Shown: positions 1 through 64,000 of the stretch, one piece after another
Layout of the letters: each line of letters begins with the position of its first letter
Numbering within the stretch: the stretch's first letter is position 1
From: Sphingomonadales bacterium
GTDB taxonomy: Bacteria; Pseudomonadota; Alphaproteobacteria; Sphingomonadales; Sphingomonadaceae
DNA: 64,000 nt
Assembly: GCA_004173185.1 (NCBI GenBank)
Contig: SEFZ01000011.1
Span: forward strand, 62,001-126,000
Direction of reading: 5' to 3'
Notes under the pieces: generated by a model
Database searches by the model: none
Told to the model about the DNA's origin: nothing
What the model saw: the letters and a program-made list of their open reading frames with translations, nothing else
Made by a program: the position numbers and the translations under genes

Positions 1-22
1 GCCAGTATCACACGCGTATCAC

Positions 23-60
23 AAGGGCCGGCGCGAGAAGCGACCGGCCCTTGTTGTTTG
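23..60 (+). terminator. Rho-independent terminator-like hairpin
   Basis: Perfect 9-bp stem AAGGGCCGG/CCGGCCCTT followed on the + strand by TTGTTTGTT. It probably ends a + strand gene lying left of the window and separates it from the convergent TonB receptor gene. Confidence 0.7.
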
Positions 61-67
61 TTCGGGG

Positions 68-2041
68 TTAGAACTGTGCTCGCACGCCCGCGAACACGCT
101 GCGCCGCTCGACCGGATAAAACACTGCGCTCGCCGGGGTATAAGCGATCACCGCGGAGATATCCCCGGCCGCCTTTTTGTCGGCCAGATTGCGGGCATCC
201 ACGAACACCGTAACGCGCTCACCGATTTTCGCCTGCGCGCCGATCCCGAGCAGCGCATAGCCGCGCGGGCGGAAGCTGTTGGCATAATCCACGAACGCGC
301 CTTCGGGCATCCACTCTACATTGGGCGAGATGCTGAGCGCGTCGGTGCCCAGTCGAAGTTCGGTGCGGAAGACATGTTCTGGGACGACCGGCAGGCGGTT
401 GTTGTGGAACTGCGCGTCGTCGCGGAAGCGGAAGTCGCTATACATATAGACCTGACGCAGCCGCGCCCATTTGCCGATATCCAGATCGAGCCCGGCTTCG
501 ACGCCCTGATGCCGCGTGCGGCCAGCGTTGAAGGTCGATGCGGGGATCGTGCTCGACACGGTATATTGCAGCAGTTCGCCGTCCAGATCGGCGCGATAGG
601 CGCTGATATCGAAGCGTAGCGGCCCGATGCTGCCGCGCGCGCCGATCTCGCTGGTCCATGCGCGCTGGGCATCGAGCGGCACATAGCTGGCGATCTGGGC
701 GAGTTCGGAGAAGCCCGGCAGTTCGTGGCTGCGGCTGAAATTCCCGTAGAACTGGACGTCTTTCGAGACCTCATAGAGCAGGCCGAATTTGGGTGAGAGC
801 TGATCGAAGCTCCGGCGGCCCGAGACGATTGCCGGGAATGTCTGATCCTGCCGCCGAACGCCCGACGTGTAGATCGCGCCCGCGATCAGCGTCAGCCCGG
901 GCAGGGGACGGATACGGCCCTCCGCATACGCGTCGAGTGTGCGCGCTTCGAGATCTGCCTCAAAGGTGCGCGCGGCGCGCTTGCCGTTGACGTTCACATA
1001 ACGCTTCGAATCCAGATTGCCGAAGCGCGCGGTGACGCCCGCGACGAAACCGAACGCGCCGAAATCCTGCTCGAGCCGCGCATAGCTGCCCCAATCGAGC
1101 GACTTCTGATCCACCACCTGAAAGATCGGGTGATAGAGCTTCTTCGAATTGAGGAACACGCCGACATCGAGCCCGCCATTGCCCAGCACGAAGCTGGTGC
1201 GGTTTTGCACGCGGATCGAATCGACGTTGCGATGCTGATCGCCCGCGAACGATCCGGTCTGCGGGCGCGTCGTCGCCATCGCATAAGTCAGCGCGCCGGG
1301 AAGCTCCTGATCGATCGACTGGACGTTCGCGTAGAAGCGCGTCTCGATCCCGTCGGTCAGGCGGATGCCGATATTGCCCGCAATGCGCAGCGCTTTCCGG
1401 CGAGCATGCTCGCGATCACCGTTCGAACGATCCCCCGCGACTGCGATATACGCATCGCCGCGCGCATCGGCGAAGCCCGCGCTGGCAAAGCCACGCAGCG
1501 TATCGAAGCTGCCGCCATCGAGGCGGACGGTCACGCCCTTGGCGCTGCGCCCGGTCGGCGTCACGCCGTTGACTGCGCCGCCAAGCGTGGAGGCACCGAA
1601 GCGCAGCGCATTGGCGCCGCGAAACACTTCGACATGCTGGAGGAAGCTTGGGTCCAGCTCCTGGAAATCGCCATTATCGTCGGCGAGGTTGATCGGCACG
1701 CCATCCTGCAACAGCGTCAGCCCGCGCATATGGAAGCCACGGCTGATGCCGGAGCCACGTATCGAGATACGCACTTCCTGCCCGAAGCGCGGCTGGGTGT
1801 AGACGCCCGGGGAGAAAGCGAGAACGTCGCGCAGCGACACGGCCTGGCGGTTTTCGAATTCGCTGGCGGGGACGACATTCGATCCGCCGGGGGTCTCGCG
1901 AACCCGCTGGATCGCTTCCTCGATCAGCCGCTCGGCGCTGACGACGATCTCGTCGGGATGGGGTGGAGCTTCCTGCGCGAAAGCGGGGAGGGCGGCGAAC
2001 AGGCAAGGTGCGCCGATCAGGGCGCGGAGTAATCTGGACAT
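68..2041 (-). CDS. TonB-dependent outer-membrane receptor (FecA-like)
   Basis: A 657-residue outer-membrane receptor for energised uptake of a metal complex or other large solute. The ORF track runs to 2143, but the start at 2041 gives a clean signal peptide (MSRLLRALIGAPCLFAALPAFA) followed by the TonB-box-like segment DEIVVSAERL. The plug domain follows at roughly residues 50-165 (ISIRGSGI, LLQDGVPIN, VEVFRGANALRFGASTLGGA). The rest is a 22-strand-type barrel ending in the canonical aromatic C-terminus (VRAQF). A DUF2946 gene lies 49 bp upstream on the same strand, so the two probably form an operon. DUF2946 proteins are often found with copper genes, so copper is one possible cargo; plug and barrel similarity to FecA-type receptors makes a ferric chelate the alternative. 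Substrate is not readable from the sequence. Confidence 0.9.
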   Translation of the reverse strand: MSRLLRALIGAPCLFAALPAFAQEAPPHPDEIVVSAERLIEEAIQRVRETPGGSNVVPASEFENRQAVSLRDVLAFSPGVYTQPRFGQEVRISIRGSGISRGFHMRGLTLLQDGVPINLADDNGDFQELDPSFLQHVEVFRGANALRFGASTLGGAVNGVTPTGRSAKGVTVRLDGGSFDTLRGFASAGFADARGDAYIAVAGDRSNGDREHARRKALRIAGNIGIRLTDGIETRFYANVQSIDQELPGALTYAMATTRPQTGSFAGDQHRNVDSIRVQNRTSFVLGNGGLDVGVFLNSKKLYHPIFQVVDQKSLDWGSYARLEQDFGAFGFVAGVTARFGNLDSKRYVNVNGKRAARTFEADLEARTLDAYAEGRIRPLPGLTLIAGAIYTSGVRRQDQTFPAIVSGRRSFDQLSPKFGLLYEVSKDVQFYGNFSRSHELPGFSELAQIASYVPLDAQRAWTSEIGARGSIGPLRFDISAYRADLDGELLQYTVSSTIPASTFNAGRTRHQGVEAGLDLDIGKWARLRQVYMYSDFRFRDDAQFHNNRLPVVPEHVFRTELRLGTDALSISPNVEWMPEGAFVDYANSFRPRGYALLGIGAQAKIGERVTVFVDARNLADKKAAGDISAVIAYTPASAVFYPVERRSVFAGVRAQF

Positions 2042-2090
2042 GGTAATTCCTGGCATGACTTGAACGGTCGCGCGGGCGCGCGATGACGGG

Positions 2091-2492
2091 TCAGGCGAGG
2101 AGGGGCGGTCCGGTCGAGAGCGGCGGCGGGGCGGCGAGGCCATGGCCGGGGAATAGTATGAGCGTCGTAATGAACAGCGGCTCGGGGCTGGCGACGGGCT
2201 CGAGTTCCGGCAGCGGGTCGGCGGCGGCCAAGGGCTGCGCGGCGGCGGCGAACGAACAGGGCTGATCGGCGGGCTTCTGCTTGGGCGCAGGGCGATCCTT
2301 CAGCGCGGCATCGAGCAACGCCTGGCCCTCGGTCATCGCCTGCGCATCGACCGCGTTGCACCAGCCGATGGTTATCCCGCCTGCGCGTGCCTCGGGCATC
2401 CAGCCGGCGGGGAATTTGAGCAACAGCGCGCAAGCGAGCAGCAGCAGCGCGATGCGCCGCCCTGTGCCCGAATGCTCTGCACGATTGCTCAT
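2091..2492 (-). CDS. DUF2946 family small membrane or secreted protein
   Basis: 133 residues. An N-terminal hydrophobic helix (about residues 13-32) is followed by the family signature region MPEARAGGITIGWCNA and a single downstream Cys (PCSF). A Pro/Ala-rich stretch follows, then a second hydrophobic patch near the C-terminus (LFITTLILFPGHG). DUF2946 proteins are short membrane-anchored proteins of unknown biochemical role, frequently adjacent to copper-responsive genes and TonB receptors. Here the gene precedes the TonB receptor gene by 49 bp on the same strand, consistent with that pattern. The only two cysteines could bind a metal, but this is inference. Confidence 0.7.
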   Translation of the reverse strand: MSNRAEHSGTGRRIALLLLACALLLKFPAGWMPEARAGGITIGWCNAVDAQAMTEGQALLDAALKDRPAPKQKPADQPCSFAAAAQPLAAADPLPELEPVASPEPLFITTLILFPGHGLAAPPPLSTGPPLLA

Positions 2493-2541
2493 GATTCGCG
2501 CTCTAGCCGCTTGTGCGGCTCAGGCAAGCGGACAGATTGTC

Positions 2542-2886
2542 CTAGCCGGTCACGGGAAGCCGCAGTGCGCCATCTTCCTGATAGTGCAACTCGCTATACG
2601 CGGTGACGGCGCCGAGGGTCAGATCGCCATAGATGTGCGGGAAAAGCTGACCCCCGCGCGATTCTTCCCATTTGATCGCATCGCCCAGCGCCTCGAGATC
2701 GACTGCGGCGAGCCACAGTCCCTCTTGCCCGGCGAAATGCTTGTCGAGCGTTTCCTGAAGCTGGGCCTGGGTGGAGAGGTGGATATAGCCATCTGCCACG
2801 TCGACCGGCGCGCCCTCGAAGCTACCCGCTTCGAGTGCGGCCATCTGATCGCTGGTCAGGACTTTATAGGCGATGGTCTCGGGCAT
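2542..2886 (-). CDS. DUF952 family protein
   Basis: A 114-residue soluble protein starting at MPETIAYKVL. The track's upstream start at 2919 would add an unlikely leader. The sequence matches the DUF952 pattern: the IHLSTQAQ motif near residue 37, a conserved Trp/Leu strand (LWLAAVDLEAL), and the FPHIYGDLTLGAV segment with conserved His and Tyr. DUF952 is small and widespread, with no established activity. It lies downstream of gyrA on the same strand, but a REP-type hairpin pair separates them, so co-transcription is uncertain. The RBS (GGAGA) sits 6-7 bases before the ATG. Confidence 0.8.
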   Translation of the reverse strand: MPETIAYKVLTSDQMAALEAGSFEGAPVDVADGYIHLSTQAQLQETLDKHFAGQEGLWLAAVDLEALGDAIKWEESRGGQLFPHIYGDLTLGAVTAYSELHYQEDGALRLPVTG

Positions 2887-2912
2887 AATTCTCTCCGTCT
2901 TCCCACCAAATC

Positions 2913-3021
2913 CTGTCACCCCGGACTGGTTCCGGGGTCCGCCAAGCGGCGCGCGATTGCCTTGATTGGCGGGTGCATCGCGAGCGGCACCGTGGACCCC
3001 GGCACGAGGCCGGGGTGACAG
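2913..3021. repeat. REP-like hairpin pair, family A (copy 1)
   Basis: Two hairpins in inverted arrangement. The outer arms CTGTCACCCCGG (2913) and CCGGGGTGACAG (3010) are exact reverse complements, and each half also folds on itself (ACCCCGG/CCGGGGT). It sits between gyrA and the DUF952 gene. The same family recurs near 21.8, 44.8, 52.6 and 59.8 kb. Confidence 0.85.
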
Positions 3022-3031
3022 TCGTCAGGTT

Positions 3032-5770
<2,739 letters not shown>

Positions 5771-5847
5771 ATCTCAGGTTTCCGATTGGCTAGGGTGTAA
5801 TCAAACTGCCCTAGACGGCCCGCGCCCTGCTGCCAAGCCTCGCGTAG

Positions 5848-5908
5848 GCGCATGTACGTACGCGCGCTCATGTACGCGCGCGCCTGTACGCGCATACGCG
5901 TGCGCGCG
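5848..5908. other. Alternating purine-pyrimidine tract upstream of gyrA (potential Z-DNA)
   Basis: Three nearly contiguous runs of strict purine-pyrimidine alternation: 20 nt (5848-5867), 15 nt (5869-5883) and 24 nt (5885-5908). They are built from TGTACG/CGCGCG/CATACG units and give an imperfect tandem look (CATGTACG repeated, then TGTACG). The tract lies in the 300-bp non-coding interval between divergent gyrA and the secreted TPR gene, which otherwise shows nothing I can name. Such sequence is the classic substrate for B-to-Z transition under negative supercoiling. A regulatory role is inference. Confidence 0.75.
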
Positions 5909-6073
5909 AGGAAACCTAACGTGCGCCCGCATGAGAAAGCCGAAAAATGAACCCTCTCATTCAATTGGCGTTCACGCCCTGTGCTGCATCGGGATCTAGA
6001 TGCGCTTGAATGGCGCGGTGCGGCCAACTAGAGGGCTTTCAAACCGCTGCGTTCCCCTTGAGGAGAGTTCCAC

Positions 6074-7372
6074 ATGACGTTTGTTTCGAAGCTCGCGATG
6101 GCTGCTGTGCTGACGCTGGGCACCACTGGGCTCGTCGCAACGCCCGCTTTTGCCCAAAAGGCCGATAAGAAGGCGAAAAATGAGAACGGCGATATCAAGG
6201 TCAGCCCCGAATTCCGCAAGGCTGCAGCAGCCGCGGAGACGGCGATTGCGGCAGCCGCAGCAGCCACGGATGCCAAGATCAAGGCCGACAACCAGGCGCT
6301 GGCCGATACCAGCCTGATCGCCGCCGAAGGCATTGCGAAGAACGACGACGAGAAATATTATGCGGCGTTCCTGCGCCTGCGGCTCGAATTCGCCCGCAAG
6401 AATGACGATGCGCAGCTCAAGGCGTTGAACGTCCTCATCAACAACCCCAAAACCCCGCCCGAGAACGTGAAGCTGTATGGCGCGGTGTTCAACTATCAGA
6501 TGGGCGCGCGTGCTTCGCAGGCCAAGCAGCATGACGAAGCAATCAAATATATGCTGAAGGCGCGCGAACTGGGCTCGACCGAGATCGACGTGCCGATCGT
6601 GCTCGCCAATGCCTATTCGGCAACCGGCAAGAATGCCGAGGCGATCGTCGAGGTCGATCGTGCGATCACGACGGCGAAGGCCAAGAGCGGCAAGGCGCCC
6701 GAGGCCTGGTATCAGTTCGCGATTCCGCGCGTGAATGCAGTGGGCGATCGCGCGGCAATGGCTTCGTGGCTGTCGCGCTTCATCACCGATTATCCGACGC
6801 TCAAGAACTGGCAGTGGGGCGTGCAGGTGTTCCGCAGCACGGCGCCCGCCGGCGCCAACGTCAAGAGTGAGCGGATCGACACCTATCGTCTGCTGCGCGC
6901 CACCAACGCGTTGCCGAACCGCGGCGAATATGCCGATTACGCCTTCGCCGCGCAGCAGTTTGGCCTGCCGTGGGAAGCATTGTCGGTGATCGCCGAGGGC
7001 GAGAAGGCGGGCAAGCTGCCAAAGGGCGATCCGGATGTCGCCAAGACTTTCAAGGCTTCGAGTGCGCAGGTGAGCGGTAGCGGTTCGCTCGAGGCGCTGG
7101 CCAAGGCCGCCAAGACCGGGGAAGATCTGTCGCAGACCGCCGACGCATTCCTCGCATCGGGCAACCAGACCCGCGCGATCGAGCTTTACGATCAGGCGCT
7201 CGCCAAGGGCGGAGTCAACGCGGACGAGGTCAATCTCCACCGCGGCATCGCCTACCAGCAGCTTGGCCAGAAGGATCAGGCGCGCACTGCATTCGCCGCG
7301 GTCAAGGCTGGCCCGCTCGCCAACCTCGCGACGCTGTACACCACGTCGCTCGATCTGCCGCCGCTCAGCTGA
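6074..7372 (+). CDS. Secreted TPR-repeat protein
   Basis: 432 residues with a clear Sec signal peptide (MTFVSKLAMAAVLTLGTTGLVATPAFA|Q) and then a Lys- and Ala-rich linker (ADKKAKNENG; AAAAATDA). Several helical repeats of tetratricopeptide type follow: HDEAIKYMLKARELG near residue 155, YSATGKNAEAIVEVDRAI near 185, and TRAIELYDQALAKGGV near 375. No catalytic motif is visible. It is probably a periplasmic scaffold protein. A good RBS (GAGGAG) precedes the ATG. It is divergent from gyrA, and a strong bidirectional terminator follows it. The precise role is unknown. Confidence 0.8.
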   Translation: MTFVSKLAMAAVLTLGTTGLVATPAFAQKADKKAKNENGDIKVSPEFRKAAAAAETAIAAAAAATDAKIKADNQALADTSLIAAEGIAKNDDEKYYAAFLRLRLEFARKNDDAQLKALNVLINNPKTPPENVKLYGAVFNYQMGARASQAKQHDEAIKYMLKARELGSTEIDVPIVLANAYSATGKNAEAIVEVDRAITTAKAKSGKAPEAWYQFAIPRVNAVGDRAAMASWLSRFITDYPTLKNWQWGVQVFRSTAPAGANVKSERIDTYRLLRATNALPNRGEYADYAFAAQQFGLPWEALSVIAEGEKAGKLPKGDPDVAKTFKASSAQVSGSGSLEALAKAAKTGEDLSQTADAFLASGNQTRAIELYDQALAKGGVNADEVNLHRGIAYQQLGQKDQARTAFAAVKAGPLANLATLYTTSLDLPPLS

Positions 7373-7396
7373 GCCGCGGCACCGAGCGCTGAAACA

Positions 7397-7432
7397 AAAA
7401 GGGCGGCCCAGACGGGCCGCCCTTTTCTTTTG
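7397..7432. terminator. Bidirectional Rho-independent terminator
   Basis: Perfect GGGCGGCCC/GGGCCGCCC stem flanked by A5 on the left and TTTTCTTTT on the right. It serves the convergent genes ending at 7372 (+) and 7447 (-). Confidence 0.9.
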
Positions 7433-7446
7433 GCTTGAGGCCGAAA

Positions 7447-7698
7447 TTACGGGCTGTCGCCGCGGCCACCGTCGGTTGCTTCGGTGATGCCATAGACCAT
7501 GCCGGCGACCAGAAGGATGCCGCCGACGACAGCGCCAGCTGCCACATTCGAGCCCTTCTTGCTTTTGGTGCCGGCGCGCTTGGCCGAATCGAGGCTCAGC
7601 TTCGAAGCTCCGTTCTGCGGAGCGGCCTGCGCCACTGTCGCAGTGCTGGCGAAAACCAGCGAGGCAGCGGCGAGCGCGGCCAATTTGCGTGAAATCAT
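7447..7698 (-). CDS. Small secreted or inner-membrane glycine-rich protein
   Basis: 83 residues when started at 7698 (MISRKLAALAAASLVFASTATVAQA signal peptide). GGGAGAA lies just upstream as RBS; the track's start at 7827 is a leader artefact. After a short Lys-rich mature N-terminus (AKRAGTKSKKG) comes a single Gly/Ala/Val transmembrane segment (VAAGAVVGGILLVAGMVYGI) and an acidic tail. Similar short proteins of unknown function are common in sphingomonads. Function unknown. Confidence 0.7.
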   Translation of the reverse strand: MISRKLAALAAASLVFASTATVAQAAPQNGASKLSLDSAKRAGTKSKKGSNVAAGAVVGGILLVAGMVYGITEATDGGRGDSP

Positions 7699-7845
7699 GA
7701 GTTTCTCCCGTTTACGAAACCTAGCGGACCGTAACGCAATGGCCTGCGCGACCAAGCTACACCCCGAATCGCGCAAATCATATAAGCGTTCCGACATTCT
7801 GCTGCATCGCAGAAAAAAGTCAGACACTATTGTGAAACAAGCTTG

Positions 7846-8307
7846 TTACGGAACAGGGACACCCGGCAGCGCCTTCGAGGTGCGGATCGTCAGCGACGTC
7901 TTTACATGCTCGACATTCGGCGCGGTGGTCAGCTTGGTCGTCAGGATTCGCTGGAAACTCTGTAGATCGGGCGCGACGATCTTGAGGATGAAGTCGATCT
8001 CGCCGTTGAGCATATGGCATTCGCGCACTTCGGGAATCTCGGCGACGAGCTGCTGAAATGCCTGAAGGTCGCTCTCTGCCTGGCTTTTGAGGCTGACCAT
8101 CGCGAAGACGGTGAGGTTATAGCCCAGCGCGCTCGGATCGAGCGCTGCGTGATAGCCGGTGATCGCGCCCGATTGCTCCAGCGCGCGGACACGACGCAGG
8201 CAGGGCGGGGCGGTCAACCCAACGCGTTCGGCCAGTTCGACATTGGTCATCCGGCCATTATCCTGAAGCAGCGATAAAATCCGGTAGTCGATGTCGTCGA
8301 AAGCCAT
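7846..8307 (-). CDS. Lrp/AsnC family transcriptional regulator
   Basis: 153 residues, typical of the family. The N-terminal winged-helix domain (DDIDYRILSLLQDNGRMTNVELAERVGLTAPPCLRRVRALEQSGAI) is followed by the RAM/AsnC ligand-binding domain (VFAMVSLKS, VRECHMLNGEIDFILKIVAPDL). Members bind amino acids and regulate amino-acid transport and metabolism as octamers. The gene stands alone, divergent from the PAS histidine-kinase-like gene with about 150 bp between them; autoregulation from that interval is likely for this family. The effector cannot be determined. Confidence 0.93.
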   Translation of the reverse strand: MAFDDIDYRILSLLQDNGRMTNVELAERVGLTAPPCLRRVRALEQSGAITGYHAALDPSALGYNLTVFAMVSLKSQAESDLQAFQQLVAEIPEVRECHMLNGEIDFILKIVAPDLQSFQRILTTKLTTAPNVEHVKTSLTIRTSKALPGVPVP

Positions 8308-8443
8308 TCTATTGCCTCAGGATGTTGATTCGTGTCCGATTACTGCGCTTAGGCATAATATTATTACGCCGCAACGCAATTGTCCCACATTGAACCGTAC
8401 CGAAATCGGCTGTTTCTGAGGCGGGCTGAACCCGTTAAAGAAT

Positions 8444-8474
8444 CGTTACGGCGCGCGTTTTGGCGCCTGTAACG
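8444..8474. repeat. Imperfect inverted repeat at the histidine-kinase start
   Basis: CGTTACGGCGC pairs with GGCGCCTGTAACG (one bulge), spanning the TTG at 8460 that the ORF track uses as a start. It could be an operator or a 5' hairpin. It argues that translation may begin at the next in-frame TTG (8487), which is followed by CGTTTCGATGAT (RFDD). Confidence 0.55.
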
Positions 8475-10838
8475 GGTGGGTCCGCATTGCGTTTCGATGA
8501 TACTCTGGAGACCGTGCTGGCCGCCGATCTGGGCTCTCCCCAGGCAGCGCAATCGGCATGGCGACAGGTCGTCGATCTGATTGGGCGCAGGCGGGTAGCA
8601 GCGGATAGTCGCGCGATGAGCGTGCTGCGCGCAATTCGCGGCAAGGTGCCCGTCGCCGTTCGTGCCGCCAGCGCTCGCGCGCTCGAATTCGCCGATCCGC
8701 CCGCGCCGCTGGTTCGCCTGTTTGCCACCGACGAGCTGAACGTTGCGCTGCCCGTGCTGCGCAACGCGCGGATGAACTCTGCCGAATGGATCCAGCTGCT
8801 CCCCGATCTCGCGCCCGGCGGCCGCGCGGTGCTGCGCAATCGCCGCGACCTCGGCCCGGTCGTCAAGCGCGCGCTCGAGGCATTCGGCCCGATCGATTTC
8901 GTACTTCGGGACGAAAGCGTGAAGGAAGTGGTCGCGGTGGCGATCGAGGCGGTGGCGATCGCGCCCGAACCTGTTATCGAGCCCGTGATGGAGCCTGTGC
9001 CTGTTATAGAGCCGGAGCCCGTCATCGAGCCTGTGCCGGTTATAGAGCCGGAGCCTGTTATCGAACCCGCGCCTGCTCTCGAAATTGTCGAGGAACTGGC
9101 GGTGCTGGTTGAGCCCGTGGTGGAGGAAGTGCCGGTCGTGTTGCCTGAGCCGGTTGCGGAACTGCCCGAACCCATTGCCGAACTGCCCGTGGAGATCGCA
9201 GCGGAAGCGCCGCTGTTCGTCGCGCCAGAGTATGTCGCCGAAGTCGCGCCGGGGCTGGAGCCGGTTTTGGAGCCCGCACCGGTGCTGGAAACCCCGCCCG
9301 TCACCTTCTGGACGCCCACCTATCTCGCGACGCCTGCTACGGCTCTCGCGGCGGGTGCCGCCGTTACGGACATATTCGCGGGGCCGATTGCCTCCGAAGC
9401 ACCCGAAACTGTTGTTGCGGACGATATCGTTGCGGTAAGTGACGAAGAAATAGAAGATTTCTCGTTCGTCGCGCTCGCGGATCCTGCTGTCGCGTTGCCG
9501 TTTTCCGCAAGCTTTTCGGCTGGCCAGAGCGAAGTTGTTTCTGCCCCGATCCAAAGCGGGACAGTCGAGCCAATCGCCCCCGCCGAAGCGATTGCGCCGG
9601 ACGCATCCGAGTTCCACGGTTCCGAAATGGAAGAGGGTAAACTGTCTGTCGTCGGGCCGTCGGGCGACGCGCTTGATATGCTCATGGGACCGCCGGATCA
9701 GGCTGTCCCGGCGGCGGATGGCGGCACGTTCGAGATCGCCGAAGTGGTCGCGCGGATCGATGCATTCTGGCGGCATCGCGAAGAGACCGGGCCGGATCCG
9801 ATCCAAATTGCCGACACGTTCCGTTTCGAGACCGATGCCAAGGGCGTGTTCCGCTGGGTCGAGGGCGTGAGCCGCTCGGCGCTCGTCGGGCTGTCGCTCG
9901 ATGCACAATCGGGACCGGGCGTTCCCGAAGCTTCGCGCATCGATGGCATCGCCGCCGGTGCCTTCCGCCGCCGCGCCGGCTTCTCGAACGCGCGGCTTTC
10001 GATCGAAGGCGAGTCGGATGCTGCGGGCGATTGGCAGATCTCGGGCATTCCGGTCTTCGATCCCGCCAATGGCCGCTTCACCGGCTATCGCGGCACAGCG
10101 CGCCGCCCGCGCGCCGATGAGCGCGCCGAGCCGGTGCGCCAGACACCGCCGCCGATCCCCGCCGATTCGCTCCGCCAGCTTGTTCACGAGCTGCGCACGC
10201 CGACCAACGCCATCGCGGGCTTTGCCGAGATGATCGAGAGCCAGATGCTCGGCCCGGTCAGCACACCCTATCGCGGCCGCGCTGCTGAGATCCGTGCCCA
10301 GGCGCGCGAACTGCTCGGCGCGATCGACGATCTCGATCTTGCCGCGCGGATCGATAGCGCGGCGCTGGCGCTGGTTCCGGGGCGCGTTGCGCTGCGCCCG
10401 GTGCTGTCGGCTATCGCCGATGATCTCACGCCGCTTGCCGAATTGCGCGGTTCGATCCTTGCACTGCCGATCGACGACCTCGCGGTCACAGGAGACCGCC
10501 GCGCGGTCGAGCGCCTGCTCGCCCGCCTGCTCGCCACGTTGGTCTCGGCCAGCGGCGAGGGCGAACGGATCGGCGTTCATATGACGCACGCCAGCGACGG
10601 CATGATCGCAGTCTCGATCGATCGTCCGCGTGCTTTGGCGGACTATCCGGGTGATTCGGTGCTCGGCATCGATGACGAGGGCGAGGATTCGACCTTGCTC
10701 GGCACGGGCTTCGCGCTCCGTTTGGCGCGTAATCTTGCCCGCGAACTGGGCGGTGCGCTGGTCATTGAGCCGGAGAGCTTGACTTTACGCCTCCCAGCCT
10801 CCGAGAATAAAGAAGTGGGTCAGGCACATCTGAACTAG
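8460..10838 (+). CDS. PAS-domain histidine-kinase-like protein with degenerate ATPase domain
   Basis: 792 residues from a TTG start (an alternative TTG at 8487 is plausible). There is no signal peptide or membrane segment, so it is cytoplasmic. Residues about 1-150 form an Ala/Arg-rich helical domain. Residues about 160-270 are a low-complexity Pro-Glu-Val linker encoded partly by 36-bp tandem repeats. A PAS-like domain (FRFETDAKGVFRWVEGV...GYRGTARR) lies near 450-545. The HisKA helix with an intact phospho-acceptor site (HELRTPTNAIAGF) is near 575. The C-terminal HATPase region lacks the expected N-box asparagines (ARLLATLVSA) and a clear DxGxG G1 box, keeping only a G2-like GTGFALRLARNLA. 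It may be a phosphotransfer scaffold rather than an active kinase. The deacetylase gene follows after 2 bp. Confidence 0.8.
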   Translation: MAPVTGGSALRFDDTLETVLAADLGSPQAAQSAWRQVVDLIGRRRVAADSRAMSVLRAIRGKVPVAVRAASARALEFADPPAPLVRLFATDELNVALPVLRNARMNSAEWIQLLPDLAPGGRAVLRNRRDLGPVVKRALEAFGPIDFVLRDESVKEVVAVAIEAVAIAPEPVIEPVMEPVPVIEPEPVIEPVPVIEPEPVIEPAPALEIVEELAVLVEPVVEEVPVVLPEPVAELPEPIAELPVEIAAEAPLFVAPEYVAEVAPGLEPVLEPAPVLETPPVTFWTPTYLATPATALAAGAAVTDIFAGPIASEAPETVVADDIVAVSDEEIEDFSFVALADPAVALPFSASFSAGQSEVVSAPIQSGTVEPIAPAEAIAPDASEFHGSEMEEGKLSVVGPSGDALDMLMGPPDQAVPAADGGTFEIAEVVARIDAFWRHREETGPDPIQIADTFRFETDAKGVFRWVEGVSRSALVGLSLDAQSGPGVPEASRIDGIAAGAFRRRAGFSNARLSIEGESDAAGDWQISGIPVFDPANGRFTGYRGTARRPRADERAEPVRQTPPPIPADSLRQLVHELRTPTNAIAGFAEMIESQMLGPVSTPYRGRAAEIRAQARELLGAIDDLDLAARIDSAALALVPGRVALRPVLSAIADDLTPLAELRGSILALPIDDLAVTGDRRAVERLLARLLATLVSASGEGERIGVHMTHASDGMIAVSIDRPRALADYPGDSVLGIDDEGEDSTLLGTGFALRLARNLARELGGALVIEPESLTLRLPASENKEVGQAHLN
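8994..9065 (+). repeat. 36-bp tandem duplication encoding PVPVIEPEPVIE
   Basis: Two 36-bp units (8994-9029 and 9030-9065), nearly identical in DNA, within a longer Pro-Glu-Val region of the histidine-kinase-like gene. The reading frame is preserved, so repeat number can vary without frameshift. Confidence 0.85.
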
Positions 10839-10840
10839 GC

Positions 10841-11866
10841 GTGGGGGAACGCTTCTCAGAACCGGCCGGGGGCTATCGCGTCCCCGCGCCAGAACGGCAT
10901 TCCTTTGTCGAATGGCCAGCGGACTTCGGCACGCGCTTTACGGTCTTTGTTGATGCCGAAGAGGAGTTTGACTGGGGCAAGCCGGTCGACCGCGCTTCGC
11001 AGGGCACGAGCCACATGGCCGCGATGCCCGCTGCGCATGCCCGCTTTGCCGCGCACAATGTGCCGCTCACCTATCTGGTCGATTATCCGATTGCGACCTC
11101 GCCGCTGGCCATCGAGGTACTGAACCGCGCGATCGAGGATGGCCGCTCCGCCATTGGCACGCAGCTGCATCCCTGGGTGAATCCGCCGTTCGACGAAGAA
11201 GTTACTGCTTTCAACAGCTTTACGGGCAATCTTCCGCTAGCGTTGCAGGAAGCCAAGCTCGCCGCACTGACCGATGCGATTACGGCTGCGTTTGGCGCGC
11301 GTCCGATTTCCTATCGCGCTGGGCGCTATGGGATCGGGCCGCATACGCTCGATCTGCTCGCGGGGCAGGGCTACCGCATCGATACCTCGATGCGATCGGC
11401 CTATGATTATTCGCCTGAGGCTGGCCCGGATTTCTCGGCAATCCCGAATCACGCTTTTCGCATCGGGCCGATGCTCGAACTGCCGCTGACCACGGTGTTC
11501 ACCGGCTGGGGCAAAGGCGGTGGGGCGGGGCTGCACCGCGCGATGGGCGGGCTCCCCAGGGGGCATGGCATCGCCGCTAAGCTCCGCATGCTCTCGCGTG
11601 TCGCGCTGACGCCGGAAGATATGCCGCTTGCCGAGGCCAAGGAGGCGGTTCGCATTGCGATGGGCGAGGGGCTGCGGCTGCTCAATTTCAGCTTCCATTC
11701 GCCCTCGGTCGAAATCGGGCACACGCCCTATGTGCGCGATGCCGCTGATCTGGCGGCATTCTTCCGCTGGTGGGACGAGATTTTCGGACTGCTGCATGGT
11801 CTGGGCGCTACGTCTGCCTCGCTTGCCGAAATTGTCGATGCAGCGGACGCTTGCAGGCCGGCCTAG
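10841..11866 (+). CDS. Polysaccharide deacetylase family protein (WalW-like)
   Basis: 341 residues beginning at GTG two bases after the preceding stop, so translational coupling to the PAS kinase-like gene is likely. NodB-type deacetylase motifs are present: TFVDAEEEFDW near residue 35 (the catalytic/metal Asp), GTQLHPW near 106 (metal His), SYRAGRYG near 148, and NFSFHSPSVEIG near 285. No signal peptide is seen, which is unusual for an enzyme acting on an extracellular glycan and suggests action on a cytoplasmic, lipid-linked or precursor sugar. The kinase-deacetylase pairing is, to my knowledge, conserved in sphingomonads, where the protein is often called WalW. Substrate unknown. Confidence 0.85.
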   Translation: MGERFSEPAGGYRVPAPERHSFVEWPADFGTRFTVFVDAEEEFDWGKPVDRASQGTSHMAAMPAAHARFAAHNVPLTYLVDYPIATSPLAIEVLNRAIEDGRSAIGTQLHPWVNPPFDEEVTAFNSFTGNLPLALQEAKLAALTDAITAAFGARPISYRAGRYGIGPHTLDLLAGQGYRIDTSMRSAYDYSPEAGPDFSAIPNHAFRIGPMLELPLTTVFTGWGKGGGAGLHRAMGGLPRGHGIAAKLRMLSRVALTPEDMPLAEAKEAVRIAMGEGLRLLNFSFHSPSVEIGHTPYVRDAADLAAFFRWWDEIFGLLHGLGATSASLAEIVDAADACRPA

Positions 11867-11890
11867 GCATCCGCTAGGGCGATCCGCTGG

Positions 11891-11967
11891 GGGCCTGTAG
11901 CTCAACTGGTTAGAGCTGTCCGCTCATAACGGATAGGTTGCGGGTTCAAGTCCTGCCGGGCCCACCA
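11891..11967 (+). tRNA. tRNA-Ile (anticodon CAT, lysidine type)
   Basis: 77 nt with encoded CCA. The acceptor stem is GGGCCTG/CGGGCCC and the D arm GCTC..GAGC. The anticodon stem-loop GTCCG CTCATAA CGGAT has CAT at positions 34-36, and the T arm contains GGTTCAAGTCC. The CAT anticodon could mean Met or lysidine-modified Ile2. The GGGCC acceptor and overall sequence look like alphaproteobacterial tRNA-Ile2 rather than elongator Met. Its 3' end faces the variable island and is a plausible integration site. Confidence 0.85.
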
Positions 11968-12081
11968 CGCTTAATTCTCATATCGTCCATATCTTCTCAC
12001 CACGTCTTGTTTTCAGCAAGGCGCGGTGGGAATTTTCTTCTCAAGGCCGCTCATCAGGCCTCCGGCGCTCTCGGAGCGGTC

Positions 12082-12123
12082 GGGGGTATTTGTGGGGGTA
12101 TCAGCCTTGGAGAGTGGGGGTAT
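12082..12123. repeat. Three GGGGGTAT direct repeats (integrase arm-site-like)
   Basis: GGGGGTAT occurs at 12082, 12094 and 12116, the last two preceded by GT, about 115 bp downstream of the tRNA-Ile 3' end. Clusters of TGGGGGTAT near a tRNA 3' end resemble the arm-type regions next to tyrosine integrase genes of tRNA-targeting elements. No integrase gene is present here. Confidence 0.55.
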
Positions 12124-12161
12124 CGGCCCGGTTTGGCTGCCGGCGAATCGGGGGTGGCAGC

Positions 12162-12311
12162 ATGAGCGCGGTCACCGGGTTCATCGCGGGCAGCGCGCTC
12201 GCCTTCACGCCAATCGAAGTAGACGGTCTCTTCATCGACGGCTTTGCCGGCGGCGGCGGGGCCATCACGGCGCGCCCGCGTGGAGGTGCCGCGCCGAGCG
12301 ACTCAATCTAA
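12162..12311 (+). pseudogene. Truncated N-terminus of a DNA cytosine methyltransferase
   Basis: A 49-codon ORF with RBS-like GGGGTGG. Residues 1-33 carry the start of a phage-type DNA (cytosine-5) methyltransferase, including motif I (LFIDGFAGGGGA), the SAM-binding loop. The sequence then loses resemblance (ITARPRGG...) and stops; no downstream motif such as the catalytic PC is found. It reads as the 5' stub of a gene whose remainder was deleted, consistent with decay of an element inserted at tRNA-Ile. The 220 bp after it (to the acyltransferase gene) show no recognisable gene. Confidence 0.6.
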
Positions 12312-12533
12312 GCGTCACAGCTTGCCGAAGATCAGACGACGCGTCGCGGTTACAAATGACGGGATCGATCTCAGCCACACAATGCTCCGGGATTGTGTAC
12401 GGACACTAAGGTGTGGCAGCCTCGGGTAGTACCGCCGTCAGGTGTCACAGGTTCTCCGGACTTTGGATTTGAACCGCTAACTGGTCCGAAGCCCGCATTG
12501 CCTTCACCAGCGAACCCGGTACCAAGTCTCCAG

Positions 12534-13559
12534 ATGTCGAATTCGCCGCTATCCGCCGATGGGCGAATGCCCGCACTGGACGGACTGCGTGGTTTCGCGG
12601 CGCTTTGTGTGCTTGTTGGGCATGGCTTCTCGATCTTCACCGAGCAGAAAGTGCACGAAGGCGTCGGGCAGATGGCGGTCGCGCTGTTCTTCATGTTGAG
12701 CGCATTTCTCCTGACGCACATCTACACAGCGCAGGAGCTAAGCCGTGCGACAGCATGGCGATATTCGGTCAATCGTGTAGCGCGTGTGCTTCCCTTGTAT
12801 TGGCTATTGGTGCCCGTGCATCTGATCGTCTTCTCGGCGGACGCTCCGACATTTGAGGTCCTTAAGACAGGGGCCGTCTGCGTCGCCGCGATAAAGTGCC
12901 CGTGGGCGATGTGGACAATCCCCGTCGAACTGCAATTCTACGCGCTCTTCCTGTGCATTTGGAGCGGGGCGAGGCGGTCGCGGCCCATATTGAGGCTCTG
13001 CGCGATAGGGACCGGGATGCTGCTGGCGTGGTGGTTACTGCGCGACCATGAGCCTGCCCGAATGCTCCCGATGTGGGCGCACTTCTTCCTTTTCGGCTCT
13101 GCTGTGGCGATAGTTCAAATGCGCGCACCTACGACAGCGCCCACGAAACATCCGTATCTCGACGTGGCGCTTCTGGCCTTCTTCTTCCTTGCCGTGCCCG
13201 GCGTTAGAAACGCGCTGGATCTGCCCGGCCTCGCAGCCAATGCAGACCCGTTAGCTATTGCCGCGACAACTCTGCTCTTCATGGCGGCCGTTCGAGGCGG
13301 GGCGCTCACCGGACTATTTAGTGCCCGGCCAGCCCGGTTGTTTGGGAACATCAGCTATGGTGTCTACTTGATCCACCTTCCGGCCATGTTTCTTGTCCAG
13401 CGACATATCGCCGGTGGGTTTGGCGGGTTGGTGATAGGGGTGGGGGTCACAATCGTGATAGCCGCCCTATCGTTCTGGCTGTTCGAGACGCCCGTGCGGC
13501 GTTGGATTTCCGCAACTGGCAACCGCGCGCAAAGGCGGTTGCCAAACATCTTCACATGA
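12534..13559 (+). CDS. Acyltransferase 3 family membrane protein
   Basis: About 341 residues from ATG at 12534; the ORF is open back to 12393 but that leader has no family features. The acyltransferase-3 hallmark is present near the N-terminus (MPALDGLRGFAALCVLVGH, with the conserved His). Roughly ten hydrophobic segments follow, including VALFFMLSAFLLT, VLPLYWLLVPVHLIV, IPVELQFYALFLCI and ISYGVYLIHLPAMFLV. These inner-membrane enzymes move acyl (often O-acetyl) groups onto surface sugars. The gene is followed 15 bp later by a glycosyltransferase, fitting O-antigen or exopolysaccharide decoration. It lies in the tRNA-bracketed island and may have been acquired. No convincing RBS precedes the chosen start. 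Confidence 0.82.
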   Translation: MSNSPLSADGRMPALDGLRGFAALCVLVGHGFSIFTEQKVHEGVGQMAVALFFMLSAFLLTHIYTAQELSRATAWRYSVNRVARVLPLYWLLVPVHLIVFSADAPTFEVLKTGAVCVAAIKCPWAMWTIPVELQFYALFLCIWSGARRSRPILRLCAIGTGMLLAWWLLRDHEPARMLPMWAHFFLFGSAVAIVQMRAPTTAPTKHPYLDVALLAFFFLAVPGVRNALDLPGLAANADPLAIAATTLLFMAAVRGGALTGLFSARPARLFGNISYGVYLIHLPAMFLVQRHIAGGFGGLVIGVGVTIVIAALSFWLFETPVRRWISATGNRAQRRLPNIFT

Positions 13560-13574
13560 GCGAATCTTTTGCCC

Positions 13575-14630
13575 ATGGATGTGCTTGCCATCGGCCATCT
13601 TCCGCCGCCCACGCACGGGCAGGCTGTCGCTACGGCTCACATGATCCGGTTGCTTCGCGGAAGCCGGCTGGAGGTGCAGGTTTGCGACATCGCAAGGCCG
13701 GCGAAGTTCGGTGCCTGCCGCAAGATATTGCGACACATCGCTGCGGCTTGGGCCATCGTGAAAACCGATGCGCCGCACGTCTACCTTACCGTGAACGATC
13801 ACCGGGGCATGGTCTTGACGGTAGCGCTGGCATTGCTCGCTACTCGCGTCGGTAAGCGTCTCACGCTGCACCATCATTCCAGCCGCTACATCGACAAGCG
13901 CTATCGGATTGCGGATTGGCTCGCTTGTGTTTCCGGGCACGATACCCTCCACCTGAGCCAATCGCCCTCTCTGTGCCAGCGTTACCAGTCGATGTACCCT
14001 GCTGTCCGCCGTACCTTGCCATTCAGCAATGTTGGCGCTGTTGAGGCGATGCCGGCGAGAAGCGAGCGCACCGGCCCGCTTTGCTTTGGCCATCTCGGCA
14101 ATCTCAGCGAGGCAAAGGGGATCGCAGACGTGATCGCGACCCTGCGCCGCGCGCCGGGTGCGCATCTCTTGGTCGCCGGCCCTTGCGTAGACAGCTTCGC
14201 GAAGCACGCGGTTGAAGCCGCGGTGCATGAATTCGGGCCTCGCTTCCGCTACATCGGGGCCGCCTATGGTGCCGATAAGCAGCGGTTCTTCAACTCGATC
14301 GATGTCTTCCTTTTCCCCAGCCGTTACGCTGCTGAGACCCAAGGCATTGTGAACCTCGAGGCGCTGGCCGCGGGTGTGCCGGTGGTCGCGTTCGATCGTG
14401 GGCGCATTCGGCGTGACATCGGATCCACGGGCGGACTCGTCGTTGATCTCGATGGCGACTTCGCCGCCGCTGCCGCGGGCTTCGATCCCAAAGCGGCCGA
14501 CGCGTACAGCCGTTTTTGCACGCTCCGGGCAGAGCATGAAGGCGAGCAAAGCGCCGTAATCGCCGCATTCGGTGGGACCCGTCCGATGATCGCAGTCCCG
14601 CTTAGCCGCGCGCTGACAGGACCTTGCTGA
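13575..14630 (+). CDS. Glycosyltransferase family 4-type
   Basis: 351 residues from ATG 13575; the TTG two codons earlier is less likely. It has a GT-B fold. The N-terminal Rossmann half opens with MDVLAIGHLPPPTHGQAVA and the C-terminal half with FGHLGNLSEAKGIADVI near residue 175. The donor-binding segment FLFPSRYAAETQGIVNLEALAAGVPVVAF near 255 contains the E-x7-E signature. It transfers a sugar from a nucleotide donor to a surface-glycan acceptor. Its 3' end overlaps the convergent SAM-methyltransferase gene by 29 bp. With the acyltransferase and methyltransferase it forms a small glycan-modification set in the island. Sugar specificity unknown. Confidence 0.85.
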   Translation: MDVLAIGHLPPPTHGQAVATAHMIRLLRGSRLEVQVCDIARPAKFGACRKILRHIAAAWAIVKTDAPHVYLTVNDHRGMVLTVALALLATRVGKRLTLHHHSSRYIDKRYRIADWLACVSGHDTLHLSQSPSLCQRYQSMYPAVRRTLPFSNVGAVEAMPARSERTGPLCFGHLGNLSEAKGIADVIATLRRAPGAHLLVAGPCVDSFAKHAVEAAVHEFGPRFRYIGAAYGADKQRFFNSIDVFLFPSRYAAETQGIVNLEALAAGVPVVAFDRGRIRRDIGSTGGLVVDLDGDFAAAAAGFDPKAADAYSRFCTLRAEHEGEQSAVIAAFGGTRPMIAVPLSRALTGPC

Positions 14631-15315
14631 CTGAGTCGGCGGTCCAGATGCCCAACAGCCGTCCGTCCGCCACCGCACTGTCCTCGATCGTGTCGATGGG
14701 TCGGGGCAACCGAAACGGCGCGCGCTCTAGGTTGAGCGGCCGGAAATCGCCGGTCGCGATATCCGAATTGAACACAGTTCCGCGATCGGTAGTCATTATG
14801 AGATATCGTGCCTCCGTCGCCAGCGCGTTCCTTAGAAGTGCCAACCCATCCGCGAATGACAAATGGAAAAGCACTTCTCGACAAAGCACGATATCGGCGG
14901 TTGGCAAGGGGTCGGTGACCGCATCCAATTCTATGAATTTTCGGCGCAACGAGCCGAATTGCGCCTGGTTCTGGGCAATCACGGAGCCAACTATGTCCAC
15001 GCCGACATATGGGCATGGCAAGTCCAGCGCCTGCATCCAAGTGAAGTCGCCGCAACCGATGTCGAGCACCGACGTCGCCTGCAGCCGATCCAGCAAGCCT
15101 GGGAGCGAGGCGCGCAGTTGGGTAGTCGCCGGTAAAGAAGACCCTTCGCCGGACGATGGAACGTCGTCGCGCCCGTGCACCCACGTGCCGTCGGAATAGA
15201 TCGTCGAAAAAGTCTCGGCACGACCGGCTCGCACATGCTGCTTCGGCCTGCGCAGCCTCATCTTGAAAACTAGATGCCGAGCGATCTCTTTCGCCGTGTT
15301 GAGCGCTGTTTTCAT
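14602..15315 (-). CDS. Class I SAM-dependent methyltransferase
   Basis: 237 residues from ATG 15315. Motif I VLDIGCGDFTWMQAL (near residue 84) binds SAM. YVGVDIVGSVIAQNQ and IVLCREVLFHLSFADGLALL correspond to the following strand-loop motifs of the Rossmann fold. The N-terminus is basic (KMRLRRPKQHV) and contains FSTIYSDGTWVHG, found in sugar- or nucleotide-modifying methyltransferases of polysaccharide clusters. The position, convergent with and overlapping the glycosyltransferase by 29 bp, suggests a role in surface-glycan methylation. Substrate unknown. Confidence 0.78.
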   Translation of the reverse strand: MKTALNTAKEIARHLVFKMRLRRPKQHVRAGRAETFSTIYSDGTWVHGRDDVPSSGEGSSLPATTQLRASLPGLLDRLQATSVLDIGCGDFTWMQALDLPCPYVGVDIVGSVIAQNQAQFGSLRRKFIELDAVTDPLPTADIVLCREVLFHLSFADGLALLRNALATEARYLIMTTDRGTVFNSDIATGDFRPLNLERAPFRLPRPIDTIEDSAVADGRLLGIWTADSVSKVLSARG

Positions 15316-15947
<632 letters not shown>

Positions 15948-16017
15948 ACGCTCGGCGCGCTTAGAACAGAAAATGGCGCGGTGCAAAGCCCTTGGTGGTG
16001 TTTATCCACAACCAACG

Positions 16018-16053
16018 CAAAAAGGGCGCCCCCTTGCGGGAGCGCCCTTTCGC
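16018..16053 (-). terminator. Rho-independent terminator of the lipoprotein gene
   Basis: AAAGGGCGC/GCGCCCTTT stem with a CCCCTTGCGGGA loop region. Read on the minus strand it ends in TTTTT, about 40 bp past the stop of the gene at 16092. Confidence 0.85.
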
Positions 16054-16091
16054 TAGATCTCAGGGGAGCGCGAACGCTCCGCCGTCAAATC

Positions 16092-16325
16092 TCAATGCGC
16101 GTTGGCGAGGGCAGCGTCAGCCTTGTTCTCGGCGACGGCTTCCTTGTTCTCCAGAACAGCTTCCTCGATCGAGTTCGAGGTGTTGTCTGCGAGCGCGTCA
16201 TAGGTTGCTGCGTTTGCTGCTTCGTCAGCGGCAACGTTCTCAGCAACGGTGTTGGTCGGGGTGGTGTTGCAAGCAGCCAGCGAAACCAGGCTAGCAGCTG
16301 CAGCTACGATAAGGATCTTCTTCAT
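16092..16325 (-). CDS. Small lipoprotein
   Basis: 77 residues. The lipoprotein signal peptide MKKILIVAAAASLVSLAAC has a good lipobox (SLAAC), so Cys19 would be lipidated. The mature part is short, acidic, Asn/Ala-rich and helical (NTVAENVAADEAANAATYDAL; EEAVLENKEAVAENKADAAL), which suggests a coiled coil. No enzymatic feature. It has its own terminator, so it is monocistronic. Similar Ala/Asn-rich mini-lipoproteins are common in sphingomonads; function unknown. Confidence 0.8.
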   Translation of the reverse strand: MKKILIVAAAASLVSLAACNTTPTNTVAENVAADEAANAATYDALADNTSNSIEEAVLENKEAVAENKADAALANAH

Positions 16326-16498
16326 GCGATCGCTCCCAATGGAACTTAAACGTTTCGCATGCGGCCCGATTGGCCGACGCGAAATGCTGCAATAGCGGGC
16401 TTTACGCGCCGGTCAATCTTATTTGCGACGAAATGAGGCTAATTCGACATTTTCTTGCCGCAATTGGGTCAAGATTGGACGCGTAACCGCGCCGCGCC

Positions 16499-17869
16499 TC
16501 AGGGGGCGGGCTTTTCGACTGGCCCGATCTCCTCCGCCGCGTTTGCCACAATTGCCAGAGTCGCGGTCCATGCGGCGACGTTCTGGCGGAGCTGGACCGG
16601 GTCGATTTTGTCGAGCGTGTCGTCCGGCGTGTGGTGCAGATCGAAGTAGCGCAGGCCGCTTTGCTGCAGATCGATGCCCGCTGCGCCCGCTGCGATCACC
16701 GCCGCCACATCGGCGCCGCCGCCCGCCGGCTGCTGGCCGCGCGAGATGCCGATCGGTACAAGCGCCGCCGCCACGCGGTCACCCACCGCCTTGGCGCTGG
16801 CCGGAAGCTTGAAATCGACGCGCCAGACGCGATCGGCTCCGAAATCGGATTCGGCGGCAAGCGCGTGATATTCGGTCTTGTGCGATTCGAAATAGGCGCG
16901 TCCGCCGAACACGCCCGGCTCTTCGGCCCCGGCCCAGAGTATGCGGATCGTGCGGCGCGGCTGGCCGGCGTCCATCACGCGCTTGGCCGCAGCAGTGACG
17001 ATCCCGCAGCCCGAGGCGTCGTCGATCGCGCCGGTGCCGAGATCCCAGCTATCGAGATGGCATGCGACCAGCACGATGCCCGCGGCAGGATCGCTGCCGG
17101 GCACTTCGGCGAGGACGTTGCCCGACGTGCCTTCGCCCTTGAACTCGGGGGTGATCACCAGCTTCATCTTGACCGGACCGCGCTTGAGCAGGCGTTCGAG
17201 TTGTTCGGCATCGGGCAGCGCCAGCGCGGCGGCGGCGATCGGCTTTTGGTCCTTGGCCCAGCCGGTGCCGCCGGTATGCGGATTGCGGTGATAATCGGTG
17301 CCGATCGAGCGGATCAGCACGGCGACCGCACCCTTGGTTGCCGCGATGCTCGGCCCTGTCCGGCGTGCGCCGCCCGACGGGCCATATTGCGAGCCGTCCT
17401 GCGTGGCCGTCATCGAATGGCTGATGAAGGCGATCTTGCCCTTCAGGCTGTCAGCCGGTGCGGCCTGGAGATCGGCGAAGGTGGAGAAATAGATGATTTC
17501 GCCTTCCACGCCCTTGGGGCCGGTGGTGCCCGAATTGCCGAGTGCCGCGATGGCCAGCTTCTGCGCCGATCCGCCGAGTACTTCGGCTTTTTCCTCGCCG
17601 CGTACCCAGACGGGCATTTTGAACGGCTCGACGCGGACATTGTGGAAGCCGAGCGCGGTGAGCTTCTTGACGCTCCAGTCACGCGCGCGCGCTTCGGCTT
17701 CGGTCGCGGCGAGGCGCTGGCCGATCTCGGTGGTCAGCCCTTCGGTGATCTCCCAGGCGAGATCGTCCTTGAGCGCTGCGTCGCGCAGGGCGGCCACATC
17801 AGTTTGCGCCAGAGCGGGGAAGGGAAGGGCGAGGGCCGCGGCAGCCGCGAGCAGGGTGCGCTTGTTCAT
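16499..17869 (-). CDS. Secreted M28-family zinc aminopeptidase
   Basis: 456 residues from ATG 17869, which begins a signal peptide (MNKRTLLAAAAALALPFPALA|Q); the track's extension to 18022 overlaps the ettA promoter. A PA-domain-like region (residues about 125-240) precedes the M28 domain. The di-zinc site residues are visible: ACHLDSWDLGTGAIDDASGC (His/Asp ligands and bridging Asp), WAGAEEPGVFGGRAY (catalytic Glu then Glu ligand), ESDFG (Asp ligand), and a C-terminal DLHHTPDDT with the last His. It would cleave N-terminal residues from peptides in the periplasm, resembling the carboxypeptidase Q-like subgroup. Divergent from ettA. Confidence 0.9.
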   Translation of the reverse strand: MNKRTLLAAAAALALPFPALAQTDVAALRDAALKDDLAWEITEGLTTEIGQRLAATEAEARARDWSVKKLTALGFHNVRVEPFKMPVWVRGEEKAEVLGGSAQKLAIAALGNSGTTGPKGVEGEIIYFSTFADLQAAPADSLKGKIAFISHSMTATQDGSQYGPSGGARRTGPSIAATKGAVAVLIRSIGTDYHRNPHTGGTGWAKDQKPIAAAALALPDAEQLERLLKRGPVKMKLVITPEFKGEGTSGNVLAEVPGSDPAAGIVLVACHLDSWDLGTGAIDDASGCGIVTAAAKRVMDAGQPRRTIRILWAGAEEPGVFGGRAYFESHKTEYHALAAESDFGADRVWRVDFKLPASAKAVGDRVAAALVPIGISRGQQPAGGGADVAAVIAAGAAGIDLQQSGLRYFDLHHTPDDTLDKIDPVQLRQNVAAWTATLAIVANAAEEIGPVEKPAP

Positions 17870-18024
17870 GGGGGTAGGTGCTAACCACCCCCGGAACGTT
17901 TGCCAATGCGCTGCCGGGTTTCGCGGTTCGCTTCCGTGCGCGCCCGAATTGCAAAGCGGCAGGCTCGGCGCTACATGCCCGGCCAACTTTCCAGCTCTCG
18001 AATTTCCCGAAACGGAGTCCACCG

Positions 18025-19704
18025 ATGTCCGCCCAGTACGCCTATGTCATGAAGGACATGACCAAGACCTTCCCCGGCGCGCCCAAGCCGGTGCTCAGCA
18101 ACATCAATCTGCAATTCTATCAGGGTGCCAAGATCGGCATCGTCGGCCCCAACGGCGCCGGTAAATCGACGCTGATGAAGATCATGGCGGGCGTGGATAA
18201 GGATTTTACCGGCGAGGCATGGCCGGGCGAATATATCACGGTCGGCTATCTGGAGCAGGAGCCCCAGCTCGATTCGACCAAGACCGTGCTGGAAAACGTC
18301 AAGGAAGGCGCGCGCGAGACCGCCGATCTGGTCGACCGCTTCAACGCGATCACCGCCGAGATGGGCGATCCGCAGGACGACACCGATTTCGATGCGCTGA
18401 TGGAAGAGATGGGCGACCTTCAAGCCAAGATCGACGCCGTCGATGGCTGGACGCTCGACAACCAGCTCGAAGTCGCGATGGAAGCGCTGCGCTGCCCCCC
18501 CGGCGACTGGTCGGTGGAGAACCTGTCGGGCGGTGAACGCCGCCGCATCGCGCTGACCCGCCTGCTGATCCAGAAGCCGTCGATCCTGCTGCTCGATGAG
18601 CCGACCAACCATCTGGATGCCGAAAGCGTCCAGTGGCTTGAGCACCACCTCAAGGAATATGCCGGCGCGGTGCTGATGATTACCCATGATCGCTACTTCC
18701 TCGACAATGTCGTCGGCTGGATCCTCGAAATCGATCGCGGCAAATATTTCCCCTACGAGGGCAATTACTCGACCTACCTGGAGAAGAAGGCCAAGCGCCT
18801 TGAGCAGGAGGATCGCGAGGAATCGAGCCGCCAGACTGCCATCAAGAACGAGCTGGAATGGATTCGTCAGGGTGCCAAGGCGCGCCAGACCAAGTCCAAG
18901 GCGCGTATCGCGAAGTTCGACCAGCTTGTGGAGCAGCAGAAGAACCGCAAGCCGACCGGCGCCCAGATCGTCATCCAGGTGCCTGAGCGCCTCGGCGGCA
19001 AGGTCATCGAGGTCGAGAACATCTCCAAGGCCTATGGCGATAAATTGCTGTTCGAGGATCTGAGCTTCACGCTGCCAGCGGGTGGCATCGTTGGCGTGAT
19101 CGGGCCGAACGGCGCAGGCAAGTCCACGCTGTTCAAGATGATCACCGGTCAGGAAACGCCAGATAGCGGCACGATCGAAATGGGTTCGACCGTCCGCCTC
19201 GGTTATGTCGATCAGAGCCGCGATCACCTCGATCCCAAGAAGAATGTCTGGGAGGAAATCTCGGACGGCCATGATTATATGAAGGTCAACGGCCACGATG
19301 CCTCGACCCGCGCATATGTCGGCGCGTTCAACTTCAAGGGCTCGGACCAGCAGAAGAATGTCGGCAAGCTATCGGGCGGTGAACGCAACCGCGTGAACAT
19401 CGCCAAGATGCTGAAGCGCGGCGGCAACGTCCTGCTGCTCGACGAACCGACCAACGATCTCGACGTGGAAACGCTGGGCGCGCTGGAAGAAGCTATCGAG
19501 AATTTCGCAGGCTGCGCCGTGGTCATCAGCCATGACCGCTTCTTCCTCGATCGCCTCGCGACGCACATTCTGGCGTTCGAGGGCAATTCGCACGTCGAAT
19601 GGTTCGAAGGTAACTTCGAGGCATATGAGGAAGACAAGAAGCGTCGTCTGGGCGACGCGGCGGATCGTCCTACGGCGCTGTCGTACAAGAAGCTGACGCG
19701 CTGA
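18025..19704 (+). CDS. ettA: Energy-dependent translational throttle protein EttA (ABC-F)
   Basis: 559 residues, standard length. Two ABC ATPase domains lie on one chain without membrane segments. The first Walker A is GPNGAGKSTLMK with signature LSGGERRR and Walker B ILLLDEPTNHLD. The second Walker A is GPNGAGKSTLFK with LSGGERNR and VLLLDEPTNDLD. The charged P-site interaction linker lies between (EKKAKRLEQEDREESSRQ...RQTKSKARI). EttA binds the ribosomal E site and gates entry into the elongation cycle according to ATP/ADP ratio. The start at 18025 is chosen because MSAQYAYVMKDMTKTFPG is the conserved EttA N-terminus and GGAG precedes it. Confidence 0.97.
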   Translation: MSAQYAYVMKDMTKTFPGAPKPVLSNINLQFYQGAKIGIVGPNGAGKSTLMKIMAGVDKDFTGEAWPGEYITVGYLEQEPQLDSTKTVLENVKEGARETADLVDRFNAITAEMGDPQDDTDFDALMEEMGDLQAKIDAVDGWTLDNQLEVAMEALRCPPGDWSVENLSGGERRRIALTRLLIQKPSILLLDEPTNHLDAESVQWLEHHLKEYAGAVLMITHDRYFLDNVVGWILEIDRGKYFPYEGNYSTYLEKKAKRLEQEDREESSRQTAIKNELEWIRQGAKARQTKSKARIAKFDQLVEQQKNRKPTGAQIVIQVPERLGGKVIEVENISKAYGDKLLFEDLSFTLPAGGIVGVIGPNGAGKSTLFKMITGQETPDSGTIEMGSTVRLGYVDQSRDHLDPKKNVWEEISDGHDYMKVNGHDASTRAYVGAFNFKGSDQQKNVGKLSGGERNRVNIAKMLKRGGNVLLLDEPTNDLDVETLGALEEAIENFAGCAVVISHDRFFLDRLATHILAFEGNSHVEWFEGNFEAYEEDKKRRLGDAADRPTALSYKKLTR

Positions 19705-19921
19705 GCCTTGCCTGACTATCCTCCTTGCCGCACGATTGCGGCAGGGGGGATGCAGTTTGCGCGCTACCAACTAGACACTCCGCTCTTCAGGGCGCGGTTT
19801 CAAATGTTGGCGGTCCGAAGATTTCCGTCCGTTTGCTTCGCCTTGCCCCGCCAACTTACCAAGCCTTGTGCCGGTTGCACCTTGAGCCTAGCCTCCTTCC
19901 AACGGGGGATTTTCGCACAAA

Positions 19922-21823
19922 ATGAACAAGCCGAGTTTGCGGGCGCGTCTGCGCTATCAGTTCGACAAGAGCATGGCCGGGGGAACGATCGCGCTGATCG
20001 GATGGCTGGGGCTCGTATCGCTCGGCATGATCCTGGCCGCCGCGCTGGTGCTCGCGCTCAGCGGCATCGCGCCGCCGGATAGCGGCCCGATCGATTTCAT
20101 CGAGGCGCTGTGGGAAGCCGGGATGCGCGCGATGGACGCGGGCACAGTGGGTGGCGACACGGGCTGGCCCTTCCGCATCATCATGCTGCTGGTCACGCTC
20201 GGCGGTCTTTTCGTGGTTTCGGCGCTGATCGGCGTGCTCAATTCGGGGCTGGAGGCGCGGCTCGATCAGCTGCGCAAGGGCCGTTCGCTCGTGCTCGAGA
20301 CCGAGCATACGATCATCTATAACTGGTCGCCCTCGATCTTTGACATCATCTCCGAACTCGTCATCGCGAATGAGAGCCGCCACAAGCCACGGATCGTCAT
20401 CATGTCCGACAAGGACAAGGTGGAGATGGAGGATGAGATCGCGGCCAAGGTGCCCGATCTGAAGAACACCCGCATCATCTGCCGCAGTGGCGATCCGACC
20501 GATCTGTACGACATCGGCATCGTCAATCCGCAGACCTGCCGCTCGATCATCGTGGTCTCGCCCGGGGATGATGGTGAGGATGCGGATTCGCGCGTGATCA
20601 AGACGATCCTGGCTTTGGTTAACGATCCCAATCGTCGCGCCGAACCCTATCAGATTGCCGCCGAAATCCGCGAAGAGGGTAATGCCGAGATCGCCCGCGT
20701 GGTGGGCGGCAGCGAAGTCCAGCTGGTGCTGGCCGACGATCTGATCGCCCGTATCGTGGTGCAATCGACTCGCCAGCCGGGGCTGAGCGCAGTCTTCACC
20801 GAATTGCTCGATTTCGACGGGTGCGAGATTTACGCGCTCCCGCAGCCCGGCCTCACCGGCAAGACCTTTGGCGAAGCGATCCTTGCCTATGAAAGCTGCG
20901 CGCTGATCGGCCTGTGCGGCGAGGATGGCGTGGTCGCGCTCAATCCGCCGATGGACACCCGGATTACTGCCGGCATGCAGGCGATCCTGATCGCCGAGGA
21001 TGACGACAAGATCGCGCTGGCCGAGCGTCCGAAGGGGGCAGGGGCCAAGCCGCCGCGCCTGAAGAAAGCGCCCGCGCCCAAGCCCGAGCGCACGCTGTTG
21101 CTCGGCTGGAACCGCCGCGGGCCGATCATTGCCGACGAGCTATCGCGCTATGTTGCGCCCGGCTCGCTACTCACCATCGCGGCTGACACGCCCGAGATCG
21201 AACTCGACATTGCGGGCATCAAGCTCTCCCGCGAGAATCTCACGGTCGAGCTCGAACGGATCGACACCAGCCGTGCCGCTGCGATCGCGGCGCTCGATCC
21301 GGCGCGCTACGACAGCATCCTCGTGCTGGGCTATAGCGACCATATGGCGCCGCAGGCCGCCGATACCCGCACGCTGGTGACGCTGCTGCATCTGCGCGGT
21401 CTTGGCGAAAAGGAAATCGAGGGGCTGAGCGTGGTCAGCGAGATGATCGACGTGCGCAATCGCGCGCTCGCCGAAGTCACGCGGGTCAATGATTTCGTGG
21501 TCAGCAACAAGCTGGTCAGCCTGATGCTCGCGCAAGCCTCGGAGAACGAGCATCTCGAAGCGATCTTCAAGGACCTGCTCGATGAGGATGGCTCGGAAAT
21601 CTGCCTGCTCGCAGCCGAGCGCTATGTCGCTCTGGGTGAGCCGGTCGATTTCTATGACGTCACCGAAGCCTGCCGCGCCCGTGGCGAAGTCGCGATCGGC
21701 TATCACCGGCTTGCCGGCGGCGGCGAGCGCAGCGATCTGGGCGGGATCGTGGTCAACCCGTCAAAGACCGAGAAGCTGAACTACCAGGCGGGCGACCGTA
21801 TCATTGTGCTGACTAAGGGGTAA
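19922..21823 (+). CDS. CASTOR/POLLUX-type ion channel with RCK (TrkA-N) domains
   Basis: 633 residues. A hydrophobic segment at about 20-49 (GTIALIGWLGLVSLGMILAAALVLAL) is followed by an amphipathic pore-like stretch (IDFIEALWEAGMRAMDAGTVGGDTGW). A second membrane helix lies at about 79-107 (FRIIMLLVTLGGLFVVSALIGVL). The remaining 500 residues form two RCK-like Rossmann halves (HTIIYNWSPSIFDIISELV...; RTLLLGWNRRGPIIADELS...) joined by a Pro/Lys/Ala linker (AKPPRLKKAPAPKPE). This architecture matches CASTOR/POLLUX/SYM8, known from legume nuclear calcium signalling and with bacterial homologues, including in alphaproteobacteria. It would conduct cations across the inner membrane under cytoplasmic control. 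Ion selectivity unknown. Confidence 0.85.
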   Translation: MNKPSLRARLRYQFDKSMAGGTIALIGWLGLVSLGMILAAALVLALSGIAPPDSGPIDFIEALWEAGMRAMDAGTVGGDTGWPFRIIMLLVTLGGLFVVSALIGVLNSGLEARLDQLRKGRSLVLETEHTIIYNWSPSIFDIISELVIANESRHKPRIVIMSDKDKVEMEDEIAAKVPDLKNTRIICRSGDPTDLYDIGIVNPQTCRSIIVVSPGDDGEDADSRVIKTILALVNDPNRRAEPYQIAAEIREEGNAEIARVVGGSEVQLVLADDLIARIVVQSTRQPGLSAVFTELLDFDGCEIYALPQPGLTGKTFGEAILAYESCALIGLCGEDGVVALNPPMDTRITAGMQAILIAEDDDKIALAERPKGAGAKPPRLKKAPAPKPERTLLLGWNRRGPIIADELSRYVAPGSLLTIAADTPEIELDIAGIKLSRENLTVELERIDTSRAAAIAALDPARYDSILVLGYSDHMAPQAADTRTLVTLLHLRGLGEKEIEGLSVVSEMIDVRNRALAEVTRVNDFVVSNKLVSLMLAQASENEHLEAIFKDLLDEDGSEICLLAAERYVALGEPVDFYDVTEACRARGEVAIGYHRLAGGGERSDLGGIVVNPSKTEKLNYQAGDRIIVLTKG

Positions 21824-21831
21824 CTGCCATT

Positions 21832-21859
21832 GTCACCCCGGCATTTCGGCCGGGGTGAC
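21832..21859. repeat. REP-like hairpin, family A (copy 2)
   Basis: Perfect 11-bp stem GTCACCCCGGC/GCCGGGGTGAC with loop ATTTCG, between the convergent channel and MetA-type transporter genes. It probably doubles as a terminator. Confidence 0.85.
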
Positions 21860-21868
21860 GGGTAAGCG

Positions 21869-22681
21869 TCAGAAGCGCCGCGCCACGCCCACATAAACTT
21901 CCAGATCCGCGCTGGCATCGTTCAGGCCGGCCACCGCGCCGATATCGAACTGCAACCCATCCTGCGGAGCCCAGGCGAAGGACAGGCTCGCCAGCTTTTC
22001 GGTCGAGTGCCCGCTCGGGTCTTCGTCTCGCGTCGCCTGAAATTCCAGCGCCGCGCCCAGCGTCTCGGTCAGCGATGCGCTCAGGCCGATCACACTGCCA
22101 TAGGCCGCGTGCCGTCCACGGCGGTCGCCGTCGGTAGCGGCTTCGATGCTTGGCGAAAGCCCGATCGCGATACCGTCCGAAAGCTCGAAGCTGATCGGCA
22201 CGACCAGTCCGGCGCTCCAGTCGCCCGCGCCGATTGTCGCGCCGCCCGTGGGGAGCGAGGCATAGGGCATGAGCGCGACCGAAACGCCCGACCCATCCGG
22301 GTTCCTCAAATTCTGGCGGAGCGCCACCGATACATCGCCGGTGCCGCTGCTCTTGCCGATCGCCCCGGTCAATTTATCGCGGGCGCGGACATGGCCGAAC
22401 GCGGTCCAGCCGGCCTGGACCTCCAGCGTATCGGTCAGGCCGAGCCGCACGAGCAGATCGCCTGCCACCAGCGTGTCGGTGCGCGTCGCGGAGTCGCGCT
22501 CCAGCGTCCAATCCACACCGCCCAGTTCGACCGCGACCCGGGCCTTGTCCATCGTGCAGGCAGGCGTGCCGAGTCCCGGCCGGTCGGCGCAAAAGGGGCG
22601 CACATCCTGCGCCTGCGCCACGCCAATCCCACCCCCGCCGCACGCCAGCAGTACCGCCGCGCGCACCAAATATTTCCGCAT
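21869..22681 (-). CDS. Outer-membrane transporter, phenol MetA-pathway family
   Basis: 270 residues with a Sec signal peptide (MRKYLVRAAVLLACGGGGIGVAQA|Q). The mature part alternates hydrophobic and polar residues as in a small beta-barrel (GVSVALMPYASLPTG; AGLVVPISFELSDGIAIGLSPSIEA) and ends with VYVGVARRF, a terminal aromatic. The repeated pattern and ADRPGLGTPACTMDK opening fit the putative MetA-pathway-of-phenol-degradation family (PF13557), which is assumed to transport small hydrophobic compounds. No degradation genes are adjacent, so the substrate is open. Monocistronic, divergent from guaB. Confidence 0.75.
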   Translation of the reverse strand: MRKYLVRAAVLLACGGGGIGVAQAQDVRPFCADRPGLGTPACTMDKARVAVELGGVDWTLERDSATRTDTLVAGDLLVRLGLTDTLEVQAGWTAFGHVRARDKLTGAIGKSSGTGDVSVALRQNLRNPDGSGVSVALMPYASLPTGGATIGAGDWSAGLVVPISFELSDGIAIGLSPSIEAATDGDRRGRHAAYGSVIGLSASLTETLGAALEFQATRDEDPSGHSTEKLASLSFAWAPQDGLQFDIGAVAGLNDASADLEVYVGVARRF

Positions 22682-22778
22682 GAACCAATCCCCCCTGGCC
22701 CATAGCTAACACGGTATATCGCACGACACACTGTGCGCTTTGTGACCCCGCAGGGACTGAATAACGATCCGCCCCTAG

Positions 22779-24299
<1,521 letters not shown>

Positions 24300-24314
24300 G
24301 GCCAGGCGCTGGCG

Positions 24315-24677
24315 ATGATGAAACCCGCCACGCCTATCCTCTTCGTTCGCGACGTAACCGCCGCCGCTGCATTCTATCGCGACAAACTCGGCTTCACGGT
24401 CGATTTCCTCCACGGCAGCCCGCCTTTTTATGGTGCGGTGTCGCGGGGTGAGGCTTGTCTGCATCTGCGCTTCGTGGGGCAGCCCAATTTCGCGGCGCTG
24501 GCGGAGGCGGAGGAGTCGCTGATTCTCGCGACGATCGAAGTCAGCGATGTGGCTGCGTTGTTCGCCGAGTTTAGCGGGGTGGATATGCCGCAGGCTTTGG
24601 TCACGCAGGATTGGGGCGGCACCGATTTCCACGTCCGCGATCCCGACGGGAATGTGATAAGCTTCGTCCAGTTCTGA
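24315..24677 (+). CDS. VOC (glyoxalase/bleomycin-resistance) superfamily protein
   Basis: 120 residues, one VOC module. Two beta-alpha-beta-beta-beta units are visible: ATPILFVRDVTAAAAFYRDKLGFTVDF and a C-terminal TDFHVRDPDGNVISFVQF, the classical VOC ending with the metal-region Asp/Gly. It lies 15 bp downstream of guaB on the same strand and may be co-transcribed. VOC proteins include dioxygenases, isomerases and antibiotic-binding proteins; this one lacks features that decide among them. Start could be the first or second of two adjacent ATGs. Confidence 0.85.
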   Translation: MMKPATPILFVRDVTAAAAFYRDKLGFTVDFLHGSPPFYGAVSRGEACLHLRFVGQPNFAALAEAEESLILATIEVSDVAALFAEFSGVDMPQALVTQDWGGTDFHVRDPDGNVISFVQF

Positions 24678-24790
24678 GGGGACGACCACGCCGCCAGAGG
24701 CGAAATGTCTCCACGCCGCCGGGCGTAGCGAAATGCGTTGCAGCGTCACAACGCTTCCCATGCGGGGCTAGCTCTGCTCTAGCCGCAGCC

Positions 24791-25975
24791 ATGACACCCG
24801 CAGCACGTACTCAGGCCGCCATCGAATTGCTCGACCGGATCATCGCCGCCGCCCGCGATCAGGGCGCGGCAGCCGACACGCTGATCGCGCGCTGGTTCGC
24901 CGAGCGCCGTTATGCCGGCTCCAAGGACCGCCGCGCGATCCGCGAACTGGTCTATGATGCGATCCGCATGTTTGGAAAACCGCCCGAAAGCGGCCGCGCT
25001 GCGATACTGTCGCTGGCGAAGGACCGGCCCGAGATGGCCGAGTGGTTCGATGGCTCGCCTTATGGCCCCGCCGCGATCGAGCCCGATGAGCCGGTCGCCA
25101 AGCCCGCCTTCGCGCATGACTGGTTGATCAAGGCGCTGCGTGCGTCGGACATCGGCATCGAAGAACAGGCCGCGCTGCTCCAGCGCGCGCCGCTCGATGT
25201 CCGCGTAAACAGTCTCAAGGCCGATGCCGACGCCGTGCTCGCCACGATCGAGGGCGCGGAGCCGATCCCGTTCACGACCGACGGCCTCCGCCTGCCCAGC
25301 GACGCGCCGGTCGAGCAATTGCCTTCGTTCCGCGACGGCGAGATCGAAGTGCAGGATGCCGGCAGCCAGATCGTCAGTCTCGCCAGCGGCGTGCGGCGCG
25401 GGCAGCATGTCATCGATCTGTGCGCAGGCGGTGGCGGCAAGACGCTGGCGTTGGCTGCGATGATGGCGAACCATGGCAGCATCCTCGCTTGTGACGTCGA
25501 TCGTGGCCGCCTCCAGCGCCTGCCGCCGCGTGCCGAGCGGGCAGGGGTCACCATTGCGGAAACCCGGCTTCTCAATCCCAAGCAGGAGGATAGCCAGCTT
25601 GCCGATCAGGCGGGCCGAGCCGATGTCGTGCTGATCGATGCGCCTTGCTCGGGCACCGGCACCTGGCGCCGCAACCCGGAGGCACGCTGGCGGCTTACCC
25701 CGCATCGGCTGGCCCAGTTGGGCGAGACCCAGCGCTATCTGATGCGGATGGCGGCCGAACTGGTCCGCCCCGGCGGGCATCTGGTGTATATCGTCTGCTC
25801 GGTGCTGGACGATGAGGGCGCGAACCAGGTCGATGCGTTTCTCAAGGCCTATCCCGGCTGGACCGCCGAGCCGCTGGCACCCGGCGCGGGCACCCCGCGC
25901 GGCGCAGGGCTTCGCCTCACCCCGCTGGGGGACTCGACCGACGGCTTTTTTGTCGCGAAGATGCGGCGGCCATGA
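24791..25975 (+). CDS. RsmB/NOP family RNA (cytosine-5) methyltransferase
   Basis: 394 residues from ATG 24791. The N-terminal NusB-like helical domain (residues 1-70, IARWFAERRYAGSKDRRAIRELVYDAIR) is followed by a NOP2/Sun catalytic domain. There the SAM-binding loop is VIDLCAGGGGKTLALA near residue 215, motif IV is DAPCSGTGTWRRNPEARW, and motif VI VYIVCSVLDDEG carries the second conserved Cys. It methylates C5 of cytosine in rRNA or tRNA. The NusB-like half supports RsmB-like identity, but sphingomonads often have more than one paralogue, so the gene name is not given. The next gene starts within a few bases. Confidence 0.9.
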   Translation: MTPAARTQAAIELLDRIIAAARDQGAAADTLIARWFAERRYAGSKDRRAIRELVYDAIRMFGKPPESGRAAILSLAKDRPEMAEWFDGSPYGPAAIEPDEPVAKPAFAHDWLIKALRASDIGIEEQAALLQRAPLDVRVNSLKADADAVLATIEGAEPIPFTTDGLRLPSDAPVEQLPSFRDGEIEVQDAGSQIVSLASGVRRGQHVIDLCAGGGGKTLALAAMMANHGSILACDVDRGRLQRLPPRAERAGVTIAETRLLNPKQEDSQLADQAGRADVVLIDAPCSGTGTWRRNPEARWRLTPHRLAQLGETQRYLMRMAAELVRPGGHLVYIVCSVLDDEGANQVDAFLKAYPGWTAEPLAPGAGTPRGAGLRLTPLGDSTDGFFVAKMRRP

Positions 25976-26007
25976 TAGCCACAAAGGCCAGTTTCTCGGA
26001 GTTATCG

Positions 26008-26511
26008 ATGCGCGTTACCGCGATTTCTGCTGCTGCTGCCCTGTTGCTCCTCTCGGTTTCGACCTCGCTGATGGCACAGCGCCCGGATGCCCAGATCGAT
26101 CCGCGCTCGCTGGCGCTGCTGCAGGAAGGCCGCGCCGCACAGGCTGCCGGCAATATCGACGGCGCCACCGATGCGCTGGAAAGCGCGCTCGCGGTCGATC
26201 CGCGCAACCGTCAGGCATTCGTGCTGCTCGCCGAGATCGCCCGCGGCCGCGATCTGCCCGGCAAGGCGATCCGCCTCTACCGGGAAGCGCTGCTGCTGGA
26301 GCCCAACGATCTCGCGGCGCTGCGCGGACAGGGTGAAGCGATGGTCAGCAAGGGCGCGATGGAGAAGGCCAAGGCCAATCTCGCCAAGATCAAGACGATC
26401 TGCACCACGGGCTGCAACGACGCCAATGTGCTTGCCGCTGCGATCGACAAGGGGCCGCCCGTTACGGTGACGGCATCAGCCGAGAAGCCCGCGGAGCCGG
26501 CCAAGCCCTGA
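26008..26511 (+). CDS. Secreted TPR protein
   Basis: 167 residues from ATG 26008, which has GGAGTTATCG as RBS and begins a signal peptide (MRVTAISAAAALLLLSVSTSLMA|Q). An upstream ATG at 25972 overlaps the previous stop (ATGA) but would bury the signal sequence. At least two TPR units follow (LLQEGRAAQAAGNIDGATDALESALAVDP; AFVLLAEIARGRDLPGKAIRLYREALLLEP). A CTTGC pair of cysteines near residue 132 could form a disulfide in the periplasm. It probably acts as a periplasmic adaptor. It marks the left edge of the cassette-like array. Confidence 0.8.
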   Translation: MRVTAISAAAALLLLSVSTSLMAQRPDAQIDPRSLALLQEGRAAQAAGNIDGATDALESALAVDPRNRQAFVLLAEIARGRDLPGKAIRLYREALLLEPNDLAALRGQGEAMVSKGAMEKAKANLAKIKTICTTGCNDANVLAAAIDKGPPVTVTASAEKPAEPAKP

Positions 26512-26721
26512 AGCTGTCGCGCAACTGCTTGCGCCGCAGCGTAGGGGAAGGGCGGGCCAAAGCCGCTGTTTCACGGTCTCGCGGCGCGAATGTTCCCCAA
26601 TGTTCGCACTGACCATGGGGGGGCGGAGCGACGATTTCAAAGAGCAGGTGGCAGAGCCACCAGAGCATGTCGCTCTTAGCCAAGCAGGCGAAATCCTACT
26701 TTGCAAGGTGATGCTTGGCGG

Positions 26722-26750
26722 ATTCTGGGTGGGAAGCGGTCATTCCTGCT
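26722..26750 (+). repeat. GGGT-core palindromic repeat, copy a
   Basis: ATTCTGGGTGGGAAGCGGTC followed by ATT matches the family consensus GTCCGCAATTGGGTGGAAAGCGGACATT except at its 5' arm. It lies 15-20 bp beyond the 3' end of the minus-strand gene at 26765. Confidence 0.65.
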
Positions 26751-26764
26751 CGCCAGTTTCAACG

Positions 26765-27295
26765 CTACCAACCTAGACGGTGGCGCGTCCGCTGCCACCA
26801 TGAGCCCTGCCCCGAAGAGGCCGCTGCCAAGAGTCGCTTCGCTTGCGTTGCGGTGACACCAAGCAGAAGCGCGATCTCCTCCACAGAGATGTCGGGCCGT
26901 TCCTTCCGCAAGTGTTCTGCAGTCCAGACCAGCGACGGAGAGAGTCGCTCTAAGAAGACGCAGGGTCGAATGCGCAAGGCGTGCCCTGTTTTAAGCACGC
27001 GCTCGTAGCTGAGAAACTCAATCGGCCATTCGGCATCGACAGAAATGCGGTTGGCCTCATCGACGGTCAACCGCCGTAGAAAGTGCTCATCGAAGATGCG
27101 CTCTTCCTGAGCAATCATCCAGTGTTGAGCGCAGGCGCGGCACTGAGAAAGGTGTAGCCACCAAGCACCTCCGCCATGATCGACGAGATTCTCGATAGTC
27201 GAGAACACTCTCTCGTCGAGACCGTCGCCGCCCATTGGAACTGCGGCTAAGTCAGGCAGGGATGCGCAACGGCAAGAGCTTGCGGCTTCATTCAT
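26765..27295 (-). CDS. Hypothetical Cys/His-containing protein with C-terminal helix-turn-helix-like segment
   Basis: 176 residues from ATG 27295 (ORF open further upstream). I do not recognise the family. Visible features are an N-terminal Cys-x-Cys (SSCRCASL), an HLSQCRACAQHW motif near residue 50 that, with nearby His, resembles a small zinc knuckle or anti-sigma-like finger, and a C-terminal ISVEEIALLLGVTATQAKRLL that looks like a helix-turn-helix. A regulatory or adaptor role is conceivable but unproven. The gene is bounded on both sides by copies a and b of the GGGT-core repeat and is transcribed opposite to its neighbour. No strong RBS was found for the chosen start. Confidence 0.55.
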   Translation of the reverse strand: MNEAASSCRCASLPDLAAVPMGGDGLDERVFSTIENLVDHGGGAWWLHLSQCRACAQHWMIAQEERIFDEHFLRRLTVDEANRISVDAEWPIEFLSYERVLKTGHALRIRPCVFLERLSPSLVWTAEHLRKERPDISVEEIALLLGVTATQAKRLLAAASSGQGSWWQRTRHRLGW

Positions 27296-27320
27296 CAAAG
27301 CATGATGCGGCCAAGGGTGA

Positions 27321-27350
27321 ACGTCCGCAACTGGGTGGGAAGCGGCCAGC
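27321..27350 (+). repeat. GGGT-core palindromic repeat, copy b
   Basis: ACGTCCGCAACTGGGTGGGA then AGCGGCC; arms GTCCGC and GCGGCC are nearly complementary. It separates the divergent genes 26765-27295 (-) and 27393-27809 (+). Confidence 0.75.
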
Positions 27351-27392
27351 CTGCTTTCTGGCGGCGGGCACCATTTCATGTGAAAAGGTGGT

Positions 27393-27809
27393 ATGGGCAT
27401 CTTGTATAAATCCGCCGCCACTATTGGCTTCTATGGTGATGATCTCGACCCGGCAGAGGTTACAGCGGCGTTGGGTGCCGAGCCTACCGTGGGGGTGCGT
27501 AAGGGCGGCCAATGGGAAACCAAGCTAGGAGCGATAAAAGTAGCGGTGACGGGATCGTGGCGCATGAAAGCTGAGCGTTGCGAGCCGGGTGATCTGGACG
27601 GCCAAATCAACGGCTTGCTCGATGGCTTATCGAATGACCTCGTTGCATGGCGGTCTTTTTCACAGCGATACCGTGGCCGGGCTTTCTGTGGACTGTTCCT
27701 CGACAGCGGAAACGAAGGTCTGACATTGCGCGCCGAAACGCTGTTGCGTTTAGGAGAGCGCGGGCTGCTGATCGACTTGGACATCTACGGCTTGGACCAG
27801 CCTGACTAA
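27393..27809 (+). CDS. DUF4279 family protein
   Basis: 138 residues, small and soluble. The sequence follows the DUF4279 pattern: N-terminal ATIGFYGDDLDPAEVTAALG and an early KGGQW segment. A central GSWRMKAE strand is followed by LDGQINGLLDGLSNDLVAW, FCGLFLDSGNEGLTLRAETL and the closing LLIDLDIYG. DUF4279 proteins have no established activity, and many occur as isolated genes in variable regions. This copy is bounded by repeats b and c, with repeat c beginning at its stop codon. The start is well defined by a GGTGG stretch eight bases upstream. Confidence 0.8.
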   Translation: MGILYKSAATIGFYGDDLDPAEVTAALGAEPTVGVRKGGQWETKLGAIKVAVTGSWRMKAERCEPGDLDGQINGLLDGLSNDLVAWRSFSQRYRGRAFCGLFLDSGNEGLTLRAETLLRLGERGLLIDLDIYGLDQPD

Positions 27810-27838
27810 CGGCCGCAAATGGGTCGAATGCGGACACG
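27808..27838 (+). repeat. GGGT-core palindromic repeat, copy c
   Basis: AACGGCCGCAAATGGGTCGA then ATGCGGACACG. It starts within the stop codon of the DUF4279 gene and ends just before the 3' end of the minus-strand gene at 27842. Confidence 0.75.
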
Positions 27839-27841
27839 CGG

Positions 27842-28147
27842 TCACATTCCGCCTGTGTAGAAAATAAGGTCCGGAGGCATTAGGACAAGCATAATAGCGC
27901 CGACACAACCGGTTGCACCTGCCCACCCATTACGCAGTGATGCTCCAAGGAGCGCAAGTGATAGCAGCGCCATGCCGAGTGGGATGTGCAAATAATAGTT
28001 TCGTTGCCCGCTATTGGGAAAGCCGGGCACGTTCTGCGCCGCTATGTCGGACATCACGTCAAAGCCGCGCAGCGCGAGATAGCCCCATGCAAGCGATGCC
28101 AGTAAGATTGGCAGGCGGGACAACAACATGCCTCCAAGCCTAATCAT
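27842..28147 (-). CDS. Small hypothetical membrane protein
   Basis: 101 residues from ATG 28147 (GGTTGG just upstream). Three hydrophobic segments are visible: LLSRLPILLASLAWGYLAL, LHIPLGMALLSLALLGASL and ATGCVGAIMLVLMPPDLIF. The linker after the first segment contains VPGFPNSGQRNYYLH. No family recognised. The longer ORF in the track (to 28336) runs through two repeat copies and is not a credible N-terminus. It is bounded by repeats c and d1. Confidence 0.6.
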   Translation of the reverse strand: MIRLGGMLLSRLPILLASLAWGYLALRGFDVMSDIAAQNVPGFPNSGQRNYYLHIPLGMALLSLALLGASLRNGWAGATGCVGAIMLVLMPPDLIFYTGGM

Positions 28148-28161
28148 CCAACCGCATCGCC

Positions 28162-28200
28162 ACAACGTCCGCAATTGGGTCGCTACTGGCGTGACCGCTG
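28162..28200 (+). repeat. GGGT-core palindromic repeat, copy d1
   Basis: ACAACGTCCGCAATTGGGTC then GCTACTGGCGTGACC, upstream of the minus-strand membrane-protein gene ending at 27842. Confidence 0.65.
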
Positions 28201-28220
28201 TTGGTCGCCCTGCCATGACG

Positions 28221-28255
28221 CCCAACGGCGTCAAATGGGTGGACAACGGACGTTC
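28221..28255 (+). repeat. GGGT-core palindromic repeat, copy d2
   Basis: CCCAACGGCGTCAAATGGGT then GGACAACGGACGTT. AACG/CGTT ends are complementary. It lies 36 bp before the start of the small + strand gene at 28292. Confidence 0.7.
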
Positions 28256-28291
28256 GTGGTGAAGATTAGAGACACGGCTCGGAGCGTGACG

Positions 28292-28585
28292 ATGCGGCAG
28301 AACGACAGCCTTATGACGGTGATGGCATGGCAGCAAACATCGCGCTTCGTAGTCTTGGGCCTGCTGTTTCTCAGCGGCTGCCAGTTCCTTGCCGCTGCCT
28401 TGGTATATCGCACCGTCGGCAGAAGCGAGACCGATACGCTGATCTTTGCCGGTTGCCTCATGATGGCCGGGTTCGCTTTCGCCCTTGGCTTGGCGTTCAG
28501 AAAGTCAGGGGCGCCCACTTGGAAGCACAAGTTGGCGGTCGCCGTCGTAGCGCTGCCAGCGGCGATAAGTTTGCTTTTACGCTAA
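28292..28585 (+). CDS. Small hypothetical membrane protein
   Basis: 97 residues from ATG 28292, with GGAG seven bases upstream. Three hydrophobic helices: FVVLGLLFLSGCQFLAAALVY, LIFAGCLMMAGFAFALGLAF and LAVAVVALPAAISLLL. A Ser/Gly-Cys motif (LLFLSGCQ) after the first hydrophobic run could be mistaken for a lipobox, but it lies inside a longer membrane helix. No family recognised. Repeat d2 precedes it, and repeat e begins at its stop codon. Confidence 0.6.
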   Translation: MRQNDSLMTVMAWQQTSRFVVLGLLFLSGCQFLAAALVYRTVGRSETDTLIFAGCLMMAGFAFALGLAFRKSGAPTWKHKLAVAVVALPAAISLLLR

Positions 28586-28613
28586 AGACCGCAATTGGGT
28601 TTTTACCGGCCCG
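28584..28613 (+). repeat. GGGT-core palindromic repeat, copy e
   Basis: AAAGACCGCAATTGGGTTTT then TACCGGCCCG, overlapping the stop codon of the small membrane-protein gene at 28292-28585. Confidence 0.7.
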
Positions 28614-28645
28614 GCGTCTTTTGGCGCAGCAGATCGAGGGCCGCA

Positions 28646-28688
28646 AAGGCTGAAATTGGGTGAAATGCCGACATTGGCATGCCCAACG
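28646..28688 (+). repeat. GGGT-core palindromic repeat, copy f
   Basis: AAGGCTGAAATTGGGTGAAA then TGCCGACATTGG; the 5' CCGC arm is lost. It ends directly at the 3' end of the minus-strand gene at 28689, with GCCCAACGTTATGCC at the junction. Confidence 0.65.
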
Positions 28689-29330
28689 TTATGCCGCTGC
28701 TGTTCGACGCCAGCGTTCGTTTATCATTGCCCAGATAGCTGCGCCAGCTAACAAGAGAATCCCAGCGCACAACGCTATCATTTGTCCGATAGCGTTGCTT
28801 TCCATTAGACCGGGCGCACCAGCCGCCGATATAACCAAGTGTGGTTGCGCCGATTGAAGCGATGACGCCCGACCTATCGAGCGGACGTCCAGGTGGTAGG
28901 TTTCTCCGGTGGCGAGGCGAATGTGTGCGCCCACCCAAGTATAGGTATCCGCACCTTCATATTGGCCGCCTGCCAGCGAAGTGGACGGGGTGATTTCACC
29001 GGTTAAGTTGCGCCCGTTTGACGACGCTTTGAGCGCTAAAACCACTGGCCAAGGCGAGGCTGGAGTTTTGCACTCCGCCTTCTGCATCGCGTCTACAGAC
29101 ACCGTGCAGGGATACATCCGTTCTGCCGTCTCCCGGTTCATCCTGACGCCAATTGCGTACGTTTCCGTGTATCCGGCCTGAAACGTTACCTGCTTTGTCG
29201 TCCCAGGCGTGAGATCGAATGGCCCGAAATCAATCACGGGGTTAGGACGAAGCGCCACTACCAAGTTTAGCAGCACGGCCAATCCGATTAAACCTAGCGG
29301 ACCAAGTTTGCGCAAAAGACGCGTTTTCAT
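28689..29330 (-). CDS. Hypothetical membrane-anchored protein
   Basis: 213 residues. The N-terminal helix (GPLGLIGLAVLLNLVVAL) and a C-terminal helix (AIGQMIALCAGILLLAGAAIWAMI) flank a soluble beta-rich domain of about 150 residues. That domain contains two cysteines (YPCTVS, AECKTP) that could form a disulfide, and would be periplasmic if the N-terminal helix is an anchor. A basic tail (NERWRRTAAA) would be cytoplasmic. No family recognised. It is the last unit of the repeat-bounded array, between copies f and g, upstream of rsmA on the same strand. Confidence 0.6.
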   Translation of the reverse strand: MKTRLLRKLGPLGLIGLAVLLNLVVALRPNPVIDFGPFDLTPGTTKQVTFQAGYTETYAIGVRMNRETAERMYPCTVSVDAMQKAECKTPASPWPVVLALKASSNGRNLTGEITPSTSLAGGQYEGADTYTWVGAHIRLATGETYHLDVRSIGRASSLQSAQPHLVISAAGAPGLMESNAIGQMIALCAGILLLAGAAIWAMINERWRRTAAA

Positions 29331-29352
29331 CCCTACGGTCTAAAGGCGGACG

Positions 29353-29381
29353 GAGTGTCCGCAAGTGGGTCGTGAGCCGCC
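29353..29381 (+). repeat. GGGT-core palindromic repeat, copy g
   Basis: GAGTGTCCGCAAGTGGGTCG then TGAGCCGCC, between the hypothetical gene at 28689-29330 and rsmA. It is the right edge of the array. Confidence 0.7.
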
Positions 29382-29391
29382 CCTACAGCCC

Positions 29392-30216
29392 TTAGTCTTT
29401 CGGGCTCAACACCCGCGCGAGTTCGACGAACTCCCCGACGGAGACCGTCTCGGCGCGTCGGGCGGAATCGATCCGGAGCGTCTCCATCGCCTCCAGCGCG
29501 CCGGGCACGCCTTTCAGGCTTTGGCGCAGCATTTTGCGGCGCTGGCCGAACGCGGCGGCGGTTAGCGCCTCCAGCGTTTTGAAGCGCACGCCCTTGGGCT
29601 CGGCGGCGGGGGTGATGTGCACCACGGCCGACATCACCTTGGGCGGTGGGGTGAAGGCCGAGCGATGGACCGTCATTGCGATCTTCGCGGTCGAGCGCCA
29701 TTGGGCCAGCACCGCGAGCCGGCCATAAGCATCGTCGTTCGCGCTGGATACGATCCGTTCGGCGACTTCCTTTTGGAACATCAGCGTCAGGCTTGCCCAC
29801 CAGGGCTCCCACTGTGCCGAGAGCCAGCCGACCAGCAACGCGGTGCCGACATTATAGGGAAGGTTTGCCACGACATGCGGCTTGCCGGTGAACAGCGACG
29901 GGGCGTCCACCTCCAGCGCGTCGCCCTCGATCACGCGCAGCTTGCCGGGGAAAAATTCGCCCAGCTCGGCCAGCGCGGGGATGCAGCGGCGATCGCGCTC
30001 GACTGCCACTACGCTGGCGCCCGCTTCGAGCAGGGCGCGCGTCAGTCCGCCTGGTCCCGGGCCGACCTCGAACACTTCCTGACCGGCAAGCGCACCCGGC
30101 ACCTTGGCGATGCGGGCGAGCAATTGGTGGTCGAACAGGAAGTTCTGTCCCAGCGCCTTGCTGGCGCTCAGACCGTATCGCTGGATGACGTCGCGGAGGG
30201 GAGGTAGGTCATTCAC
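29392..30216 (-). CDS. rsmA: 16S rRNA (adenine1518-N6/adenine1519-N6)-dimethyltransferase
   Basis: 274 residues. It dimethylates two adjacent adenosines in the 3' hairpin of 16S rRNA during small-subunit maturation. Motifs are present: X ([16 protein letters not shown]), I ([19 protein letters not shown]) and IV ([17 protein letters not shown]). The C-terminal helical domain includes [14 protein letters not shown]. It lies last in the lptD-surA-pdxA-rsmA run, with an 80-bp gap after pdxA containing a REP-like family B element. Also known as ksgA. Confidence 0.97.
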
Positions 30217-30230
30217 TCAGCCCACATACC

Positions 30231-30291
30231 GCTCATGCCGAGCTTGTCGAAGCACGTTTATCGCGGTGCCCTTCGACACGCTAAGGATGCG
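30231..30291. repeat. REP-like element, family B (copy 1)
   Basis: GCTCATGCCGAGCTTGTCGA followed by AGCACG, and a facing CCCTTCGACACGCTAAGG. This is a diverged inverted pair of the CTGAGCTTGTCGAA family, between pdxA and rsmA. Confidence 0.7.
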
Positions 30292-30296
30292 CGGGG

Positions 30297-31292
30297 TCAG
30301 GAGGCGGCATCGGCCCTGCGCTGCGCGGCGCTGGCCGCCATGCGGATCGCCGCGATCATCGCGCCCGGATGCGCCTGATCCTTGCCCGCGATGCCGAATG
30401 CAGTGCCGTGATCGGGCGAGGTGCGGACGATCGGCAGGCCGAGAGTCATATTCACGCCCTCGTCGAAATAGAGCGTCTTGATCGGGATCAGCGCCTGATC
30501 GTGATAGGGGCAGAGCGCGACGTCATATCCGGCGCGGGCGCGGGCATGGAACATCGTATCGGCCGAGAACGGCCCGACCGCGTCGATCCCCTCGGCGCGG
30601 AGCAGTTCGATCGCGGGCGCGATAATGTCGATCTCTTCGCGGCCGATCGCGCCGCTCTCGCCCGCATGCGGATTGAGCCCCGCAAATGCCAGACGCGGCC
30701 GCTCGATCCCGAAGTTGCGGAGCAGGCCGCGCGCAGTCACGCGGGCCTTGGCGACGATCAGGTCGATGGTGAGCGCGTTCGGCACATCGGCAAGCGCGAT
30801 ATGCACGGTGAGCGGCACGACGCGCAGCGTTGGCCCGGCGAGCATCATCACGGCGTTCTCGCCCGAAATCCCGCAGCGCTCGGCGACGAACTCGGTCTGG
30901 CCCGGATAGGCGAATCCGATGCCGTAAAGCTGCGCCTTGGAAACCGGACCCGTGACCACGCCGCTCGCCGCGCCCGCATTGGCTAGACCCACGGCCAGTT
31001 CGAGGGACTGGAGCGCGATGCGCGCAGTGCTGTCATTCGGGGTGCCGGGCGACACATCGTCGGCATCGCCCATCGCGAGGACCGGCAGGGCATCGGGAAA
31101 CGCCCGAAGCGCCTGCTCCGGATCGGTGATGCGCGCGATCGGGCCATCCCACACCTTTTCGATGGCGCGGGGATCGCCCACGGCAAAGAAAGGCGCGAGC
31201 GTATGTAGCTCGCGCGCCTTCCAGGCCTTGGCGGTGATTTCGGGGCCGACTCCGGCGGAGTCGCCCATCGCGACAGCGAGCGGACCGATCAT
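30297..31292 (-). CDS. pdxA: 4-hydroxythreonine-4-phosphate dehydrogenase
   Basis: 331 residues from ATG 31292 (MIGPLAVAMGDSAGVGPEI is the conserved PdxA N-terminus; the track start at 31364 lies inside surA). It performs NAD-dependent oxidation in DXP-dependent pyridoxal phosphate synthesis. Metal-binding histidines are visible in LTVHIALADV, MFHARARAGYDVA and CPYHDQALIPIK. The substrate region GLNPHAGESGAIGREE is intact. It starts 16 bp after the surA stop, so the two are co-transcribed. Confidence 0.95.
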   Translation of the reverse strand: MIGPLAVAMGDSAGVGPEITAKAWKARELHTLAPFFAVGDPRAIEKVWDGPIARITDPEQALRAFPDALPVLAMGDADDVSPGTPNDSTARIALQSLELAVGLANAGAASGVVTGPVSKAQLYGIGFAYPGQTEFVAERCGISGENAVMMLAGPTLRVVPLTVHIALADVPNALTIDLIVAKARVTARGLLRNFGIERPRLAFAGLNPHAGESGAIGREEIDIIAPAIELLRAEGIDAVGPFSADTMFHARARAGYDVALCPYHDQALIPIKTLYFDEGVNMTLGLPIVRTSPDHGTAFGIAGKDQAHPGAMIAAIRMAASAAQRRADAAS

Positions 31293-31308
31293 CCGCCCGT
31301 CTGCCGGA

Positions 31309-32664
31309 TCAACGATATTCGACAAGCGCGTCCCGGCGCAGATCGCGAAGCATGCGCTGCGCACGCACGTTGGTGCGCTGCTCGACGAGCACGTCCTTCA
31401 ACTGATCTTCGGATGGTATGCCAGCTGCGGGCGGATCGTCGCGGCCGCAGAGCACGAGCACGCTCACGCTATCCTCGATCGCGCCGAACGGGCGGGTGAC
31501 CTGCCCGATCTGGAGCGGGAGCAGCATGTTCTGAATGCCGGGCGGCAAATCCTTGATCACAATGCCATCGCGATCGGCCACTTCGGCGTTCAGCCCTGCG
31601 GCAACCTTTGGCACGTCGCCGCAGCCCTGGATCACCTGGGTACCCTTGGCGAACTCGGTGGCAAGCGCGGTCGCCTGGGTTTCGGACGTGCCCTTGGGGA
31701 AGCGAATAGTGACCTGACGCAGGCTGACCTTGGCTTCCTTGGGATCGGCCATCAGCACCTGACGCTTGTCGGCAAGGTAAAGGATCGAGAAGCCGGTGGG
31801 CAGTTCGATCGGTCCTGCGACCTGACCGGGCTCCATCGTCGTCACGACCGTGGCGAGTTGGTCGGGCAGCATAGACGGACGGATCCAGCTCAGATCGCCG
31901 CCGACTGACTTGGAAGAGGATTCCGAAAAGGTCTTGGCGAGATAATCGAACGGCGTGCCTTCGCGCATCTGGGCGATCATGCGCTGCATGCCGGTCGCGA
32001 CTTCCTGTGCGCGATCGGGCGTGGCGTTCTGATAGATTTCGAAGACGTGATATTCTTCGGTACCCTTGGATGCTTCCAGCCGCGCGATGATTTCCTTCAC
32101 CTCGGCATCGCTGATGTTGATGTCGATGCGGCGGCGCAGCAGGCGGCTCCAGGCCAGTTCGCCTTCGATCTGGCGACGCAGCGAGCGCTCGGACGAGCCG
32201 ATGTCGCGCAGCCAGATGCGGAACGCATCCGGATCCTTCTGATAATTCTTGGCGACCCGCGCATAGGTCTGGTCGATCTCTTTCTTTTCGACCGTGATGT
32301 CGTTGGCCTTGGCCTCCTGAATCTGCAGCGTTTCGTCGATCAGCTGGCGCAGCACCGTGAGGCGCAGCTCGTCGCGTTCGGCGGGCTTCAGGTTGAGCTT
32401 GTTGAGGCCGATGATCTGGTTGACGCGCTGTTCGACATCGGTGCCGGTGAGGACCCAATCATTGACCACAGCCGTCGCCTTGCGAATCGTCGGGTCCGCC
32501 TTGCCGAAAATCATCAGATTTGCTGGCAGATCCAGGCCAGCCGCGACCGTGCCGAGATCCTGATCGGGAACCGTCTGGGCCATCGCCCCGGATGCCATTC
32601 CCGCAAGCGCCAGCGCCAAGGCCGTCTTTGCAACACCGATTTTCACGTGAATCCGTACCCTCAT
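31309..32664 (-). CDS. surA: Periplasmic chaperone and peptidyl-prolyl isomerase SurA
   Basis: 451 residues. A signal peptide ends at ASGAMA|Q; starts at 32664 or a few codons in are possible. The N-terminal SurA chaperone domain (TAVVNDWVLTGTDVEQRVNQIIGLNKLNL...LIDETLQIQEAKANDITV) is followed by a parvulin PPIase domain (FEIYQNATPDRAQEV...VGGDLSWIRPSMLPDQL) and a second, more degenerate one (VSLRQVTIRFPKG...). SurA escorts unfolded barrel proteins, including LptD, to the BAM complex; here it sits directly downstream of lptD, the classic arrangement. Confidence 0.93.
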   Translation of the reverse strand: MRVRIHVKIGVAKTALALALAGMASGAMAQTVPDQDLGTVAAGLDLPANLMIFGKADPTIRKATAVVNDWVLTGTDVEQRVNQIIGLNKLNLKPAERDELRLTVLRQLIDETLQIQEAKANDITVEKKEIDQTYARVAKNYQKDPDAFRIWLRDIGSSERSLRRQIEGELAWSRLLRRRIDINISDAEVKEIIARLEASKGTEEYHVFEIYQNATPDRAQEVATGMQRMIAQMREGTPFDYLAKTFSESSSKSVGGDLSWIRPSMLPDQLATVVTTMEPGQVAGPIELPTGFSILYLADKRQVLMADPKEAKVSLRQVTIRFPKGTSETQATALATEFAKGTQVIQGCGDVPKVAAGLNAEVADRDGIVIKDLPPGIQNMLLPLQIGQVTRPFGAIEDSVSVLVLCGRDDPPAAGIPSEDQLKDVLVEQRTNVRAQRMLRDLRRDALVEYR

Positions 32665-32725
32665 CCTAAACGGAGATCGTCGCGCTTACTGACGAATTGT
32701 GCCTGAACCAAGGCTGAGCGGAAGT

Positions 32726-35017
32726 CTAGCGGCCCAGATTCTTGAATGCCAGACTAAGGATATAACTGTTGCCGCGGCGGGCGTCGCCAGTGGTTTCATA
32801 GTCGCGCTTCCAGGTGAGGCCCAGACGAAGACAGTCATCCTCATAGGAAACGCCGAGCCGGTGGCGGACCGGTTCGAAGCCGTCGGACTGCGAAGTGATA
32901 TCCTCCTGCCGATCGGTCAGATCGACCAGAACCGAGCCCGAGACTGCCCAGAATTTGGAGATCTGGACGCGCGCGCCAACGCGGGCCTCCTCGCGATCCT
33001 GCAAATCTTCCAGCGCGGGGCCGATGTTGCGATTGAGGCGCAGATAGCCGAGCTGGACATAGGTGGCGCGCGAGCCGATCGCGGCATCGAGTTCGTTGCG
33101 GCGGATGCCGAACGTATCTTTGTCGATCCGGTAGCGGTGCGTGACGCTCACAAAGTCGCGGAAGCGGACCACGGTGCGCCCGACAATGTCGGACAGGCGA
33201 TCGGTGAGGCCCGTGCCATCCGGGAAGATCGTCGCGTTGGAGGAGAGCCGATAACTTTGGCCGACATTCGCATCGAGCGTGAAGCCCGGCAGATATAGCG
33301 AGTAATCGATGCCGAAGGTGAAGCGGGTCGAATCCTCGAAGCGATCATATCCGGGAAAGCGATTGAGCGCGAAGAGGTTGGAATCCTCCAGATCGACTGC
33401 GCGCGCGTCTTCGTTGGGTACGGCGAGGTTCTCGATCCGGGGTGCTGCAACAACCTGTACGCGTGGCGAAATCCGCTGGGTGCCGCCGAACATCTCGCCG
33501 ACCAGCGGCCATTTCACGTCGAACGCCACGGCGCCGATGCCGCGGAAACCGATGCCGTCCTTTCCGCGATAGCTCGCGACGGTGGTGAGCAGCGAATCGC
33601 TGGTATTGTAGACGTCGCCGCGCCCATAGGCGGTCAGCGTCAATTCCTGACCCCAGGCGGTGAGCCTGCGCAGATCCCAGCGCGCGCTGGCAAAGGCACG
33701 CTGCGAATCCTGGCCGTCCGACCGGCTGATCGCGAGCGTATTGACCTGAAACTCGAAGCGCCCGCCGATCACGCCGTCGTTCATCCGGCGGCGATAATCG
33801 AGTTCGGGCAGCGCAAAGGGCTGCAACCCCTGGCGCTCACCCACGCGCAGCGTCTGGATCACCCAGGCGTTGATCGAGAAATAGCTGTCCGGATCGATCC
33901 GTTCGATCCGGATATTGTTGCGCAGCCGATCGTCGCGCGAAATATCGTAGCGGCGCAGGAAGGTGCGGTCGCTGGTGAGGCGGAGCGATGCGCTTGCGGT
34001 CCAGTTGGGATCGAGCTGATAGCGGCCAACCATGTCGAGATAGCCGCGGAAATCATTCTTCGACGTTGCCGGCGTGATCGGTACGGTGAGATCGTCCGAG
34101 CGGCGGCTATACGTGCCATAGGCATTCACCCGGAACGAGCCGAGCGCATTGAGTTCGCGATACTCGGCCTGCATCATCGGCAGCACGCTGGAGTAAACGC
34201 GCGGCGTGATCGTCAGATCGCGATTGGGCGCGAGGCTGAAGAAATAGGGGAGAGCGAACTGCACGCCGTTCGTGCGGCTGTAGCGAATGTCCGGCGTCAG
34301 GAACCCGTCATCGCTTTGGCCGCCGATGGGATGCGAGAATACCGGAAGCGGGATGCTCGCAATGCCGAATATCGAGATACGGGCGCCGGTATAGCGGATG
34401 CGATGCACCTCGGGATTATAGACCACGCGATCGGCAGTGATCTTCCACGAAGGCTCTTTGGGGCAATTGGCGGAGTCGGTGACCGAGCAGGGCGTGTAAG
34501 CGGCGTTCTCGACCGTGATGATCCCGCCGTTGCGCACGCCGCGCCGCGCCGCGATGCGGCCGCCGGCATCGAGCACGACGAGCATGTTCTCGACCATGCC
34601 GTCTTTCAGCGAATCGGTCAGTTCGATCCGGTCGCCATAAGCGGCGTCGCCCTCCGGGCTGACGAGAACGATGTTGCCTTCGGCCACGACCTGACCGGTG
34701 TTGCGGTTCCACACGACGCGATCGGCGCGCAGGCGCTGGCTGTTGCGGTATAGGCGCACGTCGCCGGTCGCCGTGACGATCTCGGCTTCATAGTCGTAAT
34801 CGATCTGATCGGCGTTGAACTGAATCTCGTTCGCATCTTCAGACGAAGCGGTTGCGAGCGGGGGCGGGAGCGCAGTGCCGCGATCCTGCAGATCCGCAGG
34901 GAGTAGCGGCGGTTGCTCTTGCGGCGATTCGGGCGGCGCAGCCGTGTCCTGGGCGCGCGCCTGTGCGGCAAGGCATAGCCCCAATGCGGCCGACAGCAGC
35001 AAAGCCTTGCGCGTCAC
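32726..35017 (-). CDS. lptD: LPS-assembly protein LptD
   Basis: 763 residues from GTG 35017 (GGTGGGA six bases upstream; signal peptide VTRKALLLSAALGLCLAAQARA|Q). The track start at 35047 is less well supported. The N-terminal OstA/LptA-like jellyroll domain (IQFNADQIDYDYEAEIVTATGDVRLYRNSQRLRADRVV) receives lipopolysaccharide from the periplasmic bridge. The C-terminal barrel (from about residue 270, PIGGQSDDGFLTPDIRYSRTNGV) inserts it into the outer leaflet with LptE. Two cysteines (YTPCSVTDSANCPK) near residue 170 may form a disulfide. The C-terminus ends LSLAFKNLGR. First gene of the surA-pdxA-rsmA run; divergent from holC. Confidence 0.95.
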   Translation of the reverse strand: MTRKALLLSAALGLCLAAQARAQDTAAPPESPQEQPPLLPADLQDRGTALPPPLATASSEDANEIQFNADQIDYDYEAEIVTATGDVRLYRNSQRLRADRVVWNRNTGQVVAEGNIVLVSPEGDAAYGDRIELTDSLKDGMVENMLVVLDAGGRIAARRGVRNGGIITVENAAYTPCSVTDSANCPKEPSWKITADRVVYNPEVHRIRYTGARISIFGIASIPLPVFSHPIGGQSDDGFLTPDIRYSRTNGVQFALPYFFSLAPNRDLTITPRVYSSVLPMMQAEYRELNALGSFRVNAYGTYSRRSDDLTVPITPATSKNDFRGYLDMVGRYQLDPNWTASASLRLTSDRTFLRRYDISRDDRLRNNIRIERIDPDSYFSINAWVIQTLRVGERQGLQPFALPELDYRRRMNDGVIGGRFEFQVNTLAISRSDGQDSQRAFASARWDLRRLTAWGQELTLTAYGRGDVYNTSDSLLTTVASYRGKDGIGFRGIGAVAFDVKWPLVGEMFGGTQRISPRVQVVAAPRIENLAVPNEDARAVDLEDSNLFALNRFPGYDRFEDSTRFTFGIDYSLYLPGFTLDANVGQSYRLSSNATIFPDGTGLTDRLSDIVGRTVVRFRDFVSVTHRYRIDKDTFGIRRNELDAAIGSRATYVQLGYLRLNRNIGPALEDLQDREEARVGARVQISKFWAVSGSVLVDLTDRQEDITSQSDGFEPVRHRLGVSYEDDCLRLGLTWKRDYETTGDARRGNSYILSLAFKNLGR

Positions 35018-35136
35018 TATGAATCCCACCTTTGTTTCTACTCCCACGCACGCGGATTGTCCGCCCTATCGCAGCGGTTCAACCATCGCAACGTCGTGCG
35101 CATTGGCCGCAACGCACGGAGAGGCTAACAGGAGCC

Positions 35137-35577
35137 ATGCTGGTCGATTTCTATCATCTTACACGCACTCCGCTAGAACGCGCGCTGCCCCAGATCGCCG
35201 AAAAGGTGCTGGAGAGCGGCGGGCGGCTGCTTGTGGTCACGGAGGACGTGGTGGCCCGGGGCAAGATCGATCAGGCGCTCTGGTCGTACAAGGCCGAAAG
35301 CTTCCTGCCGCATGGTCAGGCGGGCGGCGCGGAGGATGCGCGCCAGCCCGTGCTGATCGGCGAGACAGCCGATGCGGCGAACGGCGCGCGCCATATCGCG
35401 CTGGTGGACGGCGTGTGGCGCGACGAGGCGCTCGGCTTTGACCGGGTTTTCCATTTTTTCGACGAGGACGCCATTCGGGAGGCGCGCATTGCCTGGAAAG
35501 GGCTGGCCGATCGCGACGGGGTTGAACGGCGCTATTGGAAGCAGGACGAGAATGGACGCTGGGAGAAGGCGGCGTAG
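35137..35577 (+). CDS. holC: DNA polymerase III subunit chi
   Basis: 146 residues from ATG 35137 with a strong RBS (AACAGGAGCC). The chi fold signature is MLVDFYHLTRTPLERALPQIAEKVLESGGRLLVV, then ARGKIDQALWSYKAESFLPHG and VFHFFDEDAIREARIAWKG. Chi links the clamp loader to SSB during lagging-strand synthesis. The neighbour order holC-ndk divergent from lptD is typical of alphaproteobacteria. The track start at 35032 would overlap the lptD promoter. Confidence 0.92.
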   Translation: MLVDFYHLTRTPLERALPQIAEKVLESGGRLLVVTEDVVARGKIDQALWSYKAESFLPHGQAGGAEDARQPVLIGETADAANGARHIALVDGVWRDEALGFDRVFHFFDEDAIREARIAWKGLADRDGVERRYWKQDENGRWEKAA

Positions 35578-35664
35578 CGCTACCGTCACACGCTTGCATC
35601 ATCGTGCTGCCAAGACTAGAGAGCCGCGACTTTTCCACAACTCAAATAACAGGAGCCGCAGGCA

Positions 35665-36087
35665 ATGGCCGCGACCCGTACTTTTTCGATCATCAAGCCC
35701 GATGCCACCCGCCGCAACCTGACCGGCGCAGTCACCAAGATGCTGGAAGAGGGCGGCCTGCGCGTCGTTGCTTCCAAGCGCATCCAGATGACCCGCGAGC
35801 AGGCCGAAGGCTTTTACGCGGTGCATAAGGAGCGTCCGTTCTTCGGCGAACTGGTCGAGTTCATGATCTCCGGCCCAGTCGTCGTTCAGGTTCTCGAAGG
35901 CGAGAACGCGATGCAGCGCAACCGCGACATCATGGGCGCGACCAACCCGGCGAACGCCGATGCCGGCACGATCCGCAAGGAACTGGCCGAGTCGATCGAA
36001 GCCAATTCGGTTCACGGTTCGGATTCGGACGAGAACGCAGCGATCGAGATCGCTTACTTCTTCAAGCCGGAAGAAATCGTCGGCTAA
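35665..36087 (+). CDS. ndk: Nucleoside diphosphate kinase
   Basis: 140 residues, usual length. It transfers gamma phosphate from ATP to NDPs through a phospho-histidine. The catalytic His is in NSVHGSDS near residue 117. [19 protein letters not shown] is the N-terminal signature, and [18 protein letters not shown] is the conserved nucleotide-contacting segment. RBS AGGAG is about 12 bases upstream. It lies 87 bp after holC and could be on the same transcript. Confidence 0.98.
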
Positions 36088-36109
36088 GCTGTTCGCAGCT
36101 TGACGACCC

Positions 36110-36143
36110 GAACGGCGTCTTCCCGAGGGGGGAGGCGCCGTTC
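36110..36143. terminator. Hairpin between convergent ndk and sensor kinase genes
   Basis: GAACGGCG/CGCCGTTC arms with a CTTCCC/GGGGAG inner pairing form a long stem at the 3' junction of two convergent genes. The T tail is weak, so the terminator role is likely but not certain. Confidence 0.6.
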
Positions 36144-36145
36144 TG

Positions 36146-37540
36146 CTATCTCGGCAAGGTGATCACGGCGGCCAGCCCGCCGCCTTCGCGGTTGGTGAGC
36201 GTGATCTCGCCACCGGCATCGCGGACGATGGCGCGGGCGAGGGCGAGGCCTAGGCCGACTCCGCCAGTGTCGCGGTTGCGCGATTCCTCCAGCCGGGTGA
36301 ACGGATCGAAGACCTTGTCGATCGACTCCTGCGGAATGCCGGGGCCGCGATCGCAGACCTGGATCGCGACCGACTTGCCTTCGTTTTTCAGGAATACCTC
36401 GGCACCGCCGCCATATTTCACGGCGTTTTCGATCAGATTGCGCACTGCGCGGCGCATCAGCGTGGGGCGCAGGCGCATGGCGAGGCGCGGCGCTTCCTCG
36501 AAGGTCACATCCTTGTCGAGATCGCGGAAATCCTCGACCACGGCATCGACCAAAGCCGAGACATCGACATCGGTGAGCGGCTCGCTTGGGCGGCCGAGAC
36601 GGGCGAGCGAGAGGATGTCATCGAGCGTGCGGCTCATTTCCTCGATCGTGTCAGCCATCTTGTTGCGGTCTTCGTCATCCTCGACCGATTCGATGCGGAC
36701 GCGCAGCGCCATCAATGGCGTGCGCAGATCGTGACCGATTGCGCCGAGCATCCGATCCTTTTCATCCAGCATCGCGTTTACGCGCAGGCCGAGCGCATTA
36801 TAGGCCGCGATCACCGCGCGAACGTCAGACGGGCCGCGTTCCTCGACCGGATCGCGCTGCTCGCCGGGGCGGAAGCGCTGGGTGGCCAGAGCGAGGTTGC
36901 GCAAGGGGCGGGCGATGCGGCGGCCAGCGAGCAGCACCGGGACCAGCACCACGGCATAAAGGATCAGCGTTTGCGCGATCAGCTGCCAGATCAGCGTGCG
37001 CTCGCTGCGCGGCCAGCCCGCGCGGAGCATCAGCCAGCCCTTGCCGGGAAGCTCGACCGCGACATTTAGCTCGGCACCGAGACGACGCAGACGCTCGGTG
37101 CGATCGGGCGGCAGGTTTTTGAAGGCAGGCTTGGCGAGATCGACCGGGCGGATCATCACGAAAACCTGTCCGGTCTGGACACCGGCATCCGCCAGACCGG
37201 CGCGGATGTCGTCTTCGAGCTTCAGATTGCGCTCATGGCCCGGCTCGATCGGATTGGTTTCGCTGAAGGCGACGCGCTGAAACTGGCGGCGCTCAGGGCG
37301 TTCACGCGGGCCGCGTTCGATGCGCTCGGCGCGCTCTTCGCCGCCCCGCAAATTCGGGTTGTTCAGCCGCTCGGTCGCATCGGCCAAGCGGGCGACGGCC
37401 GGCGCGATCACACCAGCAAAGCGCAAGCCGCGACGCTCGTTGAGCAGCAAGCCGAAATTGATGGCCTGCGCCACGAACAGCGCCACGCCCACGAGCAATG
37501 CGATCTGGCCGGTCAGCGATTTCGGGAGGAAGCGTCTCAA
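36146..37540 (-). CDS. Sensor histidine kinase, EnvZ-like
   Basis: 464 residues. TM1 is at about 11-33 (GQIALLVGVALFVAQAINFGLLL). The periplasmic domain has an unusual Arg/Glu-rich stretch (GGEERAERIERGPRERPERR). TM2 is at about 185-207 (LIWQLIAQTLILYAVVLVPVLL), followed by HAMP (RRIARPLRNLALATQRFR). HisKA has the phospho-acceptor His in IGHDLRTPLMALRVRIESV near residue 268. HATPase_c has N box (RNLIENAVKYGGG), G1 (DRGPGIP) and G2 (GGVGLGLALARAIV) intact. The start overlaps the regulator stop by 4 nt, so the pair is translationally coupled. The charged periplasmic segment could sense cations or polyanions; that is inference. Confidence 0.92.
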   Translation of the reverse strand: MRRFLPKSLTGQIALLVGVALFVAQAINFGLLLNERRGLRFAGVIAPAVARLADATERLNNPNLRGGEERAERIERGPRERPERRQFQRVAFSETNPIEPGHERNLKLEDDIRAGLADAGVQTGQVFVMIRPVDLAKPAFKNLPPDRTERLRRLGAELNVAVELPGKGWLMLRAGWPRSERTLIWQLIAQTLILYAVVLVPVLLAGRRIARPLRNLALATQRFRPGEQRDPVEERGPSDVRAVIAAYNALGLRVNAMLDEKDRMLGAIGHDLRTPLMALRVRIESVEDDEDRNKMADTIEEMSRTLDDILSLARLGRPSEPLTDVDVSALVDAVVEDFRDLDKDVTFEEAPRLAMRLRPTLMRRAVRNLIENAVKYGGGAEVFLKNEGKSVAIQVCDRGPGIPQESIDKVFDPFTRLEESRNRDTGGVGLGLALARAIVRDAGGEITLTNREGGGLAAVITLPR

Positions 37541-38256
37541 AGACGGGTGACCTCTGCCGCGAGGGTATAGCCGCCGCCCCAGACGGTCTTGATGAGGCCG
37601 GGGTTTTTCGGATCGACTTCGATCTTCTTGCGCAGGCGGCTGACCTGATTGTCGATCGCGCGATCGAACGCAGCGGCCTCGCGGCCCTGAGTGAGATCGA
37701 GCAACTGATCGCGGGTGAGCACGGCGCGGGGGCGCGTCACCAGCGCGTGGAGCAGATTATATTCGCCGGTGGAGAGCGGCACCGAGACGCCGTCGCGATC
37801 GACAAGCGCGCGCTCGCCGGTCTTGAGCACCCAGCCGGCAAAGGCGAAGCTGCCGCTGTCGGGCGCGGTCTGGCGGGTGCCGCCAGCCGAGGCGCGGCGC
37901 AGGATCACCTTGATGCGGGCGGAAAGCTCGCGCGGGGAGAAGGGCTTCACGACATAATCGTCGGCACCCATTTCGAGGCCGACGATGCGATCGGTTTCTT
38001 CGCTGCGCGCAGTGAGCAGGATGACGGGAATTTCGCTCGTCTCGCGGATATGGCGACAGAGGCTGAGGCCATCCTCGCCCGGCATCATGATATCGAGCAC
38101 CACCAGATCGATCGCATAAGCAGCCATGCGGGCGCGGGCGCCCTCGGCATCGCCGGCCTGGGTTACGCGAAAGCCCTGCTTGGTCAGATACTGCGCAAGC
38201 GGCTCGCGGATCGAACGCTCGTCATCGACGAGCAGGAGGTGGGGCATCTCTGACAT
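37537..38256 (-). CDS. OmpR-family response regulator
   Basis: 239 residues. The receiver domain has the acidic pocket (LLVDDERS), phospho-acceptor Asp in LVVLDIMMPGEDGL near residue 55, and the conserved Lys (DDYVVKPFSPRELSARI). The C-terminal winged-helix Trans_reg_C domain (LSTGEYNLLHALVTRPRAVLTRDQLLDLTQ...AAFDRAIDNQVSRLRKKIE) binds DNA. It is the partner of the EnvZ-like kinase immediately downstream (4-nt overlap). Targets cannot be inferred. Confidence 0.94.
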   Translation of the reverse strand: MSEMPHLLLVDDERSIREPLAQYLTKQGFRVTQAGDAEGARARMAAYAIDLVVLDIMMPGEDGLSLCRHIRETSEIPVILLTARSEETDRIVGLEMGADDYVVKPFSPRELSARIKVILRRASAGGTRQTAPDSGSFAFAGWVLKTGERALVDRDGVSVPLSTGEYNLLHALVTRPRAVLTRDQLLDLTQGREAAAFDRAIDNQVSRLRKKIEVDPKNPGLIKTVWGGGYTLAAEVTRL

Positions 38257-38290
38257 ATCAGTGCCGTAACATCTCTCTTGGGGAAGGGAA

Positions 38291-38330
38291 GTGCCGAGCG
38301 GGGGAGGAGGGGGAATACCCCGCCCGGCAC
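38291..38330 (-). terminator. Terminator-like inverted repeat after the EF-hand gene
   Basis: GTGCCGAGCGGGG and CCCCGCCCGGCAC form a 12-bp stem with one mismatch, 13 bp beyond the stop of the EF-hand gene and ahead of the response-regulator gene. No clear T tract, so the call is moderate. Confidence 0.5.
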
Positions 38331-38342
38331 AACGGTTACGCC

Positions 38343-38936
38343 TTAGCTGCCGGTGGCAGGTGCGGCGGGCATGCCGCCGCCGTGATGACGACCATGGCCA
38401 CGACCGCCATGGCCACCGCGCTTGCCGCCCATTTCGCGGAGCATGCTGCGCACGGTCTCGCGCTCGGTCTGGTCGATCTTGCCATCACTGTTGCGGTCGA
38501 CGAAATCGAAGCGCTTGAGCGCCTGCGTGCGCTGTTCTTCGAGCGTGATCGAGCCGTCGCCATTGGCTCCGGGGCCTCGCTTCATGCCGTGGCCATCCGG
38601 GCCGCCGCGCATGCGCTTGCCCATGCGACCTTCGGCCTTGTCGCCCTTTCTGTCACCCATCTCGGCGCGCATCGCGGCGCGAGCCGCCTTGCGCTCCTCG
38701 ACGGTGATCTTGCCGTCCTTATTGGCATCGAGCTTGGCGAAGCGGGCAGTGACGGCGGCGATGGTTTCGTCACGGGTGACGATGCCGTCCTTGTTGGTAT
38801 CGGCCATCATCATCGGATCGCGCATCATGCGATGCTTGGGGGCATCTTGCGGCGAGGTCTGTGCCTGCACCGTGGCAATCGTGCCGGTGGTCAGCAATGC
38901 CGAGCCCAGCAGGGCGGCGATCGTGGTTTTCTTCAT
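38343..38936 (-). CDS. Secreted EF-hand calcium-binding protein
   Basis: 197 residues with a signal peptide (MKKTTIAALLGSALLTTGTIATVQA|Q). Four EF-hand loops: DTNKDGIVTRDE, DANKDGKITVEE, a variant GANGDGSITLEE (Asp1 replaced by Gly), and DRNSDGKIDQTE. A basic, Gly/Met/Arg-rich spacer separates the pairs. The C-terminal tail is Gly/His-rich (RGGHGGRGHGRHHGGG), which could bind Ni, Zn or Cu. It is probably a periplasmic calcium buffer or sensor. It lies upstream of the two-component system on the same strand, but a hairpin intervenes, so functional coupling is speculative. Confidence 0.88.
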   Translation of the reverse strand: MKKTTIAALLGSALLTTGTIATVQAQTSPQDAPKHRMMRDPMMMADTNKDGIVTRDETIAAVTARFAKLDANKDGKITVEERKAARAAMRAEMGDRKGDKAEGRMGKRMRGGPDGHGMKRGPGANGDGSITLEEQRTQALKRFDFVDRNSDGKIDQTERETVRSMLREMGGKRGGHGGRGHGRHHGGGMPAAPATGS

Positions 38937-39046
38937 CTTGGCGAACTCCTGAGCGGGGTCAGTCCCGCGACGATGGCCTTTCTGCAGGGAGGCTGTCGCA
39001 GCGGTTTGTCACAGGTTCAGGAAAGTGTCGCAGTTTGTCGCAGGTG

Positions 39047-39142
39047 TGTTGGGGCTCAGCCAAAAATGGCGACGCGGTTTTGTTTGGGCTTAGCCAAAAA
39101 TGGCGACGTGGTTTTGTTGGGGCTTAGCCAAAAATGGCGACG
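39047..39142. repeat. 34-bp tandem repeat (about 2.8 copies) covering the thioesterase stop codon
   Basis: Copies start at 39047, 39081 and 39115 with an exact 34-bp period and only a few differences. Core: CAGCCAAAAATGGCGACG or TAGCCAAAAATGGCGACG. The right-hand copy contains the last codons and stop of the thioesterase gene (VAIFG*), so the gene's 3' end has been amplified downstream. Each unit holds a GCCA/TGGC mini-palindrome. Confidence 0.9.
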
Positions 39143-39897
39143 CCCTGCATCGCATCGGCGATGGGCTCGCCCGCGGCGTTCCACAGCGACATGCGCTGGC
39201 TCGAATAGCCGTCATGCGCGGTGTCGGTGCTTGCGGTGAGGAGCCACCAGCCATTGTCGGTTTTGGGCGCGGGGGTCAGGAAATTGATCTGCCAGGTGAG
39301 CGAGCTGATCGGGACGCCCATGCCGGAGAGCTTCATGCCGGCCGGGGGCAGCGCATCGCCGATCGCCATCAACTCCACAAACGGATGCAGGCCGTCGCGG
39401 GCACGCAGGCGGGCCCAGCGCTGCCATTCGGCGGGACCGGCGCCTTCCTTCACATCGACGAACTCGAAATTGCCGATGAACATCGTGTCGGGGCCGATGA
39501 ACACCTTGGCATCCGGCGCAGGCGCGGGGACGGGCGCGCGGGGGGCCGTGTCATGCGCGAGTTGCGATTGGAGCGCGGACATGAAGACGAAGGTGGCGCG
39601 GAAGCCTAACCCGGCTTCGCTGGAGACATCGGCCTGGATGAACGCGGCGTTGCGGCCCCGGCGCAGCTTGGTGGCGGTGACCGTCACTTCGCCAGAGAGC
39701 GGCCCGATAAAGGCGACCTGCGCCGAGCGGAGCGGCGGGAGATCGGGTTCGAGTTCGAGCGCCGCCTGTAGCGCAAGTGCAGCCGAAAGCCCGCCATAAG
39801 CGGTGCGGCCTTGCAGCCAATCGGGCGTGACGGTGACGCTGAAGCCGCCATCGGGCAGCATGATGCGGGCGGCGAGGATATCGGTGATGGGGGTCAT
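39124..39897 (-). CDS. Acyl-CoA thioesterase-like (double hotdog) protein
   Basis: 257 residues. Two hotdog halves: the first with TPDWLQGRTAYGGLSAALALQAAL (the hotdog helix) and VTVTATKLRRGRNAAFIQADVSSEAGL, the second with SSLTWQINFLTPAPKTDNGWWLLTASTDTAHDGYSSQRMSLWNAAGEPIADAMQGVAIFG. It resembles the TesB-like thioesterase family, which hydrolyses medium and long acyl-CoAs. Its ATG overlaps the stop of the upstream acyl-CoA synthetase (ATGA), so ligase and thioesterase are coupled. The 3' end sits in a 34-bp tandem repeat. Confidence 0.82.
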   Translation of the reverse strand: MTPITDILAARIMLPDGGFSVTVTPDWLQGRTAYGGLSAALALQAALELEPDLPPLRSAQVAFIGPLSGEVTVTATKLRRGRNAAFIQADVSSEAGLGFRATFVFMSALQSQLAHDTAPRAPVPAPAPDAKVFIGPDTMFIGNFEFVDVKEGAGPAEWQRWARLRARDGLHPFVELMAIGDALPPAGMKLSGMGVPISSLTWQINFLTPAPKTDNGWWLLTASTDTAHDGYSSQRMSLWNAAGEPIADAMQGVAIFG

Positions 39898-41384
39898 TTG
39901 CTGAGATACCGGTCGCGCAGCTCACGCTTCAGCACCTTGCCGATCGCGCTGCGGGGGAGAGTTTCGATCTTTTCCAGCGCGGAGAGCCGCTGGGTCTTGC
40001 CTGCCTGCGCATTGAACCAGGCGAGGATTTCGGCGGGGTCGCCACTGCCGGCGTAGAACCCCACCGGCGTTTCGCCCCAGGCTTCGGAGGGCACGCCGAC
40101 GACGCTGCAATCGCTGACATCGGGATGCCGGATCAGGACGGCTTCGAGATCGGACGGATAGAGATTGAACCCGCCCGAGATAATCATGTCTTTCTTGCGA
40201 TCGAGCAGGGTCAGGAAGCCATCCTCGTCGAAGCGGCCGATATCGCCGTGGCGGATGAACCTGTTGCCCTCTGCATCGAACCATTCGGCGTCCGACGTGG
40301 CTTCCTTGCGGCCATGATAGCCGGTCATCATCGCGCCGGAGCGACCGACGACTTCGCCCATCTCGCCTTGCGGCACTTCGCGGCCCTCGTCATCGATCAG
40401 GCGGATATCGTGGCCCGGGACGGGCGTGCCGACGGTGTGGAGCTTATCCGGAAAGTTGTTGCAGACCAAAGCGCAGGTGCCGCCGCCTTCGGTCATGCCG
40501 TAATATTCCACGAGAAAGCCCGGCCAGCGCGCGAGGACATCGGCCTTGAGTGCGGCGGAGAAGGGCGCGCTGGTGCAGGTCTTGAAGCGGAAGCTGGACA
40601 GATCGTGCGTGTCGAAATCGGGGAGCGCCATGATCCGCTGATATTGGACGGGCACGAGCATCGCGTGGGTGGCGCGGTGCCGGGCGGCGGTGCGGACGAA
40701 CGCGGCGGCGTCGAACTTGCCCAGCAGCAGCACGGTGCCGCCCCATGCGAGCGTGGGGATGAAGCTGACCAAAGTGGTGTTCGAATAAAGCGGTGTGGCG
40801 ATCATCGTCACCGCATCGCCAAAGCCCGCGGCGGCGCGCGAGATGTGCGCCCAGCGCATCGCATGGGGCTGAACGATGCCCTTGGGCGTGCCAGTGGTGC
40901 CCGAGGAATAGATGATGTTGAACGGGTCGGCGGGGGCGATCTCGACCGGCGCGGGCTTGGTGCCTTCGGGGGCGAGCCATGCTTCGAGCGATTCGAGCGC
41001 CACTTTTCGCACGTCGGCGGCAAGATCGTGCCCGGCATCGTGGAACAGGATAGGAGCGCCGCAATCGCGGATCATCGCGACGAGTTGTTCGTGCGTGGCC
41101 GAGGGCTGGAGCGGGGCGGGGACGCAGCCCGCGCGCAACGCGCCGAGAAAGGCCAGCGCATATTCCATCGAATGTAGCGCGACGATCGCCACCGCATCAC
41201 CCTTAGCCAATCCGTCGCGCTGGAGGCTCGCGGCAAAGCGATCCGTCAGGGCGTCGAGCGCAGCATAATCGAGCGTGCGATCCTCGAAGATAATCGCCGG
41301 CTGGTCCGGCTTTTCCCGGGCATGGGCGCGGATCAGATCGGAAAGCGTCGCAAACCCGCTAGCCAGCATTTCGTCTGCGCGCAT
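39894..41384 (-). CDS. Class I adenylate-forming acyl-CoA synthetase
   Basis: About 496 residues. Three consecutive ATGs begin the frame at 41390; AAGGG touches the first, so the third (41384) has the proper RBS spacing. AMP-binding motifs: NIIYSSGTTGTPKGIVQPHAM near residue 160 (P-loop-like), VEYYGMTEGGGTC near 290, HGDIGRFDEDGFLTLLDRKKDMIISGGFNLYPSDLE near 395, and the catalytic lysine in PRSAIGKVLKRELRDRY at the C-terminus. It activates a carboxylic acid to its CoA thioester. The surrounding dehydrogenases suggest a catabolic fatty or alicyclic acid. Forms an operon with the thioesterase. Confidence 0.9.
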   Translation of the reverse strand: MRADEMLASGFATLSDLIRAHAREKPDQPAIIFEDRTLDYAALDALTDRFAASLQRDGLAKGDAVAIVALHSMEYALAFLGALRAGCVPAPLQPSATHEQLVAMIRDCGAPILFHDAGHDLAADVRKVALESLEAWLAPEGTKPAPVEIAPADPFNIIYSSGTTGTPKGIVQPHAMRWAHISRAAAGFGDAVTMIATPLYSNTTLVSFIPTLAWGGTVLLLGKFDAAAFVRTAARHRATHAMLVPVQYQRIMALPDFDTHDLSSFRFKTCTSAPFSAALKADVLARWPGFLVEYYGMTEGGGTCALVCNNFPDKLHTVGTPVPGHDIRLIDDEGREVPQGEMGEVVGRSGAMMTGYHGRKEATSDAEWFDAEGNRFIRHGDIGRFDEDGFLTLLDRKKDMIISGGFNLYPSDLEAVLIRHPDVSDCSVVGVPSEAWGETPVGFYAGSGDPAEILAWFNAQAGKTQRLSALEKIETLPRSAIGKVLKRELRDRYLSK

Positions 41385-41469
41385 CATCATCCCTTGCCGA
41401 TCGCGCTCTGGCTAGGCGAGGCGCAAGGCAAATGCCATACGCAATCTTCGAAAATCGCGGGAGAGGTTG

Positions 41470-42258
41470 ATGCAGGACAGGATGACAGGCGGCGTCGCAA
41501 TCGTGACGGGCGGCGGCACGGGGATCGGCGCGGCAACGGTGCGCATGCTGGCCGCGCGCGGTGTGCGCTGCGTGATCAATTATGCGAGCAGCCGCGACGA
41601 CGCCGAGGCACTGGCGAGCGAGACCGGCGGGATCGCAGTGCAGGCCGATGTCGGCGAGGACGCGCAGTGTCGCGCACTGGTCGCGGCGGCACTGGATGCG
41701 TTCGGGCGGATCGATTTTCTGGTCAACAATGCCGGGCGGACCAAATTCGCCAACCATGAGGATATGGACGCGCTGACCGCGGAGGACTTTCTCGACATCT
41801 ATCGGCTCAACACCGTCGGCCCGTTCCAGATGATCCGCGCCTGCACGCCCGCGATGCGCGAAGGGCCGATGAGCGCGGTGGTCAACCTCGCCTCGGTCGC
41901 GGGGCTGCACGGGAATGGCAGTTCGGTGGCCTATGCCGCATCCAAGGGCGCGCTGATCACGATGACGCAGAGCATCGCGCGCGTGCTGGCCCCGGCGATC
42001 CGGGTGAACGCCATCGCGCCGGGCTATGTCGGCACCGGATGGTTCGAGAAGCGGATGGGCGCGGAGGCCAAGGCGGGGCTGGATGCGCATATCGCGGCGA
42101 GCGTGCCGCTGGCGCTGGCGGCAGTGGCCGAGGATATTGCGGGGCCGATCGTCAATCTGCTCGATCCGGCGTCTCGCGCGATCACGGGCGAAACGCTCAG
42201 GGTCGATGCGGGCGCGCATCTCGACGTGGGTTTGTCGCGGCGGCCGGGTAAGGCCTAG
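41470..42258 (+). CDS. Short-chain dehydrogenase/reductase
   Basis: 262 residues from ATG 41470 (GAGAGG RBS). Classical SDR: cofactor loop VTGGGTGIGAATV, NNAG (VNNAGRTKF), Ser in VVNLASVAGLHG, and the YxxxK pair in VAYAASKGALITM near residue 155. Asn at the first basic position (INYASSR) leaves NAD versus NADP open. It probably oxidises or reduces a hydroxyacyl/ketoacyl intermediate. Divergent from the acyl-CoA synthetase and convergent with the MFS gene, the two stop codons overlapping (CTAG). Confidence 0.88.
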   Translation: MQDRMTGGVAIVTGGGTGIGAATVRMLAARGVRCVINYASSRDDAEALASETGGIAVQADVGEDAQCRALVAAALDAFGRIDFLVNNAGRTKFANHEDMDALTAEDFLDIYRLNTVGPFQMIRACTPAMREGPMSAVVNLASVAGLHGNGSSVAYAASKGALITMTQSIARVLAPAIRVNAIAPGYVGTGWFEKRMGAEAKAGLDAHIAASVPLALAAVAEDIAGPIVNLLDPASRAITGETLRVDAGAHLDVGLSRRPGKA

Positions 42259-43457
42259 CGCTCGACCTTTGGCACCACTTTTAGCAGCACGATCACCAGC
42301 GCCGCAAAAGCGAGGATCGCGGCGACGAGGAAGTTGCCGCCGGTAAAACCGCGCTCTGAGCCGTAGGCGAGCGACTGGGTGAGCAACAAGGGCGCGAGGA
42401 TCAACGCGAGGCTGTTGAGGCTCGCCATGCCGCCCTGCAACGCGCCCTGATGCGAGGGGTCGGTCATCCGCGAGAGCAGCGCGTTAATCGAGGGCCAGAC
42501 CAGCGCCTGAAACGCGCCGAGGACGATCAATATGCCGATCATCCACAGTTCGCGCGCGAAGATGTAGCCGATGAACACCGAGCCTCCGGCGATTATGCCG
42601 AACACGACGGTCTTTGCCTCGCCAAAGCGCTTGACCGCGCGGCCCATCACCAGCGTCTGCACCAGCGCCATCGTCACGCCCGATGCGGCTAATGACAGGC
42701 CGATCGCGCGCTCGTCCCAGCCCAGCGCGATCTCGCCGAAGAACGCCCAGGTCGCGGGATAGACCATGTGCGCGAACTGCCAGAGGAAAGCGGCGAGCAG
42801 CAGCCATTTGGCGTTGCCGGCGTGGAAGATTGGCTTGAACGCCGCGAAGACATGCGCGTTGCGCCATGCAAAGGGCCGGCGGTTTTCGGGCGCCAGCGTC
42901 TCGGGCAGCGCGACGAGGATCCAGATGGCGTTGAGCCCGGACAATATGGCGGCCGCGATGAAGGGCGCACGCGGGCCGAGTTCGGCGAGCAGCCCGCCCA
43001 TTGCTGGCCCGATGATGAAGCCCATGCCGAACGCCGCGCCCATCAGGCCGAACGTCGCGCCGCGCTTCTCAGGCGGAGTGACATCCGCGAGAATCGCGTT
43101 GGCCGGGCCGAACGATGCGCCGGTAATCCCCGCAATCAGACGCCCGACGAATAGCCAGCCGATCGTTGGCGCTACGGCCATCAGGCCATAGTCGATCGAG
43201 AAAGCGAGCATCGAAAACAGCATCACGCGCCGCCGCCCGATACTGTCACCCAGCGTGCCAAGGACTGGCCCGGCAAAGAACAGCGTGACGGCATAAGCGA
43301 CGAGCATATAGCCGCCGATCCGCGCGGCATCGGCCAGCGTCGCGCCCGATAGTTCGACGATCAAGCGAGGCAGTACCGGCATGACGATGCCGAAGCCGAT
43401 TGCGTCGATCAGCACTGCGCTAAGCGCGATCGGTACTGCCCGATGATGGAATTGCAT
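42255..43457 (-). CDS. TetA-like MFS drug or metabolite exporter (DHA1 family)
   Basis: 400 residues from ATG 43457 (MQFHHRAVPIALSAVLIDAIGFGIVMPVLPRLI). Twelve membrane segments expected. The conserved loop 2-3 motif GTLGDSIGRRRVML and the helix-5 antiporter motif FGLMGAAFGMGFIIGPAMGG are those of the TCR/Tet subfamily. In a catabolic cluster it may export toxic intermediates; drug resistance cannot be assumed. It lies divergent from the acyl-CoA dehydrogenase gene at 43553, with about 95 bp between. Confidence 0.88.
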   Translation of the reverse strand: MQFHHRAVPIALSAVLIDAIGFGIVMPVLPRLIVELSGATLADAARIGGYMLVAYAVTLFFAGPVLGTLGDSIGRRRVMLFSMLAFSIDYGLMAVAPTIGWLFVGRLIAGITGASFGPANAILADVTPPEKRGATFGLMGAAFGMGFIIGPAMGGLLAELGPRAPFIAAAILSGLNAIWILVALPETLAPENRRPFAWRNAHVFAAFKPIFHAGNAKWLLLAAFLWQFAHMVYPATWAFFGEIALGWDERAIGLSLAASGVTMALVQTLVMGRAVKRFGEAKTVVFGIIAGGSVFIGYIFARELWMIGILIVLGAFQALVWPSINALLSRMTDPSHQGALQGGMASLNSLALILAPLLLTQSLAYGSERGFTGGNFLVAAILAFAALVIVLLKVVPKVER

Positions 43458-43552
43458 TGCTGAAACCTTCAAAACCTTAGCTGTCACTTGACGCGCGCCG
43501 CGCCATACCGCAAATTCGAAACTAGAAGCAGGATGGAAATCCGGGGAGAGAG

Positions 43553-44773
43553 ATGGCTACCGCACCCGAAATCGATGCGCCGGTGAATGCGCTTGACGAA
43601 TTCCGCACGCAAGTCCGCGATTGGCTTGCCGCGAACTTCCCACCGAGCCTGAAAGGGCGCGACAATGCGATGTCCGCCGTCGAAGGCCCCACCGACGAGG
43701 ATGCCGAGCAACGCGCGTGGCGCGAGGCGATGGGCGAAAAGGGCTGGGGCGTGCCGACCTGGCCGAAGGAATATGGCGGCGGCGGGCTGAGCCGTGGCGA
43801 AGCGCGCGTGCTGCAGGAAGAGATGGCCAAGGCAGGGGCCTGGAACCCCATCGGCGGCATGGGCGTGATGATGTTTGGGCCGACCTTGCTCGAATATGGA
43901 TCGGACGAGCAGAAGAAGGCGCACATCCCGTCGATCGCCAAGGGCGAAATACGCTGGTGCCAGGGCTATTCGGAGCCGGGCGCGGGATCGGATCTCGCGT
44001 CGCTTCAGTGTTTTGCCGAAGATCACGGTGACCATTATGTCGTCAACGGCCAGAAGACCTGGACCAGCGGCGGCCAATGGGCGGACAAATGCTTCATGCT
44101 GGTCCGCACCGACAAGACCAAGAAGCATGAGGGTATCACCTTCCTGCTTTGCGACATGGACACGCCGGGTGTCGAAGTGAAGCCGATCGGGCTGATCAGC
44201 GGTTCCTCGCCGTTCTGCGAGACGTTTTTCACCGATGTGAAAGTGCCCAAGGCAAACCGCGTCGGGCAGGAAGGCGAGGGCTGGACGATCGGCAAGCGCC
44301 TGCTCCAGCATGAGCGCAACAGCCTGTCGGGCGGTGGCACGGCTGCGGGGCGGATGTTTGCAGGCACGCCGCTGGCGCAGATCGCCAAGAAGTTTGTCGG
44401 CGTGGATGCCGAGGGGCGGATCGCGGATGCCGATCTGCGCACCCGGATCGTGAAGCATGAGATGGATTTGCGCAGCTTCATGCTGACGCTGCGCCGTGCA
44501 TCGCTGGAGGCTAAATCCAATCAGGGGCCATCCGCCGCTACGTCGATCATGAAGAATGTCGGGGCGCGGATCATGCAGGAACGCTCGGAGCTGCTGATCG
44601 AGATCCGCGGGATGGCGGGGCTTGGCTGGGAAGGCGAGGGCTTTGACGAAGATGCGCTCAAGGACGTGCGCCACTGGCTCTTTGGCAAAGCGGTGTCGAT
44701 CTATGGCGGCTCGACCGAAATCCAGAACAACGTGATCGCCAAGCGTATCCTCGGGATGCTGGATCACCAATAG
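43553..44773 (+). CDS. Acyl-CoA dehydrogenase, large-type subunit (pair 1)
   Basis: 406 residues from ATG 43553 (GGGGAGAGAG RBS). Three-domain ACAD fold: N-terminal helices (GVPTWPKEYGGGGLSRGEARVL), FAD-contacting segment WCQGYSEPGAGSDLASL near residue 137, beta domain NGQKTWTSGGQWADKCFMLVR, and C-terminal helices closing with VSIYGGSTEIQNNVIAKRILGML. It oxidises acyl-CoA to the 2-enoyl thioester, passing electrons to ETF. A second, smaller ACAD gene follows after about 100 bp containing a REP-like pair. The large/small pairing is like the heterotetrameric ACADs used for steroid and other bulky acyl-CoAs, but the substrate is not determined. Confidence 0.93.
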   Translation: MATAPEIDAPVNALDEFRTQVRDWLAANFPPSLKGRDNAMSAVEGPTDEDAEQRAWREAMGEKGWGVPTWPKEYGGGGLSRGEARVLQEEMAKAGAWNPIGGMGVMMFGPTLLEYGSDEQKKAHIPSIAKGEIRWCQGYSEPGAGSDLASLQCFAEDHGDHYVVNGQKTWTSGGQWADKCFMLVRTDKTKKHEGITFLLCDMDTPGVEVKPIGLISGSSPFCETFFTDVKVPKANRVGQEGEGWTIGKRLLQHERNSLSGGGTAAGRMFAGTPLAQIAKKFVGVDAEGRIADADLRTRIVKHEMDLRSFMLTLRRASLEAKSNQGPSAATSIMKNVGARIMQERSELLIEIRGMAGLGWEGEGFDEDALKDVRHWLFGKAVSIYGGSTEIQNNVIAKRILGMLDHQ

Positions 44774-44780
44774 CTAAATC

Positions 44781-44861
44781 CGTCACCCCGGCGAAAGCCG
44801 GGGTCTCCCTCCACCGGGCGCGCGCTGGCGGCCTGAGATCCCGGCTTCCGCTGGGATGACG
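44781..44861. repeat. REP-like hairpin pair, family A (copy 3)
   Basis: CGTCACCCCGGCGAAAGCCG (then GGGT) faces GATCCCGGCTTCCGCTGGGA (then TGACG). It separates the two ACAD genes of pair 1. The right half GGCCTGAGATCCCGGCTT is shared with the element at 59.8 kb. Confidence 0.85.
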
Positions 44862-44875
44862 AAATGGGACAGAAC

Positions 44876-45946
44876 ATGGCAATACTCACCGAAGAACAGA
44901 CGATGCTGCGCGATATGGCGCGCGAATGGGCGGACAATGAATCGCCCGTCACGGCCTTTCGCAAGATGCGCAACGGCGCGCCTGCGAGCTTTTATGATCC
45001 CGAGGCGTGGACCGCGCAGGCCGAAATGGGCTGGGCAGGCATCCTTGTACCCGAAGAGCAAGGCGGGGTGGGCATGGGCTTCCTGTCGCTCGGGCTGGTG
45101 CTTGAGCAATTGGGCCGCAACCTTGCCGCGACGCCGCTTGCCGCGACTGCGGCTGCGACCAGTGCGATCGTGATCGGTGGATCGGATGCGCAAAAGGCCG
45201 AGTGGCTGCCGAAGATCGCCAGCGGTGAAGTCGTTGCGACGCTCGCTATCGATGAGGGCCCGCGCTTCACCGGCGCGGCCGCGAGCGCAACGGTCGTCGG
45301 TGGTAAGCTCAGTGGCACCAAGGAATTCGTTGCCGAGGGTGATAGTGCGCAGCTGTTCGTCGTCTCGGCGGCGGACGGGCTGTATCTCGTCCCGGGCGAT
45401 GAAGGCGTGACGCGCAGCTCGCGCAAGCTGGCGGATTCACGCAGCCATGCGCAGGTGGCGTTCGATGGTGCGCCGGCGGAGAAACTGGAAGGCGGCAGCG
45501 ACCTCGTCACCCAGGTGACCGATCGCGCGGCAATTGCCATCGCCGCCGAAATGCTCGGCATGGCCGAAGCCGCGTTTGCCCAGACCAATGACTATCTCAA
45601 GACGCGGGTGCAATTCGGTCAGGTGCTGGCGAGCTTTCAGGCGTTGCAGCATCGCATGGCCAAGATGTTTACCGAGCTCGAGCTGATGCGCTCGGTGGTC
45701 GAGGCGGCGCTGGAGGCAGCCGAGTCCGGCCGCGCTACGATCAGTCAGGAAGCCAGTCTGGCGAAAGCAGTGGCGAACGAGACGCTGCATCTGGTGAGCC
45801 GTGAGATGGTGCAGCTCCATGGCGGCATCGGCATGACCGACGAGCATGACGCGGGCTTCTATCTGAAGCGCGCCCGCGTGCTCGAACAGATGTGGGGCAA
45901 TGCGTCGTGGCACCGCGAGCGTTTTGCGCGACTCAACGGTTATTAG
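44876..45946 (+). CDS. Acyl-CoA dehydrogenase, small-type subunit (pair 1)
   Basis: 356 residues from ATG 44876 (MAILTEEQTMLRDMAREWA); an ATG four codons earlier is possible. It has an ACAD fold with a weakened FAD/acyl middle domain: the typical SEPxAGSD loop is replaced by VATLAIDEGPRFTGAAASATVVGGKLSGTKEFVAEGDSA. The C-terminal half is typical (RVQFGQVLASFQALQHRMAKM; LHLVSREMVQLHGGIGMTDEHDAGFYLKRARVLEQMWG). This fits the second subunit of a heteromeric ACAD with the preceding gene. A paralogous pair lies at 57.4-59.8 kb. Confidence 0.9.
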   Translation: MAILTEEQTMLRDMAREWADNESPVTAFRKMRNGAPASFYDPEAWTAQAEMGWAGILVPEEQGGVGMGFLSLGLVLEQLGRNLAATPLAATAAATSAIVIGGSDAQKAEWLPKIASGEVVATLAIDEGPRFTGAAASATVVGGKLSGTKEFVAEGDSAQLFVVSAADGLYLVPGDEGVTRSSRKLADSRSHAQVAFDGAPAEKLEGGSDLVTQVTDRAAIAIAAEMLGMAEAAFAQTNDYLKTRVQFGQVLASFQALQHRMAKMFTELELMRSVVEAALEAAESGRATISQEASLAKAVANETLHLVSREMVQLHGGIGMTDEHDAGFYLKRARVLEQMWGNASWHRERFARLNGY

Positions 45947-46147
45947 TCCATTCCGGTTGGTAATATGCCTCGAGCACCCGTCTGCGTGCGGCGATCCACC
46001 TTCATTATATGACATTTGCGCAACACTGCGGGGTAAGTCCCGCTTTGCAACGTTAGTTATGCTTGACGGGCCTTAGTAAAATCGATGTATTCGAGTTTAC
46101 GGTATGGAGCCGCAAAGTGCTCCAGCCATGTGGTGGGAGAGAATGCG

Positions 46148-48874
46148 ATGCGGTTACGCTTTTTGACGGCTTGTGCGGTTCCGGCACTTATCCTGGGTGC
46201 TGCTGCACCCGCTTTCGCGCAGGACGCACCGGCAAGCGCCGAAGCGACGCAGGAAGATGACGACAACCAGATCATCGTGACGGCGCAGGGTCGCTCGCAG
46301 GTTCTGTCTGAAGTGCCGCTCGCGATTACTGCGATCAGCGCGGACAGCCTGGAAAATACCGGCGCGAGCGACATTCGCCAGCTCAACCAGATCGCGCCAT
46401 CGCTGATGGTGTCGTCGACGGGCAGCGAAGCGAACGGCTCGGCCCGTATTCGCGGCATCGGCACCGTGGGCGACAATCCCGGTCTCGAAAGCTCGGTCGC
46501 AGTGTTCATCGATGGCGTTTATCGCTCGCGTTCGGGCATGGGCCTGAACGAACTCGGCGATATCGATCGGATCGAAGTGCTGCGTGGACCGCAGGGCACC
46601 CTGTTCGGGCGCAACGCATCGGCCGGCATCATCAGCATCGTCAGCAAGGCGCCGTCGCCCACGTTCAGCGCGGGCGCCGAAGCAACCTATGGCAATTATG
46701 ATTATATCCGCGTGGCCGGGCATGTGAACGTGCCGCTCACCGAAGCGCTCGCTGCGCGCATCGACGCGACTTATGTGAAGCGCGATGGTTTCTACCATGA
46801 CGTGACCAACAATGTGGACGTCAACAATCGCGACCGCTTCTTCATCCGCGGCCAGATCCAGTATGAGCCATCGAGCGATCTGACGATCCGTCTGATCGGC
46901 GACTATACCAAGCGCAACGAATCCTGCTGCGGCGCGGTCTATGTCGATTCATCCACCAACCAGTATATCGGCGCGCTCAACGATCCGGCGCAGAACAACA
47001 TCGTCGCCGTGTTGCGCGATCTCGGCCAGCCGCTCGCGGCTTTCTCGAACCCCTATAGCCGCAACCTCTATGTCACGCGCGGGCGCTCTTATGGCGGCTC
47101 GACCACCGATGGCGGCGTATCGGCGCAGGTCGATTGGGATCTGGGTGGCGCGAAGCTGACCTCGATCACCGGCTATCGCGATTATAAGAGCGATCAGGCG
47201 TCCGACACCGATTATAGCTTCGCCGATCTCCTCTATCGCGCGGACAATGGCGGTTCGGCGCGTTCGTTCAAGACGTTCAGCCAGGAATTGCGCCTGCAGG
47301 GCACAGCATTTGGCGAAGCCGTCGACTGGCTGATCGGCGGCTATTACGGCAACGAAGACCTCGAAGTGACCGACAATCTGCGTTTCGGCACCCAATATGG
47401 CCGCTTCGCCACCTGCCGCATCATCTCGGGCGGTGGTCTGTCTGCGCTATATTCGCCGACTTCGCCGGGTTGCCTTGCGGCACGTCCGGCAGCGTTCGGC
47501 GCGGCATCGCCGATCATCTACGCTGCCTTTGATCGTCTCGATGCCGTCAACGACAAGGGCTCAACGCGCGATCTCTACACGCAGAACAGCCGCAACTATG
47601 CGTTCTTCACGCATAACATCATCCACATGGCGCCCGGCCTCGATCTGACGCTGGGCCTGCGCTACACCAACGAGCGCAAGCGTTTCGCTGCCACCTTCGG
47701 CAACGACAACACCGCCTGCGTCGCCAACCAGACCGCGCTGCTGCCGTTCCGCTCCACCGCGGCGCTCACGGCAGTCATCGATGGTCTGCTCGGCCTGTCG
47801 TGCCAGGGCAATTCGACTTCCGAACTGAACGGCGTCAGCATCAATTCGAGCCGCAAGGAGAACCGCTGGACCGGCACTTCGGTGCTCTCGTACAAGTTCA
47901 ACGAGCAGCTGATGGGCTATGCCAGCGTATCATCCGGCTACAAAGCGGGCGGTTTCAACCTTGACCGTTCGGCGCTCAAGATTCCGATCCTGCCGTTCGG
48001 CGGACAGGCGGGCACGCAGGCACTGGCTGCCAATCTCCAGTTCGATCCGGAGACGGTGACCTCCTACGAACTCGGCCTGAAATACGGCTCGGGGCCGTTT
48101 ACCGCGAGCGTTGCTGTCTTCCGTCAGGAGTTCCGGAACTTCCAGCTGAACACGTTCAACGGCACGGTCTTCCTCGTCCAGAACATCAACGGTTGTAAGA
48201 CCGATCTGGGCGGTGGCGATCGCGATCAGAGCAAGTTCACCGGTGGGGCGAACTACAACGCCAATGCTTCCGCCACCGGATCGTGCGCGCCCGGCAACGT
48301 GACGCACGGCGTGGTCTCCAGCGGCATCGAGATCGAAGCCTCGCTGGTTCCGATGCGTGATCTGCGCATCGGTCTGGGCCTGACCTATGCCAAGACCAAG
48401 TATAACGACCAGCTCGTCGGCAATCAGCGCGGCGTGCCGCTCGATCAGGCGTTGCGCCTGTTGCCGGGCAAGAACCTGTCGAACGCGCCCGAATATGTCG
48501 CCACGGCATCGGTGGCGTGGACGCCGGAACTTGGCGGCGGCCTGAGCGGCCTGCTCTACATGGATACACGTCTGACCGACGATTATAACACCGGCTCTGA
48601 CCTGTTCCCGCAAAAGGCACAGACCAGCTTCGCGGTGTTCAACGCTCGCATCGGCATCCGCGGGCGCGATCAGCGCTGGGGCATCGAGTTCTGGGGGCAG
48701 AACATCTTCGAAAAGAACTATGCCCAGGTCGCGTTCAACTCGCCGTTCCAGGAAGGCGGGACCAGCACGACCACGGCCTTTGCCGATCCGCAATATCCGG
48801 GCGGCCGCCAGATCTTCTCGGCCTTCCTTGCGGAGCCGCGGACCTATGGTCTTACGCTGCGCACCAAGTTCTGA
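46148..48874 (+). CDS. TonB-dependent outer-membrane receptor
   Basis: 908 residues from ATG 46148 (GGGAGAG RBS), signal peptide MRLRFLTACAVPALILGAAAPAFA|Q. TonB box-like NQIIVTAQGRS, plug domain (LSEVPLAITAISADSLENTGASDIRQLNQIAPSL...VAVFIDGVYRSRSG...IEVLRGPQGTLFGRNASAGIISIVSK), then a large barrel ending YGLTLRTKF with terminal Phe. The plug is of the sphingomonad catabolic type rather than a siderophore receptor of the FecA type. Located in the middle of the acyl-CoA genes, it may import the cluster's hydrophobic substrate. Followed by a strong terminator. Confidence 0.93.
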   Translation: MRLRFLTACAVPALILGAAAPAFAQDAPASAEATQEDDDNQIIVTAQGRSQVLSEVPLAITAISADSLENTGASDIRQLNQIAPSLMVSSTGSEANGSARIRGIGTVGDNPGLESSVAVFIDGVYRSRSGMGLNELGDIDRIEVLRGPQGTLFGRNASAGIISIVSKAPSPTFSAGAEATYGNYDYIRVAGHVNVPLTEALAARIDATYVKRDGFYHDVTNNVDVNNRDRFFIRGQIQYEPSSDLTIRLIGDYTKRNESCCGAVYVDSSTNQYIGALNDPAQNNIVAVLRDLGQPLAAFSNPYSRNLYVTRGRSYGGSTTDGGVSAQVDWDLGGAKLTSITGYRDYKSDQASDTDYSFADLLYRADNGGSARSFKTFSQELRLQGTAFGEAVDWLIGGYYGNEDLEVTDNLRFGTQYGRFATCRIISGGGLSALYSPTSPGCLAARPAAFGAASPIIYAAFDRLDAVNDKGSTRDLYTQNSRNYAFFTHNIIHMAPGLDLTLGLRYTNERKRFAATFGNDNTACVANQTALLPFRSTAALTAVIDGLLGLSCQGNSTSELNGVSINSSRKENRWTGTSVLSYKFNEQLMGYASVSSGYKAGGFNLDRSALKIPILPFGGQAGTQALAANLQFDPETVTSYELGLKYGSGPFTASVAVFRQEFRNFQLNTFNGTVFLVQNINGCKTDLGGGDRDQSKFTGGANYNANASATGSCAPGNVTHGVVSSGIEIEASLVPMRDLRIGLGLTYAKTKYNDQLVGNQRGVPLDQALRLLPGKNLSNAPEYVATASVAWTPELGGGLSGLLYMDTRLTDDYNTGSDLFPQKAQTSFAVFNARIGIRGRDQRWGIEFWGQNIFEKNYAQVAFNSPFQEGGTSTTTAFADPQYPGGRQIFSAFLAEPRTYGLTLRTKF

Positions 48875-48899
48875 TCGAAGCTTCAAAGGCTCAACAGGG

Positions 48900-48938
48900 G
48901 AATGGGCTCGCGGGAAACCGCGGGCCCATTTCTTTTTC
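48900..48938 (+). terminator. Rho-independent terminator after the TonB receptor gene
   Basis: AATGGGCTCGCGG/CCGCGGGCCCATT imperfect stem followed by TCTTTTT, 25 bp after the receptor stop. Confidence 0.85.
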
Positions 48939-48989
48939 AGACAGCATTCATGCGGACGAGCGCAGGGACGGGGCCAAGGAGACCGACCC

Positions 48990-49361
48990 GTGAACCAGTT
49001 GATCGTCGCCAGCCTCGCTCTGATCCTGACCGCCGGAAGCGCCGCCGCGCATCCACAGGCGGCCAAGGCATGCGATCTCACCGTGAATTTCGGCAGCTAT
49101 GCGATGGGGATCGACCGGCCGACCTTCACCAAGGTCGAGCAGCTTCTGGCGCGCGACCGGGGCGTGGCGCGCAGCGATCAACAGCGCTGGGGCCGCGAAG
49201 GCGAAGTGACGATCTGCGTGGACACCAAGCGCCGGGCCGATACGACGCGGCTATATTCCAGGATCCGCGCGCTATTTCCCCGCAAGCCGCGCGGGCCGCT
49301 GACCGTGGAAACTGCGAGCGGCGCGAAATTTCAGTCTCCGCGCAGCTTGCCACACGGCTGA
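48990..49361 (+). CDS. Small secreted protein of unknown function
   Basis: 123 residues from GTG 48990 with RBS AAGGAGACC. Signal peptide VNQLIVASLALILTAGSAAA; the track's frame opens far upstream inside the receptor gene and is not the real start. The mature protein has two cysteines (KACDLT, TICVDT) that could pair and an Arg-rich C-terminal half (KRRADTTRLYSRIRALFPRKPRG). No family recognised. It converges on the gene at 49366 with four bases between stops. Confidence 0.65.
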   Translation: MNQLIVASLALILTAGSAAAHPQAAKACDLTVNFGSYAMGIDRPTFTKVEQLLARDRGVARSDQQRWGREGEVTICVDTKRRADTTRLYSRIRALFPRKPRGPLTVETASGAKFQSPRSLPHG

Positions 49362-49365
49362 CCGG

Positions 49366-49836
49366 CTATTGCCCGAAGTGACGCTTTCCCTCGGCAACGG
49401 GCGTCGCCGCCTGAATGCGCTTAAGCGCGCTGAAATTGTCGGTGCACACGGCGGTAGCCACGCGCTGTGCGACCGATTCCGGGTTTAGTTTGACTGGGTC
49501 TCCGGGATGATCGCCTCCGAACACGACGGCATTGTTCAAGCGCAGCGAAGAGCCAAGGATCGTGTAGGTGTTGGCCGTGCAATCGTAGCGATTGCGGATG
49601 CGCACTTCGTCATATTGCCTGCCGTCATGGAAAGCGCGGGTTTTGGGATAGACCCCCGAAGTCCATACGTCGCGGACGTTTGACGAGGGTGCCATGACGG
49701 ATCGTGCGTCGACCATGGTCAGCAAACGATTATCGCCTTCGCCCGTTTGCCCTGCCACGTACCAAGTTGCGGTTTGCGCCATCGCGCTTGCTGGCATGAG
49801 TGCAGCGAGAAATATGGCGGCAAATGCTGGGTTCAC
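49366..49836 (-). CDS. Secreted protein, possibly surface-adhesin E-like
   Basis: 156 residues from GTG 49836, chosen because AAAGGAGCG lies seven bases upstream and the frame then begins a signal peptide (VNPAFAAIFLAALMPASAMA|Q). The mature domain opens with a Trp-Tyr strand (ATWYVAG) and continues with MVDARSVMAPSSNVRDVWTSGVYP, RNRYDCTANTYTILGSSLRL and a late VCTDN. The two Cys (YDC, VC) and the strand pattern resemble the surface-adhesin E family (PF16747), but I hold this loosely. No clear link to the acyl-CoA genes. Confidence 0.6.
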   Translation of the reverse strand: MNPAFAAIFLAALMPASAMAQTATWYVAGQTGEGDNRLLTMVDARSVMAPSSNVRDVWTSGVYPKTRAFHDGRQYDEVRIRNRYDCTANTYTILGSSLRLNNAVVFGGDHPGDPVKLNPESVAQRVATAVCTDNFSALKRIQAATPVAEGKRHFGQ

Positions 49837-49909
49837 GGGGCGCTCCTTTGTTGCCCGCACGGTATCGACGAATAGACCGAAGGCAAGCATCGAAGCGGCG
49901 CTTTGAGGC

Positions 49910-51154
49910 TCAGCGGTTCAGCGCGCGATCGTCGAACAGGCCGAATGCCAGCGATGAGGCGTAATACGCGATAGCCTGTTCGCGCGGCATGGTGCTCGCC
50001 CATTTGCGCATGTCGAACGCGGCGTTCTGGAGCGCCATCAGCGCTTGCGAGGCGACCAGCGGATCGATCGCGCGGATCGAACCCTCGGCAATGCCATCGG
50101 AGAGCATGCCGGCGAAGCGGCGGGCGATGCGGTTCGAACGGTCGATCATCGTGGTGCGCACGCGCGGGGGCAGGCCGGATAGTGCCGTGGTGCGCAGTAG
50201 CGGACCGCGCTCGGAAAATTGAACGTCGAGCAGGGTGGCGATGGTGCTTTCGAGCCGCTGCCAATGGCTGCCTTCATGGCTCTCCGCCAGGCGCTGGGCA
50301 TCGGCAATGATGTCGAAGCTGCGCTTGTAGCAGGCGATGACCAGCTCATCCTTGGCATCGAGATGGTGGTAGAAGCTGCCCTTGGTGACGTTGAGTTCGC
50401 TGGCGATCTTCTGGACCGATGCGCCGCGATAGCCGAGTTCGTTGATCAGCCGGGTGGCGGCGAGCAGAAAGGCTTCGCGACCGGGTTCGGGCTCTTCATT
50501 CTCGATATTGAACATCTCCGGGGCCCAGCTCTCGCCCTGCGCGGCGATGCCGTGGCGGAACACGTCCATCAGGCGCGCCTCGACGCGCGGATATTCATCG
50601 ACTTCGTAGCGGGTGAGCCAGGCGGGGAGCCAGAAGGTGTTTTCCAGCAGCACGTGCGCGCGGGCGCCGTGCAGATCGGTTTCGGCGCGGTTGGCGGGCG
50701 GACCCCACAGGCTGCGCGTCTTGCGGAAAACGCCGCGCCAGCGCTCGAGCAGTTCGCGCTTCACCGGGTCTTCCATCGCGCGAAGATCGGAGAGAATCGC
50801 GAAATCGCGTTCTTCGCCGCGGCGGATGCTGGCAAGGCGCTCCATGTTGATCGTCAGATAGCGCGCGACTCGCGCCTCGGGCGTGGCCTCTTCGGCAGCC
50901 TCGGCAAGCATTGCCTCCAGCCGATCGAGCGTCTGTTCGAACGCGGCGGCGGCAAGGTCTTCCTTGCGCTTGAAATAATAGGTGACCGACGTGGTGTTGA
51001 GCCCGACGCGGCGGGCCACATCGGCAAAGGTCATGCCCTTCGCGCTCTGTTCATTGATCGCATCGGCGGCGGCCGCCAGAATAGCGTCGCGTTTCGCCTG
51101 AAAGCGTTTGGTGCCGCTTTCGATTTTGGAACCTATGTCATTTGGCGCATTCAT
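49910..51154 (-). CDS. Tandem-domain TetR-family transcriptional regulator
   Basis: 414 residues, about twice the usual TetR length. Two complete TetR DNA-binding domains: residues about 18-65 (AKRDAILAAAADAINEQSAKGMTFADVARRVGLNTTSVTYYFKRKEDL) and about 225-275 (AFLLAATRLINELGYRGASVQKIASELNVTKGSFYHHLDAKDEL). Each is followed by a helical ligand/dimerisation region. A single chain could thus act as an internal pseudo-dimer. Divergent from the ACAD11-like dehydrogenase, with 140 bp of relatively AT-rich DNA between that likely holds the operator. TetR-type repressors of acyl-CoA genes usually respond to acyl-CoAs; that ligand is inferred. Confidence 0.92.
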   Translation of the reverse strand: MNAPNDIGSKIESGTKRFQAKRDAILAAAADAINEQSAKGMTFADVARRVGLNTTSVTYYFKRKEDLAAAAFEQTLDRLEAMLAEAAEEATPEARVARYLTINMERLASIRRGEERDFAILSDLRAMEDPVKRELLERWRGVFRKTRSLWGPPANRAETDLHGARAHVLLENTFWLPAWLTRYEVDEYPRVEARLMDVFRHGIAAQGESWAPEMFNIENEEPEPGREAFLLAATRLINELGYRGASVQKIASELNVTKGSFYHHLDAKDELVIACYKRSFDIIADAQRLAESHEGSHWQRLESTIATLLDVQFSERGPLLRTTALSGLPPRVRTTMIDRSNRIARRFAGMLSDGIAEGSIRAIDPLVASQALMALQNAAFDMRKWASTMPREQAIAYYASSLAFGLFDDRALNR

Positions 51155-51295
51155 GGATGCAGTTTAGACATTTTGCGGCAACGCCAAAGCGCTTTTTTGA
51201 ATATGCGATTTGCCAAATTTTCTAGGGTCTGCGGCCTTTACCGAATATCGGGTACGCTCTAAGCCGGGCCCGACGACAGATTGGGAGAGTATGCC

Positions 51296-52561
51296 ATGGA
51301 CTTCACGCTGACCGAGCGCGAAACCTATTTCCGCGACCGCGTGAAGGGGTTCATCGACACCCGCATCCGCCCGCGCGACAAGGATTATGCCACCGAAGCG
51401 CATACCGGCGAACGCTGGAAGGTGAACCGGGTTTTGGAAGAAGTGAAGGCCGACGCCAAGGCGCAGGGTCTGTGGAATTTCTTCATGCCGCCGCATTCGG
51501 GGCAGAGCCATGTCGATGACAGTTTCGAGTTCAAGGGAACCCAGCTCAGCAACCTCGAATATGCGCTGTGCGCTGAGGAAATGGGCCGCATCGGCTGGGC
51601 GTCGGAGGTGTTCAACTGCTCGGCGCCGGATACCGGCAACATGGAAGTGTTCCACCGTTACGGCACGCGCGCGCAGAAGGAACAGTATCTCCAGCCGCTG
51701 ATGGAAGGCGAGATTCGCTCGGCATTCCTGATGACCGAGCCGGCGGTGGCTTCGTCCGATGCGACCAATATCCAGACCGCGATGGTGCGTGACGGCGATC
51801 ATTATGTGATCAACGGGAGGAAATGGTGGTCCTCGGGCGTGGGCGATCCGCGCTGCAAGGTCGCGATCGTGATGGGCAAGACCAATCCCGACGCTGCCCG
51901 ACATGCCCAGCAAAGCATGATCCTTGTCCCGATGGACGCGCCCGGCGTGAAGATCGAGCGGATGCTTTCGGTCTATGGGTATGATCATGCGCCGCACGGC
52001 CATGGCGAAGTGGTGCTCGAAAATGTCCGCGTGCCGGCCGAGAATGTCCTGCTTGGCGAAGGGCGTGGCTTCGAGATCGCGCAGGGCCGGCTTGGGCCGG
52101 GCCGCATTCATCACTGCATGCGCACGATCGGCGTCGCGGAAGAAGCGATCGAAGCGATGACCAAGCGCCTGCTGAGCCGTGTCGCTTTCGGCAAGCGGCT
52201 CGCGGATCATTCGGTGTGGGAAGAGCGGATCGCCCGTGCCCGCATCGATATCGAAATGACCCGTCTGCTGTGCCTAAAGGCCGCCGACATGATGGACCGG
52301 GCGGGCAACAAGGCCGCGCAGCTCGAGATCGCGATGATCAAGGTTCAGGCGCCGCTGATGGCGCTGGAGATCATCGACAATGCGATTCAGGCGCATGGCG
52401 GCGGCGGCGTTTCGGGCGATTTCCATCTGGCGCATGACTGGGCCGCCATTCGTACGCTGCGTTTCGCCGACGGTCCGGATGAGGTTCATAACCGCGCCAT
52501 TGCCCGGAACGAGTTTGGCAAATGGGGCGACTGGAAGGTCGAATTGCCACCGCGCACCTGA
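51296..52561 (+). CDS. Acyl-CoA dehydrogenase, ACAD10/11-like
   Basis: 421 residues from ATG 51296 (GGGAGAG RBS). The fold motifs are [37 protein letters not shown] (FAD/acyl region, near residue 150), [51 protein letters not shown], and [38 protein letters not shown] at the C-terminus. This pattern is that of ACAD10/ACAD11 and LvaC, which act with an APH-type kinase on 4-hydroxyacyl-CoAs. That kinase gene lies two genes downstream (53737). First gene after the tandem TetR regulator; probably the start of its operon. Confidence 0.93.
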
Positions 52562-52562
52562 C

Positions 52563-52644
52563 CCTCCTCCCGGCGAAAGCCGGGGGCCGGGCTTACTCAA
52601 ACATCGCCTGTAACGCTGGACCCCGGCTTTGGCGGGGGTGACGG
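52563..52644. repeat. REP-like hairpin pair, family A (copy 4)
   Basis: CTCCCGGCGAAAGCCGGGGG faces GGACCCCGGCTTTGGCGGGG (then GTGACGG), directly between the ACAD11-like and alcohol dehydrogenase genes. It might attenuate read-through within the operon. Confidence 0.85.
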
Positions 52645-52654
52645 AAGGAAGAAG

Positions 52655-53740
52655 ATGAAGGCCGCAGTCCTGTACGAAGCCGGAAAGCCGCTCGAGATCG
52701 TTGAGGTCGAGCTTTCCGCACCTGGCCCCCGCGAAGTGCTGGTGCGCACCGTGGCGGCGGGCGTGTGCCGATCCGATCTGCATTTCGCGGACGGGGCATG
52801 GCCACACCCGATGCCAACGGTGCTGGGGCATGAAGCGGCGGGCGTGGTGGAAGCCGTTGGCAGCGACGTGATGCACGTCAAACCCGGCGACCATGTCATC
52901 ACTTTCTTCACCGTATTCTGTGGCACCTGTGAGTTCTGCGTGAGCGGGCGGCCTTCGCTGTGCGTCGATCCCTCCACCAAGCGCGGCAAGGATGCGGAGC
53001 CCCGGCTGAGCCTGCCCGATGGCACGCCGGTCAACCAGTTCATCAACCTCTCGGCCTTTGCCGAATATATGCTGATCCACGAAAATGCCTGCGTCGCGAT
53101 CGACAAGGCGATGCCGCTCGATCGGGCGGCGCTGCTTGGCTGCGCAGTGATTACCGGCGCGGGCGCGATCTTCCATGACAGCAAGGTGCAGCCGGGCGAG
53201 AGCGTCGCGGTGATCGGTGCAGGCGGGATCGGGCTTTCGGCGATCAACGCAGCGAAGATTGCGGGCGCGGGGATGATTATCGCGATCGATCCGGTGCCCG
53301 AGAAGCGCGAACTCGCCACCAAGATGGGCGCGACCCATGTGATCGACGCGGGCGATGCGGATGTCGCCAAGCAGGTGCTCAAGCTCACCAATGGCGGCGC
53401 GCATTATGCGATCGAGGCGGTTGGCCGCTCGAACACTGCCGAGCTGGCGTGGAATATCCTGCGCCGGGGCGGCACCGCGACGATCCTGGGCATGATCGCG
53501 CCGGGCAATAATGTCAGCATTCCGGGACACACGTTCCTGAGCGGCAAGAAGCTTCAGGGCTCGTCGCTGGGCAGCACGCGCTTCCCGATCGACATGCCCC
53601 GGCTGGTGAAAATGTATCTCGATGGCGTGCTCGATCTCGACAGCATGGTGGCCGAACGGATCAAGCTGGAGGACGTCAACGACGCGATGGAGAAACTCCG
53701 CAAGGGAGACACCGCGCGTTCGGTGATCCTGTTCGAATGA
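52655..53740 (+). CDS. Zinc-dependent alcohol dehydrogenase (class III-like MDR)
   Basis: 361 residues. Catalytic zinc ligands: Cys in GVCRSDLHFADG (near residue 38) and His/Glu in LGHEAAGVVEAVG (near 59); the third Cys is in LLGCAVITG near 160. The structural zinc lobe CGTCEFCVSGRPSLC (about 89-103) has all four Cys. The nucleotide loop is AVIGAGGIGLSAINAAK, followed by IAIDPVPEKRELA, whose Asp indicates NAD. It oxidises an alcohol to an aldehyde or ketone. Its last codon overlaps the start of the phosphotransferase gene (ATGA), a firm sign of co-translation. Confidence 0.93.
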   Translation: MKAAVLYEAGKPLEIVEVELSAPGPREVLVRTVAAGVCRSDLHFADGAWPHPMPTVLGHEAAGVVEAVGSDVMHVKPGDHVITFFTVFCGTCEFCVSGRPSLCVDPSTKRGKDAEPRLSLPDGTPVNQFINLSAFAEYMLIHENACVAIDKAMPLDRAALLGCAVITGAGAIFHDSKVQPGESVAVIGAGGIGLSAINAAKIAGAGMIIAIDPVPEKRELATKMGATHVIDAGDADVAKQVLKLTNGGAHYAIEAVGRSNTAELAWNILRRGGTATILGMIAPGNNVSIPGHTFLSGKKLQGSSLGSTRFPIDMPRLVKMYLDGVLDLDSMVAERIKLEDVNDAMEKLRKGDTARSVILFE

Positions 53741-54750
53741 GCGATCTGGACGAAGCGAAACTGGGCGAGTGGCTGGCGGGCAATGTCGCCGGGTTTGCCG
53801 GGCCGTTCGCGATCGAGAAGTTCGCAGGCGGGCAGAGCAATCCGACCTATCGCATCGATGCGGCGAGCGGCGCTTATGTTCTGCGCCGCAAGCCGTTCGG
53901 CCCGATCCTTCCCTCGGCGCACGCAGTCGAGCGCGAGCATAAGCTGATCGCGGCGCTGCATCCCACCGGCTTCCCGGTCGCGCGGCCGTATGGGCTTTGC
54001 GAGGATAGCGACGTCATCGGATCGCCTTTCTACATCATGGAAATGGTGGAGGGGCGGACGTTGTGGGACGGTTCGCTGCCGGGCATGACTCCCGCCGAGC
54101 GGACCGCGCATTACGAAGCGATTACCGATACGCTGGCGGCGCTGCATTCTGTGGATTATGCCGCCGTCGGCCTTGGCGATTATGGCAAGCCCGGCAATTA
54201 TTTCGAGCGCCAGGTCGCGCGCTGGTCGAAGCAATATCGCGCCAGCCAGACCGACGATGTGCCCGAGATCGAGAAATTGATCGAATGGCTGCCGCGCACC
54301 GTGCCCGAGCAGACCCGCACTTCCATCGTCCATGGCGATTTCCGCATCGACAACATGATCTTCGACGCGACCCAGCCCAAGGTGCTGGCGGTGCTCGATT
54401 GGGAGCTGTCGACGCTCGGCGATCCGCTGGCGGATTTTTCATATTATCTGATGAGCTGGGTGACCGAGCCCGAGGGCCGCTCGGGCGTGAAGGGGCTGAC
54501 CGGCGACAGCGGCATCCCGACCATCGAGCAGGTCGTCGCGCGCTATTGCGCCGCCACGGGCCGCGACGGGGTGCCCGATCTCAACTGGTATTTCGCGTAT
54601 AATCTCTTCCGCCTGACCGGCATCGTTCAGGGCATCAAGAAGCGCTTGATCGACGGCAATGCTTCGTCGGCACAGGCGGCGCAGACGGTCGAGCGGCTAC
54701 CGGGGCTGGCAGCGGCGGCATGGGGATTTGCGCAGGAGGCGGGGGCTTAG
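53737..54750 (+). CDS. APH-type phosphotransferase (ACAD10/11 kinase-domain-like, LvaA-like)
   Basis: 337 residues. Kinase-like fold of the aminoglycoside phosphotransferase family: N-lobe FAGGQSNPTYRIDAASGAYVLRRKP (Lys-region), SPFYIMEMVEGRTLWD hinge, catalytic loop VHGDFRIDNMIF near residue 205, and the metal-binding LDWELSTLGDPLADFSYYL. GQSNPTY and the HGD loop match the kinase half of ACAD10/11 and the LvaA enzyme, which phosphorylate the 4-hydroxyl of 4-hydroxyacyl-CoAs. Antibiotic phosphorylation is unlikely given the neighbours. Overlaps the ADH gene by 4 nt. Confidence 0.9.
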   Translation: MSDLDEAKLGEWLAGNVAGFAGPFAIEKFAGGQSNPTYRIDAASGAYVLRRKPFGPILPSAHAVEREHKLIAALHPTGFPVARPYGLCEDSDVIGSPFYIMEMVEGRTLWDGSLPGMTPAERTAHYEAITDTLAALHSVDYAAVGLGDYGKPGNYFERQVARWSKQYRASQTDDVPEIEKLIEWLPRTVPEQTRTSIVHGDFRIDNMIFDATQPKVLAVLDWELSTLGDPLADFSYYLMSWVTEPEGRSGVKGLTGDSGIPTIEQVVARYCAATGRDGVPDLNWYFAYNLFRLTGIVQGIKKRLIDGNASSAQAAQTVERLPGLAAAAWGFAQEAGA

Positions 54751-54763
54751 CAGGCCCTCTTCA

Positions 54764-54816
54764 CCGCTCGTGCTGAGCCTGTCGAAGCACCCTTCGTCAA
54801 GCTCAGGGTGAGCGGG
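54764..54816. repeat. REP-like element, family B (copy 2)
   Basis: CGCTCGTGCTGAGCCTGTCG faces CCCTTCGTCAAGCTCAGGGT, a long inverted repeat between the phosphotransferase and SDR genes. Confidence 0.85.
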
Positions 54817-54832
54817 TTTTGGGAGTGACGAT

Positions 54833-55636
54833 ATGAAGCGGCTCGAAGGCAAAATAGCGATCGTCACTGGGGCGGGTTCCGGTATCGGGCGCGCGACTGC
54901 GCGGCTGTTCGCGGCCGAGGGCGCCAGGGTGGTTGCGGCGGATCTGAGCGATGCGGTCGAGGAAACGGTCGCCGGGATCGACGGGATGATCGCGGTGCGG
55001 ATGGATGCGGGCAACGAAGCCGATGTCGAGCGCGTCGTGGCGCTGGCGTGCGACACGTTTGGCGGGCTCGATATTTTCTACGCCAATGCCGGGATTTCGG
55101 GCGGGGGCGAGGGCATCTTCGATACCCCGGTCGAGTTGTGGACCGAAGTGCTGCGCGTGAACCTGATCGGCCCCGCGCTGGCGATCAAGCATGCCGGCCC
55201 GAAGATTGTCGAGCGCGCCAAGGAAACCGGGAAGGGCGGGGCGATCGTATGCACCGCCAGCGTTGCGGGTCTGCGCTCGGGCGCGGGCGGCCCGGCATAT
55301 TCGGCGAGCAAGGCGGGCGTGATCAATCTCGTCCAGACCGCCGCCCAGCAACTCGCGACTTCGGGCGTGCGCATCAACGCGATTTGCCCGGGCCTGATCG
55401 AGACCGGCATGACCCAGCGCGCCTTCGATTACGCGCGCGATGCGGGCAAGGAAGACAAACTCGGCCAGCTCAATCCGCTGCGCCGCGCAGGCGTGCCCGA
55501 GGAGATTGCGCGGGTGGCCTTGTTCCTGGCGAGCGACGAAGCCAGCTACGTCAATGGCCAGTCCTGGGTAGTGGACGGCGGGCTTTCGACCAGCCATCCT
55601 GTGACGCGTCAGCTGTTCGGAAAGACCTCGTTCTAG
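54833..55636 (+). CDS. Short-chain dehydrogenase/reductase
   Basis: 267 residues. Classical [19 protein letters not shown] cofactor loop, AADLSDA (Asp after the second strand, NAD preference), [10 protein letters not shown], the catalytic Ser region [13 protein letters not shown], and [13 protein letters not shown] near residue 160. The ending [20 protein letters not shown] is typical. In the 4-hydroxyacyl-CoA pathway an SDR (LvaD) oxidises the 3-hydroxyacyl-CoA, which would fit this gene's place after the kinase. Assignment to that role is inference. Confidence 0.9.
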
Positions 55637-55670
55637 CAGGGGTGCTTTCCGGTATCGGAGAGGGATCACC

Positions 55671-56381
55671 ATGCGTCTGTTCTGCACTGCTCTCAGCGCC
55701 TTCACTTTGTGCGCCGTCGCCATGCCCGCCGGCGCGCAAGAAGTGGTGGTCACCGCCAATCGTGCACGGGGCGGCGGCTATATGGACACGTCCGCGCCGT
55801 CGCCAGCACTCGCGCTGCGCCGCACTGCCGACTTTGCGGTGCTTCAGGTAAAGGTGACGGGGGACACGCGCGATCCGGCAAAGCGGCGTGAGGAAATCTA
55901 CGCGATGATCCGCGGCGCCATCGTGCTCGCGCAGAAATCGGGCGTCGAACTGGCGACGGGCGAGACAATCGTCGAGCCATTGACGCTCGCCAACTACCAG
56001 AGCCTGATCCTGACCGACGATGACGACCGCGACGATACGCAGGCAGCCAGCTTCCTGATCAAGTCGGCGCTGAGCCAGGGCGGCGATCCCAAGGCCGCGC
56101 TGGAGCGCATCGCGCGCTTCGTTCGCGAAGTGCCGGCGGTCGGCCGCGCCGAGATGAAGACCGAGGGTGAGATGACGCTGTCGGTGGTCAATCCGGAGCA
56201 ATATCGCGGCCAGATTGTCGCTTTGGTGGCGGCAGATGCCACGGGCAGCGCGGGCAAGTTCGGTGACGACTATCGCGTGCAGGTGCAGGGGCTGGATCGC
56301 CGCATTCAATGGGGCCGGGCGAGCCTGAGCGAAGTCTATCTCTACCTGCCGGTCAGCTATGTGATCCTGCCGAAGAACTAA
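55671..56381 (+). CDS. Secreted protein of unknown function
   Basis: 236 residues with a signal peptide (MRLFCTALSAFTLCAVAMPAGA|Q). The mature start EVVVTANRARGGGY looks like a TonB-box fragment, but no plug or barrel follows. The rest is a mixed alpha/beta domain (DFAVLQVKVTGDTRDPAKRREEIYAMIRGAIVLA; MTLSVVNPEQYRGQIVALVAADA; VQVQGLDRRIQWGRASLSEVYLYLPVSYVI). This is weakly reminiscent of SIMPL-like periplasmic proteins. I cannot assign a function. It is convergent with the tesB-like gene; the stop codons overlap. Confidence 0.7.
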   Translation: MRLFCTALSAFTLCAVAMPAGAQEVVVTANRARGGGYMDTSAPSPALALRRTADFAVLQVKVTGDTRDPAKRREEIYAMIRGAIVLAQKSGVELATGETIVEPLTLANYQSLILTDDDDRDDTQAASFLIKSALSQGGDPKAALERIARFVREVPAVGRAEMKTEGEMTLSVVNPEQYRGQIVALVAADATGSAGKFGDDYRVQVQGLDRRIQWGRASLSEVYLYLPVSYVILPKN

Positions 56382-57262
56382 TTCTTCAGCCGGATCAGCC
56401 CTTCCTGTGTGACGCTCGCCACCAGCCGACCGTCCTGCGAATAAATCCGCCCGCGATTGAAGCCGCGCGAATGGCCGCTCCATGGGCTGTCGGTCGAGTA
56501 GAGCAGCCATTCGTCGAAGCGGAAAGGCTCGTGCATCCATACCGCGTGATCGAGGCTGGCGGTCTGCACCTTGCCGCCCATCCAGGAGACGCCGTGGGGC
56601 AGCATGGAGGTGCCTAGCAAGGTCATGTCAGTTGCGTAGGTGAGCATCGCGCGGTGGAGCGCGGGATCGTCGGGTAGGGGGGCGACAACGCGAAACCAGC
56701 TATTCTGGACGGCGGGATCGACCTTGTCGGGCCGGAACCAGTTGCGCGGGGTTACAGGGCGGATTTCGATGGGCCGGGCGCGCAGGAAGAGGCGGCGCAT
56801 TTTCTCGGGCACCTGCTCCTCGATCTCGCTGCGCAGTTCGCGTTCGGAGCGAAGCGCTTCGGGCGGCGGCACATCGGGCATCGATTCCTGGTGGTGCAGG
56901 CCCTCGGCTGGCGATTGGAAGCTCGCCGTCATGTTGAGGATCGGCTGACCCTTTTGCATCGCGATGATCCGGCGATTGGCGAAGGTGCGCCCCTCGAAAT
57001 CGCGGACGACGCGGTAGATGATCGGGTGATCTTCATCGCCGGGGCGCATGAAATACGCGTGGAGAGAGTGCGCGGCCTTGTCGCCATCGATCGAGCGCTG
57101 GGCTGCCTGAAGCGCCTGCGCCACGACTTGTCCGCCAAAGACGCGGCCAACGCCACCGGGGTTGCGCGGGCCGCGATAGAGATCGGTGTCGATCTGCTCG
57201 ACATCGAGCAGGTCCGTCAGTGCGGTGACCAGTTCTTCGGGAGATTTTTCTTCAGGCATCAT
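56378..57262 (-). CDS. tesB: Acyl-CoA thioesterase II
   Basis: 294 residues, the usual TesB size. Double hotdog protein: RVFGGQVVAQALQAAQRSI in the first half, VVRDFEGRTFANRRIIAMQKGQPILNMTASFQ as the central strand region. The second half contains LLGTSMLPHG, QTASLDHAVWMHEPFRFDEWLLYSTDSPWSGHSRGFNRGRIYSQDGRLVASVTQEGLIR, which includes the catalytic Asp-Thr/Ser-Gln framework of the family. It releases free acid and CoA from long-chain acyl-CoAs, preventing CoA sequestration during beta-oxidation. Divided from the downstream ACAD pair by a family B element. Confidence 0.93.
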   Translation of the reverse strand: MMPEEKSPEELVTALTDLLDVEQIDTDLYRGPRNPGGVGRVFGGQVVAQALQAAQRSIDGDKAAHSLHAYFMRPGDEDHPIIYRVVRDFEGRTFANRRIIAMQKGQPILNMTASFQSPAEGLHHQESMPDVPPPEALRSERELRSEIEEQVPEKMRRLFLRARPIEIRPVTPRNWFRPDKVDPAVQNSWFRVVAPLPDDPALHRAMLTYATDMTLLGTSMLPHGVSWMGGKVQTASLDHAVWMHEPFRFDEWLLYSTDSPWSGHSRGFNRGRIYSQDGRLVASVTQEGLIRLKN

Positions 57263-57272
57263 TCTAATTCCG

Positions 57273-57357
57273 CGAACCCTGAGCTTGTCGAAAGGTGCCT
57301 ATCCACTTGCGTTGCGCTGGTGGCAAGCGGCCCTTCGACGGGCTCAGGGCGAGCGGG
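57273..57357. repeat. REP-like element, family B (copy 3)
   Basis: CGAACCCTGAGCTTGTCGAA (then AGG) faces CCCTTCGACGGGCTCAGGGC, an inverted pair between the tesB-like gene and the next ACAD gene. Confidence 0.85.
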
Positions 57358-57373
57358 AAGGACCGGGCCAAGC

Positions 57374-58480
57374 TCAATATCCTGCGGCTTCGGCCAGCGC
57401 GTTGGCGTGGAAATTTGAATCGCCAAACATCTCCGCGAGGACGCGCGCGCGCTTCATGTAGAAGCCGATATCATATTCGTCGGTCATGCCGATGCCGCCA
57501 TGCATTTGGACGCCTTCCTGCACCGCGAGCGTGGTGGCGAGGCCGGTCATTGCCTTGGCGACCGAGACGGCCTGGGTGGCGTCCTCACCGCTATCAAGAA
57601 GCTGCGCGGCCTTTAGGACCGCCGCGCGGGCGACTTCCATCTCCGAATAGAGATGCGCGGCGCGATGCTGGAGCGCCTGGAAGCTGCCGATCAGTAAGCC
57701 AAACTGCTTGCGCTCCTTGAGATAGTTCACCGTCATATCGGCAGCACCGCCACCGACGCCGAGGAGTTCGGCAGCGGCACCCGTGCGACCGGCGGCTAGG
57801 AGGCGGGCGAGGGGCGCATCGCCTGCGTCGACTTCGCCGATCACGGCATCGGCATCGACTTCAACGTCATCGAATTTGAGGTGCGCGGCGAGCGAGGCAT
57901 CGGCGAGACGCTCGGGCGTTGCCGTGAGCCCCTTGGCGTCATTCGGCACGGCGAACAGCGTGACGCCGTTTGCCGTCTTGGCGGCGACGAGGATGAGGTC
58001 GGCGATATGGCCGTGCGCGACGAAGGTCTTGGTGCCGGTGAGGCGGAAGCCGTTGCCGGAGCGCTCGGCCTGCATCTCGATTCTGCCGTTGTGCTTGTGG
58101 CTCTCGTCGATCGCGAGCGCGGCGACGGTTTCACCCGCGAGGATGCCGGGGAACCAGCGCGCGGCATGGGCAGTGCCCTTGAGCGCTTCGACAGCCGCGA
58201 CGGCAGTGCTGAGGAACGGCGAGGGCGAAAGGTTTCGGCCAATCTCCTCGAGCACCACGCCCGCTTCGATATGGCCGAGGCCAAGGCCGCCATCGCTTTC
58301 AGGGATCAGGATGCCGGTGAAGCCCATTTCGGCGAACTGCTTCCACAGGTCACGGCTGAAACCGGTGGCGTCGTTCGCATCGCGCAGCGCGCGCATATGG
58401 CTGACGGGGGCGTGCTCGGCGACGAAATCCTTCGTCGTATCGCGGAGCATCTGCTGATCGTCGTTCAGGTAGAGAGGCAT
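57374..58480 (-). CDS. Acyl-CoA dehydrogenase, small-type subunit (pair 2)
   Basis: 368 residues. It resembles the 44876 gene: N-terminal MPLYLNDDQQMLRDTTKDFV, GFTGILIPESDGGLGLGHIEAGVVLEEIGRNLSPSPFL, a degenerate middle domain (VAALAIDESHKHNGRIEMQAERSGNGFRLTGTKTFVAHGH), and the same ending LAVQEGVQMHGGIGMTDEYDIGFYMKRARVLAEMFGD. It is the likely partner of the large-type ACAD encoded just upstream (58631-59782). A third intergenic repeat family (C) lies between them. Confidence 0.92.
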   Translation of the reverse strand: MPLYLNDDQQMLRDTTKDFVAEHAPVSHMRALRDANDATGFSRDLWKQFAEMGFTGILIPESDGGLGLGHIEAGVVLEEIGRNLSPSPFLSTAVAAVEALKGTAHAARWFPGILAGETVAALAIDESHKHNGRIEMQAERSGNGFRLTGTKTFVAHGHIADLILVAAKTANGVTLFAVPNDAKGLTATPERLADASLAAHLKFDDVEVDADAVIGEVDAGDAPLARLLAAGRTGAAAELLGVGGGAADMTVNYLKERKQFGLLIGSFQALQHRAAHLYSEMEVARAAVLKAAQLLDSGEDATQAVSVAKAMTGLATTLAVQEGVQMHGGIGMTDEYDIGFYMKRARVLAEMFGDSNFHANALAEAAGY

Positions 58481-58493
58481 GGTTTCTTCTTTC

Positions 58494-58624
58494 CTTCTCC
58501 ACTCTCGCGCCTTCGCAGGAGAGGGCAGGGGTGAGGCTCTTCTTTTCTAGGCCGGCGGAGGAAGAAGAAGACCCTCACCCTCCTGCTTCGCGGACCAATT
58601 CCTCCCCCGCGAAAGCGGGAGAGG
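58494..58624. repeat. Intergenic inverted repeat, family C
   Basis: CTTCGCAGGAGAGGGCAGGG (then GTGAGG) faces ACCCTCACCCTCCTGCTTCG and a small CCCCCGCGAAAGCGGGAG hairpin, filling the gap between the two ACAD genes of pair 2. Confidence 0.75.
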
Positions 58625-58630
58625 CGTGTT

Positions 58631-59782
58631 TCACGAAGGCAAATCCAGGATCCGCTTGGCGATGATGTTGAGCTGGATTTCGCTCGTGCCGCCTTCGATC
58701 GAATTGGCCTTGGTGCGCAGCCATGCGCGGGGCGCGGCGCCATGCGCGGAGGCTTCGCTTTCCCATTCGAGCGTGTCGCTGCCGCCTGCCGCCATCAGCA
58801 GTTCGTGGCGCTTGATGTTCAGCTCGGTGCCGTAATATTTCATCATCGAAGGCTGGGCAGGGTGCGCCTTGCCAGCCTTGAGCTCGTCGATGAACCGTTC
58901 GGACATCGCCGAGAACGCCTTGGCCCGGACGTCGAAGATCGCGATCTGGGCGCGCAGGATCGGATCGACGCCCTTGCGCGCCGCGTCGATCAGCGGATCG
59001 CCCGCAGCCGCGCCAAGGCCCATGCCGGAGATCATCTCACGCTCATGGCCGAGCAGATATTTGGCGACGTCCCAGCCCTTGTTTTCCTCGTGAATGCGAT
59101 TGGCTTTGGGGACCTTCACATTGTCGAAAAACGTCTCGCAGAACGGGCTGTTGCCGCTGATCAGCAGGATCGGCTTGGTCGAAACGCCTTCGCTGGCCAT
59201 GTCGAACAGGACGAAGCTGATGCCGCCCTGCTTGGTCGTCTTGTCGGTGCGGACGAGGCAGAAGATCCAGTCGGCCTTGTCGGCGTAGCTGGTCCAGACC
59301 TTCTGGCCGTTGACGATGTAATGATCGCCCGCGTCATCGGCGGAAGTGGCGAGGCCGGCGAGATCGGAACCGGCGTTCGGCTCCGAATAGCCCTGGCACC
59401 AGCGGATTTCGCCGCGAGCGATCTTGGGCAGATGCTCGAGCTTCTGCTCCTCGGTGCCATATTTCAGCAGCGCCGGCCCGAGCATCGAAATGCCGAAGCT
59501 GTTGAGCGGATTGCGCGCATGGATGCGAGTGAGCTCCTCGCGGAGGATCTTGGTCTCGGCAGGCGAGAGGCCACCGCCGCCATAAGCGCTCGGCCAATCC
59601 GGCACCGTCCAGCCGCGCGCGCCCATGCGATCCATCCAGACCTTCTGATCGGGATGGGCATATTGGGGATTGCGGCCGCCCCAGGTGGCGTCCTTTTCCC
59701 CGCGCATGGGTTTGCGCATTTCGGGGGGGCAGTTTTCCTCGAGCCATGCTCGGGTTTCTGCGCGGAATTGGTCGTCGCTCAT
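58631..59782 (-). CDS. Acyl-CoA dehydrogenase, large-type subunit (pair 2)
   Basis: 383 residues from ATG 59782 (CGGAGAG RBS); five upstream codons in the track are excluded. Motifs parallel the 43553 gene: WTVPDWPSAYGGGGLSPAETKIL, WCQGYSEPNAGSDLAGLATSADD for FAD contact, VNGQKVWTSYADKADWIFCLVRT, FCETFFDNVKVPKANRI, and the C-terminal SIEGGTSEIQLNIIAKRILDLPS. With the downstream gene it forms a second heteromeric ACAD pair. The FadJ-like gene lies upstream on the same strand, suggesting a beta-oxidation operon. Confidence 0.93.
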   Translation of the reverse strand: MSDDQFRAETRAWLEENCPPEMRKPMRGEKDATWGGRNPQYAHPDQKVWMDRMGARGWTVPDWPSAYGGGGLSPAETKILREELTRIHARNPLNSFGISMLGPALLKYGTEEQKLEHLPKIARGEIRWCQGYSEPNAGSDLAGLATSADDAGDHYIVNGQKVWTSYADKADWIFCLVRTDKTTKQGGISFVLFDMASEGVSTKPILLISGNSPFCETFFDNVKVPKANRIHEENKGWDVAKYLLGHEREMISGMGLGAAAGDPLIDAARKGVDPILRAQIAIFDVRAKAFSAMSERFIDELKAGKAHPAQPSMMKYYGTELNIKRHELLMAAGGSDTLEWESEASAHGAAPRAWLRTKANSIEGGTSEIQLNIIAKRILDLPS

Positions 59783-59790
59783 GTATCTCT

Positions 59791-59871
59791 CCGTCATCCC
59801 GGCGAAGGCCGGGATCGCATATCTCAGGCCGCGCGCTCGCGGCCTGAGATCCCGGCTTTCGCCGGGGTGCC
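59791..59871. repeat. REP-like element, family A (copy 5), three hairpins
   Basis: CCGTCATCCCGGCGAAGGCC (then GGGAT), a central perfect palindrome-like ATCTCAGGCC/GGCCTGAGAT, then CCCGGCTTTCGCCGGGGTGC. The longest version of the family in the window. Confidence 0.85.
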
Positions 59872-59877
59872 GATATG

Positions 59878-61902
59878 TCAGTTAAACCGCTCGCCCTTTT
59901 CCGCCTTTTCGCGGAGGAGGGGCGCCACTTCGAAGCCGTATTTTTCCAGACCCTCGACGACCTTCTTTAGGCCGATCGTGTCTGCCCAGAACATCGGCCC
60001 GCCGCGATAGACCGGCCAGCCATAGCCATAGATCCACACCACATCGATGTCCGACGCGCGCTGCGCCTTGCCCTCGGCGAGGATCAGCGCGCCTTCATTG
60101 ACCATCGTGTAAAGCGTGCGGACGATGATCTCGTCCTCGGTGATCTCATGCTGCGGGGTCCCGGTTTTTTTGCGGAAATCCTCGATGATCTCGGCGACGC
60201 GCGGGCTGTTCGAAGGCTGGCGCTTCTCGTCATAATCGTAGAATCCGGCGCTCTTCTTCTGGCCCCAGCGCCCTTCGGCGGCGAGCGCGTCGCGGATATT
60301 CTCGATGCGGGTGGGATCGCGGTGCCAGCCGATATCGACGCCGGCGAGATCGCTCATCTGGAACGGACCCATCGGCATGCCGAACCCGACATGCACCTTG
60401 TCGATCTGCTCGGGCGAGGCGCCCTCATGCAGCATCTTCATCGCTTCCATCTGGCGCGGGATCAGCATGCGATTGCCGATAAAGCCGTAGCAGACGCCCG
60501 CCACGACAGCGACTTTCTTGATCTTCTTCGACAGCGCCATTGCGGTTGCGAGCACGTCGTCAGCCGTCTTGTCGCCGCGCACGACTTCGAGAAGCTTCAT
60601 GATGTTGGCGGGCGAGAAGAAGTGGAGGCCGAGCACGTCCTGCGGGCGCTTGGTGGCTGCCGCGATCTCGTTGACGTCGAGATAGGAGGTGTTCGAAGCG
60701 AGGATCGCGCCGGGCTTGCAGATCGCGTCGAGCTTGCCGAAAATGTCCTTCTTGACCGACATTTCCTCATAGACGGCTTCGATGATCAGGTCGCAATCGG
60801 CGAGATCGTTGAACTCGAGCGTGGGCTTGAGAAGGCCCATGGCCTGCTCGACCTGCTCGGGCTTCATCCGGCCCTTGGCGGCGGTCGCCTCGTAATTCTT
60901 GCGGATCGTGCCGGTGCCGCGATCGAGCGCGTCCTGCTGCATCTCGACGATGGTGACGGGGATGCCCGCCGACAGGAAGTTCATCGAGATGCCGCCGCCC
61001 ATCGTGCCTGCGCCGATCACACCGACGCGCTTGATGTCGCGCAGCTTGATGTCGTCGGCGACGCCGTCGATCTTGCTGGCCTTGCGCTCGGCGAAGAAGA
61101 TGTGGCGGAGCGCTGCGGACTGGACGCTCATGATGAGCTTCATGAAGCCGTTGCGCTCAAGCTGGACGCCTTCGGCATAGGGCTTGCCGACGCTGTTTTC
61201 GATCACCGAGATGATCTCGGCGGGTGCTTCGAAACCACGGAAGCGCTTGGCGTTGGTCTTGCGGAAGGCTTCGAACACGGCTGCATCGGCGGCGAAGGGC
61301 TTTTCGCTGGCGCGCGGGATCGGCTTGCCGACGACTTCGTTGGCGAACGCGACGGCATCGGCGAGCAGGCTGTCGTCGCCTGCGAGGCGATCGACCAGAC
61401 CTGCATCCTTGGCGACCTTTGCCGAAACCGGATCGCCCTTGGCTGCCAGTTCGAGCGCGAACTCGACGCCTGCGACGCGCGGCATGCGCTGGGTGCCGCC
61501 TGCGCCCGGCAGGATGCCGAGCTTCACTTCGGGCAGGCCGAATTTCGCCGAGGGGACAGCGATCCGGTAATGCGATGCCAGCGCGACTTCGCAGCCGCCG
61601 CCAAGCGCCGTGCCATGCACCGCCGCGATCACCGGCTTGTCGAGCGCTTCGATTGCATCGACGAGGGTGGGGAGGCCCGGCTCCTGCATCGGCTTGCCGA
61701 ACTCGGTGATGTCAGCGCCTGCGAAGAAGGTCCTGCCCGCGCAGGTGATGACGACGGCCTTGATGCTGTCGTCGTTCTTCGCTGCCTCAAGCCCGGCCTG
61801 CAGGCCCTGGCGCACGGCCGCGCCGAGCGCGTTTACCGGCGGGTTGTCCGAAGTGAGGATCAGGACGTCGCCCTGGCGGCTGGTGGTGATCGGCGAGGTC
61901 AT
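59878..61902 (-). CDS. Bifunctional enoyl-CoA hydratase/3-hydroxyacyl-CoA dehydrogenase (FadB/FadJ-like)
   Basis: 674 residues from ATG 61902; the track's longer frame is a leader. N-terminal crotonase domain: oxyanion-hole segments [14 protein letters not shown] near residue 58 and [23 protein letters not shown] near 95, with [13 protein letters not shown] near 135. 3HCDH N-terminal Rossmann domain: [17 protein letters not shown] near 295, catalytic His in [30 protein letters not shown]. The C-terminal domain pair follows ([31 protein letters not shown]). It hydrates enoyl-CoA and oxidises the product. No thiolase gene is seen in the window. Confidence 0.95.
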
Positions 61903-61961
61903 TGCGGTCTCCAGTTCATTTTTCTGTTCGTCTTCCCGGCGCTTGCCCGGGTGACGGATGG

Positions 61962-63179
61962 TTATGTCAAAGCCGAGTAAATCAGCGTCTTGAGTTCGCG
62001 GCGGATGGTGAAGGCCGAGGAGGGGCTGACCTGGGTCATGAAGACCATGTGCAGCCGTTCGACCGGATCGATGAAGAAGGCGGTCGAGAACATTCCGCCC
62101 CAATAATATTCGCCTTCGCTGCCCGGGATCATCGTTTTGGCGACGTCCTTGTTGATCGCGAAGCCGAGGCCGAAACCGACACCGGCATTGGTCGTCTCGC
62201 TGAACAGCGATTTCGACATGGCGGCGAGATCCGAATCATTGGGCAGATGGTTGCGCGTCATCAGATCGATCGTCTTGCGGCTGACGATGCGCACGCCATC
62301 CAGCTCGCCGCCGTTCAGGCACATCTGGCAGAAGCGGTGATAATCGAGGCTGGTGGAGACGAGGCCGCCGCCGCCCGAAAGCTGGGTGGGCGGCTTGGCC
62401 CAAGCCGATTCCGCGCCGGTGTCAAACATCACGCGCTCGCCCTTTGGCGTCATCGTGTAGCAATCGGTCAGTCGGTGGAGCTTGTCGGCCGGAACCGTGA
62501 AGAACGTATCGTCCATGCCGAGCGGGGCGAAGATATGCTCGCGGAAATATTCGTCGAGGGTCTGGCCCGAGACGCGCTGGACCACGGCACCCAGCACATC
62601 GGTCGATACCGAATAATTCCATTCGTCGCCGGGCGAGAATTCGAGCGGGAGCTTGCCGAGTTCGGCGACGAACTCATCGAGGGTCAGCCCGCCATGCCAG
62701 CGTTCCAGCTTCAATTCGCGATGCGCGGCATCGATCGGGGTGCGTTCCTGAAAGCCATAAGTGAAGCCGCTGGTGTGGCGGAGCAGATCGATCATCCGCA
62801 TCGGCTCGGCCGTGGGGCGAGTCTGGTAGTTGCCCAGCGTGCCGCCATCGAACACCGCCAGCCCGCGAAGTTCGGGCAGGACCCGGTGGACGGGCGTATC
62901 GAGCGCGACCTTGGCCTGTTCGGCCAGCATCATGAAGGCGATCGAGGTGATCGGCTTGGTCATCGAGGCAATGCGGAACAGCGACGTCTCATCGATTGTC
63001 GCGCCGCCTTCGCGCGCCGTGCCCTGATGCGAGAAATGCGCGATCTCGCCGGCCCGCGCGATCAGCAGCTGGCAATGAGGCAGCAAACCGGAATCGATAT
63101 AGCGGGCCTGCAAATACGACTCGATTCGAGCAAGCCGCTTGCTATCGAAACCCAGCCCCTCGGCCGCGGTGCTAGTCAT
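61962..63179 (-). CDS. Serine hydrolase, class C beta-lactamase/esterase family
   Basis: 405 residues from ATG 63179; the longer ORF start at 63407 is outside the family alignment. Nucleophile in the S-x-x-K motif [12 protein letters not shown] (Ser72, Lys75). Tyr of the second motif is in [12 protein letters not shown] near residue 172. A GGG-type third motif is seen in [17 protein letters not shown]. No signal peptide, so cytoplasmic. Such proteins include EstB-type esterases that hydrolyse esters of alcohols and acids, fitting a cluster that needs to free an acid from an ester. Antibiotic hydrolysis is unlikely without a secretion signal. Confidence 0.9.
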
Positions 63180-63342
63180 TGAAACGCCATACCTCTCGTT
63201 CGAATCCCTGTCACCGCTTCGGTTCGGCGATGTTCGACTCCTATTGCCTTGAGCGCAGCGATAATCAACACTAACGTGGTGTTTGGTGGGGCTTTCGGGT
63301 CCAAACCCAACATTCAGAAATAGATTGATGGAGAGAATCCGC

Positions 63343-64000
63343 TTGGCTTCCGAACCGATCGTCCCGCTGGACCCCAATTGGCCCGCTATGTCGCTGGACC
63401 AGGCCAAGGCACTCCTGACCGCGCCCGGCGCAAAGTTCGAAATGGATACGGTGGATATTCGCGGCGTGCAGACGCGCGTGTGGAAGAACGCACCGCCAAC
63501 GCTACGGATTCTCGCGCAGATGGTGCGCGCTTACGGCCCGCACGACTTCACCGTCTATGAGGACGAGCGGGTTTCCTATGAAGCCAATTACCGCGCGACT
63601 TCGCATATTGCGCACAAGCTGATTGCGATGGGCGTGGGCAAGGGCGACCGAATCGCGCTGGCGATGCGCAATCTGCCCGAATGGCCGGCGATCTTTTTCG
63701 CGGCGGTGAGCATCGGCGCGATCATGGTGCCGCTCAATGCGTGGTGGACCGGCGGCGAGCTGGAATATGCGCTCAACGATTCGGGCGCGAAGGTGCTGTT
63801 CGTCGATGGTGAGCGGCATGAGCGGCTCAAGGAATGCTACGACAAGCTGCCTGCGCTGGAGCGCGTGGTGGTGAGCCGGGCCAAGAGCGAATTGGACGGC
63901 AATGCCACCCGGCTCGAAGTGCTGATCGGGCTGCGCAACGAATGGGCCGCGCTCGAGGATATCGGCTTCCCCGACATTGCAGTCGCGCCCGATGACGATG
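63343..64000 (+). CDS. AMP-dependent acyl-CoA synthetase (5' part; runs off the window)
   Basis: About 219 residues are visible and the frame is open at the window edge, so the gene is partial at its 3' end. The ORF track omits it. TTG at 63343 has GGAGAG eight bases upstream and is preferred; an in-frame ATG at 63328 is an alternative. The N-terminal half of an adenylate-forming ligase is readable: TVYEDERVSYEANYRATSHIAHKLIAMGVGKGDRIALAMRNLPEWPAIFFAAVSIGAIMVPLNAWWTGGELEYALNDSGAKVLFVD. The P-loop and catalytic lysine would lie beyond the window. Divergent from the serine hydrolase. Probably the ligase that feeds this catabolic set. Confidence 0.88.
   Translation, partial: MASEPIVPLDPNWPAMSLDQAKALLTAPGAKFEMDTVDIRGVQTRVWKNAPPTLRILAQMVRAYGPHDFTVYEDERVSYEANYRATSHIAHKLIAMGVGKGDRIALAMRNLPEWPAIFFAAVSIGAIMVPLNAWWTGGELEYALNDSGAKVLFVDGERHERLKECYDKLPALERVVVSRAKSELDGNATRLEVLIGLRNEWAALEDIGFPDIAVAPDDD

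Follow-up and report, generated by a model that had tools for sequence, protein, structure and literature searches.

The stretch of DNA analysed here, called the window throughout, is 64,000 nucleotides long and carries gyrA on its minus strand, behind an alternating purine-pyrimidine tract. The features of this locus are as follows.

3032 to 5770, minus strand: gyrA, encoding DNA gyrase subunit A, 912 aa, TTG start (open reading frame)
5808 to 5813, minus strand: predicted -10 box of gyrA, TAGGGC, with a 17-nt spacer (conservation among relatives)
5831 to 5836, minus strand: predicted -35 box of gyrA, TTGGCA (conservation among relatives)
5838 to 5911, minus strand: full element, read toward gyrA, with CCTCGCG at 5911-5905, CGCGAGG at 5844-5838 and the alternating body in the middle
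5848 to 5908, no strand assigned: alternating purine-pyrimidine tract, in runs 5848-5867, 5869-5883 and 5885-5908
5858 to 5893, no strand assigned: 14-nt tandem repeat GTACGCGCGCGCAT, 2.6 copies, within the tract (Tandem Repeats Finder)
6074 to 7372, plus strand: divergent neighbour, a 432-aa protein with an apparent signal peptide, starting 163 bp past the element

The sequence-only reading had described a 61-bp tract with runs of 20, 15 and 24 nt in front of gyrA. Its coordinates and lengths were exact, and gyrA does lie on the minus strand, the tract occupying the positions 78-138 bp upstream of its start codon. The runs give 56 alternating steps out of 60, to which the full element adds two non-alternating steps at 5846-5848, and sequence comparison finds inverted ends of the same type on the gyrA elements of relatives. 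The claim that such a tract is very unlikely by chance also held: the runner-up among 61-nt stretches of the window has 47 alternating steps (window mean 31.6, sd 3.9), and the maximum over 90 simulated 64-kb sequences of first- to third-order Markov type was 49. A single 24-nt run was reached in one simulated first-order sequence, so the rarity belongs to the whole tract and not to that run alone. By pattern and profile searches, the 24-nt alternating run is found once in the 5,071,242 bases of the genome, at gyrA (RY24 none, reversed phase one), and a dispersed repeat family was rejected as its origin on this ground. The intergenic region used as a nucleotide query gave one other short match, in 1 of 60 genomes, also upstream of gyrA. 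Neither a terminator-like site nor an Rfam match was found near the tract, and we rejected an intrinsic terminator or known RNA family accordingly.

The TTGGCA and TAGGGC boxes make a plausible -35/-10 pair for gyrA, judged by their conservation across relatives. The -35 is exactly TTGGCA in 35 of 110 relatives, with GTGACA/T, GTGGTC or GTAGTA elsewhere. CTAG at 5811-5814 is part of the most conserved word of the region, and the anchor bases at the -10, where the anchor was itself picked by that motif, are C in 95, T in 103 and A in 103 of the 110. The pair was not among the predictions of a generic promoter scan. Whether the tract lay near the promoter or far from it had been left for checking; it adjoins the predicted -35, at a gap of 11 nt from the tract and 1 base from the full element.

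Conservation upstream of gyrA was examined with the N-terminal 200 aa of GyrA as query, which matched a gyrA-type sequence in 120 of the 121 genomes of the genus and is 80-98% identical in 110 or more of them. The upstream regions of 110 of these same-genus (Sphingomonas-like) genomes were compared. The alternating fraction is 0.82 at -71 to -80 and 0.78 at -81 to -90 from the gyrA start, against a background of 0.538 between 300 and 1390 bp upstream (bin sd 0.017, maximum bin 0.589). Within the final 160 bp before gyrA, the top-scoring alternating segment has a median score of 17; a score of 13 is reached just upstream of the -35 in 81 of the 110 loci and in 4 of 877 stretches from elsewhere in these loci, and the gyrA-proximal segment outscores every other 160-bp stretch of its own locus in 88 of 110. 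When genomes were aligned on the TTGGCA -35 (n=35), a choice that does not select for alternation, steps about 12-25 nt upstream alternated in 0.86-0.97 of them. The letters of the tract vary among species while the alternation stays, and an alternating tract is kept in most Sphingomonas-like genomes, which answers the proposed conservation check in the affirmative. About a quarter of the genus genomes are without a strong tract, which is thus dispensable; the clade of G089 and G134 is one that naturally has no long tract. A tree drawn quickly from 300 nt needs 17 changes for presence and absence, compared with 35 when labels are shuffled; being poorly resolved, it supports only a grouping by lineage in which the tract was lost or gained repeatedly.

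The gyrA element that this genus group carries is also present in a record named Sphingomonas faeni (L195), and the genome analysed here is probably a Sphingomonas. Outside the genus, the tract was found in Allosphingosinicella vermicomposti (L199), in g45 (L155) and in five g34 genomes (L160, L163, L275-L277); g34 has a longer leader and its tract is farther from the start codon, yet it adjoins the predicted gyrA promoter. No tract was seen at the gyrA loci examined from Sphingopyxis, Novosphingobium and other alphaproteobacteria. Two records named Staphylococcus cohnii (L241) and Streptococcus hyovaginalis (L259) encode GyrA proteins sharing 74% and 70% identity with the alphaproteobacterial query, and their contigs are probably contaminated or mislabelled. 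One further assembly, G013, carries a GyrA N-terminus on each of two contigs (C89 and C101), so it may mix strains.

Pairwise counts at gyrA gave 78 transitions and 49 transversions in the tract and 133 and 201 in the flank, with even lengths for 44 of 64 tract gaps. These counts are partly circular because the tracts were chosen by their alternation. A position-defined transition test is uninformative at gyrA, where the phase of the tract relative to the -35 varies by clade. We therefore place the weight on the position-defined test at topA and on the unconditioned alternation profile at gyrA.

The topA gene was taken in as a negative control and became the strongest result. Its element, of the form CCT-(YR)7 or 8-AGG, is present in 30 of the 30 genus genomes checked, with altered ends in a few, and CCT-(YR)7-13-AGG describes it family-wide. 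In this genome it is as follows.

G000:C52:61965-61984: topA element, CCTTACGCGTACACGTAAGG

Within the genus it stands 16-22 nt before the start codon and, at nearly all loci where both could be measured, 20-21 nt after TTGACG, and so overlies the predicted -10/start-site region. Nine of ten genomes from other genera of the family (g23, g24, g25, g26, g27, g29, g30) have it, and these other genera also hold the longest cores, of 26 nt (CGCGCGTACGTACACGTACACACGTA). It was not found in g28 or in the readable loci of the other families of the order. With cores defined by position after the -35 (n=41), 40 of 41 alternate at all 13 steps, while the alternating fraction is 0.44 in the spacer and 0.42 downstream. 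Among the 20 distinct 14-nt cores, pairwise comparison gave 980 transitions and 19 transversions, against 2322 and 4037 in the adjacent spacer, pairwise counts being non-independent events; all 19 transversions trace to one sequence. Variation is seen in 13 of the 14 core columns, and in 12 of these it stays strictly inside one class, purine or pyrimidine. Every core has an even length, of 14, 16, 20 or 26 nt. This excess of transitions indicates that selection keeps the purine/pyrimidine class more than the identity of the base. One sequence, CCTCGCGCGTACACGTAAGG, is identical across many species, and the degenerate consensus of the 20-nt form is symmetric around GTAC. End-to-end self-complementarity of the cores matches the chance level (101 of 203 pairs, as against 105 +- 7 in shuffles).

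In this genome both gyrB (G000:C33:14034-16251) and topA (G000:C52:62005-63746), which lie outside the window, appear as two overlapping or adjacent family matches each, as if the assembly contained frameshifts there. The estimated contamination of the assembly is 5.55%.

Alternation is conserved by transitions, and among the genes tested the element is restricted to gyrA and topA. A profile of the gyrA tract with its promoter had gyrA as top match in 12 of 12 genomes; several of the 12 had served to train the profile, so more weight falls on the margin over the next match, and in most genomes the other matches scored far lower, setting aside those in which this tract was read on its reverse strand. 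A topA-only profile searched in 10 genomes placed topA first in nine and gyrA first in the tenth, and gyrA appeared lower down in five more. The exact pattern CCT(YR)7AGG occurs at 64 places in 121 genomes, the reversed control at 3, and in the 30 genomes whose topA coordinates are known, topA accounts for 16 of 19 places. Alternating runs of 20 nt or more in one phase, counted in 12 hand-picked genomes, fall at gyrA in 11 of 24 cases. No element was found at 30 gyrB loci (one match at score 13, in another family), at 20 parC loci (one match at score 13) or at 20 parE loci (two matches differing in shape and place). A general trait of topoisomerase genes was rejected on these results for gyrB, parC and parE, and the regulon of a common regulator was rejected since profiles and exact patterns yield mainly topA and gyrA.

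The sequence-only reading had called the tract strongly Z-DNA-prone, which stands for the long alternation and for a computed threshold lower than that of the surroundings, and does not stand for base choice beyond alternation. We computed the B-Z threshold with the energies of Table 1 in PMC3024258 in a single-run model, with general-knowledge values for the superhelical constant and junction twist. Half-conversion fell at a sigma of -0.0207 for the gyrA promoters and -0.0262 for control stretches taken from these loci (5-95% -0.0287 to -0.0236), values whose order may be trusted in so simplified a model but whose absolute size should not. Against their alternation-preserving shuffles the gyrA tracts show no added Z-propensity (37 of 81 convert more easily; thresholds equal). 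A base choice tuned for Z-DNA, with CG and CA/TG favoured over TA, was sought in the tracts and not seen: TA steps are enriched, CA/TG-containing words are depleted, and GTAC/CGTACG occurs 52 times where 15 are expected. Composition tuned for Z-DNA beyond alternation was rejected on the TA enrichment and the equal thresholds. GTAC stands at many distances from the -35, none of them fixed, and the inverted symmetry of the gyrA tracts exceeds that of alternation-preserving shuffles (433 vs 349 +- 10).

A possible role for the tract is that of a cis-acting, supercoiling-sensing promoter element, kept for its alternation and common to gyrA and topA, a reading we hold tentatively and just short of calling probable. 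The topological sensor originally suggested upstream of gyrA is partly supported, and a role linked to topology becomes far more likely with the unexpected twin at topA; for the gyrA tract itself we infer both the Z-DNA conformation and the sensor function. With somewhat less confidence, we suggest that the element could be a B-Z switch used across the family, conserved as a purine/pyrimidine pattern and placing gyrase and topoisomerase I in one feedback loop without a dedicated regulator protein. Conservation of class fits such a switch because the alternating anti/syn backbone of Z-DNA requires it. If so, the gyrA tract, spanning about -40 to -60 (to about -110 here) directly upstream of the predicted -35, would leave the B form under high negative supercoiling, most likely as left-handed Z-DNA, and would absorb local untwisting; a B-Z junction near the -35 could then lower gyrA initiation, and on relaxed DNA the tract would return to the B form and gyrA expression would rise. 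At topA, the 14-26-bp element would lie over discriminator and start site alike; strong negative supercoiling may aid opening there and raise topA expression. Both responses would bring the cell back to its supercoiling set point, although the B-Z transition in cells, the direction of its effects and this homeostatic role are matters that we infer.

Several observations speak against a Z-type reading. GTAC/CGTACG is enriched although TA steps cost more in Z-DNA, the tracts do not surpass their alternation-preserving shuffles in Z-propensity, and gyrA shows the excess of inverted symmetry. The identity of CCTCGCGCGTACACGTAAGG in many species looks like a base-specific constraint. The topA element, moreover, sits where RNA polymerase melts DNA, so that Z-DNA there could block transcription too. 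The misfits would be resolved by a protein able to recognise alternating DNA in either B or Z form and at differing lengths, and this is the main rival.

Such a protein, which is putative, might in the more conventional case read CCTYRCGYGTACRCGYRAGG-like palindromes as operators and so co-regulate gyrA and topA, for instance as an activator bound upstream of the gyrA -35 and as a repressor bound at the topA start site. These roles suit the positions of the two sites, and the widely shared CCTCGCGCGTACACGTAAGG, the GTAC-centred 20-nt topA consensus, the GTAC enrichment in the gyrA tracts and their symmetry above shuffles are all what an operator would lead one to expect. However, the operator of a dimer needs fixed spacing, and the core length ranges over 14-26 nt at topA and roughly 14-60 nt at gyrA, changing mostly by even numbers, with GTAC at varying distances from the gyrA -35. 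Nearly every topA core column takes both bases of its class, the cores are self-complementary only to the degree of shuffles (101 of 203 pairs vs 105 +- 7), and profiles and exact patterns reveal no wider set of recurring sites. We consider an operator of this kind doubtful, if still a serious candidate. The symmetry could also reflect extrusion of a cruciform or hairpin under negative supercoiling, with alternation as a by-product of self-complementary CG-rich arms. The inverted gyrA ends (CCTCGCG/CGCGAGG, TCACGCG/CGCGTGA, CCCCCGCG/CGCGGGGG), the 13-14-bp arms around a non-alternating loop at some loci (G118, G029) and the symmetry excess of the gyrA tracts point that way, but the topA cores show no such excess, 92% of steps in the gyrA arms alternate where a cruciform has no need of it, and flanks are no more complementary within genomes than between genomes, which leaves extrusion improbable.

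An explanation in which alternation has no role of its own would make the topA core a hard-to-melt, GC-rich, supercoiling-dependent discriminator and let the gyrA tract merely exclude an UP element. The topA core does lie between the predicted -10 and the start site, and GC-rich discriminators render promoters supercoiling-dependent (PMC8422995). GC content nevertheless leaves the 40 of 41 fully alternating cores and the 980:19 transition bias unexplained, and A or T is freely taken by transition in topA cores, so we rate this account as highly improbable. The least credible explanation, and in our view a very remote one, is mutational: slippage and template switching in CG-rich repeats might regenerate functionless tracts. 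The 14-nt tandem repeat in the tract of this genome and the even steps of length change would agree with it, whereas a single fixed promoter position at two functionally linked genes throughout a family does not, nor does the lack of such tracts from the same process at gyrB, parC, parE or elsewhere.

The preferred reading, a supercoiling-sensing element at both genes, has parallels in known systems. In other bacteria, opposing topoisomerase genes are governed homeostatically through promoter DNA topology (PMC5055605). The likeness lies in an element within gyrA and topA promoters, here predicted by conservation, with homeostasis expected; in the known promoters, however, sensitivity is attributed to features of the -10/-35, spacer or discriminator (PMC5055605). 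A GC-rich discriminator should need negative supercoiling to open (PMC8422995), and the topA element is likewise GC-rich and located between the predicted -10 and the start site; it differs in its strict alternation and variable even length, and in having a gyrA copy upstream of the -35. Z-DNA-forming sequences near promoters, as treated by the SIBZ model (PMC3024258), are also alternating, CG-rich, of low computed B-Z energy and located at promoters. Unlike them, the present elements are class-conserved across a bacterial family at two specific genes and prefer TA steps over CA/TG, and their left-handed form would be a presumed one. Palindromic transcription-factor operators share the inverted CCT...AGG ends and the GTAC centre of many copies, but here length and half-site spacing are not fixed, nearly all core positions tolerate transitions, and profiles and exact patterns found no wider regulon.

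An alternating element common to gyrA and topA was described in none of the related papers found. In the open-access literature, no paper joined Z-DNA with the topA promoter or Sphingomonas with the gyrA promoter, which is weak evidence of novelty, subscription journals falling mostly outside that search. The only paper there on Z-DNA and Sphingomonas was a calf-colon study, apparently unrelated by its title and abstract, and searches on Z-DNA, gyrase, supercoiling and topoisomerase promoters returned general models and other organisms only. The use of Z-DNA as a regulatory switch by bacteria has long been argued largely from engineered plasmids. Here selection has seemingly kept a purine/pyrimidine pattern, with the bases drifting, at two genes that set supercoiling in opposite directions. 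The question is directly testable by swaps that alter the alternation without altering base content; if true, the proposed switch would account for the balance of gyrase and topoisomerase I in a large group of GC-rich bacteria.

Other repeats and alternating tracts were encountered in the searches. Weaker topA-profile matches lie near other genes in G082, namely L419 (G082:C1:111800-111816; CTCACGTACGCGCGAGG) and L421 (G082:C5:51103-51121; CACGCGTGCACGCGAGG), and no recurrence of them was noticed in other genomes. Further long alternating tracts in the genus (L035, L039, L041, L042, L043, L046, L050) adjoin short direct repeats (AAGTTGAGAAAGTTGA, GTGACTTTAGAGACTTT, GGAAGGACTGGAAGGA), those of L035, L039 and L041 also adjoining mutually similar genes; this is a separate kind of element. 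In genome G065 (L049) a 24-nt alternating pattern was matched 57 times in one phase and 70 times in the other; many of these matches are near-identical copies of GCGCGCGTGCGTGTGCGTGTGCGC and make up a dispersed repeat family. The window itself contains a 34-nt tandem repeat, TGTTGGGGCTTAGCCAAAAATGGCGACGCGGTTT, in 2.9 copies at 39047-39143, and an 18/36-nt coding tandem repeat of the CGAGCCTGTTATCGAGCC type at 8978-9075, within a 792-aa frame.
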